Program-made: the position numbers and the translations under genes
Notes under the pieces: generated by a model
The model's input: the letters and a program-made list of their open reading frames with translations, nothing else
What the model was told of the DNA's origin: nothing
Database searches by the model: none
NCBI GenBank assembly: GCA_003134655.1
Contig: PLBY01000107.1
Span: forward strand, 1-64,000
DNA: 64,000 bases
Direction of reading: 5' to 3'
Source: Acidobacteriaceae bacterium
Lineage (GTDB): Bacteria; Acidobacteriota; Terriglobia; Terriglobales; Acidobacteriaceae
Shown: piece by piece, positions 1 to 64,000 of the stretch
Position numbering within the stretch: position 1 is the stretch's first letter
Layout: every line of letters begins with the position of its first letter

Positions 1-189
1 AAGAGCAGCCCGCTGTGTGACGTCCTTCGGAGGCCCACGGGCGAAGCCTCCTCGGACGGCTGCCTAAACTAGTTAGGCTGCGTATGCCATCTGTTGATTG
101 GCAATTATCATTTTGCCCACGATTACGGGTGTGTGCACCCCGGCATGCCTCTTGGCCGCAAGCATCTCCGTCGAAGCCGTGACGCCCCC
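1..189 (-). ncRNA. ssrA: tmRNA, 3' end off the left edge
   Basis: Transfer-messenger RNA for trans-translation: it rescues stalled ribosomes and adds a degradation tag. Read on the minus strand, the RNA begins near 189 with GGGGGCGTCACGGCTTCGAC, which matches the conserved 5' tRNA-like end of tmRNAs. The open frame at 102-73 encodes the tag ANQQMAYAA followed by TAA. Tags ending in YAA or LAA are typical and are recognised by ClpXP-type proteases. The segment after the tag contains a strong inverted repeat (GCCTCCGAAGG against CGAGGAGGC) expected of the pseudoknot region. The 3' acceptor half lies outside the window. The resume codon is taken as GCC at 102-100. Confidence 0.93.
73..102 (-). 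other. tmRNA tag-peptide reading frame
   Basis: Nine codons plus TAA, read from 102 to 73, give ANQQMAYAA. An alanine first residue and a hydrophobic AYAA tail are what ClpX/SspB-type recognition of ssrA tags requires. The exact resume codon cannot be proven from sequence alone, but GCC (Ala) in this position fits the family pattern. Confidence 0.85.
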
Positions 190-337
190 ACTGGTGGGAT
201 GGCCATTCAAAGAACTATCAAACAGGCTCTACGAGCCACTTCCAGACTAGGTGCTACGTGCAGGGAAGTCAAACCCCGAACGTACCTTGTCCCGGTCACA
301 CCTTAATGATTAGATGCTGCCTTGCCCGTTTGGGATC

Positions 338-1263
338 TTATGGCCCGGGATTTGCCATCTTCTGCCCGATCAGCACCGCGTCTTGCATCTGCCTGTAAAG
401 ATCGCTGACCGCTCCCGGCGAATGCGACATCAGAATGGTGTTGCTCCGATCGTTGCTTCCTATTTCTTTCATAGTGTCCAGGTATTGGGTCACCAGTACA
501 AGCATCATCACGTCTTTCGGTGTTGATCCCTCCACGGCCTTAGAGAACGCTTCCACCGAGTCCTTCAGACCCTCGATGATGGCCTTGCGCTGGTTGGCGA
601 TGCCCTGTCCCTGTAGCGCTTTGCTCTCGGCTTCCGCCTCGGCCTGCTTCACTTTCAGGATCTTTTCCGCGTCGCCTCGCGCCGTCGCGGCGACCTGTTC
701 GCGCTGCGCGGCGTTGATCTCGTTCATCGCAGCCTTCACCTTGTCATCGGGCTGAATGTCGGTGACCAGCGCCTCATCGATGGCGTAGCCGTACGCTTCA
801 TCACGTCGTCGAGCCCCTGCTTGATCGCGGCCGCAATATCGGATTGCTGCAGAAACGCGTCGTCCAGATTCATCTTGGGCACGTGCCCCAGGATCACGCT
901 GAACACATACGACGAGATCTGCTGCCGCGGATTGGCCAGCTTGTAGAACGCCTCGTACACATGGTCGGGAATCACGTGATACTGCACCGACACCGGGATT
1001 TTCACGAACACGTTGTCTTTGGTTTTCGTTTCCACGTCGAGCGCCAGTTGCTGTACTCGCAGATCGATGCGTCCGGCAATCTGGTCCAGCCACGGCAGTT
1101 TGAAATTGATGCCTGCGCTCGCGACTCGCGCGAACTTGCCCATGCGCTGCACCACCACGGCCTCCGCGGTGTGTACCTGGAAAAAGCCGCTCAGGATAGT
1201 CCCAAGCACGAAAATGCCAACGATCACGCCGATTACTAACGACATAGCCTGCGCACCCTCCAT
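338..1263 (-). pseudogene. SPFH/band-7 membrane protein, broken by a 1-bp frameshift
   Basis: Stomatin/prohibitin-type membrane scaffold protein, about 308 residues if the frame is repaired. The ATG at 1263 has a GGAGG seven bases upstream. The first frame gives an N-terminal membrane segment (residues about 8-28) and the SPFH core (VVVQRMGKFARV, LPWLDQIAGRIDLR, IKQGLDDVMK). The second frame picks up exactly where the first fails with AYGYAIDEALVTDIQPDD and an alanine/glutamate-rich helix (GDAEKILKVKQAEAEAESKA) down to the stop at 338. The junction reads AAG-CG-TAC where AAG-GCG-TAC (Lys-Ala-Tyr) is expected, so one G appears lost at 795/796. Either a real inactivating deletion or a sequencing error; the rest of the second half is well preserved, which favours error or very recent loss. 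Confidence 0.85.
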
Positions 1264-1403
1264 CAGTATCCTCCGCCAACCTCAAAGTGCTTTCGGTATG
1301 ATTCGCGCACGGGCACGGGCTCGCACAGGAATCTCAGGCATCATAACGTTTCGAACGGCTTCTCACAACGAGGGACGTGGAAACAGTCGCGGCGATCTTT
1401 GCT

Positions 1404-2030
1404 TTACTGCAGCGTACGCATCCCTTCCAGCCTTGTCTTCACCTCCGGCCACTCGTGGTCCAGGATGCTGAAGTAAACGGTGTCGCGCACGCGTCCGGTC
1501 CATGTGAGCATATGCCGGCGCAGAGTGCCTTCTTCTTTGGCTCCGATGCGCAGAATCGCATTGCGCGACTTCTGGTTCAGAGCATCCGTCTTCAGTTCCA
1601 CCCGCATGCACTTCCACGCTTCAAACGCATGCCGCAGCATCAGGTACTTCGCTTCGGTATTCACGCCCGTGCGTTGCCAGGCGGGCGCAATCCACGTCGA
1701 ACCGATCTCGACCCTCCGGTTGATGCGGTCAATGTTCATGAAGCGCGTGCTGCCGATGACGCGGCCGGAACTCTGTTCCACGGTGGCGAACACCACCGAT
1801 TCTCCGCGCTCTTGCTCCTCAAATGCCTTGTCGATTAGGTGCTGAAAGTCCTCCCACGTTTTCATGGAGTAAGGAATCCAGCGGAAGACGTCGTCGAGGT
1901 CGTTCTTCGCCACGTCCCAAAACAGGTCCACATGCTCGCGGCGAACCGGTTCAAGTCGAACGATCGATCCCTCCAGCGTCAAGGGCAAAACAATATTCAG
2001 TGGACCAGTACTCGGAGGACCAGCGCTCAT
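1404..2030 (-). CDS. GNAT acetyltransferase, RimJ/RimL type
   Basis: A 208-residue acetyl-CoA-dependent N-acyltransferase of the RimJ/RimL class. Visible landmarks are the N-terminal LEGSIVRLEPVRREHVDLFW strand-helix typical of this class, GRVIGSTRFMNID in the central sheet, a W(I)APAWQRTGVNTEAKYLML stretch that matches the acetyl-CoA pyrophosphate-binding region, and NQKSRNAILRIGAKEEG near the end. The substrate cannot be told; family members acetylate ribosomal protein N-termini, amino sugars or small amines. It is a single gene on the minus strand, divergent from bshC with about 220 bp between. The ATG at 2030 is the only reasonable start that keeps the full domain. Confidence 0.85.
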   Translation of the reverse strand: MSAGPPSTGPLNIVLPLTLEGSIVRLEPVRREHVDLFWDVAKNDLDDVFRWIPYSMKTWEDFQHLIDKAFEEQERGESVVFATVEQSSGRVIGSTRFMNIDRINRRVEIGSTWIAPAWQRTGVNTEAKYLMLRHAFEAWKCMRVELKTDALNQKSRNAILRIGAKEEGTLRRHMLTWTGRVRDTVYFSILDHEWPEVKTRLEGMRTLQ

Positions 2031-2248
2031 GCTTTCCTTTCGTAGTGAGACTTAACATCATTATCTTGCATCTTGCAGCCTTTTCAGGCATCTCTAGTAC
2101 GACGTGGGTTCCACGGGATTTCTTCTTTCGCAGGACTGTGTTCGATAATGAATGGCGTCGATTTGCGGTGTTGACTTGAAATGATCTCATACGTCCAACA
2201 GGCGGCCATGCTTCGGGCGATACGACAATGTTGTCAGGAGAACTCTTA

Positions 2249-3877
2249 GTGAAGGCGCACTGTCTCCCGTTCTCCCAGATTCCGCACACCACGCCGCTGT
2301 TCGCAGACTTCCTTGCATTTACCCCTAAAGTGCAGTCGTTCTATCCGCGGCCTCCCCATTTCGCCGAATGGCTGAAAGAAGAAGCTGCCAGGATTTCCTA
2401 CGATCCGTCCCGCCGCGAGCGAGTTGCCGCTATCCTCGAGCGCCAGAATAAGTCCTGGGACGCCTCCCCGAAGACCCTCGCCAATCTCGAGCGCTTGCGC
2501 AATGGCGCGGCAGCGGTCGTCACCGGGCAGCAGGTTGGCCTTTTCGGCGGACCCATGTTCGCCATCTACAAAGCGCTGAGTGCAGTCAGACTTGCGGAAC
2601 AAGCCACTGCCGCGGGAGTCGATGCTGTCCCCGTTTTCTGGCTCGCCACGTACGACCATGATCTGGCCGAGGTGAATCACGTTTCGATTCCAGGCGCGGA
2701 CGGCGCCCTGCAGGTTCTTACCACGACGAGCCACGATGTTCCTGGAGCGCCCGTCAGCGCCGTGCGTCTGGGCGACGAAATCGTACCCGTCGTCGAAGAG
2801 GCCGCGAAGCTGATCGGCGATTCCGAGGCGGCAGAATTTCTGCGCGAGACCTACCGTTCCGGCGAAACTCTGGGCACGGCTTTCGCCCGCTTCTACGCCC
2901 GCGTGTTTGCTGAATGGGGCGTGATTCTGCTCGACGCCTCCGACGGGGAACTCGACCGTGTCGCGGAACCGATCTATCGTTCCGCTGTTGAGCGGGCGGG
3001 CGAGCTATCTGCCGCGCTCCTGAAGCGCGGTGAGGCACTCGAAGCCGCAGGCTATCACCAACAAGTAAAAGTCACTGCTTCGTCGGTCTTGCTCTTTACG
3101 CTGCAGCAAGGTGCACGCACGCCGATTCATCGCCGCGAGGCTGGCGGCACGGCAGAATTTGTGATCGGCTCCGATGCCGGGGCAGAGAAACTTTCGCCGG
3201 CCGAACTGCTTGACCGCATCAGTGCGAGTCCGGAGCTATTCAGCCCGAATGTTCTCTTGCGCCCCATCGTCGAAGATTATCTGCTGCCCACGCTGGCCTA
3301 CACCGGAGGCGCTGCCGAGACCGCGTATTTCGCGCAGGCCGGAGCGGTCTATGAAGCTCTCCTCGGCCGCGTGACGCCGATCCTTCCCCGCTTCTCAGCC
3401 ACCATCGTGGAACCGAAGATGCAGCGCCTGCTCGAGCGACATGGAATCAATCTGCCCGACGTATTCGCCGGTCCCGAGGCAATGCGCCGTCAACTGGCGG
3501 AGCGCGGCCTGCCCGCGGACCTGCAAGCGGCCTTCGACGCTGCAAGGAAATCACTGGACTCGCACCTGTCCACGGTCAAAGAGAAGCTGGAAAAGCTTGA
3601 CCGCACCCTAATTGACGCCGCGGAGACCGCCCGCTCGAAAATCGAATATCAACTCGAACGCCTGTACTCTCAGGCCGCGCGCGCAGAAGCTCTAAAGAGT
3701 GAACTCGTGACTCGCCACGCGGAGAGTCTGAGCCAGGCGCTCTATCCCGACAAGGGCCTGCAGGAGCGTGGCATCGGCGGCGTCTACTTCCTTGCCCGCT
3801 ACGGACGCGAATTCCTGCAGCAAGTGCACGATGCAATCCAGCCCGACTGCCACGACCACCAAGTGTTGGAGTTGTAG
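2249..3877 (+). CDS. bshC: Bacillithiol biosynthesis cysteine-adding enzyme BshC
   Basis: Last step of bacillithiol synthesis: addition of cysteine to glucosaminyl-malate, giving the low-molecular-weight thiol used in place of glutathione. The family hallmark VVTGQQVGLFGGP lies at residues 91-103, followed by YKALSAVRLA. Other conserved stretches are PVFWLATYDHDLAEVNHV, FSPNVLLRPIVEDYLLPTLAYTGG and, after a long coiled coil (about 430-500), ERGIGGVYFLARYG near the C-terminus. I place the start at GTG 2249 because AGGAG at 2236-2240 stands eight bases upstream; the ATG at 2228 lies before this ribosome site and has none of its own. The result is 542 residues, normal for BshC. No bshA or bshB is in the window. 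Confidence 0.93.
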   Translation: MKAHCLPFSQIPHTTPLFADFLAFTPKVQSFYPRPPHFAEWLKEEAARISYDPSRRERVAAILERQNKSWDASPKTLANLERLRNGAAAVVTGQQVGLFGGPMFAIYKALSAVRLAEQATAAGVDAVPVFWLATYDHDLAEVNHVSIPGADGALQVLTTTSHDVPGAPVSAVRLGDEIVPVVEEAAKLIGDSEAAEFLRETYRSGETLGTAFARFYARVFAEWGVILLDASDGELDRVAEPIYRSAVERAGELSAALLKRGEALEAAGYHQQVKVTASSVLLFTLQQGARTPIHRREAGGTAEFVIGSDAGAEKLSPAELLDRISASPELFSPNVLLRPIVEDYLLPTLAYTGGAAETAYFAQAGAVYEALLGRVTPILPRFSATIVEPKMQRLLERHGINLPDVFAGPEAMRRQLAERGLPADLQAAFDAARKSLDSHLSTVKEKLEKLDRTLIDAAETARSKIEYQLERLYSQAARAEALKSELVTRHAESLSQALYPDKGLQERGIGGVYFLARYGREFLQQVHDAIQPDCHDHQVLEL

Positions 3878-3892
3878 CCGGGGGCTCGAGCC

Positions 3893-4441
3893 TTATTTCT
3901 GAATCAACAAGGATTCAATGGTTGATTTCACTTGCGCGGTGCTGGCATCGTTCGGCGCGCCGTGGATTTGTTGGACCATATTTCCCGCCCGGCCAAGGAT
4001 GATCAAGTACGCGTCGTCCTTCTCCTCATAGCCCACAAGCCTCTTGAGATCGGCCTCGCCTTGCACAATGGGAACGAAGTGCTCACGCTTGTTTTCTGGC
4101 ACGCCTTTTCTGATGCCGGAAATCACCATGCTTCGGAAGAGCCTCGGAACGTCTTCCAGCACAGGAAGTTGGTACAGCTCAACATCTGGATGTGTCCCTA
4201 GATATGTCTGCAGTTTGTCCGCCCATGCTCTTGTCGGAACCTTGGAGGCCTTGGTAAACCCGAAAATAAGGACTGCGACCTTGCCTGCGGCAGCATCGGG
4301 CAACACTACGGTGTGGCCGGCAAAGCTCTCTCCTTGGATCTTCGGCATCTGTGGGACACTCTGCGCCACGGACACACAAACCAAAGGGAGCCAACAAAAC
4401 AAGGGGAGGAGATCCGAGCCACGTTTCTTTTGACTATGCAC
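3893..4441 (-). CDS. Exported thioredoxin-fold (Atp10-like) protein
   Basis: About 182 residues starting at GTG 4441, which has GGAG six bases upstream (the in-frame ATG at 4495 would overlap the upstream gene). Residues about 8-28 form a hydrophobic signal segment ending VSVAQS. The mature part resembles the thioredoxin-like fold of ATP10/redoxin-type proteins: AAGKVAVLIFGFTKASKVPT, then RAWADKLQTYL and a late strand AYLIILGRAGNMVQQIHG. No CXXC pair is present, so a redox activity is not supported. It is the last gene of a three-gene minus-strand operon after a HAD hydrolase and a LysE-type exporter, 19 bp behind the latter. Function unknown; the fold assignment is from sequence pattern only. 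Confidence 0.6.
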   Translation of the reverse strand: MHSQKKRGSDLLPLFCWLPLVCVSVAQSVPQMPKIQGESFAGHTVVLPDAAAGKVAVLIFGFTKASKVPTRAWADKLQTYLGTHPDVELYQLPVLEDVPRLFRSMVISGIRKGVPENKREHFVPIVQGEADLKRLVGYEEKDDAYLIILGRAGNMVQQIHGAPNDASTAQVKSTIESLLIQK

Positions 4442-4460
4442 TTCGATCTCCGCGGCAATC

Positions 4461-5099
4461 CTATTTGCTCTCGCTGGTGGCAAGATACGTTCCAAGCCCG
4501 ATCATGATCGCGCCGGTCACCGTCCTTTGCCGGCGGCGAAATGTCGCTGAGGAACGAATGCGTTCTCCGAGTGGCCCCGCCAGTGCGATTACGATCAAAT
4601 CTGCCATTGTGTTCATGACCACCGACATCGTACCCAGTGCCACAAACTGCAGGAAGACGTGCCCGCCGCTGCGGTTCACAAACTGCGGAATGAATGAGAG
4701 AAAGAACAACGCAGTCTTGGGATTGAGAACTTCAGTCGCTACGCCTTGCCAGAGCGGATTGCGGGCTGGTTTCAGGTCCTGCGGAATCTCTTGCGCACTC
4801 GCGTTCTCTTTTCGTGCATCGAGAATCATTCGCACGCCCAGGAAGCATAGATAAGCCGCGCCGACATATTTCACCGTGGCGAACGCCGCTGCCGATTTCG
4901 CCAGTACAATCGACACGCCCAGAGCCGCCGCGAACACATGCACCATTCCTCCAAGGAATGTGCCGAACGCCGACAGCACTCCCTCGCGCTTTCCGCCCGC
5001 AAGGCTTCGCGCAAGAACATAGAGCATCCCGGGGCCTGGCGCGATCGCCAGCAGCACGGCCGCCGTTAAGAAAAGAAGAAATCGAGTGGAATCAAACAT
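4461..5099 (-). CDS. LysE/RhtB-family amino acid exporter
   Basis: A 212-residue inner-membrane exporter of amino acids or their derivatives. The family signature AIAPGPGMLYVLARSLAGGKREG is present (LxxxPGPxxxxV pattern), followed by GTFLGGMVHVFAAALG, KYVGAAYLCFLGVRMI and NPKTALFFLSFIPQFV, the usual landmarks of the six-helix fold. The start is placed at ATG 5099, 23 bp after the preceding HAD gene; a TTG at 5138 would overlap that gene and adds residues unlike any family member. Substrate not predictable. Middle gene of a co-directional trio. Confidence 0.9.
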   Translation of the reverse strand: MFDSTRFLLFLTAAVLLAIAPGPGMLYVLARSLAGGKREGVLSAFGTFLGGMVHVFAAALGVSIVLAKSAAAFATVKYVGAAYLCFLGVRMILDARKENASAQEIPQDLKPARNPLWQGVATEVLNPKTALFFLSFIPQFVNRSGGHVFLQFVALGTMSVVMNTMADLIVIALAGPLGERIRSSATFRRRQRTVTGAIMIGLGTYLATSESK

Positions 5100-5122
5100 T
5101 GTTGTACCGACCTCGTTAGTTA

Positions 5123-5788
5123 TTACTGCTTGAGCCAAGTCTCCAGCCCCGCGAGCGATTCGACCCGGGGAAACTCGAGATCACGGTACGCTCCGGCCAC
5201 ATCGAACAGCACAGCTTGCATTCCAGCTTGGCGCGCGCCGACATAGTCGACCGAATATACATCACCCACGTACAAGCTCTCTGCCGGCGAAGCCTTCATC
5301 TCGCCCAACCCAGCTTCGAAGATCGCCGGATGCGGCTTCTCCTGCCCCACGATCCCCGAGTCGGTGATGCTGGCAAAGCAGTCCACAATTCCGCAGCGCC
5401 GCAGCACGGCGTCTATTCTGCCATCCGCGTTCGAGATCACGGCAATCGCATATTCCTGCCGAATGCGCTCCAGCGCGTCGCGCGTTCCGGGCAGGATCTG
5501 GTCCCAATTAGCCGAATTCTGTGTATTCGCAATCAGCGTATCGCGCACGCCATCGTCCAGGGCATTGAGTCCCTGCAGCAGATAAGTGTGAAAGGTCCAC
5601 CAGAAGCCGTGGTCGACCTTGCCATCCATGAGTCCCTGATCGAACTCCTGCTTGGTGCGGCGCTCCAGAGCCTGCCAGGTGGCCAGCGTCGGATGACGAT
5701 CCTCCGGCAGTGGCGCCAGCATGCGGGCGCGATTGGGGAACAGCAGAGTATTGCCTACATCGAAGAAAATGAAACGGCACTTTGCCAT
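5123..5788 (-). CDS. HAD-superfamily hydrolase
   Basis: A 221-residue phosphatase-type HAD protein. Motif I is FFDVGNTLLF with the nucleophile Asp10, but the second acidic residue is replaced by Gly12 (DxG), as seen in several phosphatase-like HAD subfamilies. Motif II is VISNAD, motif III the lysine of GQEKPHPAIF, motif IV YVGDVYSVDYVGARQAG. The helical cap lies between residues about 20 and 95. Small phosphorylated metabolites are the usual substrates; the actual one is not visible. First gene of the operon with the LysE-type exporter and the thioredoxin-like protein. Confidence 0.88.
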   Translation of the reverse strand: MAKCRFIFFDVGNTLLFPNRARMLAPLPEDRHPTLATWQALERRTKQEFDQGLMDGKVDHGFWWTFHTYLLQGLNALDDGVRDTLIANTQNSANWDQILPGTRDALERIRQEYAIAVISNADGRIDAVLRRCGIVDCFASITDSGIVGQEKPHPAIFEAGLGEMKASPAESLYVGDVYSVDYVGARQAGMQAVLFDVAGAYRDLEFPRVESLAGLETWLKQ

Positions 5789-5943
5789 GAATCCATATTA
5801 CCCAACGGGGACGCTTCCGGCGGGCTCCTTGACTAGAAGGTTGCCACAGTTGCTTTGAGCCGTGAACCGAACCGGGAAAAGATGTACTATTCCAGTTCTC
5901 GGCCTAGGCCCGCCAGTAGGGCTTTCAGGCCCGTGCTCACGCT

Positions 5944-6294
5944 ATGCCGCTGCCTGCCGCTATGTCGTTGATCGCCGGCTTCACCCGCACCACGCGGGCG
6001 GCAGTGGCCGCCTACGCGATGGCCCGCCTCTACGCAGCCGTGTTATTTGGCATAGCGGTTACGGTTTTCTACCGCGCGACGCGCGAGGACGTTTACAACA
6101 TCCTCTGGGCAGTCGTGTTTGGTTTTGCGACGCTCAATATTCTCAGCCTGGCCGCGCGGCGCCTCGAACCTACCAAGCGCGGTCTGTCGTTCGGGGAATT
6201 GATGGCCGTGATGGTGGTACTGATGTCGGTCGTTCTGCTGGGATGGGAAATGCTCAGCCTGTTCCACGTCTTTCCAATCAAGCTAAGGCACTGA
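5944..6294 (+). CDS. Small membrane protein, three predicted helices
   Basis: About 116 residues, not recognised as a named family. Three hydrophobic segments are clear: AAYAMARLYAAVLFGIAVTV (about 22-41), YNILWAVVFGFATLNILSLA (about 50-69) and AVMVVLMSVVLLGWEMLSLF (about 87-106). No ribosome-binding site is obvious, and the ATG at 5962 is an equally good start. A 215-codon open frame over the same bases in another phase has a basic, coding-unlike composition. Real but unassigned. Confidence 0.55.
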   Translation: MPLPAAMSLIAGFTRTTRAAVAAYAMARLYAAVLFGIAVTVFYRATREDVYNILWAVVFGFATLNILSLAARRLEPTKRGLSFGELMAVMVVLMSVVLLGWEMLSLFHVFPIKLRH

Positions 6295-6354
6295 AAAGAG
6301 TCGAGCGAACGGTGACGCCACTTCGTACGCCATTTTGCGGTATGATTCGCTTAG

Positions 6355-6663
6355 ATGGCGAAGAAGCCAGGCAATTTCGAAGTCACCTGCCCTTGCTGCA
6401 GCGCGGTGCTCAAAATCGACACCGAGGAGCACGCGGTTATCGCGCACACCGCAGCCGTCAAGCCGAAAATGTTCAACGACATGGAGGCCGCGGCCAAAGC
6501 TATGCGTGAACAGGACAGCCGCCGCGAGTCCATCTTCCAGCAGTCCGTGGAGGCTCAGAAAAATGCTTCCTCGCTTCTGGAAAAGAAGTTCCAGGAGGCG
6601 GTGAAGAAGGCGAAAGAATCGCCCGACACCGGCAAGCCGATCCGGGATTTCGATCTTGATTGA
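6355..6663 (+). CDS. Small CPCC-motif protein, function unknown
   Basis: A 102-residue soluble protein. Near the N-terminus VTCPCCSAVLKID holds a CPCC pair, suggestive of metal or zinc binding, although only these three cysteines exist. The remainder (KAMREQDSRRESIFQQSVEA, SLLEKKFQEAVKKAKESPD) is charged and predicted helical, probably coiled coil, and it ends in an acidic DFDLD. It lies 24 bp upstream of the glycerophosphodiesterase gene and is probably co-transcribed with it. Name and role unknown. Confidence 0.7.
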   Translation: MAKKPGNFEVTCPCCSAVLKIDTEEHAVIAHTAAVKPKMFNDMEAAAKAMREQDSRRESIFQQSVEAQKNASSLLEKKFQEAVKKAKESPDTGKPIRDFDLD

Positions 6664-6687
6664 TTCGCCTCGACTGATGTCCAGCCT

Positions 6688-7335
6688 ATGAGCCGTCCTC
6701 TCCTTCTCGGTCATCGCGGCGCTCGCGCTGTCCAATCGATTCCGGAAAATACAATCGCCTCTTTTGATCGGGCTCTGGCAGACGGCTGCGATGGCTTTGA
6801 ATTCGACGTGCGCCTTACCGAGGATGAAGAGGCGGTGGTTTGCCACGACGCGAAGGTTTCCGGATATGACGTTTCCCGTACGCTCGCAAAGCAGGCTTCC
6901 CAGTTGCCCCGCTTGCGGGATGTGCTGCAGCGCTATCGCGATTCGTTTCTCGACATTGAACTAAAGGTGAAGGGGCTGGAGAGAATCTTGCTCGATCTCT
7001 TCCTCCGGCACAAGCCGCGGCATGGATTCGTGGTCTCCTCCTTTCAGCCCGGAGCGCTAAAGTCCGTCCGCGCGTTGGACGCCACGATTCCGCTCGGCCT
7101 CATGTGCGAGTCGAAGACCCAGCTTCGCCTCTGGAGTGAACTTCCGGTCCAGTACGTAATCCCACACTACGACCTGGCCGAACCAGACCTTGTTCGCAAA
7201 ATCAAGGGAGCCGGAAAGAAAGTCTTCGTCTGGACGGTCAACGACTCCGCGGACATGCAACGCTTCGCAGAGTACGGCGTCGACGGCATCATTTCCGATG
7301 ACACCAGCCTGCTCTGCCGGACGCTGGCTGTATAG
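6688..7335 (+). CDS. Glycerophosphodiester phosphodiesterase
   Basis: Hydrolyses glycerophosphodiesters from phospholipid breakdown to glycerol-3-phosphate and an alcohol. The TIM-barrel GDPD signature is complete: LGHRGAR (His9, Arg10), PENTIASF (Glu20), GFEFDVRLT (Glu38, Asp40), HD at 53-54 and DIELKVKG (Glu91, Lys93), then the C-terminal VWTVND and GVDGIISDD. At 215 residues it is short but complete for a cytoplasmic bacterial GDPD; no signal peptide. glpD (12,651-14,291) could use the product, though the two genes are not linked. A strong terminator follows at 7398-7430. Confidence 0.92.
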   Translation: MSRPLLLGHRGARAVQSIPENTIASFDRALADGCDGFEFDVRLTEDEEAVVCHDAKVSGYDVSRTLAKQASQLPRLRDVLQRYRDSFLDIELKVKGLERILLDLFLRHKPRHGFVVSSFQPGALKSVRALDATIPLGLMCESKTQLRLWSELPVQYVIPHYDLAEPDLVRKIKGAGKKVFVWTVNDSADMQRFAEYGVDGIISDDTSLLCRTLAV

Positions 7336-7395
7336 CTTCCCGTTTTGCCACATGCAGTAATGCGACCTGTCCTTTGGGAAGGCAGGCCGCAAATG

Positions 7396-7430
7396 AAGCA
7401 GGCCCGACGTTCTCGTCGGGCCTGCTTTTT
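7396..7430 (+). terminator. Rho-independent terminator after the GDPD gene
   Basis: A perfect 12-bp stem, GCAGGCCCGACG at 7398-7409 and CGTCGGGCCTGC at 7414-7425, with a TTCT loop and TTTTT at 7426-7430. It sits between the convergent GDPD and rhomboid genes and may act in both directions, although the minus-strand T-tract is poorer. Confidence 0.93.
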
Positions 7431-7449
7431 CGAATTGCTGCAGATCTGA

Positions 7450-8988
7450 TTACTGGGCCCCGGCCGCGATCGCGTTTCCCGAGGACATCGCAGCCTTCGC
7501 TTCCTTGATGCCGGACTGGATGTGGGCCTCCCAATCGAGATGGGGAATTGGAGACGCTGCCGCGGTCTGGTAGAGGGCCAGCGCATCCTGCGGGCGATTC
7601 AGGCGCTTCAGGCAAAGTCTGGCTGCGCTGAGTTGAGCGGTCAGAGCCTGCCGCTCGCCCGGATACGACTTGGCAAGAGCCTGATACTCGTCCAAGGCGC
7701 GATCGAACTCCTGCAACTCTTCAGCGCCTTTGCAGACTTCAAGCCATGTTGCCGCCGGCAACTTGCCCCCGCCGGAATCGATGAACTCGGCATAGTCTTG
7801 GAACGCCGCTTCGACTTCGTGCGTTCGCACATGCAGGGCACAGGTCTGAACGGTCGCTGCGAGGTACTCTTTCGTATTATTCTCTCGCGTGTGGATCTGC
7901 CGCAGCATATTCCAGGCATCGAGCGAGTTCGGCTTTACGGCAACATAGTCGGTCAAGAGCGTGATCGCGTCGGGGAGTTGTCCGTGCTCCATCATGTTGC
8001 TGGCTTGTTCGAGTTCTTGGTCATTGGTCCAGCCGAGTTTTTCCTCGATCGCTTTGTTCGCCTTGTGCTCGAGGCCGGAATGCTGGATCGCCAGCGCGGC
8101 CAGCGCCCCAAACAGGAATCCGCCCACATGCGCCCAGTGCGCCACGCCGCTGGATGAGCCGAGGAGCGATCCGAAGACGATTTCGGTCACGAGCCAGAGT
8201 GGCAGCAGCCAGTAAGCGGATGCCTTAAATCGAATCATCCGAAACGGATTCCCGGTTCTAAGGAGTGTGAAGATGCTGAACCACCAGATCCACGCCATCT
8301 CGATCTTCATCTTCGGGAAGCGCACCAGGAACGCCCCCATCAGTGCGGCCACCGCACCAGAAGCGCCAAGCGTCGGGGTAATGCTCCCTGGATTTGACCA
8401 GGCATAAAACTGCAGCGCCGCCGTACCCGCAATCAAATAGAACAGCGAATACAGCCAGCGTCCCCAGACGTCCTCCAGCACAAATCCCGCCAGCCACAGG
8501 AACCACATGTTGCCGATCAGGTGCATCCAGCCGCCGTGCAGAAAATTGGCCGTCAGATAACTGATCGCCGTGGGATGTGCCGGCACGAAGGCGTACTGCT
8601 CGGTAAGCGACACCTTCGAGAGGCTCACGAACTGAGCGTTGAGCGAGTCCATCTCATCCTGCAGCTTCGACGGATCCTCGATCATCTTGATCTTGGCGTC
8701 GTAGGCGTCGATGATGTCGCGGTAGGGACTCTGTACATGCTTCCACTGCTCGCGATGGCTCTGCTTGAAGCTGTCGACCAGATGCTGCGACTCGGTCTGC
8801 AGCTTTAACTCAGGATGCTCGGCCGCCAGCATGAGAATGTGCGACTTCACCTCGCCGAGTTGCGGCGATTCATCGTCGATCGCCGACATAGTGAAGAGGA
8901 AAACCAGCACATTGACAGCGATCAATGCGAGAGTGACCACGGGCCAGCGCCGGGCCTCCATGTTCTCGTGCTTGATGGGTATCAACAT
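7450..8988 (-). CDS. Rhomboid-family intramembrane serine protease with TPR-like tail
   Basis: A 512-residue membrane protease. Catalytic landmarks match GlpG: HLIGNMWFLW (His156, Asn160), the nucleophile Ser210 in GASGAV, and His287 in AHVGGFLFG. Two additions are unusual. Between the first membrane helix (about 15-34) and the second (about 145) there is a soluble, charged, helix-rich segment of roughly 100 residues. After the last helix, residues about 310-500 carry TPR-like helical repeats (AITLLTDYVAVKPNSLDAWN, FDRALDEYQALAKSYPG, PQDALALYQTAAASP), suggesting protein docking. The start at 8988 has AGAGG eight bases upstream. Substrates unknown. Confidence 0.93.
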   Translation of the reverse strand: MLIPIKHENMEARRWPVVTLALIAVNVLVFLFTMSAIDDESPQLGEVKSHILMLAAEHPELKLQTESQHLVDSFKQSHREQWKHVQSPYRDIIDAYDAKIKMIEDPSKLQDEMDSLNAQFVSLSKVSLTEQYAFVPAHPTAISYLTANFLHGGWMHLIGNMWFLWLAGFVLEDVWGRWLYSLFYLIAGTAALQFYAWSNPGSITPTLGASGAVAALMGAFLVRFPKMKIEMAWIWWFSIFTLLRTGNPFRMIRFKASAYWLLPLWLVTEIVFGSLLGSSSGVAHWAHVGGFLFGALAALAIQHSGLEHKANKAIEEKLGWTNDQELEQASNMMEHGQLPDAITLLTDYVAVKPNSLDAWNMLRQIHTRENNTKEYLAATVQTCALHVRTHEVEAAFQDYAEFIDSGGGKLPAATWLEVCKGAEELQEFDRALDEYQALAKSYPGERQALTAQLSAARLCLKRLNRPQDALALYQTAAASPIPHLDWEAHIQSGIKEAKAAMSSGNAIAAGAQ

Positions 8989-9110
8989 CGACTACGCCTC
9001 TGCATCGCCGGAAAATCCGACACACTCGCGCCAGTGTAGATTCGGCCGATTGCGATTCAAAGATGACTCCTGGTCGTGGCCAATCTTTAGTAACCCTCCT
9101 TTCGCTGGGA

Positions 9111-9236
9111 GTCATCCTGACCGGAGCCGCTTTTCAGGCGGAGGGAAGGATCTCGCGCTCAGCGGTGGGAGGCCTCGGAGAAACTCCGCGCGAGATCCCT
9201 CGCCCCGCTGGTAAGAACGCGGGGCTTCGGGATGAC
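9111..9236 (+). repeat. Intergenic palindromic repeat (GTCATCCTGA...GGGATGAC family)
   Basis: The 331-bp gap between the rhomboid and ABC genes holds this element: GTCATCCTGA at its left end, CTTCGGGATGAC at its right end, and an inner inverted pair, AAGGATCTCGCGC against GCGCGAGATCC. It is a diverged member of the family seen better at 50,466-50,556 and as a half copy at 57,893-57,952. Nothing coding is seen in the gap. Confidence 0.7.
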
Positions 9237-9319
9237 GCCTCGTGAAATAGGGCGCTAAGAAGCCACCTTGCGATATACTTCCGAAACTTCAGCTTCTCAC
9301 CCATTGGGGATGTGTCTGC

Positions 9320-10336
9320 ATGGCCGTTGGCGTTCGCACTCAGGACCTGCGCAAGGTCTATAATTCCGCCCCACCGCTGGGCGCTGCCGGGGGCTTCATT
9401 GCGCGTGGCGACGCCAAGGGATCGAAGCAGCCCAAGGCGCAAATTCCAGCGCTCGACGGCCTTTCGCTGGAGATTCAACCAGGAGAGATCTTCGGCCTGC
9501 TTGGCCCCAACGGCGCGGGCAAGTCGACCACCATCGGAGTGTTGACGACTCGCGTGCGGCCAACGTCGGGCCAGGCCTGGATCGGCGATCACGACGTGTG
9601 GAAAGAACACGCGGAGGTCAAGCGCCTGATCGGAGTGGTGCCGCAGCGTCCGAATCTGGATTTTTCTTTGACCGCCCGGGAGATTCTCGTCTTTCACGGT
9701 GCCTACTTCGGAATTGGCTCCAAGGACAGAAACGACCGCGCCGACGCTTTGCTCGAGAAGTTCAAACTCACCGAGCGCGGCAACCAGATGGTGCGCGGTT
9801 TCTCCGGAGGCATGATGCAGCGGCTGTCCATCGCCCGCGCCATGATGCACGATCCGCAGGTCCTGTTTCTCGACGAACCCAGCGCGGGGCTCGATCCGCA
9901 AACCCGGATCCTGTTGTGGGAGATCATTCGCGAGTACCATCAGGCAGGGAAGACCGTCCTGCTGACCACCCATAACATGGAGGAGGCCGACGCGCTCTGC
10001 CAGCGTCTGGCCATTGTGGACCACGGGCATGTGATTGCCGTTGGAACACCCGGGGAATTGAAAGCGTCGATCCCGGGAGGATTTCTGCTGCGCCTCCGTT
10101 TCGGAAAGCAGACTCCGGAATTGCTCCAGCGGTTGCAGTCGCTGGCGGGTGTGCGCGAAGTGCGCGCGGCGGACGGCTCGGGTGCCGACGTTTACGCCGA
10201 CCGCGGCGGCTCGCTCATCCCGGAGATCGCGAACCTCGCGATGAATGCCGGCGCGGAGTTGTCAGACGTGCATATTTCTGAGCCGAGTCTGGAAAATCTT
10301 TTCCTGCACCACACCGGAAGGAGCCTGCGCGATTGA
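9320..10336 (+). CDS. ABC-2-type exporter, ATP-binding subunit
   Basis: A 338-residue ATPase of the DrrA/ABC-2 drug-or-lipid exporter class. Walker A GPNGAGKST at 62-70, Q-loop PQRPNLDF, signature FSGGM at 161-165, Walker B VLFLDEP at 181-187, and the H-loop TTHNMEEAD. The C-terminal 100 residues form the DUF4162-like regulatory domain common in this class. Unusual: about 28 extra residues (SAPPLGAAGGFIARGDAKGS and onward, 16-43) split the first strand from the ALDGLSLEI strand, a place where most relatives have only a few. The stop codon overlaps the start of the permease gene, so the two are translationally coupled. Confidence 0.92.
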   Translation: MAVGVRTQDLRKVYNSAPPLGAAGGFIARGDAKGSKQPKAQIPALDGLSLEIQPGEIFGLLGPNGAGKSTTIGVLTTRVRPTSGQAWIGDHDVWKEHAEVKRLIGVVPQRPNLDFSLTAREILVFHGAYFGIGSKDRNDRADALLEKFKLTERGNQMVRGFSGGMMQRLSIARAMMHDPQVLFLDEPSAGLDPQTRILLWEIIREYHQAGKTVLLTTHNMEEADALCQRLAIVDHGHVIAVGTPGELKASIPGGFLLRLRFGKQTPELLQRLQSLAGVREVRAADGSGADVYADRGGSLIPEIANLAMNAGAELSDVHISEPSLENLFLHHTGRSLRD

Positions 10337-11103
10337 ACTGGAAAACCTTTTTCGCGATGTTGGCGCGCGATGCCCACGTGGCACGGCGCAATGCCATTCA
10401 ACTCTTCATGCAGACTTTCCTGCAGCCTTTGCTGTTTGTTTTCATCTTCGGCAAGGTGATGGTGGGTAGCGGATACATGCCGGCCGCGTACAAGAGCCTG
10501 CTGCTCCCCGGCATCATCGCCATCAGCATGACCTTCACCGGAGTGTGGGCGGTCGCCATGCCGCTCATCGCCGAGTTTCAATGGACCCGCGAGATCGAAG
10601 ACCGCCTGCTCGCTCCCATTAGCGTCGGCTGGATTGCGGTCGAAAAGGTCATTGCTGGAATGCTGCAAGCTTTAGTGGCGGGCCTGGTTGTGCTCCCACT
10701 GGCGTGGCTAGTCCTTCGGCCCGGGGTAGAGATCAACATCGGCTCTCCGCTGACCTTCGCGGTGATCATTCTGCTGGTCGCGGGCTTTTCGTCCTGCGGA
10801 GGACTGGCTTTGGGATGCAGCATGAATCAGCAGCATATTGGCCTGATGTTCAGCATGGTCATGACTCCCATGATCTTTTTCGGCTGCACCTATTATCCGT
10901 GGAGCGCGCTGAAGACCTTTCCGATCCTGCAAAAGGCAGTCCTTATCAACCCGCTGGTTTACGCCAGCGAGGGACTGCGCGCCACGCTGGTTCCGCAGTT
11001 TCCGCATCTATCGATCACGGCGGTTATCGCGGCGCTGCTGTTCTTTGACGTCCTGTTGCTGGCGCTTGGTCTGCGGCAGTTCGAGAACAAGTCGGTCACC
11101 TAG
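10333..11103 (+). CDS. ABC-2-type exporter, permease subunit
   Basis: A 256-residue membrane subunit of the exporter formed with the preceding ATPase. Six hydrophobic segments are visible, starting with FLQPLLFVFIFGKVM, and the late conserved stretch PMIFFGCTYYPWSAL followed by INPLVYASEGLRATL is characteristic of the ABC-2/NodJ permease family. The start is TTG at 10,333, overlapping the TGA of the ATPase; the next in-frame ATG (10,357) would remove the amphipathic N-terminus that family members have. The substrate is not predictable. A hairpin terminator follows. Confidence 0.9.
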   Translation: MNWKTFFAMLARDAHVARRNAIQLFMQTFLQPLLFVFIFGKVMVGSGYMPAAYKSLLLPGIIAISMTFTGVWAVAMPLIAEFQWTREIEDRLLAPISVGWIAVEKVIAGMLQALVAGLVVLPLAWLVLRPGVEINIGSPLTFAVIILLVAGFSSCGGLALGCSMNQQHIGLMFSMVMTPMIFFGCTYYPWSALKTFPILQKAVLINPLVYASEGLRATLVPQFPHLSITAVIAALLFFDVLLLALGLRQFENKSVT

Positions 11104-11134
11104 ATCGATCGAAACAGACTGCGGGAAAAGCTTT

Positions 11135-11160
11135 GGGCGCGGCTGTAAGCCGCGCCCTTT
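11135..11160 (+). terminator. Hairpin terminator after the ABC exporter pair
   Basis: Ten-bp stem GGGCGCGGCT (11,135-11,144) and AGCCGCGCCC (11,148-11,157) around a GTA loop, followed by TTT. Short T-tract, but it lies 32 bp after the permease stop and before a convergent gene. Confidence 0.7.
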
Positions 11161-11194
11161 CAAAACAAAGAAAGATCGAATCTTCCTCAGAGTC

Positions 11195-12478
11195 TTACGG
11201 CGTGATCTTGAATATCACTCCGCAGCCCATGCTACAGCTAAAGTCGCCACCCTGGGAGGTTGCGCCGTAAAGATTGCCTGCGTTGTCTCGTATGAGCCCC
11301 ACTACGGGATACAACCCATCGTTGATGTCAAATGAGTGAAGCATGGTGTACACGCCCTGGCTGCTCACTTCGAAGACGGTTCCATCGGATAACGATCCGC
11401 CGTAGAGAGTCGTGCCGTAGAGGTTCCCGGCGGCATCCAGCAGCAGGCTCGATGCCTGTAAGGCAGGCTGAATTTCCTGCTCTGTGAAGTTATGAAGCAC
11501 AGTCTCGTTCCCGGTCGGATCCAGTTTGAACACTAAGCCGCAGCTGCGGCAGTTGCCTCCGAAGGTCGCCGTGCCATAGAGGTTACCGTTCGAGTCGCGG
11601 ACCAAGCCTGAGGAAGGACCTCCGCCGTCAGTACCCCCAGTAAACGCGTGCAGGACTGTCTCCTTGCCGGTCGGGTCTACCTTGAACACCACGCCGCAGC
11701 CCGCCCCATGGCCACCGCACGTGAGGTCGCCACCGCCCCCCGCGGTGCCGTAGAGGTTGCCCGCAGGGTCGATGACCAGGTCAACGTAATGCGGGTTGGA
11801 GCCATCTGCGCCTCCCGTGAAGCTATACAAGACTGTCTCTGTGCCGCTCGGAGTAATCTTGTAAACCGTTCCGCAACCCTGGCCGTTGCACCCAATGCCA
11901 CCCACGTATGTGGTGCCGTAGAGATTGCCTGCTGAGTCTGCTACAAGACCTGCCAGCGGGGTTGCGCCATCCGTTGGGCCGCCGGAAAAGCTGTGCACGA
12001 TTGTCTCTTTCCCGCCGGCACTAATCTTGAAGACGGTCCCGCAGCCAGGAACGAGGAAAGCAACACAATGCAGATCGCCGCCGTTCTGGGTGGTGCCGTA
12101 AAGATTGCCAGCTTTATCCCGGATCAACGGGCCGAGGGTTGGATTTCTTCCATCCGTGGTGTTGTGGCTGAAGCTATACAGACTAATCAGCTTGCCCTGG
12201 CTAGTTAATTCGAAGACGGTTCCTTCATTCGACATGCCGCCCAACGCTGTTGTGCCGTAGAAATTCCCGTTCACACCCAGCAAGCCGGACGGAGTGTTCC
12301 CGGTCTTCCGGAGAGGAAACTCGTAGAGCATTTGAAAACTCTGGGCTTGTGCAGGAACAGCCAGCATTAGCGCAAACAGAACTGCCAACGGCATTGCGAA
12401 GCGACACCATCGCTTCGTGTTCTTCGCGAAAGGCCGGAAGGTGGATTCACAGTAGGGCGTCGCAGAAATCGGCATCAT
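11195..12478 (-). CDS. Secreted tandem-repeat (GloVer-type) protein, copy 1
   Basis: A 427-residue exported protein with seven copies of the GNLYGTT..GG...GTVFK repeat (first GNFYGTTALGG, last GNLYGATSQGG), each with a strand such as ETVLHSFTGG before it. This pattern is the repeat annotated as the choice-of-anchor GloVer repeat in Acidobacteriota and Verrucomicrobiota; it is expected to form a beta-propeller. The hydrophobic signal segment (MPLAVLFALMLAVPAQAQS) lies at about 29-47 behind a long basic lead. The ATG at 12,478 has AGAAGG upstream and a good promoter 60-90 bp further back. Molecular function is not known. A second family member is at 55,333-56,586. Confidence 0.88.
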   Translation of the reverse strand: MMPISATPYCESTFRPFAKNTKRWCRFAMPLAVLFALMLAVPAQAQSFQMLYEFPLRKTGNTPSGLLGVNGNFYGTTALGGMSNEGTVFELTSQGKLISLYSFSHNTTDGRNPTLGPLIRDKAGNLYGTTQNGGDLHCVAFLVPGCGTVFKISAGGKETIVHSFSGGPTDGATPLAGLVADSAGNLYGTTYVGGIGCNGQGCGTVYKITPSGTETVLYSFTGGADGSNPHYVDLVIDPAGNLYGTAGGGGDLTCGGHGAGCGVVFKVDPTGKETVLHAFTGGTDGGGPSSGLVRDSNGNLYGTATFGGNCRSCGLVFKLDPTGNETVLHNFTEQEIQPALQASSLLLDAAGNLYGTTLYGGSLSDGTVFEVSSQGVYTMLHSFDINDGLYPVVGLIRDNAGNLYGATSQGGDFSCSMGCGVIFKITP

Positions 12479-12540
12479 GGTGACCTTCTCTGAGGAAGCG
12501 ATTGCGTTGTGCCGAGGGAAGGCACACGCGTGATCCCGAG

Positions 12541-12569
12541 AGTATCCGCCTGCCGCGAGGGGCAGTCAA
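12541..12569 (-). promoter_or_regulatory. Predicted sigma-70 promoter of the tandem-repeat gene
   Basis: Read on the minus strand: TTGACT (12,569-12,564), a 17-bp spacer, then GATACT (12,546-12,541). It lies 63 bp upstream of the ATG at 12,478. Each box has one mismatch to the consensus. Confidence 0.55.
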
Positions 12570-12571
12570 GG

Positions 12572-12587
12572 ATGCAAGATTTTGCAT
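12572..12587. promoter_or_regulatory. Perfect palindrome next to the -35 box, possible operator
   Basis: ATGCAA-GATT-TTGCAT, a perfect 6+6 inverted repeat, begins two bases upstream of the predicted -35 box of the tandem-repeat gene. Position and symmetry suit a dimeric regulator; no regulator gene is adjacent. Confidence 0.35.
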
Positions 12588-12650
12588 GATTTCAATTCGA
12601 GTGGGCCACGACGAGTGACTGCGATAGTTTGCTTCTTGCCGAATTACGGA

Positions 12651-14291
12651 CTAGTCCGCCGCTAATTCCAACGCAGCGCGTCCATGCGATGGCTTCTTCA
12701 GGAAGGCCGTGCGCTCGGTTTCAAACACTTCCAGGTTCGCTCCTAAGGCTTGCTCGTTCCATCCGAGGACAGCGCCAATGCGCGCCGCCGCCTCCCGGCT
12801 GCAGGATTCCGACCAGCAGGCTCCCAACGCCACCGGCACCCGTCGGAGCAGCACGTCGCCCAGCGTGATGGCAAATTCGTTTCGGTAGGCCTCCACCACT
12901 TCGGCCACGATGTGCGACGAGTGCGGGCAGACTGGCGCCCGCAGTTCCGCACTGACAAGAGCCATGCGGGCAATGTCCATGGCACGAGGGCCGTGCCACT
13001 CCATCATGCCGCGGGCGGTTTCTTCGCTCACCGATCCGGCGCGGGCGATCTCGATAATTTCCTGATCGAGCATGGGATCAAGTGAACTTCCCGGGCCCAT
13101 CGCCATCATGGTCGGCTCCGGAACCGGGATCCCAATCTTGCGCGCACATTCCCGCGCTAGGGAAGCGGCGGTGGTCAGTTTGCCGCCAATCACCGAAATC
13201 AGCCGAGCCGCACCGTCCGCCGTATGGTCGTGCAGGAAATACCGCCGCGTCACCGCCGACGCCTTATTTCCGGGCGAGTTGGGGAGAGGGCGAACTCCCG
13301 CAAAGGCATACTTGATGTCGTGCGCCGAAATCTTTGCCTTGGGGAAGAGCTTGGTTACGGTGCGCAACAGATACTCGATTTCCTCATTCGAAGGCGCTGT
13401 CTTCCCTGGGTCAGTGGTGTCCTCCACTTCGGTGGTGCCTACGAGCATCTGATCGTTCCAGGGCAGAACGAAAATCGGACGACCATCCGCCGCCTCGGTA
13501 TAGAGCCCTGTGCTCGGTGACCCAGAAAATCTCGGCAGAACAATGTGCGATCCCCGCACTCCACCAAGCATGGGCTTGCCGGTGCGGATGGACGAACGCT
13601 GGCAAATTCGGTCGGCCCACGGACCGGTACAGTTCACGATCCATCCCGCTTCGACGCGCTCGTCTTTTCCGGTGATGCGGTCGCGCAGCAGCACCCCCCG
13701 GGCCCGGCCCTGGGTCACGTTTACGGCCAGCACTTCACAATGATTGCGGACGACGGCTCCGGCCTCGGCCGCCTCCATCATCCACTCGGCGACCAGGCGC
13801 TCGGGAAACTCGCACTGCGCATCTTCGTAATTGAAGATCGACCACTGGTGGCCGGCGTCGAGTGCGCGCTCCACACGCTTCAATTCCATCTCGCTCAGAC
13901 CCGCCGATTTTCTCGCCGCAAACCGCTGGTAGAGCCACAGGCCGGCGCGCACCTTCATGGCGCTACGCTGGCTCTGTTCGTTCAGCAGAAACAGGAAGTG
14001 AACCGGATGCACCAGGTGTGACCGTTCCCGCAGCAAGTGCTCGCGCTCGCGCACCGACTCGCGCACCAGACCGATCTCTCCGTGTTCCAGGTAGCGCAAC
14101 CCGCCGTGAATGATCCGGGTGGAGCGGCTCGTCACGCCTGAGGCAAAATCGTTCTGCTCGACCAGCAGGGTACGCTTGCCGGCGCGGGCACATTCACGCG
14201 CCAGCGCCACGCCGTTTATGCCGCCGCCGATGATCACTACCTGGAAGTGCTGTCCTTCCAATGGCGGTCGAGGTTTAGTCGCTAAACTCAT
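12651..14291 (-). CDS. glpD: Glycerol-3-phosphate dehydrogenase, FAD-dependent
   Basis: Oxidises sn-glycerol-3-phosphate to dihydroxyacetone phosphate and passes electrons to the quinone pool at the inner membrane. From the ATG at 14,291 it is 546 residues, the usual length. It has the N-terminal dinucleotide fold FQVVIIGGGINGVALARECA, the GlpD signatures TSRSTRIIHGGLRYLEHGE and IVNCTGPWADRIC, FVLPWNDQMLVGTTE in the substrate domain, and a helical C-terminal cap (GDVLLRRVPVALG). Residues encoded further upstream to 14,363 look non-homologous. No clear ribosome site precedes 14,291. No glpF or glpK is adjacent; the GDPD at 6688-7335 may supply substrate. Confidence 0.93.
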   Translation of the reverse strand: MSLATKPRPPLEGQHFQVVIIGGGINGVALARECARAGKRTLLVEQNDFASGVTSRSTRIIHGGLRYLEHGEIGLVRESVREREHLLRERSHLVHPVHFLFLLNEQSQRSAMKVRAGLWLYQRFAARKSAGLSEMELKRVERALDAGHQWSIFNYEDAQCEFPERLVAEWMMEAAEAGAVVRNHCEVLAVNVTQGRARGVLLRDRITGKDERVEAGWIVNCTGPWADRICQRSSIRTGKPMLGGVRGSHIVLPRFSGSPSTGLYTEAADGRPIFVLPWNDQMLVGTTEVEDTTDPGKTAPSNEEIEYLLRTVTKLFPKAKISAHDIKYAFAGVRPLPNSPGNKASAVTRRYFLHDHTADGAARLISVIGGKLTTAASLARECARKIGIPVPEPTMMAMGPGSSLDPMLDQEIIEIARAGSVSEETARGMMEWHGPRAMDIARMALVSAELRAPVCPHSSHIVAEVVEAYRNEFAITLGDVLLRRVPVALGACWSESCSREAAARIGAVLGWNEQALGANLEVFETERTAFLKKPSHGRAALELAAD

Positions 14292-14484
14292 GTATTTAAA
14301 TAAGATGCAAGAGTGTCGGAAGAGTTCGCCGAAGGCCCGCATCCCGAGAGCGGACACCTCCACCTAAGTTTATTGTGCTCTCATTTGGGGCGAAGATGAA
14401 GGTGACCTTAGTCCACACCGCGCATGGCCAGTTCCCAGCCTTCATCGGACCGTCGGTCCGAACGTAACCTGTGTATTTCAAAAT

Positions 14485-14522
14485 TCACCCCGACCCTAGC
14501 TTTGTTCGCCTAGCCGGGGTGA
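14485..14522 (-). terminator. Hairpin after the PfpI-family gene
   Basis: TCACCCCG (14,485-14,492) pairs with CGGGGTGA (14,515-14,522), with an inner CTAG/CTAG pairing. Read on the minus strand it stands 25 bp beyond the stop at 14,547 and is followed by an A/T-rich ATTTTGAAAT. T-tract imperfect. Confidence 0.55.
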
Positions 14523-14546
14523 ATGATTACGACAAACAAGTGGGAA

Positions 14547-15122
14547 TTACGCTGTCTTTCGTAGAGCCTCCGACTCAGTGGCCTCGGCGAACAGACGAAT
14601 CATCTCACGGTTGAAAGCGGGAAGATCGTCGGGTTTGCGGCTCGTGACCAGGCCCTTGTCGATCACGACTTCTTTGTCGACCCAAGTGGCCCCGGCGTTC
14701 TTCAGATCGGTCTTGAGCGAAGGCCACGATGTCATCGTGCGACCGCGAACCGCGCCGGCCTCAATGAGAGTCCAGGGGCCGTGACAAATCGCCGCCACCG
14801 GCTTGCCTGCGTCCGTGAAGTGCTTCACAAACTCAACCGCCTTCGGATTCATGCGCAGTTGGTCGGGATTCATAACCCCACCCGGTAGCAGCAAGGCGTC
14901 AAATTCTTCCGCCCTCGCAGAGTCCAGCGGAACATCCACGGGAACTTCGTTGCCCCACTCCTTGTGGTTCCATCCCTTTACTTTTCCACTGGCCGGAGAC
15001 ACCACCTGCGTGGTCGCGCCCGCCTCATCGAGCGCTTTTCTCGGTTCCAGCAATTCAGATTGTTCGAAACCGTCGGTTGCAAGAATTGCCACTTTCTTTC
15101 CTTGAAGTGGACCAGTCGTCAT
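14547..15122 (-). CDS. DJ-1/PfpI-family protein (protease/deglycase type)
   Basis: A 191-residue cytoplasmic protein of the DJ-1/PfpI superfamily. The nucleophile elbow AAICHGPW gives Cys113-His114, and the supporting Glu20 is in LATDGFEQSEL. DALLLPGGVMNPDQLR and TSRKPDDLPAFNREMI complete the PfpI/YhbO pattern. Relatives have been described as proteases, as general stress proteins and as repair enzymes for glyoxal-modified proteins and nucleotides; which applies here is not visible. AGGAGA lies six bases upstream of the ATG at 15,122. Single gene. Confidence 0.9.
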   Translation of the reverse strand: MTTGPLQGKKVAILATDGFEQSELLEPRKALDEAGATTQVVSPASGKVKGWNHKEWGNEVPVDVPLDSARAEEFDALLLPGGVMNPDQLRMNPKAVEFVKHFTDAGKPVAAICHGPWTLIEAGAVRGRTMTSWPSLKTDLKNAGATWVDKEVVIDKGLVTSRKPDDLPAFNREMIRLFAEATESEALRKTA

Positions 15123-15241
15123 CTTCGTTCTCCTTGAAATAGTTTTTGCTTGGATAAAGTCTGCGTTTCAAACGCGGGGAACTGATTTGGTCAGGTTAGG
15201 ATGCTGTCTGCTGATCTGCGGTTGGCGAGTAGCGCAGAGTT

Positions 15242-15309
15242 CCCTTCGACTTCGCTCAGGGCAGGCTCCGGCGGCTGTCGCGGGAGCCTGCCCTGAGCTT
15301 GCCGAAGGG
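15242..15309 (+). repeat. Long palindromic intergenic repeat
   Basis: The two 28-base arms, from CCCTTCGACTTCGCTCAGGG and from the matching GGGAGCCTGCCCTGAGC, face each other around GGCGGCTGTCGC. A half copy of the same arm recurs at 35,518-35,543 inside another repeat. It occupies the 293-bp gap before mazG, in which nothing coding is seen. Confidence 0.8.
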
Positions 15310-15415
15310 GCGTCTCGCCCGCGCGCCCGAAAGCCAGGACATCCACGCCCCGATCATTCCAGCGTGCTCCCGCGCATTGCCTCCCGACTCCACCCTCATT
15401 TACATTGGTTGCCGC

Positions 15416-16351
15416 ATGTCCTCCACAGGAGAACGTTTCGAGCGGGCCGTCGCCATCATGGAGCGCCTCCGCGCCCCCGGCGGCTGTCCCTGGGACCGTG
15501 AGCAGACCTTCGATTCCATCAAGCCCTACACGCTCGAAGAGACCTACGAAGTTCTCGAAGCCATCGACAACCGCGACTGGCCCGAACTCGCCGGAGAACT
15601 GGGCGACCTGCTGCTACAGGTGCTTTTCTATGCCGAGATGGCGAACGAGCAGTCTTCCTTTTCGATCGACGACGTGTTAGACCGCCTCTCGAGCAAACTC
15701 ATCAACCGCCATCCGCACGTGTTCGGCGACGTGAAGGCCGACACTTCCGCCGAAGTCAAGCGTAACTGGGAAGCGCTCAAGGTGGAAGAGAGGAAGAAGC
15801 GGCAAGCTGATGTCACCGAAGGAGATGCTGCTGCGACGAAAGAGCAGAAGCAGTCGATTCTGGCGGGAGTTTCCTCCGCCATGCCTTCCTTGCTGGAGGC
15901 TTCCAAGCTCAGCTCGCGCGCCGCGCAAGCCGGCTTCGATTGGCCGAATGTCGAAGGCCTGTTCGACAAGCTGACCGAGGAGACGAACGAGCTTCGCGAG
16001 GAGCTCAAAGAATTCCCCGCGCCCGGCCCACGTCCTCAGGGCCGAGGTATGGCCGGGTCCGGGCGGACCGTCGTCCCCGAAGATCTTCAAGCGCGGCTTG
16101 AAGATGAGGTAGGCGACCTGTTTTTTGTGCTCGTCAATATTGCGCGCTACCTCTCGGTCGATCCCGAATCCGCTCTGCGCAAGTCCAACCGAAAGTTCAA
16201 GCGACGCTTTCAGTGGGTGGAAGCCCGCCTCCACGAATCCGGACGCCCCGCCGACCAGGCTCCTATGGAGGAACTGGAGTCCCTCTGGCAGCAAGCTAAA
16301 GCCCATGAGAGAGACAAATCAGAGAAGCCTGCCGAGGAGAAGCCGGCGTGA
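15416..16351 (+). CDS. mazG: Nucleoside triphosphate pyrophosphohydrolase MazG
   Basis: Hydrolyses (d)NTPs to monophosphates plus pyrophosphate; house-cleaning and, in E. coli, ppGpp control. The first MazG domain starts with MERLRAPGGCPWDREQTFDS and holds the metal ligands in LEETYEVLEAID (EExxE) and ELAGELGDLLLQ (ExxD). The second domain has KLTEETNELREELKEF and ARLEDEVGDLFFVLVNIARY. The ATG at 15,416 starts at the conserved region; the upstream in-frame codons are repeat DNA. About 20 proline/glycine-rich residues (PAPGPRPQGRGMAGSGRTVV) are inserted between the two acidic motifs of domain two, encoded by a GC-rich, palindrome-like stretch at about 16,018-16,078. 311 residues. The stop overlaps the next start (GTGA). 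Confidence 0.92.
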   Translation: MSSTGERFERAVAIMERLRAPGGCPWDREQTFDSIKPYTLEETYEVLEAIDNRDWPELAGELGDLLLQVLFYAEMANEQSSFSIDDVLDRLSSKLINRHPHVFGDVKADTSAEVKRNWEALKVEERKKRQADVTEGDAAATKEQKQSILAGVSSAMPSLLEASKLSSRAAQAGFDWPNVEGLFDKLTEETNELREELKEFPAPGPRPQGRGMAGSGRTVVPEDLQARLEDEVGDLFFVLVNIARYLSVDPESALRKSNRKFKRRFQWVEARLHESGRPADQAPMEELESLWQQAKAHERDKSEKPAEEKPA

Positions 16352-17118
16352 CCACCGACCCCGTCACCCTGCGTCGCTGCCACAGCATCGAAGACTTCCA
16401 CGCCTGCGTCGCGCTGCAGAGAGAAGTCTGGAATTTCACCGACGCCGAGCTGGTGCCCCTGCGGATGTTTGTCGTCGCCGACAAGGTTGGTGGCCAGGTG
16501 ATGGGCGCCTTCGACGGCGATGTCATGGTGGGCTTCGCACTCTCGGTTCCCGGGACGCGCACCGGTCACGTCTACCTGCACTCGCACATGCTGGCGGTGC
16601 GCAAAGATCACCGCAACGGAGGCCTGGGCCGCCGCCTGAAACTCATGCAGCGCGAAGACGCGCTCGCCCGCGGCATCGAACTGATCGAGTGGACCTTCGA
16701 TCCCCTGGAAATCAAGAACGCCTATCTGAACCTCGAAAAGCTGGGCGCCATCGCGCGACGCTATAACATCAATCAGTACGGAATCACATCCTCGCCATTG
16801 CAGGGAGGCCTGCCCAGCGACCGCCTGATCGCCGAGTGGTGGCTGAAATCAAAGCGGGTGGAAACGCTGCTGGCTACGGGAAAAAATCCTCCGGTCGTTA
16901 GCGAATCCGGCATCGAAGTACCGGCGCAGATCTACGACTGGAAAGCCGCGCCGCAGACTCGCAGCAAAGCCCAGCAGGTGCAGGAGCGCAACCGCGAACA
17001 GTTCCTGCGCGCGTTCTCCCACGGGCTGGCCGTGATTGGCTATGAGCGCGATGCCGAAAGTAACGGTAAGTTCCTGCTGGGACACTGGGACGAGAAGTGG
17101 TCGTACGCATCGGAATAA
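16348..17118 (+). CDS. GNAT acyltransferase (COG3375-like), paired with menC
   Basis: A 256-residue GNAT-fold protein. The acyl-CoA loop is visible as HSHMLAVRKDHRNGGLGRRL, followed by ELIEWTFDPLEIKNAYLNLE and ARRYNINQYG, which mark the COG3375-type group rather than ordinary GNATs. GTG at 16,348 overlaps the mazG stop. In several bacteria members of this group lie next to an OSBS/NSAR-family enolase; in Geobacillus such a GNAT is a succinyltransferase that works with N-succinylamino acid racemase to convert D- to L-amino acids. The same pairing is seen here, so succinyl-CoA as donor is a reasonable inference, unproven. Confidence 0.85.
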   Translation: MTTDPVTLRRCHSIEDFHACVALQREVWNFTDAELVPLRMFVVADKVGGQVMGAFDGDVMVGFALSVPGTRTGHVYLHSHMLAVRKDHRNGGLGRRLKLMQREDALARGIELIEWTFDPLEIKNAYLNLEKLGAIARRYNINQYGITSSPLQGGLPSDRLIAEWWLKSKRVETLLATGKNPPVVSESGIEVPAQIYDWKAAPQTRSKAQQVQERNREQFLRAFSHGLAVIGYERDAESNGKFLLGHWDEKWSYASE

Positions 17119-17225
17119 GGTTTCAAAGTTTCATGGTTTCAAGGTTTCAAGGACCCACGAAGTTGTCCCGAAAACATTGAACGCTATGGCGAAACCTTGA
17201 AACCTTGAAACATTGAAACCTTGAA
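17119..17225 (+). repeat. GGTTTCAA-based inverted repeat before menC
   Basis: The left arm (17,119-17,153) consists of tandem GGTTTCAA-like octamers. The right arm (17,190-17,225) is their reverse complement (GAAACCTTGAAACCTTGAAA). The right arm ends two bases before the menC ATG, and no normal ribosome site is left. The RNA could form a long hairpin over the start. Confidence 0.8.
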
Positions 17226-17227
17226 TC

Positions 17228-18337
17228 ATGAAAATTGAAGCCATCACGCTCCGCGAGATTCACATGCCGCTCGTCCATTTCTTCGAGACGAGCTTTGGGC
17301 GCACCTACAGCCGCCGCATTCTGCTGGTCACCGTTCATAGCGAGGGCGCCGACGGATGGGGCGAGAGCGTCGTCGGCGAAGATCCCTTCTACAGCAGCGA
17401 GTGGATTGAAAGTGCCTGGCCGACGTTGAAGCAATATCTGATCCCCGCGCTGTTGGGAAAGCGCATCGACTCGGCCCGCGAGTGTCCGGCGCTGTTCGCC
17501 AAAGTGCGCGCCCACCGCATGGCCAAGGCCGCGCTCGAAAACGCTCTCTGGGACGCCGAAGCCGCGCAGAAGCAGTTGCCTCTGTGGAAGTTGCTCGGCG
17601 GCACGCGCCGCGAAATCCCCTGCGGCGTCTCGATAGGCATTCAGGATTCGATCGAGCAACTACTGGAAAAAATCCAGATCGAACTGACCGCCGGTTACCG
17701 CCGCATCAAAGTCAAAGTCAAGCCCGGCTGGGACGTGAACGTGCTGGAGCGGATCCGCTCCCGCTGGGCCGAGATCACCCTGAGCTGCGACGCTAATTCC
17801 GCTTACACGCTCGACCAAGTCGAGCACCTGCGCAAGTTCGACCAGTTCAACCTGCTGATGATCGAGCAGCCGCTGTGGAATGACGACATCTACTACCACG
17901 CGCGCCTGCAGAAGGAACTGCGCACCTCGATCTGCCTCGACGAATCGATCGTCAGCGTGCGCAGCGCCGCTTTCGCCGTTGAAACCAGCGCTTGCCGCAT
18001 CATCAACGTCAAGGTCGGCCGCGTGGGCGGATTCTCCGAAGCGCTGAAGATCCACGACCTTTGCCAGGCCCACAATATTCCCGTCTGGTGTGGAGGGATG
18101 CTGGAGACTGGCATCGGGCGCGCCCAGAATATCGCGCTCTCCACGTTGGAAAACTTCCGCCTGCCTGGAGACGTTTCCGCCTCGAAGCGGTACTGGAAGG
18201 AAGACATCATCGATCCGGAAGTGGAAGTCTCGCCGCAAGGGATGATTGCCATCAACGACCAGCCGGGAACCGGCTATCGCGTGAAAGAAGATCTGATTGA
18301 GAAGCTCACCGTGAGAAAAGAGACGCTGCGCGCGTAA
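17228..18337 (+). CDS. menC: o-Succinylbenzoate synthase / N-succinylamino acid racemase family enzyme
   Basis: Enolase-superfamily enzyme, 369 residues. The catalytic set is intact: Lys161 and Lys163 (RIKVKVKPG), metal ligands Asp188 (CDAN), Glu213 (MIEQP) and Asp238 (CLDES), and Lys262 (NVKVGRVGG). GMLETGIGRAQNIAL and the gate loop HFFETSFG are typical of the NSAR/OSBS subgroup. This subgroup contains true menaquinone enzymes, racemases and bifunctional members, which sequence does not separate. No other men gene is in the window, whereas a COG3375-type GNAT is directly upstream, which favours an NSAR role in D-amino-acid conversion. Translation starts inside a repeat arm. Confidence 0.9.
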   Translation: MKIEAITLREIHMPLVHFFETSFGRTYSRRILLVTVHSEGADGWGESVVGEDPFYSSEWIESAWPTLKQYLIPALLGKRIDSARECPALFAKVRAHRMAKAALENALWDAEAAQKQLPLWKLLGGTRREIPCGVSIGIQDSIEQLLEKIQIELTAGYRRIKVKVKPGWDVNVLERIRSRWAEITLSCDANSAYTLDQVEHLRKFDQFNLLMIEQPLWNDDIYYHARLQKELRTSICLDESIVSVRSAAFAVETSACRIINVKVGRVGGFSEALKIHDLCQAHNIPVWCGGMLETGIGRAQNIALSTLENFRLPGDVSASKRYWKEDIIDPEVEVSPQGMIAINDQPGTGYRVKEDLIEKLTVRKETLRA

Positions 18338-18476
18338 ACTGCAGCAACGATTTCTGCGCAGAGTGTGCAATTCTGACCAGTTCCCGGTTTCCTCGGCGCG
18401 TATCATGCAGCGTGGGTATCGACCGTTGCCATGGCGGTCGCCAGAACAGTCTCTCGCCCACTGAGAGGTACGCAAG

Positions 18477-18881
18477 ATGTCGAGCCTCGAGAAAAAGCGT
18501 CGCACCATTCTTCATTACGGGACCGATCGGGTGGTGCTCCTTTTGCGCGCTCGTGGTCTCAATGAGATGGGATACCACGTTTTAAACGCCAGCGATGGAT
18601 TTGAAGCAATCAGGTTGGCCGCCCACGAGCACGTGGACGCCGTAGTGCTGGACCTGGACCGCAATCATGCCGAAGTTGCGCTGGTCGCAACCGAAATCAA
18701 GCGGTGTCGACCGCAATTACCCACTATCCTGCTGGCGGACGAGACGACCCCTCCGGACCGCGCGCATCACCTGGCAGACGCCCTGGTGCCGAGGCGAGAC
18801 AACGTGAAAATGCTGGTAACGGCACTGGAAAACGTCTTGACCGGCGGCGTCGGAACCTCATCGAAGACGCTTCCTGAATAG
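18477..18881 (+). CDS. Degenerate response-regulator receiver protein
   Basis: A 134-residue stand-alone receiver-like domain. The phosphoacceptor position is Asp59 in AVVLDLDR. The usual N-terminal acidic pair is absent (TILHYGTDRVVL) and the conserved lysine of the fifth strand is replaced (ALVPRRD), so ordinary phosphorylation is doubtful. No output domain follows. ATG at 18,477 with GAGAGG upstream. It follows menC by 139 bp; a link is not implied. Such degenerate receivers often act as phosphorylation-independent interaction modules. Confidence 0.75.
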   Translation: MSSLEKKRRTILHYGTDRVVLLLRARGLNEMGYHVLNASDGFEAIRLAAHEHVDAVVLDLDRNHAEVALVATEIKRCRPQLPTILLADETTPPDRAHHLADALVPRRDNVKMLVTALENVLTGGVGTSSKTLPE

Positions 18882-18902
18882 TAAGCAGGCAATTTCGTTG
18901 GA

Positions 18903-19863
18903 TTACTGCGGAGTCTTCTGCGCTTCGGTCGGCTGCTCCGGATGAGGCTGGTCCGGATGAGTGTTGGTGTGCCAGCCTATCCTGTTCGGCCTTCAACATC
19001 TCCACGGCCTGAGCGAATGTCAGGTTTTCCGGCATCTTCCGGAAATCGCTCAGCGTCTCGTCCGACACCATGTTCAGGCTCTTGAACAGCAGAATCTTGC
19101 CCGTGACGTTCAAACTCAGCTCGGTAATGCCCCACGCTCCATCGCCCAATTCCAAGTCGCCCTGCTTTACGAGGAAGTGTCCGCCTTTGTCGAGATGGCC
19201 GATAATGCCCCAGCCGAACGTGACCTCGCGGAACAGCGTGCCGTCGATTTTCGCGATGCGTCGCGCTCGCGTGTCGATGAGCAGATCGCCCTGCATTCCT
19301 TCGAGCACCTGCTCCACGCGTGTCGGTGGCGAGTATGCCAGATTGGACGTGAACTTCAGCTTCACCAGCGGGTTTCCGGCTTCGCCCAATCCTGGAGCGC
19401 CGGTTTCTGTGCCGGCGTATTCGTATCGGAACGCATCGGGCAGCGCCTTTACGATCCGCAAAGTCCGCTCTTTATCTTCTTTTTCGCGTGCGTGTTTCTT
19501 GCGCAACTGGTCGGGCGTATTCACCAACCACGCGAGGTGGTCGGTTTCGGCCTTTTGTTGCTGTGCGGTCAGCGGTTGATCGTTGATGGCGATGAGCATC
19601 GCCGCGAGAGCATCTTTGGTTTCCACATAAAGCCGGGTTTGCGAGCCTTTGGGTGTCTTTCTATGCGAGCGGAACATGTGCAGAATCTCTGGGTGGTTTG
19701 CCGCCGCAACTTCATTCGCCACTGTAACCCGCACTAGTTCGCCCGGCGACATTTCGGGTGTCTTCGCATCCTGCGCCGAGATCGTCGTCATGGCCGACAA
19801 AGCCATGATGGCGCCTGTTCTCAGCAGACACCTCGCCAACCGCGTTTGCGCCGCCCAAGCCAT
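18903..19863 (-). pseudogene. Exported protein of unknown function, C-terminus apparently frameshifted
   Basis: Predicted secreted or periplasmic protein of about 320 residues. A signal segment (ARCLLRTGAIMALSAMTTIS, cleavage near SAQ) follows the start at 19,863. The mature part is rich in beta strands (AYSPPTRVEQVLEGMQGDLL, IIGHLDKGGHFLVKQGDLEL, LNVTGKILLFKSLN). I do not recognise the family. Near 18,967-18,972 the frame appears to slip. The unshifted frame runs on into an arginine-rich tail antisense to the receiver gene (to 18,724). The other frame gives TNTHPDQPHPEQPTEAQKTP and stops at 18,903, just clear of that gene. The second reading is the more protein-like. Confidence 0.6.
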
Positions 19864-19962
19864 CCCCGTGTTTAGAGTAACAAGGAGCCCGAGGGGTTGC
19901 AGTTTGTGTTTCGCGGATGTTGATTTCAAGACGTTCTAAGTGGCATCGATTAAGCACGTCGC

Positions 19963-19992
19963 TTGCCGCATGCTGTCGTAGTTGGGTATAGT
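19963..19992 (+). promoter_or_regulatory. Predicted promoter of the bactofilin gene
   Basis: TTGCCG at 19,963-19,968, an 18-bp spacer and TATAGT at 19,987-19,992, 88 bp upstream of the bactofilin ATG. Confidence 0.4.
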
Positions 19993-20079
19993 CGAGACAA
20001 GCGACGCGGCCGTTTCGGTACCTGCCTTCCCAGTTATCTTGGTACTGCAGTTTCCCCCGCTTCCTTAAGGAGAACATCC

Positions 20080-20439
20080 ATGAGTGCTCCGTTGTCGGCA
20101 GATTTGGCGCAGATTGGCAAGTCCGTGGTCATCAAGGGCGAATTGTCGGGCAGCGAGGACCTTTATGTCGATGGTCAGGTCGAGGGTAGCATCGCCCTCA
20201 AGAACAATAGCTTGACGGTCGGTCCCAATGGCTCGGTGAAGGCCACCGTTGATGCCAAGGGCGTAGTGGTGCAGGGCAAGCTCGAGGGCAACGTGCAGGC
20301 CAGCGACCGCGTCGAATTGCGTAAGTCCGCCGTGGTTACCGGGGACATTTCGACCCAGCGGATTTCGATTGAGGAAGGCGCCTACCTGAAGGGCAAAGTC
20401 GATATTCAGGGCAAGGCCGAGAAGGCGGCAGGAAAGTAA
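20080..20439 (+). CDS. Bactofilin cytoskeletal protein
   Basis: A 119-residue polymer-forming protein with the right-handed beta-helix of bactofilins. These form nucleotide-independent filaments at the membrane and take part in cell shape and in organising wall enzymes. The regularly spaced hydrophobic/glycine pattern is clear: GKSVVIKGELSGSEDLYVDG, GQVEGSIALKNNSLTVGPNG, VVVQGKLEGNVQASDRVEL, KSAVVTGDISTQRISIEEGA, YLKGKVDI. Start at 20,080 with AAGGAG eight bases upstream; the longer in-frame lead from 19,963 is upstream DNA containing the promoter. A methyltransferase-like gene follows about 100 bp on. Confidence 0.93.
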   Translation: MSAPLSADLAQIGKSVVIKGELSGSEDLYVDGQVEGSIALKNNSLTVGPNGSVKATVDAKGVVVQGKLEGNVQASDRVELRKSAVVTGDISTQRISIEEGAYLKGKVDIQGKAEKAAGK

Positions 20440-20537
20440 CTCCCGCGGGCCCTCTGCCTTGAGTTAAAGTGTTGCTTTTAGATGTCGATTCAAAGTCTCA
20501 GGGGAGCAGTCGCCTTGGACAACAGTGTGCAGGTCTG

Positions 20538-21254
20538 ATGGCATCGACTCAGAATTTCATGAAGCTCTTTCGCGGCTCATCGGGTGGGACAGAGGCGGCA
20601 ACTCCACAGGCCGCTCAAAAACTCACGCGCCGCTCCAGCGGTCTCGGCGAACTGGCCCGCATCTGGGAATCAGACAACCCTCTGTGCGTCCTCGATCTCG
20701 GCTCCACCTCGGCGACGAACATTCGCTTCTTCACCGAACGCAGCCACAAGATCTACAGCGAAGATCTTCTGGTCGCCTCGACCGATCCCGGTCTGGTCAC
20801 CAAAGACGAGCAAGGAAATGTGATCCTCGACAGTCGGCGCTTTCTGGCCGACAACCTTGTCTATCCAGCGGCACATTTCGACGTGGTGCTCTGCTGGAAC
20901 CTGCCGGACTACTTGGACGAAAGCCTGGTGCGTCCGGTGATGGGAAGACTGTGGTCCGTGCTGAAGCCCGGAGGAATGCTGCTCGCTTTCTTCCACACCA
21001 AAGACGCCGGACCCGATTCGCCGTGCTACCGCTTCCACATCGTCGGAAAAGATGTCCTTGAAATGCAACGCATCGTGCTGAAGCGCGAGGCGCGCCGAGG
21101 ACCCACCGGTGCGGTTCACACCGCGATCACCGACGGCTTCCGCCTGCAGCGCGTCTTCAACAACCGCCACATCGAAACCCTGTTCCGCGATTTCGCCTCC
21201 ATCAAGTTCTTCCTCGCCCGCGACAACGTCAGAGAAGTGCTCGTGGTTCGCTGA
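20538..21254 (+). CDS. Class I SAM-dependent methyltransferase-like protein
   Basis: About 238 residues from ATG 20,538 (a GTG at 20,469 would add 23). A Rossmann core is visible: motif I as PLCVLDLGSTSATNIRFF, an acidic post-motif (KIYSEDLL), motif IV-like FDVVLCWNLPDYLDE, and motif post-V WSVLKPGGMLLAFFHTK. Motif I has LGSTS rather than GxGxG, so SAM binding is likely but not assured. It ends in LFRDFASIKFFLARDNVREVLV. Substrate unknown. Placement after bactofilin, on the same strand, suggests co-transcription. Confidence 0.75.
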   Translation: MASTQNFMKLFRGSSGGTEAATPQAAQKLTRRSSGLGELARIWESDNPLCVLDLGSTSATNIRFFTERSHKIYSEDLLVASTDPGLVTKDEQGNVILDSRRFLADNLVYPAAHFDVVLCWNLPDYLDESLVRPVMGRLWSVLKPGGMLLAFFHTKDAGPDSPCYRFHIVGKDVLEMQRIVLKREARRGPTGAVHTAITDGFRLQRVFNNRHIETLFRDFASIKFFLARDNVREVLVVR

Positions 21255-21282
21255 CGATTCCGAAAGGTACATAAGCTTGTAT

Positions 21283-21325
21283 GTGGGGACAGCCGCCTCG
21301 GCTGTCCGTCGAGCGGAGCTCGACA
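21283..21325 (+). repeat. Short dispersed repeat (GTGGGGACAGCC family), intergenic copy
   Basis: GTGGGGACAGCCGCC, a central GGCTGTCC that pairs back to GGACAGCC, and GTCGAGCGGAGCTCGACA, itself a hairpin (GTCGAG/CTCGAC). A near-identical 45-nt copy lies inside a glycosyltransferase gene at 54,160-54,204, and a diverged inverted copy near 23,975-24,016. Confidence 0.85.
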
Positions 21326-21335
21326 AGGGGAATTG

Positions 21336-22034
21336 TTACGAGGCTCGAATGTCCGTGCACTCGCAAGTCTTCCACGCAATCGCTCCCATCCGGAACAGAA
21401 AGTGACGTGAGATCTCGACGCGAGTTGCAGTCTCCGCGCCTGACGACAGAATCTGCCGCATCTCGTCAGGAACATAGGCTCGCCGCACCGACGCCAAGCC
21501 GTCGACTCGCGACACGTAGCTTCGCATGAGCGGGAAGCCTGCATACACAAGCGCAACGTGCAGCGGATGGCGGACAAGGTCGTTGATCAGGACCGCGCAG
21601 CGGCTTACGCGCAACGCCTCATTGGTAAAGCACGCCAGTTCGTCGGGTTCGAGATGATGCGCGAACAGGCTGCAACTGACAAGGTCGAAGCTGCCGTCCT
21701 GAAAGGGAAGCGCGAGCGCATCGGCGACCACGGCGCGGTTTCCGCGGAGCAGATGAGTACGGACGCGATCGAGGTCCGTCACGTCCAGCGTAATCCCCTT
21801 ATGTGCGAGTTGCCGGCCGGCAATCTTCGACACTTCGCCAAATCCTGCGGCCACTTCGAGCACGGAGAAGTGCTTGAGTCCGGTGGCAGATGCGACGCGC
21901 TCGATCAGCCTGCGGGTGGTTGCTACTCCGCCGAACCAGCGGTTGATGCGGCACAGATCGCGCAGAGATGCTTCGACTTCGACCGGCGGACAGGTGTCCG
22001 AATCGAGGATTTCCTGCGTGCTGATCCGCTGCAT
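21336..22034 (-). CDS. Class I SAM-dependent methyltransferase
   Basis: About 232 residues from the ATG at 22,034 (an alternative start at 22,079 adds 15). Motif I is FSVLEVAAGFGEVSKIAG, motif II LDVTDLDR, then VVADALALPFQDGSFDLVSC (motif III/IV), HHLEPDELACFTNEALRVSR and a C-terminal part with RAYVPDEMRQILSSG. The N-terminal DLCRINRWFGGVATTRRLIE is the pattern of methyltransferases found in quinone, polyketide and flavin-linked small gene clusters. No such partner genes are adjacent here, so the acceptor is unknown. Confidence 0.85.
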   Translation of the reverse strand: MQRISTQEILDSDTCPPVEVEASLRDLCRINRWFGGVATTRRLIERVASATGLKHFSVLEVAAGFGEVSKIAGRQLAHKGITLDVTDLDRVRTHLLRGNRAVVADALALPFQDGSFDLVSCSLFAHHLEPDELACFTNEALRVSRCAVLINDLVRHPLHVALVYAGFPLMRSYVSRVDGLASVRRAYVPDEMRQILSSGAETATRVEISRHFLFRMGAIAWKTCECTDIRAS

Positions 22035-22099
22035 GGTGAGCAAAGGGGGCCCCAAACCCCAGTGTAGATGGCCGGACAATCCAAGGTGTCAATAGGATG

Positions 22100-23914
22100 T
22101 CAGACTTCGGCCAGCTCTTCTTCCAGCAATTGCTTGTTATACAGGTCGTTGTAGTAGCCGTTCAAGGCCAGAAGTTCGTCGTGGGTGCCGAGTTCGACGA
22201 TGCGTCCGCCGTGGAGGACGGCGATGCGGTCGGCGTTGCGGACGGTGGAGACGCGGTGCGATATGAAGATCGTGGTGCGGCCCTGCATGACGTCGCGCAG
22301 ATGGTTGAGGATCTTGTCCTCGGTGTGAGTGTCGACGCTGGAAAGCGCGTCGTCGAGGATCAGGATCTTGGGATTGCGGATGAGGGCGCGGGCGATCGCG
22401 GTGCGCTGCTTCTGGCCGCCGGAGAGCGTAATGCCGCGTTCTCCCACCATCGTGTCGTAGCCCTCGGGAAAGCCTTCGATGTCGGTCGCGATGTTGGCCG
22501 CGTCGGCGGCGTTGTGAATCTGCTGATCGGTGGCGGAGTCGACGCCGAGAGCGATGTTCTCGCGGATGCGGTCGCTGAAAAGGAAGGTCTCCTGAGGCAC
22601 GAAGCCGATGCTCTTGCGCAGCGATGCCAGGGAGTAATCGCGGATCGGACGGTCGTCGATCAGGACCGTTCCCGGCTCGGCGTCGTAGATGCGGGGGATC
22701 AGGCTCACCAGCGTTGTCTTTCCCGAGCCTGTGGGGCCGACGATCGCGAGGCTGCTACCGGCGGGGACGCGCAGGTTCAGATCATGAAGCACCGGCTTGC
22801 CTTCGTAGCTGAAGCTGAGTCCGCGGAACTCGATCTCGCCTTCGATCTCGCGGACTTGCGCGCCGGGAGCGTCCTTGATCTCAGGCTCTTCGTGCATGAT
22901 CTCGTTGATGCGGATCAGAGAAGCCGTGCCACGTTGAAAGATGTTGATGACCCATCCCAGAGCGATGATCGGCCAGGTGAGTTGCATCATGTAGGTGCTG
23001 AAGGAGACGAATTGTCCGACGCTCATCGAACCGGAGAGAGACAGCGTGGTGGTGATCGCGGGATGCGACGTTCCCAGATTTGTGACCAGCGTGACATGCG
23101 ACAGTCCGTGGATGACTTCTCGTCCGCCCAGCCACAGCACGAGCACCACCGCGCAGCCCAGCATGAGTTCGAGTGTGGGCCAGAGCATGCCCATGAGCCG
23201 AACTAGTTTCAGGCTGCGGCGGATGTATTCCTGGTTCTCGGTTTCGAAGGCGCGAATCTCGGCCTCTTCCTGCACGTAGGCGCGGATGAGGCGCGCACCC
23301 GAGAAGTTCTCCTGCGCGCGCGCGGAGATGTCGGAGAACATGGCCTGGATTCTTTCGAAACGATCGTGAATGCGGCGGCCGAAGGTCTGGATCACGACGC
23401 TGACCGCAGGCAGCGGCAGGAACGTATAGAGCGTGAGCCACGGACTGATGGAGATCATGAAGGCCAGCGCGCCCGCGGTGTAAACCATGGTGTTCGCCGA
23501 GTACATGATCGCCGGACCGAGCAGCATGCGGACCGCGTTCAGATCGTTGGTGGCGCGCGCCATAATGTCGCCGGTGCGGTGGCGCTGGTAGTAGGCATAC
23601 GACAGGCTTTCGAGTCTCTGAAAAAGATCGTTGCGCAGGTCGAACTCGATCTCGCGCGAGACGCCGATCACGATCCAGCGCGTAAGGAACTGGAAGATCC
23701 CTTTGGTGGTGGCGATGGCCAGCAAGATTCCGGCATACAGCAGAAGTTTGTGGCGGGTTACGCCCGAATTCAGATCGTCGGCGGCCTTGCCGAGCACGAG
23801 GGGAAACAGGATCCAGATGCCGTTGGTAAGGAAGACGCAGAGCGTGCCCGCGACGTAACCCCAGCGATAGCGTTTCAGGTACGGCAGCAGCGGGCGCAAA
23901 CTCTTGAGCATCAT
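22100..23914 (-). CDS. ABC exporter, fused membrane and ATPase domains (MsbA-like)
   Basis: A 604-residue half-transporter that works as a dimer in the inner membrane. Six hydrophobic helices occupy about 17-325; the transmembrane domain carries an extra 30-residue loop near 265-300 (VIHGLSHVTLVTNLGTSHPA) not common in relatives. The nucleotide-binding domain has Walker A GPTGSGKTT at 393-401, Q-loop VPQETFLF, signature LSGGQ at 497-501, Walker B ILILDDA at 517-523 and the H-loop SHR. Lipid, peptide or drug export is typical. It sits alone, 65 bp behind the methyltransferase gene on the same strand. Confidence 0.93.
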   Translation of the reverse strand: MMLKSLRPLLPYLKRYRWGYVAGTLCVFLTNGIWILFPLVLGKAADDLNSGVTRHKLLLYAGILLAIATTKGIFQFLTRWIVIGVSREIEFDLRNDLFQRLESLSYAYYQRHRTGDIMARATNDLNAVRMLLGPAIMYSANTMVYTAGALAFMISISPWLTLYTFLPLPAVSVVIQTFGRRIHDRFERIQAMFSDISARAQENFSGARLIRAYVQEEAEIRAFETENQEYIRRSLKLVRLMGMLWPTLELMLGCAVVLVLWLGGREVIHGLSHVTLVTNLGTSHPAITTTLSLSGSMSVGQFVSFSTYMMQLTWPIIALGWVINIFQRGTASLIRINEIMHEEPEIKDAPGAQVREIEGEIEFRGLSFSYEGKPVLHDLNLRVPAGSSLAIVGPTGSGKTTLVSLIPRIYDAEPGTVLIDDRPIRDYSLASLRKSIGFVPQETFLFSDRIRENIALGVDSATDQQIHNAADAANIATDIEGFPEGYDTMVGERGITLSGGQKQRTAIARALIRNPKILILDDALSSVDTHTEDKILNHLRDVMQGRTTIFISHRVSTVRNADRIAVLHGGRIVELGTHDELLALNGYYNDLYNKQLLEEELAEV

Positions 23915-25478
<1,564 letters not shown>

Positions 25479-25489
25479 GAGGGCAGAAG

Positions 25490-25891
25490 ATGGAAATCAA
25501 AAGAGCTGGTTCGCAACCTTCCGCGAAGGGTCCGTCGGAGTGGTTCACGGGCACGGTACGGATCGATCCACTATTTCAGGCACCCGACCCGGCATTTGTT
25601 CAAGGCGCCAGCGTCACGTTTGAGCCCGGCGCGCGGACGGCATGGCATACGCACCCGCTCGGTCAGACTCTCATCGTAACGGCTGGCTGCGGCCGGGCAC
25701 AGCGCTGGGGCGGCGTGGTTGAAGAAATTCGGCCTGGCGATGTGGTCTGGTTTTCGCCTAGCGAGAAGCACTGGCATGGGGCCGCGCCGGCCACGGCCAT
25801 GACGCACATCGCCATTCAGGAAAAGAAGGACGGCAAGGTGGTCGACTGGATGGAGCATGTCAGCGACGAACAGTACGGCGCCGGGAAATAA
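25490..25891 (+). CDS. Cupin-domain protein
   Basis: A 133-residue single-domain cupin. Metal ligands are placed as expected: His53, His55 and Gln59 in [15 protein letters not shown], and His94 (or His96) in [20 protein letters not shown] is the second cupin motif. This type (RmlC-like, close to proteins annotated as (R)-mandelonitrile lyase or carboxymuconolactone-associated cupins) is often found next to aldo/keto reductases, as here. Substrate unknown. Starts 11 bp after the reductase stop. Confidence 0.88.
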
Positions 25892-25902
25892 AGGACATTG
25901 CG

Positions 25903-26274
25903 ATGACCAATAAGCCAACGAGGAATGATGTATTAAGAGACCGCCTTTCCCGATCCAGCGAAGTTACCATCAGCGTGACCGGCAGAAAGTCAGGACGCAC
26001 CAACTCGATTCCGGTTTGGTTCGTGCTCGAAGGCGACACGCTGAATCTCCTCCCAGTTCAGGGGTCGGGCACGCAGTGGTACAAGAACGTGCTCAAGAAC
26101 CCGTCGATTCGGATCAAGGCCGGGACCGAAGAGGCTGAATTCAAGGCTGTTCCGTTCACTGATACAAAACAGGTGTCGTCTGTGGTCGAGAAGTTTCGCG
26201 CCAAGTACGGGGCCAGCGACGTGAAGAAGTACTATTCGAAGTTCGATGTTGCGGTTGTGGCGCAGATAGGCTGA
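25903..26274 (+). CDS. Deazaflavin-dependent nitroreductase-family (DDN-like) protein
   Basis: A 123-residue split-barrel protein. The pattern EVTISVTGRKSGRTNSIPVW, then GDTLNLLPVQGSGTQWYKNV and LKNPSIRIKAG, is that of the DDN/F420-binding family (deazaflavin-dependent oxidoreductase). Many members in bacteria without F420 bind other flavins or heme, so the cofactor is open. Third gene of the series, 11 bp after the cupin. Confidence 0.85.
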   Translation: MTNKPTRNDVLRDRLSRSSEVTISVTGRKSGRTNSIPVWFVLEGDTLNLLPVQGSGTQWYKNVLKNPSIRIKAGTEEAEFKAVPFTDTKQVSSVVEKFRAKYGASDVKKYYSKFDVAVVAQIG

Positions 26275-26420
26275 TCGTCCGTCATCATGAAACGGATTGT
26301 GGAGCGAACGTAGCGGCGAGTTATGATGTTGGCCTAATCAGACTGGGGTCCGAGAGACGCAGGGGTCTTTACGCAAGAGAGTCATCTTAATTCTGAATGT
26401 CCCTTGGGAGGGAATTCTCT

Positions 26421-26942
26421 ATGGTCACGCTCAATGTGAATGGAGTGCGGCGCGAGGTCGCGGCAGCGGACGACACTCCGCTGCTCTACGTGTTGCGCAA
26501 CGATCTCCAACTGATCGGTCCGCAGTTCGGCTGTGGATTGGCACAGTGCGGAGCTTGTTCCGTTCTGATCGAAGGCAAGGAAGTGCGTTCTTGCATTACG
26601 CCGGTCGCGAGCGTCGCCAACCAGGAGATCACCACGCTCGAAGGTCTGCCCGCGCGGTGGGCCAAGCAAAAGGGCCTCTCCGCGGACGAGGCGAAGAACG
26701 CGCTTCACCCCGTGCAGCAAGCCTGGATTGAAGAGCAGACTCCGCAGTGCGGCTTTTGCCAGAACGGGATGATGATCAAGGCAACCGAACTGCTCGAAAC
26801 CAATCCCAATCCGTCCCTGGCGCAAATCAAAGCGGCCTACACTACGTCCGGACCGTCGCCGAATCTGTGCCGCTGCGGAACCTATGTCGCGATCATTGAA
26901 GCCGTACAACATGCCGCCACCATCATGGCGAAGGGGAGATAA
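26421..26942 (+). CDS. Molybdenum hydroxylase small subunit, two [2Fe-2S] clusters (IorA-like)
   Basis: A 173-residue electron-transfer subunit. The plant-type ferredoxin cluster is bound by Cys38, Cys43, Cys46 and Cys58 (FGCGLAQCGACSVL...SC), the second by Cys110, Cys113, Cys150 and Cys152 (CGFCQNGMM, CRCGTY). The start is ATG 26,421 because GGGAGGGAA stands just before it; the ATG at 26,397 precedes that ribosome site. Together with the next gene, three bases on, it forms an isoquinoline-1-oxidoreductase-type dehydrogenase with no separate FAD subunit; electrons probably pass to cytochromes. Confidence 0.94.
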   Translation: MVTLNVNGVRREVAAADDTPLLYVLRNDLQLIGPQFGCGLAQCGACSVLIEGKEVRSCITPVASVANQEITTLEGLPARWAKQKGLSADEAKNALHPVQQAWIEEQTPQCGFCQNGMMIKATELLETNPNPSLAQIKAAYTTSGPSPNLCRCGTYVAIIEAVQHAATIMAKGR

Positions 26943-26945
26943 GCG

Positions 26946-29300
26946 ATGGCGACCATGAGCGAAAAGCCAGGGAATGTCTTGCGACCGACGCTATCGCGGC
27001 GTCAATTCATCAAAGCCGGTGGCATCCTCGTCGTCGGGTTCAGCTTCGCTGGCTCGGAACTTCTGAAGGGCGATACCGCGAAGGCCGCCCCGATGAAGAA
27101 CACGCTCGATCCCACTCTTCCCAGTTCCTGGGTTGAGATTCACCCGGACAACACGATCCTGATCCGCACCGGCAAGAGCGACTTTGGCCAGGGCTCGACC
27201 TTCACCGCTTACCGGCAGATTGTGGCCGAAGAATTGAGCGTGTCCTTCGAAGCGATCACGACCGTTGTTGCAGGAGACACGGATCGCACACCCGACGGCA
27301 GCGGAGCCTTTGATTTCCTCGGCCGTGGGACACCAAACATCCGCAAGGCGGCGGCCTATACCTACCAGGCTCTGCTCGACCTTGCATCTGAAAAACTCGG
27401 CGTGCAGAAGGACAAGCTCTCCGTGAAGGACGGCGTCGTCTCGGGAGGTGGCAAGAGTATTTCCTACGGCGATCTGATCAAGAACCAGCAGTTGAAGCTC
27501 ACGATTCCCGTCAAAGGGGACCTCACCAGCATCTTTGGACTGTCCATCGAGGGCAATCCGCCGATGAAGCCGGTCAGTGAGTACACGGTCATCGGCAAGT
27601 CGTTCAAGAATTCGATCATCAGTTCGAAGGTGGCTGCGAAGGAAACCTGGGCGACCGATGTGCGCCTGCCGGGCATGTTGCACGCGCGGGTAGTGCATCC
27701 GAAGACGCTCGGCTCGACTCTCGTGTCTGCCGGGAAAGTGGACAAAACCAAGTTCCCGAATTCGCAGGTCATCGTGAAAGGCAATCTTGTGGGTGTGGTT
27801 GCACCCACCGAGTGTGAGGCGATCCAGGCGGCTGAGCAGGTGGCCGCCGCCACGAAGTGGACGGAGTGGAAAGGGCTGCCCGGCAATGCAAAACTCTACC
27901 AGCACCTTCGGGAGGAGGCCGATTGGACCACCGCACCGGTCGAGAATAGTAAGGCGAACAAAGGTGATGCGGGCCCTGCGCTCGCGTCGGCTCACAAGAA
28001 GCTTTCCGCCACATATCAGCTGTCCTACATGAAGCACGCGCCGATCGGCCCGACCATGGCGGTTGCCGACGTCAAGCCTGACGGCGCAGTGCACATCTAT
28101 ACGCACAATCAGAATCCGCAGGCGCTTCGCGGCGAAATTGCGGTGATGCTCGGCACCACGGCGGATCATGTGATTGTGCATTCGTATCCCGGACCCGGCC
28201 ATTACGGCAGGTCGAACGGAGGAAATGCGGGCGCGGAAGATGAGGCGGTGCTGTTGTCGCAGGCGGTCGGCAAGCCAGTGCGCGTGCAATGGATGCGCGC
28301 CGACGATATGCAGTGGTCCACCCAATCGGCGGCGGCTTTCTCCGATGTTCAGTTGGCGATCGATGAAAAAGGCAAGATGGTTGCGTATCAGATCGACCAC
28401 TACATGACGGCCATGCAGGACGATCGTCCGATCGGTGCCGTCATCGCGGGGCTGCCCACCATGTCGGCCCCTCAAGTGCATTCTGACGGCGTAACTTCCA
28501 CGGTCAACGGTCTTGAAGATCCGTGGATTTACGCTGGGGTTCCGAACCTGATGGAGCGCGGCCATGGCACATTCCAGGTGGGGCAGAAGGCTTCGCCACT
28601 CGCCGTCGGTCTGCGCGACCACAGCATGCGCACGCCGGGACAGTTCCAGCAGAACTATCCGCGCGAACTGGCGATGAGCGAGGCAGCGGCGCTCGCGGGT
28701 GCGGACGCCCTGCAGTTCCGCATCGACCACGCCACGGAAGAACGGGCCTTTGGTGTGCTGAAAGCGGTGCGAGACGCTTCTGGTTGGGAGACTCGCCCGT
28801 CGCCGCGTCCTGGTGCTGTGTCCACGGGATCAACGCCTGTGCGGGGCCGCGGAGTTTCGCTGATGCTGCGCAGTGGGACATACTGGGCCTGCGTTTGCCA
28901 GATCGCCGTCACTCCCAGCACGGGTGCGATTGTGGTGGAGAAGTACACGATCGCGGTCGATCCCGGCATCGTGGTGAACCCGATGCAATTGAAACGGAAT
29001 GTCGAAGGCGGCGCGGTGATGGGAATCGGCCATGCGCTCTTTGAGGAGGTCACGTTTGATGAGAGCGGAATCACCACGGATGACTGGATTTCCTATCCCA
29101 TTCCAACCATGGCGGACATCCCTGAGATCAAGGTAGTGCTGATCAACAATCCGAAAGTCGGTGCTTACGGCGGAGGTTCCGAGGCGGCGAATGCACTCGC
29201 CGCTCCGGCGATCGCGGCGGCGCTTCACGATGCAACTGGAAAGATCATGCGGCAGCTTCCGATGAAGCCGGCGTACGTGCAGGCGGTTTTGAAGGCCTAA
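26946..29300 (+). CDS. Molybdopterin-binding dehydrogenase large subunit (IorB-like), Tat-exported
   Basis: A 784-residue catalytic subunit of the xanthine oxidase family, carrying the molybdenum cofactor. The twin-arginine motif is SRRQFIKAGGILVVGFSFAG at the N-terminus, so the pair is exported folded to the periplasm. Repeated cofactor-contact stretches are seen (GKSDFGQGSTFTAYRQIVAE, GPGHYGRSNGGNAGAEDEAV, GLRDHSMRTPGQFQQNYPRE). The catalytic base is probably Glu746 in GGGSEAANAL. Substrates in the family are N-heterocycles and aldehydes. Molybdate uptake genes (modABC) are 27 kb away. Confidence 0.93.
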   Translation: MATMSEKPGNVLRPTLSRRQFIKAGGILVVGFSFAGSELLKGDTAKAAPMKNTLDPTLPSSWVEIHPDNTILIRTGKSDFGQGSTFTAYRQIVAEELSVSFEAITTVVAGDTDRTPDGSGAFDFLGRGTPNIRKAAAYTYQALLDLASEKLGVQKDKLSVKDGVVSGGGKSISYGDLIKNQQLKLTIPVKGDLTSIFGLSIEGNPPMKPVSEYTVIGKSFKNSIISSKVAAKETWATDVRLPGMLHARVVHPKTLGSTLVSAGKVDKTKFPNSQVIVKGNLVGVVAPTECEAIQAAEQVAAATKWTEWKGLPGNAKLYQHLREEADWTTAPVENSKANKGDAGPALASAHKKLSATYQLSYMKHAPIGPTMAVADVKPDGAVHIYTHNQNPQALRGEIAVMLGTTADHVIVHSYPGPGHYGRSNGGNAGAEDEAVLLSQAVGKPVRVQWMRADDMQWSTQSAAAFSDVQLAIDEKGKMVAYQIDHYMTAMQDDRPIGAVIAGLPTMSAPQVHSDGVTSTVNGLEDPWIYAGVPNLMERGHGTFQVGQKASPLAVGLRDHSMRTPGQFQQNYPRELAMSEAAALAGADALQFRIDHATEERAFGVLKAVRDASGWETRPSPRPGAVSTGSTPVRGRGVSLMLRSGTYWACVCQIAVTPSTGAIVVEKYTIAVDPGIVVNPMQLKRNVEGGAVMGIGHALFEEVTFDESGITTDDWISYPIPTMADIPEIKVVLINNPKVGAYGGGSEAANALAAPAIAAALHDATGKIMRQLPMKPAYVQAVLKA

Positions 29301-29323
29301 CGCAGCGGCATACTGGGTGGGAC

Positions 29324-29833
29324 ATGACTTTCGATCAAAGCGTGCTTGGGGCTCTGCTCGACTCATGGGACCGGAACAATCGCATCCTCGTCAACCTGCT
29401 CCGCGCTCTGCCCGAGGGCGGGCTGGAGGTCAGGGCGATGGAGGGCAGTCCGACCGTGGCAGAGTTGTTCGCGCACATCCACTACGTCAGACTTGTGTTC
29501 GTTTCCGAGGACGCACCCGAGTTCGCCCGAGAGCTGCCGAACGAGGAGTGGGTAGCCGAGCGTGACCCGGCTTGCATAGCTCAGATGTTGGATGAGAGCG
29601 CCAAGACGGTGCGGGACGCAGTGAAAGGTAGGCTGGAGGCAAGCCGGGGCATGGACGTTCACTATGATCATCCGATCCTGCTGCTCCAGCACATGATCTG
29701 GCACGAAGGATACCATCAGGGACAGATGAAACTCGCCCTCAAGATGTCGGGCCGTCCGATCAGCGATGAAACGGCCGGCCCGCTTACCTGGGGCGTCTGG
29801 ATGCGGAAGAGGTCCAAGTCGTCCGATTCCTGA
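29324..29833 (+). CDS. DinB-family protein
   Basis: A 169-residue four-helix-bundle protein of the DinB/YfiT superfamily, related to bacillithiol and mycothiol transferases. Metal-binding histidines are suggested by ELFAHIHYVRLVFV and by LLQHMIWHEGYHQGQMKLAL (HxxxH near the C-terminus). Since the genome has bshC, a bacillithiol S-transferase role in detoxification is a reasonable guess but is not demonstrated. It starts 23 bp after the hydroxylase gene and probably belongs to the same transcript. Confidence 0.85.
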   Translation: MTFDQSVLGALLDSWDRNNRILVNLLRALPEGGLEVRAMEGSPTVAELFAHIHYVRLVFVSEDAPEFARELPNEEWVAERDPACIAQMLDESAKTVRDAVKGRLEASRGMDVHYDHPILLLQHMIWHEGYHQGQMKLALKMSGRPISDETAGPLTWGVWMRKRSKSSDS

Positions 29834-29855
29834 ACGACTTTGTTGTCAAGCGTTA

Positions 29856-30269
29856 CTATCGATTGCTGCCCTTCAAGTCGCCGTGCAACTCGGGATGCGG
29901 TCCCTGTTCCACTTGATCGAGCTTCTTCTGCTGGTCATCGTTGAGGAGTATTCGGATTTTGTTGTCGGCGGCGTATCGCGAGTCCCTGACTTTGCTCAGG
30001 CGCTCTTCGTGGGAGAGACTCTGGTCCTGCACAAGCTTCACGGTCGTGTCATGCAACTCCTGCAGGATGGGTTTGATTCTCGCCTGCTGATCGCCGGTGA
30101 GATCGAGCTTCGCGGTCAGAAATGTCAGCTGGCCCTCGGCAGTGGGTACGCCGGCGTGCTCGCCCGCCGACAGGCCTTTGGTTGAGGCGCTGGTGGCAGG
30201 CTGCTGCGCGGTCGTGGCCAGAGCGGACAGCAACATGGTCCCGATTGCAAGTAAGCGAAAGCGGTTCAT
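29856..30269 (-). CDS. Spy/CpxP-like periplasmic protein, copy 2
   Basis: A 137-residue exported protein with a signal peptide (FRLLAIGTMLLSALATTAQQ). Two LTxxQ-like motifs, LDLTGDQQARIKPIL and ILLNDDQQKKLDQV, are the marks of the Spy/CpxP family of helical periplasmic chaperones and stress sensors. AAGGAG precedes the ATG at 30,269. It is transcribed away from a TetR gene with 93 bp between, a layout in which the TetR protein usually controls both. Confidence 0.8.
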   Translation of the reverse strand: MNRFRLLAIGTMLLSALATTAQQPATSASTKGLSAGEHAGVPTAEGQLTFLTAKLDLTGDQQARIKPILQELHDTTVKLVQDQSLSHEERLSKVRDSRYAADNKIRILLNDDQQKKLDQVEQGPHPELHGDLKGSNR

Positions 30270-30362
30270 CGTGTTTTCTCCTTTGCCTATGATTGGGCAA
30301 TGTAGCGGTCGAACGCCGCGCAGTCGAGAGCGATTTTGAGTTGCTGAACAAAGAGGCGGTCG

Positions 30363-30986
30363 ATGTCCAGGAACGAGCGCTCCAAGTTGCAGGAACAGGC
30401 CGTGGCAAGGGAACATGGAGTCATGCGGCATGGCAAACCTGATGAGCGCGTCCGGCGTACGCACGAGCGGCTGGGCAGCGCACTGGTGGCGTTGATCCAG
30501 GAGAAATCCATCGATGACGTGACGGTGCAGGAAGTCTTAGATCGCGCCTCGGTCGGTCGTTCCACGTTTTATCTTCACTTCCGCGACAAGAATGACCTGC
30601 TCCTCAGCCAACTGGAGACGTTCCTGGAAATGATGAGCACGGCGCTCAGCACCCGCAAAGAGAAGTCTCTTCGAGTGGTCCCTGTCGCAGAGATGTTTGA
30701 GCACATCGGCAACCAGAAGAAGGTCTATCGCGCGTTGGCTGACTGTGGCCGTTTGAACGACTTCTTCGATCTCGCGCAAGGCTATTTTGCTCGCGGAATC
30801 GAGCGGCGGCTGGTCGAGTCCGGACGTCTGCCGAAACTTCCGCAGCGTGAACTGGCTGCGCGGTCGTCTGCATTGGCGGGAAGCTTGCTATCGCTGCTGC
30901 GGTGGTGGCTGGATCGCGGCGCCAAAGAAAAACCCCGTGCCATGGACGAAATGTTCCACAAGATGGTATGGAGCGGGCTGCAATGA
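30363..30986 (+). CDS. TetR/AcrR-family transcriptional regulator
   Basis: A 207-residue repressor-type regulator. The HTH is in [32 protein letters not shown] (about 47-80), the standard TetR recognition pattern. The C-terminal ligand domain is variable ([18 protein letters not shown]). The first ATG at 30,363 has AGAGG six bases upstream; a start at 30,423 is also possible. The stop overlaps the AraC start (ATGA), so the two regulators are coupled. Divergent from a Spy-like gene. Confidence 0.9.
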
Positions 30987-31966
30987 TTGCAAAAGGGAGT
31001 ATTCTCGACTTCGTGAACACCAACGGCAAAGTCGTCTCGCTGCGACGAGTGGACAGGATTGTGGAATCCACTGAATCGGATCTGCAGAAGTTAGGACGCT
31101 TGATTGCCGCCTATGCCCCGCACGACGGCAGTTTTGAGCTGCGCGTCCCGGGCTTGCACGCCATTCGCCTCTCACGCGTCAACAAAGAATGTGTGCATGC
31201 CGTTCGGTTGCCCTCGTTGTGCATCGCCGCACAAGGAGCGAAGACCATTATCGTGGGGCAGGATGTGTACGAGTACGACCCTACGCGCATGATTGTGTTT
31301 TCGGTGGCGTTGCCAGTGGCAGGCCAAGTCACGCAGGCCAGCCATTCCGAGCCGTACCTGGCTCTCAAATTGGACCTCGACCCGCAAGAGATTGCCGAGC
31401 TTGTCCTGAGGGTGTTTCCCCACGGCCTGCCTCCCGCTCAGGAGAGAAGCGCTGTTTACATCACTCCGGTCGATGAGAACATTGTGAACGCCACGACGAG
31501 ATTGATGGAGTGCCTGGCGAATCCCGGCGATGCCAGTCTGCTCGCCCCGCTGGTGAAGGATGAAATTCTGATCCGCCTGCTCCGCAGCCCTATTGGTGTC
31601 CGCGTGGCTCAAATGGGCTTTGCCGAGTCCAGCGTGCAGCGAGTTGCGAAGGCGATTTCCTGGCTCCGCGAGAACTTCTCTCAGCCGATGAAGGTGGAAG
31701 AGTTGGCCGAACTGGTGCACATGAGCGTTTCCTCTTTTCACGAGCACTTCAAGTCCGTAACGTCGATGAGTCCGCTGCACTATCAAAAAGTGCTGCGCCT
31801 GCAGGAGGCCAGGCGTCTCATGTTGTCGACAATCGTGGATGCGGGTGCTGCGAGCCAGCGCGTGGGATACCTAAGCGCGTCCCAGTTCAGCAGAGAATAC
31901 AGCCGCTTCTTCGGGAGTGCGCCGACCAAGGACATCGCCAGATTGCGTCAAGAGACTGGGCTTTGA
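30983..31966 (+). CDS. AraC-family transcriptional regulator
   Basis: A 327-residue activator. The N-terminal half is the AraC_N cupin-like domain ([38 protein letters not shown]). The C-terminal double HTH has [20 protein letters not shown] and [20 protein letters not shown] followed by [13 protein letters not shown] at 30,983 overlaps the TetR stop. Regulators of this subfamily often lie beside aldo/keto reductase and short-chain dehydrogenase genes, which suits the redox cluster at 24,480-29,300. Confidence 0.92.
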
Positions 31967-32006
31967 TGGCATCAGGGCGTCCCGCTGGGTAACTGGCGAT
32001 CATCTC

Positions 32007-32111
32007 ACTCATTTCTTTGCCACGTGGAAAGACACCCACCCCGGTGTTCCCGTGCTGAAGCAAGCCAAAACCGAGTACGCGAAACTGCAGCAGCCGGTTG
32101 GAAGACCTTGA
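32007..32111 (+). pseudogene. 3' remnant of a TPR/kinase-type gene
   Basis: The frame ends THFFATWKDTHPGVPVLKQA, then KTEYAKLQ and a stop shortly after. This closely resembles the extreme C-terminus (FLALWKDADPDIPILKQAK...) of the large TPR and serine/threonine kinase proteins of Acidobacteriota. Nothing upstream of it is homologous; the AraC gene ends 40 bp before. It is best read as the relic of a deleted gene. Confidence 0.55.
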
Positions 32112-32114
32112 ACT

Positions 32115-32303
32115 TCAGTGTAAGGTTCGCCGTTTTTCCAAGGATCTCTCTGGGGGACAGGGTCCTGGAGGCGAATCGAGATGCGCCTTCGAGGGAAGCA
32201 GGTCACGGCCGAAAGCTTTCACGGTGACGACCGCGACAATCACGCTCCAGGCAGTGAAGAACAGCCATCCGGCGTTCGAGAGAAATGAGTCACCGAAGGT
32301 CAT
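32115..32303 (-). CDS. Possible 62-residue single-helix membrane protein
   Basis: One hydrophobic segment, AGWLFFTAWSVIVAVVTVKA, followed by a basic GRDLLPSK and a polar tail. The composition resembles a real small membrane protein rather than a shadow frame, but there is no ribosome-binding site and no recognised family. Downstream of the CpxP-like gene on the same strand. Confidence 0.35.
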   Translation of the reverse strand: MTFGDSFLSNAGWLFFTAWSVIVAVVTVKAFGRDLLPSKAHLDSPPGPCPPERSLEKRRTLH

Positions 32304-32373
32304 GAGGGTTGCACCGTCATCTGCGTTTCTGCCGACGCGGGGCGCGGCCAGACCACCTCGCGCCGGCAGTCAT

Positions 32374-32400
32374 GAACTCTGCGTCCCAGCCGCAGAGTTC
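32374..32400 (-). terminator. Hairpin after the CpxP-like gene
   Basis: GAACTCTGCG and CGCAGAGTTC form a 10-bp stem around TCCCAGC, eleven bases past the stop at 32,411. No T-tract follows on the minus strand, so it may be an mRNA-end stabiliser rather than a full terminator. Confidence 0.45.
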
Positions 32401-32410
32401 TGCTTTCACA

Positions 32411-32914
32411 TTATTCCGAGGGAGGAGCGGGCGGCGCTTCCTGCATGTGCTTTTGCATGCGGGCTTCGTGCTTCGCCTCGATCTCCTTCAACTGGGCGCG
32501 CTGGTCCGTCGTCAGCAACTGGTAGAGCTCGTTGTGAACGCGCGTCTCGTTGACGGTGAGCTGGGTCTGGACTTGCGCCTTCTGTGCGGCAAGGGCCTGC
32601 ACCTTGGCCGGATCGAACGTGCCTTCCACGTACTGGCGGAGTTGCACGTCGATCTGGTGCTGCTGCTGCATCAGCGGCTTCATGGCAGGATGCTCTTTCT
32701 GCATAATGGTCTTCATCTGCGCCTTCTGCTCGTCGGTCAGGTTCAGAGCTTTGGCAAAGAATCCCATCCTGTGGCCTTCGCCTTCCATGCCGTATCCGTG
32801 GCCGTGCATGGGTGGCGGCGGGGGAGCGTCGGCGGCGGTCTGGGACTTGGCGATCGAACTGCCCAGCAAAACGGCCATAGCGGCGATCAATAAACGGTAC
32901 CGAATCGATTTCAT
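32411..32914 (-). CDS. CpxP/Spy-like periplasmic protein, copy 1
   Basis: A 167-residue exported protein. Signal peptide RYRLLIAAMAVLLGSSIAKS, then a proline/histidine/glycine-rich lead (PPPPPMHGHGYGMEGEGHRM) that could bind metal, then the helical chaperone domain with two LTxxQ motifs, LNLTDEQKAQMKTI and QLLTTDQRAQLKEI. CpxP and Spy proteins bind unfolded proteins and damp the Cpx sensor. AGGAG precedes ATG 32,914. It is divergent from a CpxR/CpxA-like pair, as cpxP is in E. coli, with CpxR-box-like repeats between. Confidence 0.85.
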   Translation of the reverse strand: MKSIRYRLLIAAMAVLLGSSIAKSQTAADAPPPPPMHGHGYGMEGEGHRMGFFAKALNLTDEQKAQMKTIMQKEHPAMKPLMQQQHQIDVQLRQYVEGTFDPAKVQALAAQKAQVQTQLTVNETRVHNELYQLLTTDQRAQLKEIEAKHEARMQKHMQEAPPAPPSE

Positions 32915-32991
32915 GTTGACTCCTGGAATTCTCCGGGATGTCCCGGGACTGTGCGTACATTGATAGGAACACGGATGCGGGGGAAAAGGCG

Positions 32992-33027
32992 GTAAAAAGA
33001 CGGTCAACCGGAGTAAAGTTTTGTCAA
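32992..33027. promoter_or_regulatory. Four phased GTMAA half-sites, CpxR-box-like operator
   Basis: GTAAA at 32,992, GTCAA at 33,003, GTAAA at 33,013 and GTCAA at 33,023: four direct half-sites with starts 11, 10 and 10 bp apart, one helical turn each. The E. coli CpxR box is GTAAA-N5-GTAAA, direct repeats 10 bp apart. The array lies 78 bp upstream of the CpxP-like start and 137 bp upstream of the response regulator. A possible minus-strand -10 (TATCAAT) is at 32,965-32,959, which places the array where an activator would sit. Confidence 0.6.
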
Positions 33028-33063
33028 AGGAGGAGGGACTCGGTTCCCACCCACGGCTCCGCG

Positions 33064-33103
33064 GCGAGACGCCCCCGTACAGACGGCGGGACGCCGGCGC
33101 TAC
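33064..33103 (+). repeat. Dispersed GC-rich repeat (ending GCCGGCGCTAC)
   Basis: GCGAGACGCCCCCGTACAGA followed by CGGCGGGACGCCGGCGCTAC. Related copies are at 35,495-35,553, 39,787-39,833 and 58,711-58,756, all ending in TGCCGGCGCTAC or CGCCGGCGCTAC. Confidence 0.75.
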
Positions 33104-33163
33104 TATCTCATTTGACAATTCTTTACTACGGGGGGCTCTTGGCGGGTGCACAATAAGGTTGCG

Positions 33164-33871
33164 ATGGAACGAATTCTTGTTATTGACGATGATGTCGAAC
33201 TTTGCCACCTGGTTGGGGAGTATCTACGGGCGGAAGGATTCACGATTGACTGTGTGCATGACGGCGAGAGCGGGCTGAAGAAAGCGATGGCCGGCGAGTA
33301 TCTGCTGGCAGTGCTGGATGTGATGCTGCCGGGGATCAACGGATTTGAAGTGCTGCGCAGGATCCGCGCGACTTCACGGTTGCCGGTGTTGTTGCTGACG
33401 GCGCGAGGCGAGGATGTGGACCGGATCGTCGGGCTGGAAATTGGAGCTGACGATTATCTGCCGAAGCCGTTCAATCCGCGGGAACTGGTGGCGCGCATTC
33501 GGGCGGTGTTGCGGCGAACGCGGGCGGATGGCAGCGCAGCCGCGGCCGCGCCGGACATGGTGAGTGTGGGCGACGTGGAACTGGATCCGGCAACCCGGAC
33601 GGTACGGCTTGAGGGCAAGCCGGTCGATCTGACTTCGGTGGAGTTCAATTTGCTCGAAGTACTTTTGCGGGAAGCCGGACGCGTGGTGCCGCGGGAACGG
33701 CTGGTGAATGCGGTGTTGAGCCGTAAGTTCTCGCCGTTTGACCGGAGCATCGACATGCACGTCAGCAAGGTGCGGAAGAAGTTGGGTGATACCGATAGCG
33801 ATGAGCACATCAAGACCGTGCGGGGTGTGGGGTATATTTTTGCGCGTCCGCGGGAAAAGGTTAAGGCCTAG
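33164..33871 (+). CDS. OmpR/CpxR-type response regulator
   Basis: A 235-residue DNA-binding regulator. Receiver: acidic pair in LVIDDDVELC, phosphoacceptor Asp52 (AVLDVMLPG), Lys101 (YLPKPF). Winged-helix output: VRLEGKPVDLTSVEFNLLEV, RVVPRERLV, then DRSIDMHVSKVRKKLGD and IKTVRGVGYIF, the OmpR/PhoB pattern. ATG 33,164 has AAGG five bases upstream; a GTG at 33,146 lacks one. Cognate kinase starts 162 bp downstream; repeat DNA fills the gap. Confidence 0.92.
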   Translation: MERILVIDDDVELCHLVGEYLRAEGFTIDCVHDGESGLKKAMAGEYLLAVLDVMLPGINGFEVLRRIRATSRLPVLLLTARGEDVDRIVGLEIGADDYLPKPFNPRELVARIRAVLRRTRADGSAAAAAPDMVSVGDVELDPATRTVRLEGKPVDLTSVEFNLLEVLLREAGRVVPRERLVNAVLSRKFSPFDRSIDMHVSKVRKKLGDTDSDEHIKTVRGVGYIFARPREKVKA

Positions 33872-33878
33872 AGCGGCG

Positions 33879-33960
33879 CCTCAGGGGCTAAAGCCCTCTG
33901 GACCGACGAAAGCTTTATCGCAGCGCTTAAAGCGCTGCGCCACCCAAAAGCGGGCTGAAG
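33879..33960 (+). repeat. Dispersed repeat, copy A (GGGGCTAAAGCCCT...)
   Basis: CAGGGGCTAAAGCCCT hairpin, then CTTTATCGCAGCGCTTAAAG and CGCTGCGCCACCCAAAAGCG. A second copy, about 75-80% alike by eye, is at 41,418-41,492. It lies between the response regulator and kinase genes without breaking either. Confidence 0.8.
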
Positions 33961-34033
33961 ATTCAGTTCTGACAGGCTGAGAAGCCGATCGTGGCGCGAC
34001 AAGAAGATGTAGTAACGAATTGAAGAGTCCAGC

Positions 34034-35446
34034 ATGAAGAGTCTATTTCTGCGAATTTTTCTGTCGTTCTGGATGGCGCTGGCGCTGTTTGTAGTGCTGG
34101 CCGTTCTGGTTACCCTGGCATTTCGGCCTCGCAGTTCCACCTGGGAAGCTCTGCGCACGACGGTGCTCAACGAATCGGTCAGCGCTTACGAAGAAGGCAA
34201 CGAAACGCAACTGCGGGAGTACATGGAGAGCGTCGAAGCGACGCAGCATGTGCGGGCCTATCTGTTTGACGAACGGGGAAACGAGCTGTCGGGCCGTCCC
34301 GCGCCAGAGTGGGCAATCCGAGTGGCCTCGGGCGGACCTCGCATGCCTCGAGATGGATTCATTTTCCCGGCGCCGCCGCTGCCACGAGACTCGCGGGCTT
34401 CTTCCGACGGCAAGCACCGTTACACCCTCGTTCTGGGATTGCCTCCGGGCCCAAGAGTATTCTTCGGGCCCCGGGGAATGCCGCTCCCAGGGCTGATCAT
34501 TGCGATCATCTCTTCCGGACTGGTCTGTTATTTCCTCTCTTGGTATTTGACCAAGCCGATCATCCGTCTGAGGGCGGCGACGAGGCAGTTGGCGGCGGGG
34601 GATCTCACGGCGCGCAGCGGAGCTCCCGCAACCAAGAGGAAGGACGAAGTGGCGGGCCTGATGCGCGACTTTGACGCCATGGCGGAACGGCTGGAGATGT
34701 TGGTGAAGGCGCAGTCTCGCTTGCTGAACGATATTTCACATGAATTGCGGTCGCCGCTGGCGCGGTTGAATGTTGCGCTGGGGCTGGCGCGGCAGCGGGC
34801 GGGCGTGGAGAGCGCCGACATGCTGGATCGTATTGAACTCGAAGCCAGCCGGTTGAACGAATTGATCGGAAGGATTCTGACGCTGGCGCGGCTGGAAGAC
34901 GGCGAACAACGTGTTCCGCAGACTCCGGTGCCGCTGGGCGAATTGGTGGCGAACGTCGCGGAAGATGCGGAATTCGAGGCGCAAGAGCGGCATTGCCACG
35001 TGCATACGGTGATCCCTGAGGGCGACTGGGGAGTTCGCGGGAATGACTCGCTACTGCACAGCGCGGTCGAGAACGTGGTGCGCAACGCCATCCGCTATAC
35101 GGCGGAAGGTTCGTCGGTTGAGATTGCGCTGACGAGCGAGGAACGAAGCGGAGGGGCGGAGGCGGTCCTGCGGGTCAGCGATTCGGGGCCGGGAGTCCCT
35201 GAGAATGCTCTGGCAAAACTGTTTGAGCCGTTCTACCGGCTGGATGACGCAAGGGGTCGTCTTACCGGGGGAGTAGGACTGGGCTTGGCGATTACAGAGA
35301 GAGCAGTGCGCTTCCACGGTGGGAAGGTGGCGGCCTTCAATCGTGCGGAGGGCGGGCTGCTGGTGGAGATTCGGCTTCCGTTAATCTCGCGGTTGGCGGG
35401 GATGGAGGAACGGGCGGAAGTGGTGCCTTCGGGGCAGGAAGCGTAG
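34034..35446 (+). CDS. CpxA-like sensor histidine kinase
   Basis: A 470-residue inner-membrane kinase. Helix one is at about 8-30, a periplasmic domain of about 120 residues follows, rich in Pro/Gly/Arg near its end, and helix two is at about 153-173. Then come a HAMP linker (TKPIIRLRAATRQLAAGDLT), the dimerisation helix with phospho-His236 in LLNDISHELRSPLARLN, and the ATPase domain with NVVRNAIRYTAEGSSVEI (N box), RVSDSGPGVP (G1) and GGVGLGLAITERAV (G2). Arrangement with the upstream regulator and divergent CpxP-like gene matches cpxRA. The periplasmic sensor is unlike the E. coli one in composition. Confidence 0.92.
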   Translation: MKSLFLRIFLSFWMALALFVVLAVLVTLAFRPRSSTWEALRTTVLNESVSAYEEGNETQLREYMESVEATQHVRAYLFDERGNELSGRPAPEWAIRVASGGPRMPRDGFIFPAPPLPRDSRASSDGKHRYTLVLGLPPGPRVFFGPRGMPLPGLIIAIISSGLVCYFLSWYLTKPIIRLRAATRQLAAGDLTARSGAPATKRKDEVAGLMRDFDAMAERLEMLVKAQSRLLNDISHELRSPLARLNVALGLARQRAGVESADMLDRIELEASRLNELIGRILTLARLEDGEQRVPQTPVPLGELVANVAEDAEFEAQERHCHVHTVIPEGDWGVRGNDSLLHSAVENVVRNAIRYTAEGSSVEIALTSEERSGGAEAVLRVSDSGPGVPENALAKLFEPFYRLDDARGRLTGGVGLGLAITERAVRFHGGKVAAFNRAEGGLLVEIRLPLISRLAGMEERAEVVPSGQEA

Positions 35447-35494
35447 GACGAGATATTCGACAGCGTGGCGGCCCCACGCATGCGAAGGCAGGAT

Positions 35495-35553
35495 GCCCTC
35501 GCGACAGCCGGCGGGACCCTTCGACTTTGCTCAGGGCAGGCTGCCGGCGCTAC
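35495..35553 (+). repeat. Composite repeat: one repeat apparently nested in another
   Basis: GCGACAGCCGGCGGGA at the left and TGCCGGCGCTAC at the right belong to the family at 58,711 and 39,787. Between them lies CCCTTCGACTTTGCTCAGGG plus CAGGC, the arm of the 15,242 palindrome. The remaining 320-bp gap (35,447-35,766) shows nothing coding. Confidence 0.7.
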
Positions 35554-35766
35554 TTGTATACTTAGAACTGCTGGGGATCGCGGGCAACTCCGTGGCGTTC
35601 CCAGGGTTCCAATAGCGGTTGTGGGGGTTTGCTCTTCCCGCGCATTCCTGATACACAAATGGGTTGAGATTTTTCCCGCGTTTTCCAGAGTGCAGGACCC
35701 GTCCGGCGGGGCGCCGAGGGTGTGTGCACCTTTAAACCTCACAAATATATGGAGATCAACCAGAGA

Positions 35767-37134
35767 ATGTCGAAACGATTTGCGTGGCTGCTCGGGGTGG
35801 TGGTGCTGGTTTCAATCGGAGTGCTGGTGGCGTGCGGCAGCAACTACAACGCTTCGTCCGACGGGTTGGTGCTGGTGGGGAGCCAGGGCTCGGGGCTGAT
35901 CGAGACATTCAGTTTCAATCTGAACAACGGCGGAAGTTCCGCGATCAGCAACACCCCGGCGGACACGTCGGGTCAAGTTTGCGTGCTGAAGGGGATACCT
36001 TCATCGATTGTGGTGGACCCCAAGGGCGCGTACGCCTATACGATCCTCAACGAGAATTCGTCTTGTACTTCAAGCTCTACGGGAATCCTAGCGTTCAAGA
36101 TCAATTCCGACGGGACGACCTCGCAGGTCGGACAACTGGTGCCGTTCACCGCGGAGACCGTCATTCTCCCGGGGGTGCTTCCTCCGAACAACACGGAAAT
36201 GGTGCCGGTAGTACCGGGCATGATGTCGATGGACCCGGCTGGGAAATTCTTGTTTGTTGCGGACCGCACGACCACGGACCCTTCGCAACTCTTCGTGTCG
36301 GGCGCGGTTTCTGTGTTTGCCATCGGGAGCGGAGGGACCCTGACGGAAGTAGCGGGTTCGCCTTTCTTGCCCACTCCTCAGTCGATCGTCCCGGAAGCGA
36401 GCCTCGACATCATCAGTGTCGCGCCTACACCCACCGTGTTTCCCGCGATCGGACTCAATGGAGTGCAGAATTCGGTGTGCTCGACCGCGGGACTGAACCC
36501 CCCGACAACGCAATATCTGTATGCGGTCGACAAATTGGGGAACCAGGTATTTGAGTTCGCCGTGAATACTTCAACGGGTGTTTTGACGAATCCGTCGTCC
36601 CTGATGCAAGAACCAGCATTTAGTGCCGACGCGTTGCCGGTGGCCGTCGCTGTGGACGCCTGCGACCGATTCGTCTACGTGACGGGCAGCCTGAATGGCA
36701 GGGTCAACGCGTATACCATGTGCAACGGAGGTCCAAACCAGTCTTCGACCCGCTGCCCGCAAACTCCGGATGGCAGCTTAGTCGAGGTGGCGGGATCGCC
36801 CTTCAGCCTGGCGGGATCGAACATCCAGGCAGGGCCGCTGGTGGTGGATCCGTTCGGAAACTACGTTTACGTTCTGGGCACCCACTCCAATTCGATCAAT
36901 ATCCTCAAGATCGCTCCAGTGTCGGGCGCGCTGACGGCGTCGAATCCAGCGACTGTGGCCACGGGCCTAGGACCGACGTCGATTGCGATTCGCGCCGACG
37001 ACAACTGGCTTTTCGTGACGAACTTCAACGGGCCGAGCGTGTCGCAGTATTCAATCACACCGGCTACGGGAGCGTTGACGGTGCTGCCGGCCATCCAGAC
37101 GGACAACTATCCGTGGGGCGTGGCGGTGAAGTAG
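35767..37134 (+). CDS. Lipoprotein with beta-propeller (lactonase-like) fold
   Basis: A 455-residue lipoprotein. Lipobox VLVACG with Cys23 after the hydrophobic lead LLGVVVLVSIGV. The body has blades of the lactonase/YncE type (GAYAYTILNENSS, GKFLFVADRTTT, TQYLYAVDKLGNQVFEF, DRFVYVTGSLNGRVNAY, GNYVYVLGTHSNSINIL, DNWLFVTNFNGPSVSQY) alternating with TGALT-type loops. The family includes 6-phosphogluconolactonase, but an outer-surface lipoprotein of this kind is unlikely to be that enzyme. The start at 35,767 is set by the signal sequence; ribosome site weak. Confidence 0.85.
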   Translation: MSKRFAWLLGVVVLVSIGVLVACGSNYNASSDGLVLVGSQGSGLIETFSFNLNNGGSSAISNTPADTSGQVCVLKGIPSSIVVDPKGAYAYTILNENSSCTSSSTGILAFKINSDGTTSQVGQLVPFTAETVILPGVLPPNNTEMVPVVPGMMSMDPAGKFLFVADRTTTDPSQLFVSGAVSVFAIGSGGTLTEVAGSPFLPTPQSIVPEASLDIISVAPTPTVFPAIGLNGVQNSVCSTAGLNPPTTQYLYAVDKLGNQVFEFAVNTSTGVLTNPSSLMQEPAFSADALPVAVAVDACDRFVYVTGSLNGRVNAYTMCNGGPNQSSTRCPQTPDGSLVEVAGSPFSLAGSNIQAGPLVVDPFGNYVYVLGTHSNSINILKIAPVSGALTASNPATVATGLGPTSIAIRADDNWLFVTNFNGPSVSQYSITPATGALTVLPAIQTDNYPWGVAVK

Positions 37135-37138
37135 GAAA

Positions 37139-37216
37139 CAGCCCGCAGGGGCTCAAGCCCTCGCTCACTTGGCTTGCCTTACGCGGCCCTGGAAGGGCCG
37201 CTCTTCTACGGTCGTG
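37139..37216 (+). repeat. Palindrome-rich intergenic repeat
   Basis: GCAGGGGCTCAAGCCCTCGC resembles the first hairpin of copy A at 33,879, and GGCCCTGGAAGGGCC is a second hairpin. Another stem, GCGCGGGCGGGGGCGCCCGC, lies at about 37,298. They fill the gap between convergent lipoprotein and lptFG genes and may terminate transcription. Confidence 0.55.
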
Positions 37217-37370
37217 CGACGCGTTTGTAGTCTTTCAACCTCTGCACTGGTGCCCTTCCTGGGTTTGGATCAAAGTTTCGTGGTGAATGCGTGAGCGCGG
37301 GCGGGGGCGCCCGCGCCACATAGGTCGGAGATCAGAAGCAAAGTCCGACACGAGCACTGCCATACCAGCT

Positions 37371-39695
37371 CTACGTGGGCACCTTCAAAATCCGATAGCC
37401 TCCGACCATGATGAAGATCAGGTCTGGCGACCATGCTGCCAGGGCCGGAGGGAGTTGGCTGAGGTCGCCCATGGCCTCGAACAGGCGCGACACTACCGTG
37501 TAGAACACGGCAATTCCAACCGCCACGGCGATTCCTGTGATGGCTCCCTTCTTTCCCGCGGAGAGCGAGAAGGGAATCGCGAGCACAGCCATAATCAATG
37601 TGATCAGGGGATACGACAGCTTCTTGTGCAGTTGCACGCGCAAGCGAACCACGTCGAATCCGCTCTGCTGCAGGTCGCGGATATAGCGGCGCAGTTCCTC
37701 ATAATTCATCTCAGTGTACTGTTTCACTTCCTTCTTGAAATACGAGGGCGTCTCGCTGATTTCGGGGAAGGTCGAGACATCGAAGGTGTGATAGCCGTCG
37801 GCGGCGATGGCGGAGCCGTGCAGAGAACGGTCCCAGCCTTGTTCATAGACCCAGCGGTTCAGGTTTTCGGCCCAGTGGGCGCGGTCGGCGTGGATGCGTC
37901 GCGTGATGGTGAAGGTCGCGCGGTCGAGTTCAAAGACCGTGACGTTGCCGAACTGATCGCGATCGGGATCGAAGAACTGGTAGTAGTAGATGTCATTGTG
38001 CTGGCCGAAAATCCACCTGCGGTCGGGGCGCAAGTAGGTTTGCGGAGGCTTGCCTTTGATCTGATTGTGCAGGGCTTCCTGGCGCTTGTTGGTGTGGGGC
38101 AGGTAGAACTGGTCGGCGAAGAACAATCCCACGCTTAGCACGCCGGCTGCGACGACGACGGGAGTGACGATGCGGTAGATACTGGTTCCCGTGGCTTTGA
38201 TCGCGGTGATCTCGTTGGAGCGCTGCATCATGCCAAATGTGACGAGCACGGCGAGCAGCATAACCAGTGGCGCGACGTTGTAGAGGAGATAGGGCGCGAC
38301 GTTGAGCAGGTATTCAGCGACTACTGTGGCGGGAACCTGGTTGTGCAGAATGTCACCCAGCAACTCGAAGAGGGTGAAGACGGTGACGAGCACGAGGAAC
38401 GTGGAGAGAATCATCCCCAGGTACACAAAGAAGTCGCGCAGCACGTAGTCGTCGAGCAAGGTGGGAAAACTGGCGCTGAACATGCGGCGGCGGGTCGAGG
38501 CGCGCTCGAATGCGTTTTCGCGACGGTTCCGTGAGAGCGATTGCTGCGGGCCGGAGGGGTCTTGTTTCCAGATCGCGCGGAACGAGGCCAGTTCAAACGG
38601 ACGTTTCTCGGCCCGCGAGAACAGAAAAATTGCCAGCGCGAGAAAGATAATGTCGGCCAGCCATGCTCCGAACCAGGGCGAGACGCGCCCTTGCCGGGCC
38701 AGAGAAACTCCGACCAGCGAAATCACGTAATACACAAAGACCAGCAGGATGGTCAGCACGAATCCGCCGGACTTGCCGCTTTTCTTCGAGGACAGGCCCA
38801 GCGGAATGCCCACCAGCGCAAGCACCAGGCAGGCAGTGGGCAGTGCGAAGCGCTTGTGGAATGCGATGAGGTACCAGCGCGCGGAAACGGAATCGACGCG
38901 GGTGGCCCTCTGCCAGAGCGCTCCGGTCTCCATTACGTCGGCGGGGAGTGACTCGTCCGACTTGTTCTCGGTCGAAGGGAGGTCGAGGGGAATATCAGTC
39001 TGCTGGAAGGTCGAAATTTGGTAACGACCGGCGTCTTTGGGATCGGTCTCGTGCTCGGATCCTTCGACCAGATGCAGGTGCAGGCGGTCTTGACCCTCGC
39101 TAACGACGATGGCTTCCTTGGCCAGCGTGATCTTGGGGTTGGTGACGTCAGTCAGGTCGGCCATGAACACGCCCTTCCACACGGCCGCACCTTGGGCGCT
39201 CTTCACGTCCTGTACGTAGAGAACTTTCTTGGGGAATCCCTCGTAGAACACCCGAGGCTGGATTTCGAATGAAACCTGGGAGCCTTTCAGCCGGTCTTCA
39301 AGGTGGCCCAGGGCGGCTTGGGCTCGGGGTGCGATGTAGAGGCCATTGGCGAGCGCCATGAGCCATGCGGCGAGGACAAAGACTGAGAGCGAACGAAGGA
39401 AGCTCCAGATGCCCATGCCGCTGGCTCGCATGGCGGTGATTTCGCTGTCGGCGGCCAGACGGCTCAGGCCGATGAGGATGCCAACCAGAACGCTCATGGG
39501 CAGCGTGTAGGTAAGCGCGAGCGGAACGGTGAAGAAGAAAATTTCCGCGACGCTGGGCAGGGGAGCGCTGGCGCGGACTACCAGTTCGAGAATGCGTCCA
39601 AGGTCGTGAGTGAACAGGACAAAGGTGAAGATCGCCACGCCGATGAGCGCGTGCGCCGTCACTTCGCGTAGGATGTAGCGGGTCAGAATCCGCAT
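37371..39695 (-). CDS. Fused LptF-LptG lipopolysaccharide export permease
   Basis: A 774-residue inner-membrane protein with two consecutive YjgP/YjgQ domains. Half one (about 1-370) starts MRILTRYILREVTAHALIGV and has TLPMSVLVGILIGLSRLAAD plus EITAMRASGMG. Half two (from about 410) starts LLDDYVLRDFFVYLGMILST and has NEITAIKATGTSIYRIVTPV. Each half has six predicted helices and a large periplasmic jellyroll. In E. coli LptF and LptG are separate proteins that pair with LptB2 to extract LPS. The fusion fixes their 1:1 ratio. No lptB or lptC is adjacent. Confidence 0.93.
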   Translation of the reverse strand: MRILTRYILREVTAHALIGVAIFTFVLFTHDLGRILELVVRASAPLPSVAEIFFFTVPLALTYTLPMSVLVGILIGLSRLAADSEITAMRASGMGIWSFLRSLSVFVLAAWLMALANGLYIAPRAQAALGHLEDRLKGSQVSFEIQPRVFYEGFPKKVLYVQDVKSAQGAAVWKGVFMADLTDVTNPKITLAKEAIVVSEGQDRLHLHLVEGSEHETDPKDAGRYQISTFQQTDIPLDLPSTENKSDESLPADVMETGALWQRATRVDSVSARWYLIAFHKRFALPTACLVLALVGIPLGLSSKKSGKSGGFVLTILLVFVYYVISLVGVSLARQGRVSPWFGAWLADIIFLALAIFLFSRAEKRPFELASFRAIWKQDPSGPQQSLSRNRRENAFERASTRRRMFSASFPTLLDDYVLRDFFVYLGMILSTFLVLVTVFTLFELLGDILHNQVPATVVAEYLLNVAPYLLYNVAPLVMLLAVLVTFGMMQRSNEITAIKATGTSIYRIVTPVVVAAGVLSVGLFFADQFYLPHTNKRQEALHNQIKGKPPQTYLRPDRRWIFGQHNDIYYYQFFDPDRDQFGNVTVFELDRATFTITRRIHADRAHWAENLNRWVYEQGWDRSLHGSAIAADGYHTFDVSTFPEISETPSYFKKEVKQYTEMNYEELRRYIRDLQQSGFDVVRLRVQLHKKLSYPLITLIMAVLAIPFSLSAGKKGAITGIAVAVGIAVFYTVVSRLFEAMGDLSQLPPALAAWSPDLIFIMVGGYRILKVPT

Positions 39696-39786
39696 GAGAG
39701 ACGCGCTTTAGGCGAGGATACCACGGGAATGGGATGGGGGAATGTGCAACCTCTAAAAGGACCGGCTTCCGTTCTGGACGGACAGC

Positions 39787-39833
39787 GCGAGAGCGAGACG
39801 CTCTCGCGACAGCCAGCAGGATGCCGGCGCTAC
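39787..39833 (+). repeat. Dispersed GC-rich repeat, hairpin copy
   Basis: GCGAGAGCGAGACGCTCTCGC is a strong hairpin, followed by GACAGCCAGCAGGATGCCGG and CGCTAC. Same family as 58,711-58,756. Lies in the divergent gap between lptFG and the glycosyltransferase. Confidence 0.8.
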
Positions 39834-39892
39834 GCAACATCGGAACCGGAGTGGGGTTGGGTGCGTATCGGTTACACGAATGAGGAGCATGA

Positions 39893-41412
39893 ATGATGCT
39901 TGAGCAGGGACTTGAGCGCGACAGGCACTCTCGGAGTGACACGCTGGCCCTGGTGGGCATTGCGGCGATTGTGGCCGTTGCCCATCTGCTGACGAACGGT
40001 CGTTATGGATTTCATCGCGACGAATTACAAGTGTTGAGCGATGCGCGGCACCTGGACTGGGGATTTGTGCCCTATCCGCCGTTCACCCCGTTTGTGGAGC
40101 GGATTGCGCTCTCCCTCTTCGGTCTGTCGCTGGTGGGACTGCGGCTGTTTTCCGTCATCGCGCAGGCGATCCTGGTGGTGGTTGCGGGGTTGATGGCCCG
40201 TCAACTTGGCGGTGGACGGTTCGCGCAGGTAACCGCTGCGCTGTCGGTTGCACTCTCTACCCTTCTGCTGTTCGAAGGGACCGAATTTCAATACACGACC
40301 TTCGACAATTTGTGGTGGGTGCTGATTGCCTACTTCGTGATCCGTCTGCTGAAGACGGAGAATCCGCGATGGTGGCTGGCGATTGGCGCGACCATTGGCC
40401 TTGGATTTCAGACAAAGTACACGATGGGATTTTACCTGGCTGGGATCATGGGCGGCATTTTGCTGACGTCTGCCCGGCGCTATTTGGGAAACGGATGGTT
40501 CTGGGGCGGAATGGCGCTCGGATTCTTGATCTGTGCGCCGAATCTACTTTGGCAGGTGAAGCACGATTTCATCTCGCTGCACTTCCTGCAGCACATTCAT
40601 GCGCGCGATGTGGGCGAGGGGCGGGCGGAAGGATTTTGGCGCGATCAAGTTTGGATCTGCGCGAATCTAGTCGCGACTCCCCTGTGGATCGCTGGCGTGA
40701 TCGGCTACTTGCGCGACCGGCGGTACCGGATGCTGGCTTGGATGTATTTGATCCCGCTGATTCTATACGCCATCGGGAAGGGTCGAGGGTATTACCTGGG
40801 CGGGGCGTATCCGATGCTGATCGCGATGGGCGCGGTGATGGGTGAGCGCTGGGTTGCGTCGTTGTCGACGATTCCGCGGCGAGCGGTGGCGGCGGCGGTG
40901 TTCTTAACTGGGGTTGTCGCTTGGGGGCTGTTCATGAGCGCGATGATTCTTCCATTCGCGTCGAGTGGCAGGCTGATGAAGTTTGCGCTGGAGAATAACG
41001 GCGACCTGCGCGAGGAGATTGGGTGGGACGAGTTGGTTAAGACAGTGGCGGGCATTCGGGACTCGTTGCCTCCGGAGCAGCAAGCGAATGTGGGCGTGGC
41101 GGTTAGGAATTATGGGGAGCAGGGAGCGATCGAGATCCTGGGTCCGGCCTATCATCTGCCTCCTTCCATCAGTGGAGTCAACTCGTCGTGGCTGCGAGGC
41201 TATCCGACACCGCTGTCTTCGACTTTGATTGTGATGGGACAGTCGCGCAAGGAAGCGGATCGGCTGTTCACCGACTGCCGGTGGGCCGGACACAACGGGA
41301 ATTCTTTAGGCGTGAAGAATGAGGAGAGCGAGGATCATCTGACATCTTCGTGTGCGGGCCGCCATGGTTGGCATGGCCGGAGTTCTGGAAGGAATACAAA
41401 GGGTTCGGTTAA
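39893..41412 (+). pseudogene. GT39-type membrane glycosyltransferase with late 1-bp frameshift
   Basis: ArnT/PMT-like transferase using polyprenyl-phosphate sugars, about 506 residues after repair. The catalytic loop has the Asp-Glu pair in GYGFHRDELQVLSDARHLDW-type sequence (RYGFHRDELQV), and some 10-12 hydrophobic helices follow. GAGGAG lies five bases before the ATG at 39,893. Near the end the frame reads GAT-CAT-C-T-GAC; adding one base at 41,339/41,340 restores DIFVCGPPWLAWPEFWKEYK and a stop at 41,410-41,412. Without it the frame runs through repeat copy B to 41,485. Only the last 25 residues are affected, so the enzyme may still work. Confidence 0.85.
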
Positions 41413-41417
41413 ATGTA

Positions 41418-41492
41418 CCTCGGAGGCTAAAGCCTCGACTAAAAGAACGGCTTTATCGCAGTGCTCAAAGCGCTGCGCCACCTAAAAGCGAG
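41418..41492 (+). repeat. Dispersed repeat, copy B
   Basis: CCTCGGAGGCTAAAGCCTCG hairpin, then GGCTTTATCGCAGTGCTCAA and AGCGCTGCGCCACCTAAAAG. Shares its layout and most bases with copy A at 33,879-33,960. Confidence 0.8.
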
Positions 41493-41531
41493 TTCGAGCG
41501 CTACACTCAAGTTTCTAGCCTTACGTTTGGC

Positions 41532-43295
41532 TCACGGCAGTTGATTCAGGTAGCAAGCGCCGCTCGTGCTTTGCGCGGGCGGTGTTGGCGGCGTCATCCA
41601 CGGTGGGAAGTTGAAGCTGAAGAATTCATTCATGCTTTTTTGTGCGGCGTCGCGCTTGGTCAGGGCTGTCAGGCCGAAGCGATTTTCGATGAACTTTAGG
41701 ATCGCAGTCGTGTCCATGATCGTGTGCGACACGTGGTGTTTTTGTGCATAGGGCGACACGACGATCAATGGCAATCGGTAGCCCGTGTAGGTGAAATCGC
41801 AGTCGGGGCCGGTGGCCGTGGTGCAGATGTCGCCGGTCAGCAGATCTTTGGGCTTGATGCCATCGGGGCTCACGGCAGGCTGAGGTGGCACGTGGTCATA
41901 GAGTCCCCCGAACTCATCGTAGGTCAGGATGAAGGCAGAATCTTTCCAGGAGACGCTGGTCATTAACGCGTTGATGATCGACGCAACGTACTGCGCGCCC
42001 AGTTGGATGTTGATTGGATATTGGTCGGAATCGGAGCCGTGCTCGTCGAGGCCCGCGCCTGATGCGGGTTCAATCTGAGCGACCTGTGGCAGCGTGCCGT
42101 TCTGCACGTCGGCGAAAAATTGAGTCATCGTCGCGAGGTTGTTTGGGTAGTTGGTCGGGATGGTCTGTCCCCACGAGAAATTCTGGACATAGCTCAAGGT
42201 GAGCAAGCATTGCGGCGTTTCGTTGTTTGAGCAGGGAGTGTTGTTGGTGTTGATGTAAATCTTCCAGGTGATTCCCGCGTTTTGCAATTTCTGAAAAATT
42301 GTTGTGGCCGTAAGCAGCGACTGGTCGCCGCTGTCGGTGCCGATGGGGTAGACATCTCCCTGCGACGTGGCGGCGATCAGATATTCTCGATTCGGGGCGG
42401 TGCGCGACATGACTGGGGAAAACCAGCGGTCTGACGTGCTGAACTGGGATGCCATGTAGTAGTAGTAGTTCAGGTCGGTGTCGTCGTAATAGCCCATGGA
42501 GCGGATGCCGTTGGTGTCGTTGTAAGGCGGAACGATGGCGCGGGCGTCGTGGGCGTTGGTCCAGACGAAGCCATCGAGAGTCGCCGTGGCGGAGTAGGGG
42601 TTGTTGAGATCCCAGTCGACGTGGCTTTCGTTCCACGAGGGGCTCGGGTTTTCAATGCACTGGGTGATCAACTTGTACGAGGTGATCTGCGGACTGGCGC
42701 TGTCTTCGGTGCAATCGCTCGGCGGTGGGAATCCAGGATCGCAGCCGGGATTGAGGGGTGGCGGTCCGTACAGCGGGGCGAGGCCGGACGTCGGATTGAA
42801 TTGAGGCAGGCCGTCGAACGAACGGTCGGCGAAGCCGTTGTTTTTCCAGTAGGAACGTAGGGCGCCGAAGTAGTGATCGAGGCCACGGTTCTCCTGCGCC
42901 ATGAAGATAATGTGGTTCAGAACTTTGACGGTCTGGTTCACGTTGAAGGTTGCGGTGGCGGACTTGTTTGCGTTCATGGTGAGTGTGCATGGACCGATGA
43001 CTTTGCATGCACCGGACCATCCGGCGAAGTAATCGCCCTTGGCGGCGGTCGCGGTAAGTTTCACGCTGGTGCCGGAGTTGAACTTCGCGCTGCAGGTGGA
43101 TGGGCAACTGATGCCTGCGGGAGAACTCGTTACGGTGCCGGTGGCGTTGCCAGCGAGTTGAACAGTCAGGGTGTACGTGGTCGCCGGCGCGGTGGCAGAG
43201 GGTTGCACCGGCGCGGATTGGGCCGGCAGCCCCGTGGCCGAAAGACAAACCGCGGTCAGAATCATTGCACGCACAAGAGCATGATGACGAATCAA
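41532..43295 (-). CDS. Secreted phosphoesterase (phospholipase C / acid phosphatase family)
   Basis: A 587-residue exported enzyme of the phosphoesterase family PF04185. A signal peptide (ALVRAMILTAVCLSATGLPA) is followed by one Big/InlB-like repeat domain (YTLTVQLAGNATGTVTSSPA ... FAGWSGACKVIGPCTL), then the catalytic part beginning HIIFMAQENRGLDHYFGALR; relatives have ENRSFDHYFG. DEHGSDSDQYPINIQLGAQY and ILTYDEFGGLYDHVPPQPA carry later metal ligands. Start TTG 43,295, with GGAGG five bases upstream. Phosphate release from lipids or esters outside the cell is likely. Confidence 0.9.
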   Translation of the reverse strand: MIRHHALVRAMILTAVCLSATGLPAQSAPVQPSATAPATTYTLTVQLAGNATGTVTSSPAGISCPSTCSAKFNSGTSVKLTATAAKGDYFAGWSGACKVIGPCTLTMNANKSATATFNVNQTVKVLNHIIFMAQENRGLDHYFGALRSYWKNNGFADRSFDGLPQFNPTSGLAPLYGPPPLNPGCDPGFPPPSDCTEDSASPQITSYKLITQCIENPSPSWNESHVDWDLNNPYSATATLDGFVWTNAHDARAIVPPYNDTNGIRSMGYYDDTDLNYYYYMASQFSTSDRWFSPVMSRTAPNREYLIAATSQGDVYPIGTDSGDQSLLTATTIFQKLQNAGITWKIYINTNNTPCSNNETPQCLLTLSYVQNFSWGQTIPTNYPNNLATMTQFFADVQNGTLPQVAQIEPASGAGLDEHGSDSDQYPINIQLGAQYVASIINALMTSVSWKDSAFILTYDEFGGLYDHVPPQPAVSPDGIKPKDLLTGDICTTATGPDCDFTYTGYRLPLIVVSPYAQKHHVSHTIMDTTAILKFIENRFGLTALTKRDAAQKSMNEFFSFNFPPWMTPPTPPAQSTSGACYLNQLP

Positions 43296-43453
43296 CAGGA
43301 CCTCCGACGATTTGAGAGACAGACCTGTTTTGGATGGCTGGGGGGAGTGAGCGGGTTGGGCGCGAAATCAGGCTGCCGGCGATTGTGCGGGAGACGCGGG
43401 GCTTCGCCCACGCGAGACGGCCGAGGCGGCCGTCTCCACATGAGTCGTGATGG

Positions 43454-45370
43454 TCAGCTTGCTTTGAAGAATAGCGCGGCCAGCGGAGGAAGCGTCAGCT
43501 TCAGCGAGAATGGACGGCCGTGCGTCGGAATTTCTTCCGCGTTCACTCCGCCGAGATTGCCCAGGCCGCTGCCGGCGTATTCGCGGGCGTCGCTGTTCAG
43601 CATTTCGCGCCAGTATCCGCCATGGGGGACGCCGACGCGGTAGCCGACTCGCGGCACTGGTGTGAAGTTGCACACGACCAGCACCGTGTCCTGAGGCACC
43701 TCGCTCTTGCGCAGCAGCGAGACCGTGCTGGTGGCGTTGTCGTTGGCGTCGACCCACTCGAACCCGGTAGGATCGTTATCGAGCACATGCATGGCGGGCT
43801 CGTTACGGTAGAAGCGGTTCAACTGCTCCATCCAGGCTTGCACGCCGCGATGAACCTGGTACTGCAGAACATGCCATTCCAGGCTGGAGTCGTGCGCCCA
43901 CTCACTCACCTGTCCAAATTCACAGCCCATGAACAGAAGTTTCTTGCCGGACTGCGCGTACATGTAGGCGAACAGCAGTCGCAGATTGGCGAACTTCTGC
44001 CACTCGTCGCCGGGCATCTTGCCGATCAGCGATCCCTTGCCGTGAACGACTTCATCGTGCGAGAGCGGCAGCACGAAATTCTCGAGGAACGAATACAGCA
44101 TTCGGAAAGTGAGATCGTTGTGGTGATATTTGCGGTGGATGGGATCGTTCTGGAAATAGCGCAGCGTATCGTGCATCCATCCCATGTCCCACTTCAAGCC
44201 GAAGCCGAGGCCACCGACGTACACCGGCTTTGAGACCATGGGCCACGAAGTGGATTCCTCGGCCGTCGTTTGAATCTCGGGATGTTCCTTGTAGGCTTCC
44301 TGATTGAAGCGGCGGAGGAAGTCGATGGCGTCAAGATTTTCGCGTCCGCCGAATTTGTTGGGGATCCATTCGCCCTGCTTGCGCGAGTAGTCCAAGTACA
44401 ACATCGACGCAACCGCATCCACGCGCAGGCCGTCGATGTGGTATTTGTCGAGCCAGAACATCGCACTCGACATGAGAAAGCTGCGCACTTCGGGGCGTCC
44501 ATAGTTGAAGATGTGGGTCTTCCAGTCGGGATGGAATCCCTGGCGCGAGTCGGAGTGCTCGTAGAGATGTGTGCCGTCGAAGTAGGCGAGGCCGTGCGCG
44601 TCGGAGGGGAAGTGCGACGGTACCCAGTCGAGGATCACGCCGATGCCGTGCTGGTGCAGGTAGTCGACCAGGTACATGAAATCCTGCGGCGTGCCGTAGC
44701 GCGAGGTAGGTGCGAAGTATCCGGTGGTCTGGTATCCCCAGGAGCCGAAGAACGGGTGCTCCATCACGGGCAGAAACTCGACGTGGGTGAAGCCCAACTG
44801 GCCGACGTATTCGGCGAGGCGAGGCGCGGTTTCGCGGTAGGTCAACGGGCGGTTGTGATCTTCGGGCACTCGCATCCACGAACCCAGATGCACTTCGTAA
44901 ACTGCCTGAGGCGCGCGCAGAGAATTGCGACCGGCGCGCTTTTGCATCCAGTCGTGATCGTTCCACTGATAGTCGAGGTCCCAGACGACCGAGGCGGTGC
45001 GCGGAGGCTTCTCATGCAGCAGGCCGAGCGGGTCGGCTTTATCGACGCGGTATCCGTGGCGATTCGATTCAATATGAAACTTGTAGAGCGCGCCTTTAGT
45101 CACGCCCGAGATGAACCCTTCCCAGATGCCGGACGAGCCGCGGGAGTTGAGACGATGCGACTTGGAAGCCCATTCATTGAAGCTGCCTACGACTGACACC
45201 GACCGCGCATTCGGAGCCCAAACGCTGAAGACGGCGCCGGCTTGTCCGTTGTGCGTGACGAGATGGCACCCCATCTTGTCGTAGAGGCGGTAATTGCTGC
45301 CCTCGTTGAAGAGGTAGAGGTCCTGATCGGTGAGGAGTTGCGGGGAGGCGGTAATGGATTCAGGGCTCAT
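43454..45370 (-). CDS. glgB: 1,4-alpha-glucan branching enzyme
   Basis: GH13 enzyme, 638 residues, that adds alpha-1,6 branches to glycogen. An N-terminal CBM48 domain ([20 protein letters not shown]) precedes the barrel. Catalytic residues: nucleophile Asp318 ([12 protein letters not shown]), acid Glu371 (TTAEEST), and His438-Asp439 ([14 protein letters not shown]). A C-terminal all-beta domain ends the protein. It is slightly shorter than E. coli GlgB, lacking the extra N1 domain. Divergent from a GH57 gene with 150 bp between, suggesting joint control of storage glucan. Confidence 0.95.
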
Positions 45371-45520
45371 GGCGTCGCCGAACTACGTGCGGGCCTTAGT
45401 TTACAGAAGTGGCCGCCTGTGCGCACGGATTTGTGGGACGGCAGCCGCCGATAGGGAGGCAGGTACCGCCATTCGTGCGCCGATCCGGAAAAACCTCATG
45501 CTAGACTGACTCTTCCAGCC

Positions 45521-47794
45521 ATGCCTGCTTTGCGCGTCATTCTTCTTTGGCATCAGCACCAGCCGTTCTATAAGGATCTGGTCACGGGAGAATATCGTCT
45601 GCCGTGGACGCGGCTGCACGCGCTCAAGGACTACTACGGCATGGTGAAGTTGTTGGACGAGTTTCCAAACGTCCATCAGAACTTCAATCTGGTGCCGTCG
45701 CTGATGGTGCAGATTCAGGACTATGTTGATGGGACGGCGCAAGATCCGTTTCTCAAAGTGGCGGCCAAGCCGGCGAAGGATCTGTCGCTGGAGGAGCGGC
45801 GCTTTGCGCTGCAATATCTGTTTCAGGCGAACCCCCAGAACCTGATTGGGCGCTATCCGCGGTACCGCGAGTTGTGGGAGCGGTTCCGTGAGCATGGCGA
45901 CCATCCAGAGCGCGCAGAGAGGTATTTCCAGGCGCAGGACTTCACCGACCTGCAGGTGTTGTCGCAGTTGGCGTGGTTCGACGAATTCTTTCTGGAAGAG
46001 AAAGACGTCGCTGCATTGGTGGCCAAGGGCCACAGCTTCTCGCTCGACGATCAGAAGTTTTTGATTGTGCGTGAGAGGGAATTGCTAGCCAGGGTGCTGC
46101 CAGCGCACGCCACTGCTGCCAAGAAGGGATCGATTGAGCTTTCGGCCACGCCGTTCTATCATCCGATCCTGCCGCTGGTGTGCGATACCAGCGCGGGGGC
46201 GGTGTCGTCTCCGGGATTACCGCTGCCACAAAATCGATTTCGGCATCCGGAGGACGCGCGTGAACAGCTGACGCGAGGTCTGGATCTGCACGAGAAAGTT
46301 TTCGGGCTGCGTCCCAAGGGCGTTTGGCCGTCGGAAGGCAGCGTCTCGGAGGAAGTGCTGGCCATCGCGCATAGCGTGGGCGTGCAGTGGATGGCGACCG
46401 ATGAAGGCGTGCTGGGGCGGAGCACAGGATTGTTCTTCGCCCGCGACGGCAACGGGCGCTTGCCCTCGCATTTGGCGGATAAGCTCTACAACATCCACCG
46501 TTACGAGAACGGCTCAGCGGCGATGAACATGGTGTTTCGTGACCACACGATTTCGGATCTCGTTGGGTTCGTGTATTCGGGAATGCCTCCAGCAGATGCA
46601 GCGAGGCATTTGATCGGCAACATCAAGGAAGCGGCCAAGCCGGTGCTGGCCAAGGGGCGCGATGCGGTGGTGTCGATCATTCTCGACGGCGAGAATGCCT
46701 GGGAGTACTACCCGAAGTCGGGACGCGAATTTTTGCGGCGCTTCTACGACGGGTTGCAGAACGAACCGGGCGTGGAATCGGTCACGATCTCCGAGGCGAT
46801 TGCGCTGCACAAGGACTTCAACAAGCTGACGTCGCTGGTGCCCGGGTCGTGGATCGGTGCGAACTTCAATGTGTGGATCGGAGCGCCCGAGGATAATCGC
46901 GCCTGGGACTACCTACACCATGCGCGCGAGTTTTATGCGCAAAATGCGGCGCGCGCCACCGAGGCGCAACGCAAGCTGGCATTTGAAGAAATCCTGATTG
47001 CCGAGGGCAGCGACTGGAACTGGTGGTACGGGCCGGAACATCATTCGGCCAACGACCGCGATTTCGACGAGCTCTACCGCAAGCACCTGTCGAACGTGTA
47101 TCAGGCGCTGGGAGCGGTTCCGCCGGACTCTCTGGCTCAGCCGATTACAGGGGTGGAAGTGCGTCCGTCGTTTGTGCCGCAGACGGCGTACATTCATCCG
47201 CGAGTGGCGGGCGACAAGGTGCGCTATTTCGAGTGGATGGGCGCGGCTATTTATACCGCCGATCACCGCGCGGGCGCGTTGCACGGGAAACAGTTCTTGC
47301 TCGATGCGGTGTATGCCGGGATCGATTCCACCTGTGTTTATGGACGACTCGACTTCACCGGCAACGTTCCGGAGGAAGATTTTGATCTGGTGGTCAACTT
47401 GGAATCGTGGGCGAGCGGCGAGCCGCGTGCGCGGCGTACGCTGCGGGTTGAAGCCTCGGTGCACGAGAGGAAGCTGAAGGACTGGAAGATCGAAAACGGG
47501 TCAGAAGAGCGGGTGAAGGCATCGTCGTCCCAGCCCGAGGAGCACGTGAAGCTGGCGCTGCTGCGGAACTTTGAATTTAAGCTGCCGCTGGTGTGGCTGC
47601 TGGCGACTCCGAGCGCAGGCCCGGTGGACCGAGCGGCGGAACGGAAGGCTGGTGCGGTCGCCGTGGGGGCTACTAGCAAGCTCCGTTTACGCTTCAGCCT
47701 CTGGCAGAATCGCCTGCCGGTGGATTCGTTGCCGCTGGAAGGGTGGATCGAGTTGCAGGTGCTGAGCGAGGGGGAGTTGATCTTCGGGGCGTGA
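45521..47794 (+). CDS. Glycoside hydrolase family 57 protein
   Basis: A 757-residue GH57 enzyme (alpha-amylase / 4-alpha-glucanotransferase type). Domain start: ILLWHQHQPFYKD (conserved His pair). The nucleophile is Glu272 in GVWPSEGSVSEEVLA and the acid Asp389 in SIILDGENAWEYY, followed by WIGANFNVWIGAPEDNRAWD. A C-terminal region of about 200 residues (FVPQTAYIHPRVAGDKVRYF onward) forms an additional beta domain found in this GH57 subgroup. Substrate probably alpha-glucan, given glgB next door. No signal peptide. Confidence 0.93.
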   Translation: MPALRVILLWHQHQPFYKDLVTGEYRLPWTRLHALKDYYGMVKLLDEFPNVHQNFNLVPSLMVQIQDYVDGTAQDPFLKVAAKPAKDLSLEERRFALQYLFQANPQNLIGRYPRYRELWERFREHGDHPERAERYFQAQDFTDLQVLSQLAWFDEFFLEEKDVAALVAKGHSFSLDDQKFLIVRERELLARVLPAHATAAKKGSIELSATPFYHPILPLVCDTSAGAVSSPGLPLPQNRFRHPEDAREQLTRGLDLHEKVFGLRPKGVWPSEGSVSEEVLAIAHSVGVQWMATDEGVLGRSTGLFFARDGNGRLPSHLADKLYNIHRYENGSAAMNMVFRDHTISDLVGFVYSGMPPADAARHLIGNIKEAAKPVLAKGRDAVVSIILDGENAWEYYPKSGREFLRRFYDGLQNEPGVESVTISEAIALHKDFNKLTSLVPGSWIGANFNVWIGAPEDNRAWDYLHHAREFYAQNAARATEAQRKLAFEEILIAEGSDWNWWYGPEHHSANDRDFDELYRKHLSNVYQALGAVPPDSLAQPITGVEVRPSFVPQTAYIHPRVAGDKVRYFEWMGAAIYTADHRAGALHGKQFLLDAVYAGIDSTCVYGRLDFTGNVPEEDFDLVVNLESWASGEPRARRTLRVEASVHERKLKDWKIENGSEERVKASSSQPEEHVKLALLRNFEFKLPLVWLLATPSAGPVDRAAERKAGAVAVGATSKLRLRFSLWQNRLPVDSLPLEGWIELQVLSEGELIFGA

Positions 47795-47926
47795 GGTAAG
47801 GCCCTCGTTTTAGCTATGGAAAATCGATGAGCTCGTAGATTTTCGCATTATCAAGCTGCAACGATCCCGGTCTTTTCGATTGAATAATAGGTAATCTGCG
47901 TTTCGATTGCGATTTCGCTCCGTCGG

Positions 47927-48040
47927 TCAGCGTGCTTTAACCGACCGGACTATCAGATCGTTGACGGTAATGCCTTCTTGATCTGCCTGTTTCTTCGATC
48001 TGGATTTCATCTTGTCTGGGATGTCGATTTTGATTTTCAC
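47927..48040 (-). CDS. 37-residue ribbon-helix-helix (Arc/CopG-like) protein
   Basis: GTG 48,040 with GGGAGAA seven bases upstream; stop TGA at 47,929-47,927. The peptide starts MKIKIDIPDKMKSRSKKQAD and continues QEGITVNDLIVRSVKAR: a short strand, a helix, a turn and a second helix, the pattern of an RHH monomer. Such mini-proteins bind operators as dimers and are often antitoxins or autoregulators. No toxin-sized partner is seen nearby, so it is an orphan. Confidence 0.65.
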   Translation of the reverse strand: MKIKIDIPDKMKSRSKKQADQEGITVNDLIVRSVKAR

Positions 48041-48065
48041 AAGACTATTCTCCCATGAGGCCCGC

Positions 48066-48100
48066 AAAAGAAAACGCCGGAAGCTCTCGCTATCCGGCGT
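48066..48100 (-). terminator. Terminator of the exported barrel-protein gene
   Basis: On the minus strand ACGCCGGA (48,100-48,093) and TCCGGCGT (48,081-48,074) pair around an 11-base loop, followed by TTTCTTTT. It lies 28 bp past the stop of the gene at 48,128. Confidence 0.85.
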
Positions 48101-48127
48101 CTCAAAGAAGTTCGAGAGAAGTTCCGG

Positions 48128-48799
48128 CTACTTGCTGCCGCCACTTGAGGGCGCGGGTGCCGCAACGGGAGCAGGGGCCGGTGTAGTGGCCGCGCCCATC
48201 GCCATTGGCCGATTCAATTCCAATGTTAGTTCGGTGCCGGCGGGCAAGGTTGCAGAACGGTGCTTAGCCAGCCAGTGCACAGTGGTTGCGCTGGCGCCCA
48301 CGGCGCCGCCAATCAGGATGCCCGGACCGCCGCCGATCAATCCTCCAACGAGCATGCCGCCAGCGGTGCCGCCACCAACCTCGAGGGTGTCGCGACGGTC
48401 GTGGCCGGTTCCCTTGAACTGGCCCTCAGCGCTCACGTCGGTGCCGCGGATGTTGGTGTCGACGAGGGTCGCGTCGAGGTAGTAGCGCTCCCCGGTCGGA
48501 AGAATCACGGCCTCAGGAAGAATCCCGATGGTCGGCTTGCCAGAGATGCGCCGCGGCTCATTCACCTTGGTGACGCGGCCTTCGACGGTCGCTCCGACGG
48601 GAATCAAGGTATTGCCGTTGACCACAACTGCCTGGGTGACCTTGGCCTGGAAGGGATCGCCGATCCGGTTGCTGAAAGTAGCGAGGGTCGTGTCGAGCCG
48701 GACCATCAGGGTGGTCCCTGCGGGTACGGGGGAACCGGTCTGCGCCGTAAGGACGCTGGCGAGCAGCAGCATGCAAGGTAGAGCGATCCATTTCTTCAT
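48128..48799 (-). CDS. Exported protein with VirB10/TrbI-like beta domain
   Basis: A 223-residue secreted or periplasmic protein. Signal peptide MKKWIALPCMLLLASVLTAQ. The mature half, VPAGTTLMVRLDTTLATFSN then IPVGATVEGRVTKVNEPRRI, resembles the beta domain of TrbI/VirB10-like proteins common in Acidobacteriota. A glycine-rich hydrophobic stretch (GGGTAGGMLVGGLIGGGPGI) looks like a glycine zipper, and the C-terminus is Ala/Pro-rich. No other secretion or conjugation gene is near, so a conjugation role is not supported. Own terminator downstream. Confidence 0.7.
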   Translation of the reverse strand: MKKWIALPCMLLLASVLTAQTGSPVPAGTTLMVRLDTTLATFSNRIGDPFQAKVTQAVVVNGNTLIPVGATVEGRVTKVNEPRRISGKPTIGILPEAVILPTGERYYLDATLVDTNIRGTDVSAEGQFKGTGHDRRDTLEVGGGTAGGMLVGGLIGGGPGILIGGAVGASATTVHWLAKHRSATLPAGTELTLELNRPMAMGAATTPAPAPVAAPAPSSGGSK

Positions 48800-48995
48800 C
48801 GTGCCTCCTCAAAATTCCCGAACAGTATTCTATCCCTTGACTCTAGTCCCTGCAGATGCCCGCGACAACACGCTGACGGGACAGGGGAACCATAGGAGAT
48901 AAGGGCGCGATGGAGTGGCCGAAGGGACAGTCCCGAAGGCGGAAATTGTGCGGGAACCGCGTGTCCGGGGTCACACTGCAGACTTGTCCTTCCGC

Positions 48996-49001
48996 TATAA
49001 T
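48996..49001 (+). promoter_or_regulatory. Consensus -10 box upstream of eno
   Basis: TATAAT in CCGCTATAATCG. No good -35 box lies 16-18 bp upstream, so it is a candidate only. It is 154 bp before the enolase ATG, in the 355-bp gap 48,800-49,154 that otherwise shows nothing recognisable. Confidence 0.35.
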
Positions 49002-49130
49002 CGTTGGTTCCGCAACACAGCTCTGGTGAGACTTATACAGGCGCGGCTACCTCTTCGAACGCCTGATCGCCGGGAACAGCGACTATCCGAACCGGGGTCT
49101 GCGATCCGGGAAGCGGTACTGAAATCATAA

Positions 49131-50444
<1,314 letters not shown>

Positions 50445-50465
50445 CCCAACTAACCGCTCATGCAT

Positions 50466-50556
50466 TGTCATCCTGAGGTCCGCGTGTTTTGCGGGCCGAA
50501 GGATCTGTGCAACTGGCCGCAGATTGCATAGATCCTTCGCGTTGCTCAGGATGACA
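50466..50556 (+). repeat. Palindromic intergenic repeat between eno and gpmI
   Basis: Outer arms TGTCATCCTGAG (50,466) and CTCAGGATGACA (50,545), inner arms CGAAGGATCT (50,497) and AGATCCTTCG (50,530). Related copies: 9,111-9,236 and half copy 57,893-57,952. Confidence 0.85.
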
Positions 50557-50595
50557 CTGCTTCAGAGCAAACAGCTAGGAGCTAGAAGCTGACTT

Positions 50596-52206
50596 ATGTC
50601 TCGTCCTAAACCGCTGATTCTGACGATTCTCGATGGCTGGGGTTACCGAGCCGAAACCAAAGCCAACGCCATTGCTCTCGCGCGCAAGCCTACGTATGAC
50701 CGGTTGCTGCGCGAGTATCCCAACACGCTCATTCATACCAGCGGGCCGTTCGTGGGACTGCCCGAGGGGCAGATGGGCAACAGCGAAGTCGGGCACCTCA
50801 ACATGGGCGCGGGGCGTATCGTGCACATGGACATCACCCGCATCGATCTGATGATCCAGAACGGGGAATTTTTCTCGCATCCTGTGCTGCTCGATGCGAT
50901 GAAGCATGCCCGCACTGGTGAACGCAGATTGCATCTGTTTGGGCTGGTTTCCGACGGAGGGGTGCACTCGCAACAGGCGCATCTGTACGCCCTGCTGAAG
51001 ATGGCGAAGCAGAACGGGCTGGATCACGTCTTCGTACATGCTTTTATGGACGGACGCGACACGCTGCCCACCAACGGTGCCGGATATCTCGAACAGCTTC
51101 AGCAGAAGATGCGCGAGTATAACTGCGGCAACATCGCCACGGTCAACGGACGTTATTACGCTATGGACCGCGACCGGCGCTGGGAGCGCATTGCGAAGGC
51201 CTACAACGCGATGGTGTTCGCCGACGCGGAAGGCGGCAAGTGCGCCGATCCCGTGCAGGGGATGAAGGATTCCTACAACAAGGGAGTGACCGACGAATTC
51301 GTGATTCCGTTCGTCTGCACTGACAGCCGCGGGCAAGCGCTGGCCACCATTCGGGACGAAGACGCTTGCATCTGCTTCAACTTTCGCGCGGATCGGGTTC
51401 GTCAGATCACGCGCACACTTGCGCGCAACAGCGGGCTAAACGACAAGGGCGGCAGCGACCTGCCGGGCGCGGCCGATCTGGATACGACGATTCCGCGCGA
51501 CCGTGTGCCGAAGAATCTGCGCTATGTCTGCATGACGCAGTACGACAAGAATTTCAGTCTGCCGGTGGTGATTCCGGCGGAATCAATGGCGAACATTCTG
51601 GCCAACGTGATGGGCGGAATGAACATGCGCAACCTGCGCGTGGCCGAGACCGAAAAGTATGCGCACGTCACGTATTTCTTCAACGGCGGCGTGGAGACTC
51701 CGTTCCCCGGCGAAGAGCGCGTGATGGTGCAATCTCCCAAGGTTGCGACTTATGACTTGAAGCCGGAGATGTCTGCGGCGGGGATTGCCGATGCCGTCGT
51801 GAAGGCCACCGAGGATGGAACATTCGATGTGATGATCGTGAATTTTGCCAATGCCGACATGGTCGGGCACTCCGGCAAGATTGAGCCCACGATCAAGGCG
51901 GTCGAAACCGTGGATGCTTGCCTGGCGCGCATCGAGAGCGCCGTTCGTGCCAAAGGCGGAGCGATGCTGATCACTGCTGATCACGGAAACGCAGAGATGA
52001 TGATCGATCCCGTGACGGGAGGACCGCACACCGCGCATACGACCAACCCGGTACCATTCATCGTCGTGTCGGAAAACGCCAGGCAGTTCACGCTGAAGCC
52101 GAATGGATCGTTGCGCGACATTTCGCCGACAATTCTCGGAATGCTGAGTGTCGACGAACCGAAGGAGATGACGGGAACGGACTTGCGAGTTCCGCTGAAG
52201 AAATAG
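50596..52206 (+). CDS. gpmI: 2,3-Bisphosphoglycerate-independent phosphoglycerate mutase
   Basis: Mn-dependent isomerisation of 3- and 2-phosphoglycerate. 536 residues. Metal Asp13 in [10 protein letters not shown], phosphoserine Ser63 in [51 protein letters not shown], and the C-terminal metal site in [10 protein letters not shown] and [11 protein letters not shown]. Alkaline-phosphatase fold with an inserted transferase domain, as expected. Adjacent to eno, a logical pairing of successive glycolytic steps. A strong bidirectional terminator follows. Confidence 0.96.
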
Positions 52207-52216
52207 AAACAACGAC

Positions 52217-52262
52217 AAAAAAGTTCTGGGGGCGACAGACCACGTCGCCCCCAGTGACTTGT
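52217..52262. terminator. Bidirectional terminator between gpmI and the GAF gene
   Basis: Perfect 11-bp stem CTGGGGGCGAC (52,226-52,236) and GTCGCCCCCAG (52,244-52,254). On the minus strand it is followed by CTTTTTTG, an excellent T-tract for the GAF gene; on the plus strand by a weaker TGACTTGTCTT. Confidence 0.9.
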
Positions 52263-52271
52263 CTTAAGAGC

Positions 52272-52823
52272 TTAGTTTGCCAGTAGCGCCGGTGCCGTGG
52301 CCAGGAGTCCGGCCGCCAGCTCCAGGTCGTGCAGATCTTCGCGGCTGAAATCTTTCGCAAACTTCGGATCGAGTCCTTTGCGGGAAATCTGAATCACGCC
52401 CACCACCGCTGAATCCCGGTCCATGATTGGCACGGACATGAGCTTCTGAATGGGTGACGGCGCGGCCGGTTCGTCGGAATTGTCCCCGTCGGCCTTGATC
52501 GTTTCGAAGATGCTGGCGTGCTTGACCCGGGCGAAGTTATTGAAGATCTCGGCTTTCTTGCTCAACGCCGTGTGGGCCGCCACCGCTTTGCTGGACAACG
52601 GAATCGCCCCCGTGGTCCGCAAGTATTCTGGGAACACGAAGCGCAGCAGGCCGCCCTCAAGCCGCAAGAGCGCGACTTCGTTGTACTGCACTTGAAAAAT
52701 CCTGGCCAGGACCATGCACAGGTCCAGCGCACTTACTCCCTGGCCGAGCACAGATCCCAGGGGAATGAGATGTTCGGGGAGGACGACTTCTTCCATCATC
52801 CCGTGATCGATATTTTGGGTCAT
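52272..52823 (-). CDS. GAF-domain protein
   Basis: A 183-residue stand-alone GAF domain. Core elements: VLGQGVSALDLCMVLARIFQ helix, NEVALLRLEGGLLRFVFPEY strands, KAVAAHTALSKKAEIFNNFA, and IQKLMSVPIMDRDSAVVGVI followed by QISRKG, the usual late strands. No output domain. Small-molecule or signal sensing is the family role; the ligand is unknown. Confidence 0.85.
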   Translation of the reverse strand: MTQNIDHGMMEEVVLPEHLIPLGSVLGQGVSALDLCMVLARIFQVQYNEVALLRLEGGLLRFVFPEYLRTTGAIPLSSKAVAAHTALSKKAEIFNNFARVKHASIFETIKADGDNSDEPAAPSPIQKLMSVPIMDRDSAVVGVIQISRKGLDPKFAKDFSREDLHDLELAAGLLATAPALLAN

Positions 52824-53012
52824 AGGTAGCCCGCAATCTCCGCTTCTCGCGGATGAACTTAAACTCTATCGCACTTTGGCCGCCACAGGGTACTTCCCAA
52901 AGTAATGAGACGCGCGGCCATAAATCCTTTGTTTTCAGTGGAAAGCCAAACGAAAGTCGGTGTCTTGCACAGGACTACTCATGCGGTAACGAGCCGCAAA
53001 CCATCAACGGGT

Positions 53013-53027
53013 TGACAGTTTTTGTCA
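53013..53027. promoter_or_regulatory. TGACA-N5-TGTCA palindrome overlapping a TTGACA box
   Basis: TGACA-GTTTT-TGTCA, with TTGACA (a consensus -35) at its left edge. It is about 90 bp upstream of the DUF3467 gene. No convincing -10 box at the standard distance. Confidence 0.3.
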
Positions 53028-53115
53028 GGTGTATCCTGCTTAGGGCCTCCCGGCCCTCAGATCCGAGCATCCCGTCGATTCCTTCCCGGCCGCAAAGTCA
53101 TTTACACTTCCCGCT

Positions 53116-53412
53116 ATGAGTAATCCGACGCAACCCAACGTGAAACTGACGAACGGCCCCGACTATCGCGAAAACTATGCCAACAGCGTGCAGATGCGGG
53201 TCAATATCTGGGACTTTTTCCTGGTTTTCGGCACCCTGCAACAACAGACCGAGACCCATGTGGAGATCAAGAACTTCCAAGGCATCTACCTGAGCCCGCA
53301 GCAGGCCAAGGCGCTGCTCGGACTCCTGCAGCAAAACGTTGCCGGGTACGAGAGTGCCTTCGGCGAGATCAAGCTCGACCCGCGCATGGGGGCTCAAGGG
53401 CCGGTGCACTGA
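53116..53412 (+). CDS. DUF3467-family protein
   Basis: A 98-residue protein. NYANSVQMRVNIWDFFLVFG, then VEIKNFQGIYLSPQQAKALL and QQNVAGYESAFGEIKLD, match the DUF3467 pattern (immunoglobulin-like, function unknown) across its whole length. No signal or membrane segment. Single gene. Confidence 0.88.
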   Translation: MSNPTQPNVKLTNGPDYRENYANSVQMRVNIWDFFLVFGTLQQQTETHVEIKNFQGIYLSPQQAKALLGLLQQNVAGYESAFGEIKLDPRMGAQGPVH

Positions 53413-53430
53413 GCGACCGGCGAACCCATC

Positions 53431-53512
53431 GTAGAGACGTAGCTTGCTACGTCTCTGCCGCCAGCATTACTGACGGTGGCGAGCGAGACGTTGCAAGCAA
53501 CGTCTCTACAGA
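53431..53512 (+). repeat. Two tandem perfect hairpins, dispersed repeat
   Basis: GAGACGTAGC-TT-GCTACGTCTC at 53,434-53,455 and GAGACGTTGC-AA-GCAACGTCTC at 53,485-53,506, each a perfect 10-bp hairpin, flanked by GTA and TAC so that the whole element is also a large inverted repeat. It lies between the DUF3467 and glycosyltransferase genes, ending 36 bp before the latter's ATG. Confidence 0.88.
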
Positions 53513-53547
53513 AAGATCCCCGATCGTGCGACGCTTCCACCGGTAGA

Positions 53548-55185
53548 ATGACTTCTCCTATACGATCTCCCCGCCTGCATCCACCCTTGGTGTTCGCGGG
53601 CATCTTTGTGGGAATTTTTCTGCTGCATTTGCCCCTGCTGCAGCTTCCTTACTTCTGGGACGAAGCGGGCTACTACGTTCCCGCCGCGCGCGATCTGCTG
53701 CTGAGCGGCAGCCTGATTCCGCACACGACTGTATCGAACGCGCATCCCCCGCTGGTGATGGCTTGGATCGCCCTGTGGTGGAAATGCGTGGGCTTCGCGC
53801 CGGTGGTGACGCGATCGGCGATGCTGGTGGTCGCCGCCTTCTCGCTGCTGGGAGTGTTTCGGCTGGCCGAGCGCGTGGCGAATACCGAGGTGGCGATCGC
53901 CTCCACGCTCTGCACGGCGGGGTACCCGGTTTTCTTTGCGCAAAGCTCGCTGGCCCAGGTGGATCTGGCTGCGGCGGGGCTGATCTTCTGGGGCCTATGT
54001 GCTTATCTGGAGGATCGTCCGGTCGCGGTTGCGGTCTGGTTCTCGCTGGCCGCGCTTGCGAAGGAAACGTCGATTCTGGCGCCGGCAGGGGTGGCATGCT
54101 GGGAAGTTCTGCGTTTCGTTGTGCCTCAGCGGTTCGAACCGCAATACTGGACGAACAATGTGGGGACAGCCGCCACCGGCTGTCCGGTCGAGCGGAGCTC
54201 GACAGGCTGGTCGCGCCGCATTCTGCCGCTCTTGCTTCCGCTACTCCCACTGGCTCTCTGGTACGCCTATCACTACACGCGGACCGGATATGTCTTTGGC
54301 AATCCGGAGTTTTTCCGCTACAACGTCGCTTCCACTCTGAACCCTTTGCGATTCTTGCTGGCTCTGGTGCTGCGGCTATGGCAGGCGTTCGGCTACATGC
54401 ATTTGTGGCTGCTGACGCTGGGGATGCTGCTAGCGATGCTGTGGTCTCCGGTGAAAGACGACGGGGTCGAGCGGTCGCGCATCGCGATTCCGGTGCAGAT
54501 GATCTTTCTCGTCGTCGTAAAAGTCTACGTAGTGGCTATGGCATTGATCGGCGGCGCAGTCTTGGCTCGCTACATGCTGCCGGCGGTGCCGCTTGTGATT
54601 ATCGTGGGAGTCTCGACTCTGCGCCGGCGATTGCGGCATTGGCGCGCGGCTGTCGCCGTAGTTGCCATCGCTTTTGTGGCCGCATGGTTCTGGAATCCGC
54701 CTTACGGATTTTCGCCGGAAGACAATCTCGCGTACCGCGACTACATCGTTCTGCACCAGGATGGAGAGCGCTTTCTCGAGGCCCGCTATCCCATGGCGCA
54801 CGCGCTCACTGCCTGGCCGGCTTCGGACGAACTGGCCCGCCCTTGGCTGGGTTATGTGACGCGCCCGGTCCAGGTGGTGCGCATCGAAGATTTCTCTCTG
54901 GACGAAGTGCTCTCAGCCGCCGACTTCCGCTCGCACTTTGAGGTAGCGCTCGTCTTCTCGACCAAATATGAACCCGCACGTCCGTTGCTGGATCGCTGGA
55001 AAGTTTGGATCGACCTCAAGCGCCGTTTCTTCGGCTACCACCGCGATTTGCCGCCAGCGGCAGCGGCGCGGATTCTCGGCGGGCGGGTTGTGTTCTCGGA
55101 AGAGCGCAAGGGGCAGTGGGTGGCGGTGATTGAAATGGAACGAGAAGATATGCAGAACGCCGAAGCCACGCTCCCTCGCTTTTGA
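53548..55185 (+). CDS. GT39/ArnT-like membrane glycosyltransferase carrying an in-frame repeat
   Basis: A 545-residue multi-helix transferase of the PMT/ArnT class. The catalytic Asp-Glu is in LPYFWDEAGYYVPAARDLL, followed by NAHPPLVMAWIALWWK, the usual lipid-phosphate loop. About 10 hydrophobic helices precede a soluble C-terminal part. The ATG at 53,548 follows the tandem-hairpin repeat; frames upstream of it are repeat DNA. Residues 205-219 (VGTAATGCPVERSST) are encoded by a 45-nt copy of the GTGGGGACAGCC repeat, inserted in a loop without a frameshift. Likely role: sugar transfer to a cell-envelope acceptor. Confidence 0.88.
   Translation: MTSPIRSPRLHPPLVFAGIFVGIFLLHLPLLQLPYFWDEAGYYVPAARDLLLSGSLIPHTTVSNAHPPLVMAWIALWWKCVGFAPVVTRSAMLVVAAFSLLGVFRLAERVANTEVAIASTLCTAGYPVFFAQSSLAQVDLAAAGLIFWGLCAYLEDRPVAVAVWFSLAALAKETSILAPAGVACWEVLRFVVPQRFEPQYWTNNVGTAATGCPVERSSTGWSRRILPLLLPLLPLALWYAYHYTRTGYVFGNPEFFRYNVASTLNPLRFLLALVLRLWQAFGYMHLWLLTLGMLLAMLWSPVKDDGVERSRIAIPVQMIFLVVVKVYVVAMALIGGAVLARYMLPAVPLVIIVGVSTLRRRLRHWRAAVAVVAIAFVAAWFWNPPYGFSPEDNLAYRDYIVLHQDGERFLEARYPMAHALTAWPASDELARPWLGYVTRPVQVVRIEDFSLDEVLSAADFRSHFEVALVFSTKYEPARPLLDRWKVWIDLKRRFFGYHRDLPPAAAARILGGRVVFSEERKGQWVAVIEMEREDMQNAEATLPRF
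54160..54204 (+). repeat. GTGGGGACAGCC repeat inside a coding frame
   Basis: GTGGGGACAGCCGCC, CGGCTGTCCGG and TCGAGCGGAGCTCGACA, 45 nt (15 codons). It differs from the intergenic copy at 21,283-21,325 by a few bases in the central loop. Length divisible by three keeps the glycosyltransferase open. Confidence 0.9.
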
Positions 55186-55332
55186 ACTGTGGAAAGCGAG
55201 TTCGCCGATCAGACGAAGCTTGCAAGATTCTGCACGTTGCCCGGCGATCCCGAATCTGCGTATAATCCGCCGGACAGTGGGCCACGACCTCTCCCCCAAA
55301 AACAATCCTTCCTGTGGCAGGAGATTTTACGC

Positions 55333-56586
55333 ATGAGACGATCTTTGGTGGTATCCATTACATTCTTTGCTCTGGCCGCAATGTTTACCGGTGCTGCCGT
55401 CGCTGAAACCGGCAATGTTGTCCACGTCTTTAAGAATTCGCCGGACGGTGACTATCCCATGGCCCCGTTGATTACGGATTCAAAAGGAAATTTCTACGGT
55501 ACCACCCACTTCGGCGGTGCAGCCAACGAGGGAACGGTCTTCGAGTTGTCGTCGAACGGTAAGGGCGATTTCACTTACACGCAAATCTATTCTTTCGCAT
55601 TCGGCGCCAGGGATGCCGAACAACCCGATGGCGGTCCGCTGTTGATGGACGGCTCCGGCAACCTTTTTGGCACCACGATGTTCGGGGGGAACAACGGCGG
55701 CGTCGGCACGGTTTATGAACTCAGTCCCATCGCCGGTGGAGGATGGAGTGAGAAAGTAATCTACAGCTTTCAATGCTGCAACGAAGACGCCTTCTACCCG
55801 CTCGGTGGAGTTGTCATGGATGCGGCTGGAAATCTTTACGGCGCCAGCTCGAACGGCGGGACCCACGGCGTTGGAACCGTGTTCGAACTCTCACCCGATG
55901 GCAGCGGCGGCTGGACCGAGAGCATTCTTTACAGCTTTACCGGCAATCGCAACAGTGGACCGGATGGAGCAGAGCCTGTGGCTGGCGTGGTTTTCGATGC
56001 GGCGGGCAATCTGTGGGGAACGACCGCGTTGGGGGGCACCTATCTCAACGGCATCGTGTTTGAATTGAGTCCCGGCCAGGGTGGCGCGTGGAAGGAAAAA
56101 GTGATTCACGCCTTCAGTGGCGACGATGGTTGTAACCCGGCGGCCAGGCTGGCTGTGGATTCCGCCCACAATGTCTACGGCACTACGTCGAACCAGTATG
56201 TGGTTACCAACTCATGTATTGGCGGTGGCACGGTCTTTCAACTCTCGCCGTCATCGCAGGGGTGGACGGAGACGGCAATTCACGAGTTTAGCGGCCCTCA
56301 CGACGGCGATATTCCCAACGGGATCATTCTTGACTCCAAAGGAAATATCTACGGCACGACGGTTTTGGGGGGAAGCTCGCTGTATGGAGAAATCTACAAA
56401 CTGACGCCCACAGCAAGCGGAGCCTGGACAGAGACGCAGGTCCATGCCTTCAAGGGAGGGTCGGGAGCAGGTCTCCCCCTGGCTGGGGTCATATTTGGGA
56501 ACGACGGTATGCTCTATGGCACCACATCAGCATACGGCGGACCGAACGGGAAGGGCGTCGGTACGGTGTATCGGAACCAGCCGTAG
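55333..56586 (+). CDS. Secreted tandem-repeat (GloVer-type) protein, copy 2
   Basis: A 417-residue exported protein. Signal peptide RRSLVVSITFFALAAMFTGA, cleavage near VAE. Seven repeats of the GNLYGTT..GG type (GNFYGTTHFGG, GNLFGTTMFGG, GNLYGASSNGG, GNLWGTTALGG, HNVYGTTSNQ, GNIYGTTVLGG, GMLYGTTSAYGG) with GTVFELSP strands between them. Compared with copy 1 the strands are longer (GGWTESILYSFTGN) and it lacks the cysteine pairs. AGGAG precedes ATG 55,333. Propeller fold expected, function unknown. Confidence 0.88.
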   Translation: MRRSLVVSITFFALAAMFTGAAVAETGNVVHVFKNSPDGDYPMAPLITDSKGNFYGTTHFGGAANEGTVFELSSNGKGDFTYTQIYSFAFGARDAEQPDGGPLLMDGSGNLFGTTMFGGNNGGVGTVYELSPIAGGGWSEKVIYSFQCCNEDAFYPLGGVVMDAAGNLYGASSNGGTHGVGTVFELSPDGSGGWTESILYSFTGNRNSGPDGAEPVAGVVFDAAGNLWGTTALGGTYLNGIVFELSPGQGGAWKEKVIHAFSGDDGCNPAARLAVDSAHNVYGTTSNQYVVTNSCIGGGTVFQLSPSSQGWTETAIHEFSGPHDGDIPNGIILDSKGNIYGTTVLGGSSLYGEIYKLTPTASGAWTETQVHAFKGGSGAGLPLAGVIFGNDGMLYGTTSAYGGPNGKGVGTVYRNQP

Positions 56587-56601
56587 CTGCCCATTTACTT
56601 G

Positions 56602-57789
56602 CTATTTCTGCATCAAGTGACACGAGTGCGTCTTGATCACCAGCCACACTTCGCAGCCAGGCGCGAGTTGCAGAGAATCGCGTGCCGCCGGAGTGAGGTG
56701 GACTTCCATTTCGACTCTACATTTCACTCGCGCGGTCACGATCACGTCTCGCTGCTCGAGTGACGCGATGCGCCCCGGAATCACGTTGCGCGCGCTTAGT
56801 CCGACCGGCGGCGCCGTTGCCAGCAGAATGTCTCCGGCGCGGATGCCCACGCGCAGAGCGGAGCCTACTCCCCCGCGCACGAGCGGAGTTTCGAGCACCA
56901 CCGGACCCGTGTCTCCCGCTATACGGCAAGACATGGTGCCGCGCTCCGGGTGTACGGACTCCACCACGGCGTCGAAAATGTTTTCGAAGCCCACTAACTG
57001 AGCGAACGTTTCCTGCAGTGGTGCCGATATGACTTCGTGCGGCGTGCCTTGTGCGACGATGCGTCCGGCGTCGAGGACGACCACGCGATCACCAAGAGCA
57101 AAGACTTCCTCTCGGCTGTGCGTGACATACAGGATAGGGATGCGGTGAGCCTGATTCCAACTGCGCAGATCGTCGATGATTTTCCCCTTGGTCGCGGCGT
57201 CCAGCGCCGCCAGCGGTTCGTCGAGCAGCAGCACCGCGGGATCGGTCACCAGAGTTCGCGCTAACGCTGCGCGCTGACCTTCCCCACCAGACGTTTCGCG
57301 CGGGTAGCGCGACGCGAGACGCGAAATCCGAAATGCCTGAAGAATTGCAGATGCCTGCGCTGCACGCTTTTCCTGCGAAAGATGCGAGAGGCCGTATTGG
57401 ACGTTCTGCTCCACCGTGAGATGCGGGAATAGGGCGAGACTCTGAAATACATATCCGACGCGCCGTTTGGCTACAGGGAGATCGGTGCGCTGAGCGGTGT
57501 CAAATAAGGCGCGGTCGCCGATGGCGATGCGTCCCGAGTCGGGCGTGGTCAGTCCGGCAACGCAGTCGAGCAGGGTTGTCTTGCCCGCTCCGGACGGGCC
57601 GAAGAGGATCGTGATCCCCGGCGCGGCCTGAAACTCAACGTCTAGGGAGAACTCGTGTCCTTCCGATGGCACTCGCCTGCGCAGGGAGACTTGGAGGCGC
57701 GGGCCGTCTGATTCGCTGCGTTCTGCTGGCGCAGGCCGTGATGAAGGAGTCACGATTTCAACGGACGCAGTTGCGCGCGGTTCGTTCAT
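56602..57789 (-). CDS. modC: Molybdate ABC transporter ATP-binding protein
   Basis: ATPase of the molybdate importer, 395 residues. Walker A GPSGAGKTT at 64-72, Q-loop VFQSLALFPHLTVEQN, signature region ETSGGEGQRAALART at 164-178 (TSGGE replaces LSGGE), Walker B VLLLDEP at 185-191, H-loop YVTHSREEV. The C-terminal MOP domain, the molybdate-binding part, is visible in RNVIPGRIASLEQRDVIVTA and GCEVWLVIKTHSCHL. Last gene of the modABC series; a half repeat element lies in the 193-bp gap behind modB. Confidence 0.93.
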   Translation of the reverse strand: MNEPRATASVEIVTPSSRPAPAERSESDGPRLQVSLRRRVPSEGHEFSLDVEFQAAPGITILFGPSGAGKTTLLDCVAGLTTPDSGRIAIGDRALFDTAQRTDLPVAKRRVGYVFQSLALFPHLTVEQNVQYGLSHLSQEKRAAQASAILQAFRISRLASRYPRETSGGEGQRAALARTLVTDPAVLLLDEPLAALDAATKGKIIDDLRSWNQAHRIPILYVTHSREEVFALGDRVVVLDAGRIVAQGTPHEVISAPLQETFAQLVGFENIFDAVVESVHPERGTMSCRIAGDTGPVVLETPLVRGGVGSALRVGIRAGDILLATAPPVGLSARNVIPGRIASLEQRDVIVTARVKCRVEMEVHLTPAARDSLQLAPGCEVWLVIKTHSCHLMQK

Positions 57790-57892
57790 CGCAGTTCATT
57801 CTAGGGAGCTTCGCTTGGATTGGCAAAGTCAGGGCCGGCATTAGTACCGAGAGGGAATCCTCGACACGCCGCCCTCGTCGCACTTGGAATAG

Positions 57893-57952
57893 GGATCCTT
57901 CGACTGCGTGGCTGCTTCGCTTCGCGACGCACCCACTCCGCTCAGGATGACA
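57893..57952 (+). repeat. Half copy of the CTCAGGATGACA repeat
   Basis: GGATCCTTCGACTG at the left and CTCAGGATGACA at the right, matching the right arm of 50,466-50,556, with an inner GCTTCGCTTCGCGACGC. It lies between modB and modC. Confidence 0.7.
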
Positions 57953-57982
57953 TGCCGCGGGGGCGGGAGACGCTGATCCCAG

Positions 57983-58663
57983 TTACTTTACGGGTCCGAT
58001 GACCCATGCTTTTCGGTTCGTGCCATACACCACGGCTAGCACGGCGAAGCTGAACGCGAGCAACAACAGCGCAGTTTCGTTGGCGGCGGCGTAGTCAGAG
58101 GCCTGGACGCGGTCGAAAATGTCGATGGAGACGGTGCGCGTAATGCCGGGAATGTTTCCGCCGACCATGAGCACCACGCCGAATTCTCCCATGGTGTGAG
58201 CGAAGCTCAGGGCCGTGCCGGTAATTAGTCCGGGGACGGAGAGCGGCGCGATCACACGAAAGAAAGTCCGCAGCGGGGAGGCGCCCAGCGTCGCCGACGC
58301 CGCAGTCAGTTTGCGATCGACGCCCGCGAACGACGCGGCGAACGGCTGCACCGCGAAGGGCAGACTATAAAGGATCGAACCGATCACCAAGCCGCTGAAG
58401 GTGAAAGCCAGCGTGTGGCCGGTGAGCGCGATCCACCAGCGGCCTAGAGGACTGCGCGGGCCGAGCGCGACCAGTACGTAGAACCCCAGCACAGTTGGAG
58501 GAAGAACGATAGGGAGGGCTACCACTGCTTCCACCAGAAACTTCCAGCGCCGGCGCGAGAACGCGATCCAGTAGGCGATGGGCAGACCGAGGACCAGCAA
58601 GATCGCCGATACCGTGATCGCCAGTTGCAACGTCAGACAGAATGCTTGCCAGTCGATTGCCAT
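57983..58663 (-). CDS. modB: Molybdate ABC transporter permease
   Basis: Membrane subunit of the molybdate importer, 226 residues from ATG 58,663 (AGGA upstream). Five to six helices; the ABC permease EAA loop is seen in SATLGASPLRTFFRVIAPLS followed by VPGLITGTALSFAHTMGEFG, which is the ModB version of the motif. ALPIVLPPTVLGFYVLVALG is also characteristic. An upstream GTG/TTG extension to 58,708 is repeat-derived. Confidence 0.94.
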   Translation of the reverse strand: MAIDWQAFCLTLQLAITVSAILLVLGLPIAYWIAFSRRRWKFLVEAVVALPIVLPPTVLGFYVLVALGPRSPLGRWWIALTGHTLAFTFSGLVIGSILYSLPFAVQPFAASFAGVDRKLTAASATLGASPLRTFFRVIAPLSVPGLITGTALSFAHTMGEFGVVLMVGGNIPGITRTVSIDIFDRVQASDYAAANETALLLLAFSFAVLAVVYGTNRKAWVIGPVK

Positions 58664-58710
58664 CGTTTTTTTCCTGGGAACCCCTCGTCTTGCTTTCGGT
58701 GCTGGCATGC

Positions 58711-58756
58711 GCGGGGCGGGACGCCCCCGCGACAGCCGGCAAGATGCCGGCGCTAC
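58711..58756 (+). repeat. Dispersed GC-rich repeat between modA and modB
   Basis: GCGGGGCGGGACGCCCCCGC hairpin, GACAGCCGGCAAGATGCCGG, CGCTAC. It begins 47 bp upstream of the modB ATG and ends 10 bp after the modA coding region; as a stable hairpin it could protect or attenuate the operon mRNA. Confidence 0.8.
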
Positions 58757-58765
58757 GGTTGCTCG

Positions 58766-59548
58766 TTACGGGAGTGTGAAGCCGTACTTTCGCAGCACCT
58801 CTGCTGCTTCTTTCGTTTTGATGTACTCGAGAAACTGCGCTGCTTCCTTCTTATGCTGAGAGTGCGACAGCACAACCACTCCCTGCGCCAGCGGAGGATA
58901 AAACTCCGCCGGAACTTCCCAGTACTTTCCTTTGCCGCCCATCCCTGGCGCTAACGCATACGCGAGAGCCACGAATCCTGCCTGCGCGTTGCCTGACTCC
59001 ACGAACTGCGCCGCTTGCGCGACGTTCTCGCCCTGCACCAGGCGATCCGCAATGCGATCGTACACCCCGGCGTGCTTCAGCGCGGCCACCGCAGCCCGGC
59101 CATAGGGTGCATGCTGTGGATTGGCAATGGCAATCTTTTTGACCGAAGGATCCAGCAGAGCATTCATGCCCAAGCGTTGCAGGTCGAGCGGAGAATCCGC
59201 CGGAACCCACAGCACAAGCCTTCCCACCGCGTACTGATACAAGCTGGCTCCTTCCGCGTCGCCGGCGGCGATCAACTGGCGGGGATAGTCCATATCGGCC
59301 GAGAAAAACAGGTCAAACGGTGCCCCATTCTGAATCTGCTGGGTCAGGGCCCCGGAGGCACCGAACGAGAGCTTCACCTTTACGCCGGTCTTCTTCTCGT
59401 AACCGTCGCTGACCTCTTTCAGCGCTGCGCTCAAATCGGCGGCGGCAGCCACCACGAGTTCCGGGGGAGTGGTTTTCTCCTGTGCCGATCCCGAAATCGT
59501 GCTTATGAGAACAGACGCTGCCAGCAAAGCGCCACAGTATGACCGCAT
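58766..59548 (-). CDS. modA: Molybdate-binding periplasmic protein
   Basis: A 260-residue solute-binding protein. Signal peptide YCGALLAASVLISTISGSAQ. The ModA signatures are present: VVAAAADLSAALKEVSDGYE, LSFGASGALTQQIQNGAPFD, LFFSADMDYPRQLIAAG and ANPQHAPYGRAAVAALKHAG; the serines and alanines of these loops coordinate the oxyanion in known ModA structures. Start at 59,548 gives a normal signal. First gene of modABC. It probably feeds the molybdenum hydroxylase at 26,421-29,300. Confidence 0.94.
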   Translation of the reverse strand: MRSYCGALLAASVLISTISGSAQEKTTPPELVVAAAADLSAALKEVSDGYEKKTGVKVKLSFGASGALTQQIQNGAPFDLFFSADMDYPRQLIAAGDAEGASLYQYAVGRLVLWVPADSPLDLQRLGMNALLDPSVKKIAIANPQHAPYGRAAVAALKHAGVYDRIADRLVQGENVAQAAQFVESGNAQAGFVALAYALAPGMGGKGKYWEVPAEFYPPLAQGVVVLSHSQHKKEAAQFLEYIKTKEAAEVLRKYGFTLP

Positions 59549-59747
59549 GTTCCCGAACTTCCTTTCTGATTCTGCGTTCTTTTAGCCGAAACCAACGGAG
59601 GAAACAGATTGTACAAGCCCGTCACCCACAGGTGTTGAGGAAGTCACCAGAATGGTTTTTCCCAAAGTGGGCCAACTGGCATCCTTCGCGGCGCTTTTGC
59701 ATTGCTTCGTCCATGGCCCCTTTCGATACTGGCAGGTGAGTTTCATC

Positions 59748-62700
59748 ATGCCAACCTGCCGTTGTCTCTCTTCTTTTCTGGTGCCGGTCCTCCTACTGAT
59801 TTGCCTCGCGGATGTTTCGGTCGTACAAGCCCAAGGCGCGAAGCAACGAGTGCCTGACAATCCCGTTTCTGACCCAGACGCCGACCATGTCAAAGAGCGC
59901 AACGAGTGGTTCTTCCGCGGACGCGTGATCCGCGGGGAGCCGTCCGCAGAATTTCGTCGACGGGCCTATCAGTCGAAGCTGCAGTTGCGCGCGCAACGTG
60001 CTGCGGCATTCGGGGTGACAGGGCAGACCTCGCTCTCGACAGGCTCATGGATACCGCTAGGCCCCATGCCGCTGGCGTCGGATGCGACCGGCAACGGTAC
60101 GCAGGACTATCACCAGGTGGCGGGACGCGCGACGGCCATCGCGATCGATCCCGCGGATCCCACGGGCAACACTGTCTATATCGGCGGAGCGCAGAGCGGA
60201 ATCTGGAAGTCGACGAACGCCGCCAACAACACGGCCAACAGCGTGATGTGGACTCCCGTGACCGACGATCAGGCCACGCTCTCGATCGGGGCGATCGCCA
60301 TCCAGCCAGGTAGCACCGACCCGGCAAAGACGGTGATTCTTGCCGCTACCGGGGAGGCGAACAACTCCGGCGACTCTTATTTCGGGCTTGGCATTCTCCG
60401 CTCCATCAACGCCGGTGGTACGTGGAGCCTGATTCCCACGGCCAACGGCGGTGCGCTGAAGTTCAGCGGCCTCGGTGGGACGCGCATGGCGTTTAGCACA
60501 ACCAGCGGACAGACGAATACAGTGGTCGCGGCAATGGCCACCTCCTCTGAAGGGTTGGTCGATGGCGCGGTCACCGCCGGCACTACGCGCGGTCTCTACA
60601 CTTCGCTCGACTCGGGGCAAACTTGGACCTACAACGCGTTGGTCGATCCCGGCGGCGCCACCGATGCCACGTCAGCAGCGTCGGTCGTTTACAATGCCAG
60701 CGCCGGCCAGTTCTTCGCCGCAGTTCGCTACCACGGCTTTTATTCTTCCTCCGATGGCGCCCACTGGACGCGACTCGCGGTCCAGCCCGGCGGAGCGCTG
60801 CTGAGCACCGCAGCGTGCCCTGCACAATCGACCTCGAACAATTACGCTTGCCCGATCTATCGCGCAGAAATTGCGACCGTCCCGGGTCGCAACGAGATGT
60901 ATGCCTGGTTCATTTCCCTATCTTCGACGGGCAGCCCCGTCGACGGCGGCATCTGGCAAAGCGTGAACGGGGGCGCGTCGTGGGCCGCGATCTCAGACAC
61001 TGCGATCACGAATTGTGGCGACTTTGAAGGCTGCGGTGCGCAACAGGGGTCCTACAATTTGGAATTGCTGGCGGTTCCGAACGGGGCTGCAACGGACTTG
61101 TACGCCGGAGCGATCAATCTCTACAAGTGCGGCATCACTACCCAGAACCCTACGTGCGCAGCCACCGGATTCATGAACCTCACTCACGTCTACGGATGTA
61201 ACCCGATTGGCGCGCCTGCCCACGTGCATCCCGATCAGCACGCGTTGGCCTACGCGATTCCTACCTCGGGCAGTGATTCTGGGAACGCCTTGATGTACTT
61301 CGCGAACGACGGCGGCATTTACCGCGCGCTCAATGGATTTTCAGGGCTCAACACCGGCGTGTGCTCGGGCTCGAATCAGTTCGACGACCTCAACCAGAAT
61401 CTGGGATCGATGACGCAATTGGTCACCTTCTCGCAGCATCCCACTGACATGAACACGATGCTTAGCGGGGCGCAGGATAACGGTTCACCCGCAACCACTC
61501 AGGCAACGACGAATCCAAGTTGGGTGAACGTGCTCGGTGGCGATGGCGGCTACAACCTGATCGATCCGGGCGCGACCTCCAACTGGTATGCGTCCAATCC
61601 TGACGTTCCTCCCGGCGGGCTGGGCGTGCAACTGTGCACGAGTGGCGCGAACTGCAATGACAGCGGCTTCAGCTTCGTGGCCACGAGCAGCACGGTCGGG
61701 GGCGACGATGGCGCGTTTTACTTTCCTTACATCTTCGATCCGAAGACCGCGACACCGATGCTGATCGGCACGTGCCGCGTGTGGCGAGGGCCGCGCACGG
61801 GCGGCGCCTTCACTGCGCTCAGTCCGAACTTCGACAGCCTGGGTTCAGGAACATGCACGGGAAACGAAGTCAACCAGGTGCGCGCACTGGCCGCCGGAGG
61901 CACAACCGACAGCAACGGTTGCGTCGTCATCTACGCCACCACCAGCGGATTAGGCCCGATTGACGGCCCTCTCTACACACCGACAGGTGGTCACGTCTGG
62001 GTCACTACGAACGCTTCGACTGGGGCCGGGGCTTTCGCCGACGTCACCAGCAACGGCCCTCAGGGCAACATCAATCCGAACCAGTTTCCGATCTCAGGGG
62101 TGGCGATCGATCCGAGCGATGTTACCGGCAAGACTGCGTATGTGACTGTCATGGGCTTTACCGGAGGCACAGGACATGTCTGGAAGACCACCAACGCCGG
62201 CACGGCCTGGACGGACTTCACCGCCAATCTGCCGGACTCGCCAGTAAACGCCGTCGTTGTTTATCCCGGTTTGTCTCAGGTTTACGTCGGGACTGACGTG
62301 GGCGTCTTCGGCAGTTCCACCTCCGCAGCCAGTTGGACGGAGCTTGGGCCCGCGCCCATCACGGATCAGAACGGCTTCCTACCCAACGTTGCAGTCACGG
62401 CTCTGGGAGTCTTCACGGGTGGCGGCCAGCAGTTGCTGCGAGCTTCCACCTACGGACGCGGCATCTGGCAATTCAATCTTGTCATCACACCGGACTTCCA
62501 GATGTCCGTCTCCAATTCACCGCAGACCGTTTTCGTGGGACAGACAACCGCGTTCAATGGTACGGCCAGCGCGCTGAACGGGTACGCGAGTTCGGTAGCA
62601 CTGAGCTGTGCTGCCGGCTCGACCGCCCCGCCCAGCACGTGTTCCGTGTCTCCGTCGACGATGACTCCAGGAAACAAAACTCCGTTTGCTGTCACGGTGG

Positions 62701-64000
62701 GTGGTGCGGCCGGGGATTACAGCTTCAATGTGCAGGGGGTCGGGTCTGACACAAAGCATGTCACTCACACGGTTCCAGTCACTGTGCACGTCGTCAGCTT
62801 TGGGATGACGACTCCATCCCCGGCAAACGTCACCGTGGCCCGAGGAACCACGTCGTCTCCGGCGAGCTTTCAGATTACGGCTGCAGGATCGTTTAATCAG
62901 AGCGTCACCGTTTCCTGCAGTTCTGGTATTGCCAGCGCGACCTGCGCGCTGACGCCCGGAACCACTGTCAATCCCACTTCAACTGCTCCGGTGAATATGA
63001 CGGCTAGCGTATCGGTGCCCGCGGGAACCGCGCCTGGAAGTTATCCTGTGACGATTCAGGCTACGACGACCGGAGCGCCCTCAAAGCTGACGACATCATT
63101 CACCCTGAACGTCACCTCCAATGCAGATTTCGTTTTGACCGAGCCCATCGCATTTCCCGAGGTGAACGCCGGCAGCACCGGCACTACGGGGTCGATCTCG
63201 ATTGCTTCGCAGGACGGATTCAGCGGGACTGTCACTCTGAGTTGTCCGACGACGTACGGTGCTGGCAGTTGCAGCATCAGCCCCACATCGGTGAGTTCGT
63301 TTCCGGCGACGGCAACGCTCACCGGTTTCGTTTAACGTTGGTGACTATTCGATCTCAGGAACGCAGACGCTATCTTTGGCGCCGGGCGGCCAAGGCACAG
63401 CCAGCCTCAAGTTGACCTCGTCCAATTTCTACAGCGGAAAGGTCAACGCTACCTGCGACGCCAGTGCTCTTTCGGGAGCAATGTGCGTGCTCTCTCCCGC
63501 GAATCCGATCAACCTGGCCAGCGGAGGCACGGCGGCCCTCACGGCGACCGTCAACGCGCCCAGCACTGCAAGTCCGGGAACTTACAACATCAACATCACG
63601 ACCCAGGACACCACAGGCGCGCCCAGCCACTCCTTCACCGTGGCGCTGACCGTGGCGCAGGATTTCCGGCTCACCTCTTCGACCCCGAGTCAGACGGTGA
63701 CGGCGGGGCAGACCAGCGGCGCTTATAACCTGGCTGTTCAGCCCGTGGGCGTATCGTTCACCGGGACCGTGACGCTGGCTTGCTCTGCCGGGATTCCTGC
63801 CGGGGCGCAATGCATCTTCAACCCGCCCACCGCGGTCACTCCCGGAACCTCCGCGGTCGATGTCATGATGAATATTTCCACCGCAGCAAGAAAGGCTGGT
63901 CTGCAGTCGCTTTCCACTCGCGCCTTCATCTTCTCCGCCCTCTGGTTGTTCTCGCCGGGAATCGTGATCGCTTGGGGCGCCGCGGGGCGCAAGACCGGGC
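59748..64000 (+). pseudogene. Very large secreted BNR/sortilin-like and Ig-like repeat protein, frameshifted and cut by the window end
   Basis: More than 1,400 residues if joined. A signal peptide (LSSFLVPVLLLICLADVSVV, cleavage near QAQG) is followed by BNR/VPS10-like propeller blades (GNTVYIGGAQSGIWKST, GIWQSVNGGASWAAIS, GHVWKTTNAGTAWTDF). From about residue 910 there are at least four Ig-like repeats of the PDFQMSVSNSPQTVFVGQTT type. At 63,321 the frame reads ACC-GGT-TTC-GTT-TAA; dropping one C gives TVSFNVGDYSISGTQ and continues open to the end with more repeats and a hydrophobic tail (FIFSALWLFSPGIVIAWGAA, then GRKTG) like a C-terminal sorting anchor. So the stop at 63,335 is probably a frameshift. 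Confidence 0.8.

Follow-up and report, generated by a model that had tools for sequence, protein, structure and literature searches.

A probable Cpx-type control region with a phased four-half-site array in Acidobacteriota

Does the Cpx logic of envelope stress, including the DNA code read by its regulator, exist in Acidobacteriota? The question is raised by the window analysed here, a stretch of 64,000 nucleotides from an Acidobacteriaceae bacterium (assembly GCA_003134655.1, contig PLBY01000107.1, positions 1 to 64,000 of the forward strand), in which an earlier note had pointed to a tandem CpxR-like box. On the established view, the DNA code and the regulon of bacterial regulators generally drift. 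The agreement found here in operator sequence, placement before cpxP and efflux-pump target, between a soil Acidobacteriota genus and E. coli or Pseudomonas, recommends Cpx for studying how a two-component code persists over very long times. In addition, a poorly studied group gains a directly testable envelope-stress regulon, and the use of gene order together with motif evidence could aid the annotation of stress targets in uncultured genomes.

Judged from sequence, the intergenic region very probably controls an envelope-stress circuit of the Cpx type, with a co-regulated efflux pump. This goes beyond the earlier note in three respects: there are two boxes, an efflux target is conserved, and the distribution is linked to the regulator. 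In the literature searched, which comprised titles and abstract openings and few subscription journals, we found neither an account of Cpx in Acidobacteria nor a phylogenetic survey on this topic, and the main text of PMC8041468 does not mention CpxR.

The locus and its two boxes

The array had been placed between a CpxP-like gene and a divergent CpxR/CpxA-like pair, and the Pfam and NCBIfam matches bear this out. The gene at 32411..32914 (minus strand) encodes a CpxP/Spy-family periplasmic protein of 167 aa with the Pfam LTXXQ domain (57.3 bits, cut-off 24.3), which in NCBIfam reaches 73.9 bits with the Spy model and 55.7 of 160 bits with the CpxP model, each below the cut-off. Its AlphaFold model, based on 34 aligned sequences, has a mean pLDDT of 82.4, and the top PDB matches are the CpxP structures 3qzc (TM by target length 0.79, Foldseek E 2.7e-3) and 3itf (0.69 and 7e-3); no match has an E below 1e-3, and Salmonella STV and Spy come next. 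The locus therefore has the divergently encoded CpxP-family periplasmic protein that marks a Cpx envelope-stress system. A second small protein, probably secreted and carrying the motifs LTGDQ and LNDDQ, is encoded at 29856-30287 (minus strand); its gene diverges from one of the TetR family at 30363, and it scores 18.6 bits with Pfam LTXXQ, below the threshold of 24.3.

The response regulator at 33164..33871 (plus strand, 235 aa) consists of a receiver and a winged helix (Pfam receiver and Trans_reg_C). CpxR is the first of its 85 NCBIfam matches with 223.1 bits (cut-off 341), followed at a distance of 0.5 bit by OmpR with 222.6, likewise below cut-off, while BaeR gives 178. The protein is just 45% identical to E. 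coli CpxR, but the recognition helix is nearly the same, PFDRSIDMHVSKVRKKL against PFDRAIDMHISNLRRKL (PFDRSIDMHVS against PFDRAIDMHIS); OmpR-like proteins have Q where these two have H (for example L232, ERSIDVQIS). By its domains, its top NCBIfam match and its grouping in the tree described below, it is an OmpR-family regulator of CpxR type. The sensor histidine kinase at 34034..35446 (plus strand, 470 aa; Pfam HAMP, HisKA and HATPase) fits best the Legionella-type CpxA model of NCBIfam, with 349.6 bits over residues 1-450 of 470 (cut-off 800), and the other CpxA model gives 266 bits (cut-off 486). Since none of the NCBIfam equivalog cut-offs for CpxR, CpxA and CpxP is reached by the window proteins, we class the system as Cpx-type and do not call it an equivalog of the E. 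coli system.

Array 1, at 32992..33027 on the plus strand (GTAAAAAGACGGTCAACCGGAGTAAAGTTTTGTCAA), has the form GTAAA-N6-GTCAA-N5-GTAAA-N5-GTCAA. The starts of its four GTMAA half-sites, 32992, 33003, 33013 and 33023, are exactly those that had been claimed, as are the steps of 11, 10 and 10. The array lies 77 nt from the start codon of the cpxP-like gene, which it would serve as a site for two tandem CpxR-like dimers. With at most two mismatches allowed, the window contains the phased pattern of four half-sites a single time, and none of 100 dinucleotide shuffles contains it. The window has three GTMAA-N5-GTMAA pairs where 0.21 would be expected, all of them within the cpxP-cpxR intergenic region. 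The third pair, overlooked in the earlier note, is box 2 at 33112..33126 on the minus strand (GTAAAGAATTGTCAA), directly before the regulator gene and 37 nt from its ATG; 13 of its 15 bases agree with the final pair of half-sites in the array (GTAAAGTTTTGTCAA), and it is proposed as an autoregulatory site of the cpxRA-like genes. Direct-repeat boxes of the GTAAA-N5-GTAAA type are thus found before both cpxP and cpxR, with half-sites that are GTMAA and not strictly GTAAA.

At the scale of the whole 8.0 Mb genome, the GTMAA pair shows no enrichment, with 41 matches against 41 in the reversed control, so that a single pair is uninformative, and a scan with two half-sites was rejected as a predictor of the regulon. 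The surroundings of 20 places among those 41 matches were taken, and 19 of them (L010-L028) gave one useful new site, which lies before a BON gene (L015). Three phased half-sites, by contrast, are informative: across 41 same-genus genomes there are 62 matches, falling in 37 of the genomes and with overlapping matches within one array counted separately, against 2 in the reversed control.

Promoter-like elements were chosen by eye and both candidate -10 elements are weak. For the cpxP-like gene, TATCAA at 32960..32965 (minus strand) lies 26 nt from the nearest half-site, and for the cpxR-like gene, CACAAT at 33149..33154 (plus strand), a weak match to the consensus, lies 22 nt from box 2 and ends 9 nt before the ATG. 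The spacing of these blocks to the boxes is nearly fixed across the genus: in all 35 loci GTGTT, just before the possible cpxP -10, is separated from the array's TTTAC by 18 or 19 nt, and ACAAT stands 23-25 nt past box 2 in 34 of 35. A scan with the sigma-70 consensus detected no promoter-like pair with 16-18 nt spacing at the locus. If CACAAT were the -10 element of the regulator gene, transcription would begin only a few bases away from the ATG and give a nearly leaderless mRNA (33149-33164).

Conservation in the genus and further sites

The earlier note had proposed the phasing of GTMAA in orthologous regions as its own check, and the outcome is in its favour, with the array and box 2 present in 35 of 37 same-genus loci. 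These loci were compared one per genome, excluding a fragment in G009 and a second copy in G019 (L134, 78% identical). The first survey of 37 same-genus genomes had found regulator orthologues in 35, with only a fragment in G009, only a 56% relative in G032 and no regulator match in G031. Of the 35 arrays, 26 are exact at every half-site, 8 at three of them and 1 at two; in 30 of these loci box 2 reads exactly TTGACAATTCTTTAC. The array columns carry a mean of 1.66 bits (n=35) against 0.11 and 0.18 in the flanks, and the distance from the array to box 2 varies from 34 to 229 nt while the spacing inside the array, including its first step of 11 nt, is conserved. Kept half-sites and phasing amid diverged flanks mark this as an operator maintained by selection. 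Two loci depart from the pattern: L041 retains box 2 and lacks both array 1 and a cpxP match, and in L044 the contig breaks off 80 nt short of box 2. The 11-nt step recurs in another genus of the family (G327, L299), whose regulator locus reads GTAAA-N6-GTCAG-N5-GTAAA-N5-GTAAA.

One genome of the genus, G016 (L030, G016:C230; L069, G016:C57), has a 99% identical regulator and four half-sites, yet its cpxP-like protein is just 36% identical; another contig of this assembly holds the array with a 92% copy. Either gene replacement or a mixed assembly would account for the discrepancy.

The 15-base core GTAAAGWWTTGTMAA is present in 39 of 41 same-genus genomes, with 109 matches in all against 3 in the reversed control. 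By the tblastn classes of their neighbours, core or near-core boxes precede an RND adaptor gene of the MdtA/MuxA family at 37 distinct loci in 36 of the 41 genomes (39 rows, two being repeats of the same place), and leuD is close by in every one among those listed. In the window's own genome, the array before mdtA (G000:C126:92234-92268) has four half-sites with steps of 10-10-10. The adaptor scores 393.4 bits with MdtA/MuxA, passing the equivalog cut-off of 391, and it is followed by MdtB/MuxB with 1535.1 bits, slightly below 1584, and then by a second RND-like ORF, partial in the stretch read. The half-sites of this array read toward the gene, the reverse of the cpxP case, and a separate TTGATG-N17-TACTAT is seen by eye downstream; action of CpxR independent of site orientation is reported in the accessible part of PMC5063474. 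No mdtA-like gene was found by tblastn at 30 core loci outside the genus, and the link to mdtA is therefore demonstrated within the window's genus only.

Seven more core sites in seven genomes (L151, L152, L154, L156, L158, L163, L115) share one common leader. BON domains were confirmed by Pfam in the gene at L151, alone among the seven, and in the own genome the site at L015 is a one-base variant before a protein 78% identical to the BON one. Each of these seven sites has a TTAACC-N4-GGTTAA palindrome, then the core box and, some 18-20 nt further on, the ATG, an arrangement that suggests two regulators or repression. The remaining core sites named here (L104/L153, L113, L114/L118/L167, L149) are at genes without a discerned connection to Cpx.

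The regulator, its distribution and the reader of the boxes

Outside the genus, the core box follows the regulator. It was found in 15 of 26 regulator-positive genomes (31 matches, 4 in the control), being absent from the other 11 searched, and in 1 of 30 regulator-negative genomes (1 match, 0 in the control), with a Fisher p of 9e-6 when genomes are taken as independent of kinship. The 26 are from the 28 with loci read among 67 regulator-positive genomes of the phylum besides G000 (the window's genome) and G013, with G108 and G121, from the genus of G144, excluded; the 30 consist of 20 genomes of the same family, negative at E <= 1e-70, and nine of family f2 plus one of the same class, negative at E <= 1e-60. 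Nine of the 30 core loci read outside the genus are at a CpxP- or regulator-like gene, and a further match (G204:C38) is beside its regulator. With the sites at cpx loci set aside, 21 matches in 13 of the 26 genomes remain, at genes mostly without an assigned identity.

The association was also examined in 121 regulators from many phyla, whose named rows are the best 80 among the matches listed. A perfect box, N5 or N6, lies within 300 nt upstream of 38 of 75 regulators with a CpxR-type helix, leaving 37 without one in that distance, as compared with 3 of 46 others, and the reversed upstream regions give 0 in both classes. When one mismatch is allowed, the counts become 54 of 75 (control 9) and 13 of 46 (control 7). 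The three others with a perfect box (L192, L218, L225) are proteins in which the helix pattern matched nowhere. A narrower helix class, PFDRxID only, gave 12 of 21 against 29 of 100 and was replaced as too narrow; the wider class used above was chosen after this result was seen.

Four genomes of another acidobacterial family (L281, L282, L283, L301) have a core box in a similar setting, in L281 and L283 before a small ORF resembling a membrane protein, which in L281 has no Pfam match. The other sites in acidobacterial family f30, examined by ORF and in a few cases by Pfam, are at genes mostly without a name. GTAAA-like direct repeats are also seen upstream of CpxR-like regulators in L181 (Desulfobacteraceae) and in L184 and L186 (Akkermansiaceae MAGs), and L181 has in addition a divergent LTXXQ-like ORF; these are possible Cpx-type circuits in further phyla.

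As to the origin of the regulator, the tree of the same 121 proteins, rooted at the midpoint, puts the window protein in a clade of 44 rows (support 96/94), mostly Acidobacteriota with a few rows of Thermodesulfobacteriota, Rokubacteria and Abditibacteriota; the named Acidobacteriota rows agree with the lineage given for the window's genome. E. coli CpxR belongs to a neighbouring clade of 21 Pseudomonadota rows (99/93), and the two clades are joined by a weakly supported fork (88/52). Both fall within a group of 73 rows that is set apart from the OmpR/PhoB-like rows at 98/91 under this root. A recent transfer of the locus from Proteobacteria is unsupported, the regulator lying beside and not inside the Pseudomonadota clade. 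Given the weak fork, the midpoint root and several open forks, the tree fits ancient descent and early transfer alike. The distribution is patchy, since a regulator match at E <= 1e-70 occurs in 69 of 396 genomes of the phylum. Somewhat short of even confidence, we suggest that a Cpx circuit with this DNA code, this box geometry and part of its targets (cpxP, cpxR and an mdtABC-type pump) is common to Acidobacteriota and Pseudomonadota, with thinner evidence in Thermodesulfobacteriota and Verrucomicrobiota, that it is ancestral or spread very early, and that in the window's genus it takes the form of a two-dimer switch with four half-sites and strict 11-10-10 steps.

Other readings of the boxes have to be weighed against these results. 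The boxes could be real operators whose main reader is some other OmpR-family regulator, such as a BaeR- or OmpR-like one, with the adjacent regulator a bystander. The genomes examined have many response regulators (152 candidates in G000 at first look), the CpxP-like protein fits the Spy model with a higher score than the CpxP model, and the accessible part of PMC2731931 reports spy and mdtABC of E. coli to be targets of BaeR. However, box presence tracks the adjacent regulator outside the genus, box 2 stays with the regulator in L041 despite the lost array, the regulator prefers CpxR to BaeR in score, has a CpxR-type helix and groups apart from the OmpR-like rows, and the motif is the published CpxR motif, all of which makes another main reader unlikely.

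Still less credit is due to the reading in which the TTGAC and TTTAC strings are -35 elements of core promoters, repeated by chance or belonging to overlapping promoters, and not half-sites. Box 2 does contain TTGACA, the sigma-70 -35 consensus, on the gene strand, but the consensus scan gave no pair with proper spacing, the strings of the mdtA array are oppositely oriented to their gene, which has its own promoter-like pair downstream, and three or four copies at steps of 10-11 nt would be left unexplained; we regard this reading as very improbable. A chance cluster of common pentamers, to which the control-level rate of single pairs in the own genome would lend itself, is refuted by the conservation amid randomised flanks and runs against the shuffles and the excess of three phased half-sites over the control, so its probability is close to nil.

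A Cpx-type control region, the reading preferred here, would work as follows. The kinase may sense trouble in the envelope, being restrained by the CpxP-like protein, and would phosphorylate the CpxR-like regulator. Two regulator dimers would probably bind side by side on array 1 and activate the cpxP-like gene, the product of which would feed back on the kinase, while a single dimer on box 2 would autoregulate cpxRA. The same code would drive an RND pump of the MdtABC/MuxABC type and probably also the BON-domain periplasmic protein. The suggestion that Cpx logic and its DNA code exist in Acidobacteriota has gained support from the conserved phasing, the association of regulator and box, the helix, the orientation and the distance to cpxP.

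Comparison with known systems

E. coli K-12 has, as here, a divergent cpxP / cpxRA arrangement with a direct-repeat box read on the cpxR strand. The E. coli box GTAAAACAACGTAAA has the same orientation and lies 79 nt from the cpxP ATG, against 77 here, but it is one GTAAA-N5-GTAAA pair, whereas the window has a four-half-site array of alternating GTAAA and GTCAA and a separate box on the cpxR side. The BaeR box differs in sequence from the CpxR-type box. The BaeSR regulon of E. coli is similar in having a Spy-family protein and the MdtABC pump as targets (PMC2731931, in part); the regulator in the window, by contrast, scores lower with BaeR (178 bits) than with CpxR (223). The E. coli CpxR motif is given as GTAAA-N5-6-GTAAA in the accessible text of PMC9600279. 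AgrR of Cupriavidus was dropped as a comparison; according to the part of PMC7380067 at hand, it binds an inverted repeat plus direct repeats.

P. aeruginosa resembles the window in its mixed GTCAA/GTAAA half-sites and in having sites at both cpxP and muxA. HT-SELEX of PAO1 CpxR yielded GTCAA/GTAAA mixtures, with a predicted cpxP site at -81 and two overlapping predicted CpxR sites at muxA (PMC12802237, as far as accessible), the latter of which can be read as three half-sites; control of the cpxP and muxA promoters by CpxR is described in the available portion of PMC5063474. The cpxP and muxA sites quoted for P. aeruginosa are of the N6 type, as compared with N5 and one N6 here, and in Pseudomonadaceae the kinase and regulator genes flank cpxP on opposite sides, unlike in the window (PMC12802237, same portion). 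The same source describes Cpx throughout alpha-, beta- and gamma-Proteobacteria. The system found here is of a known kind; its novelty lies in a clear occurrence in Acidobacteriota under the same DNA code, and in the arrangement of four half-sites.
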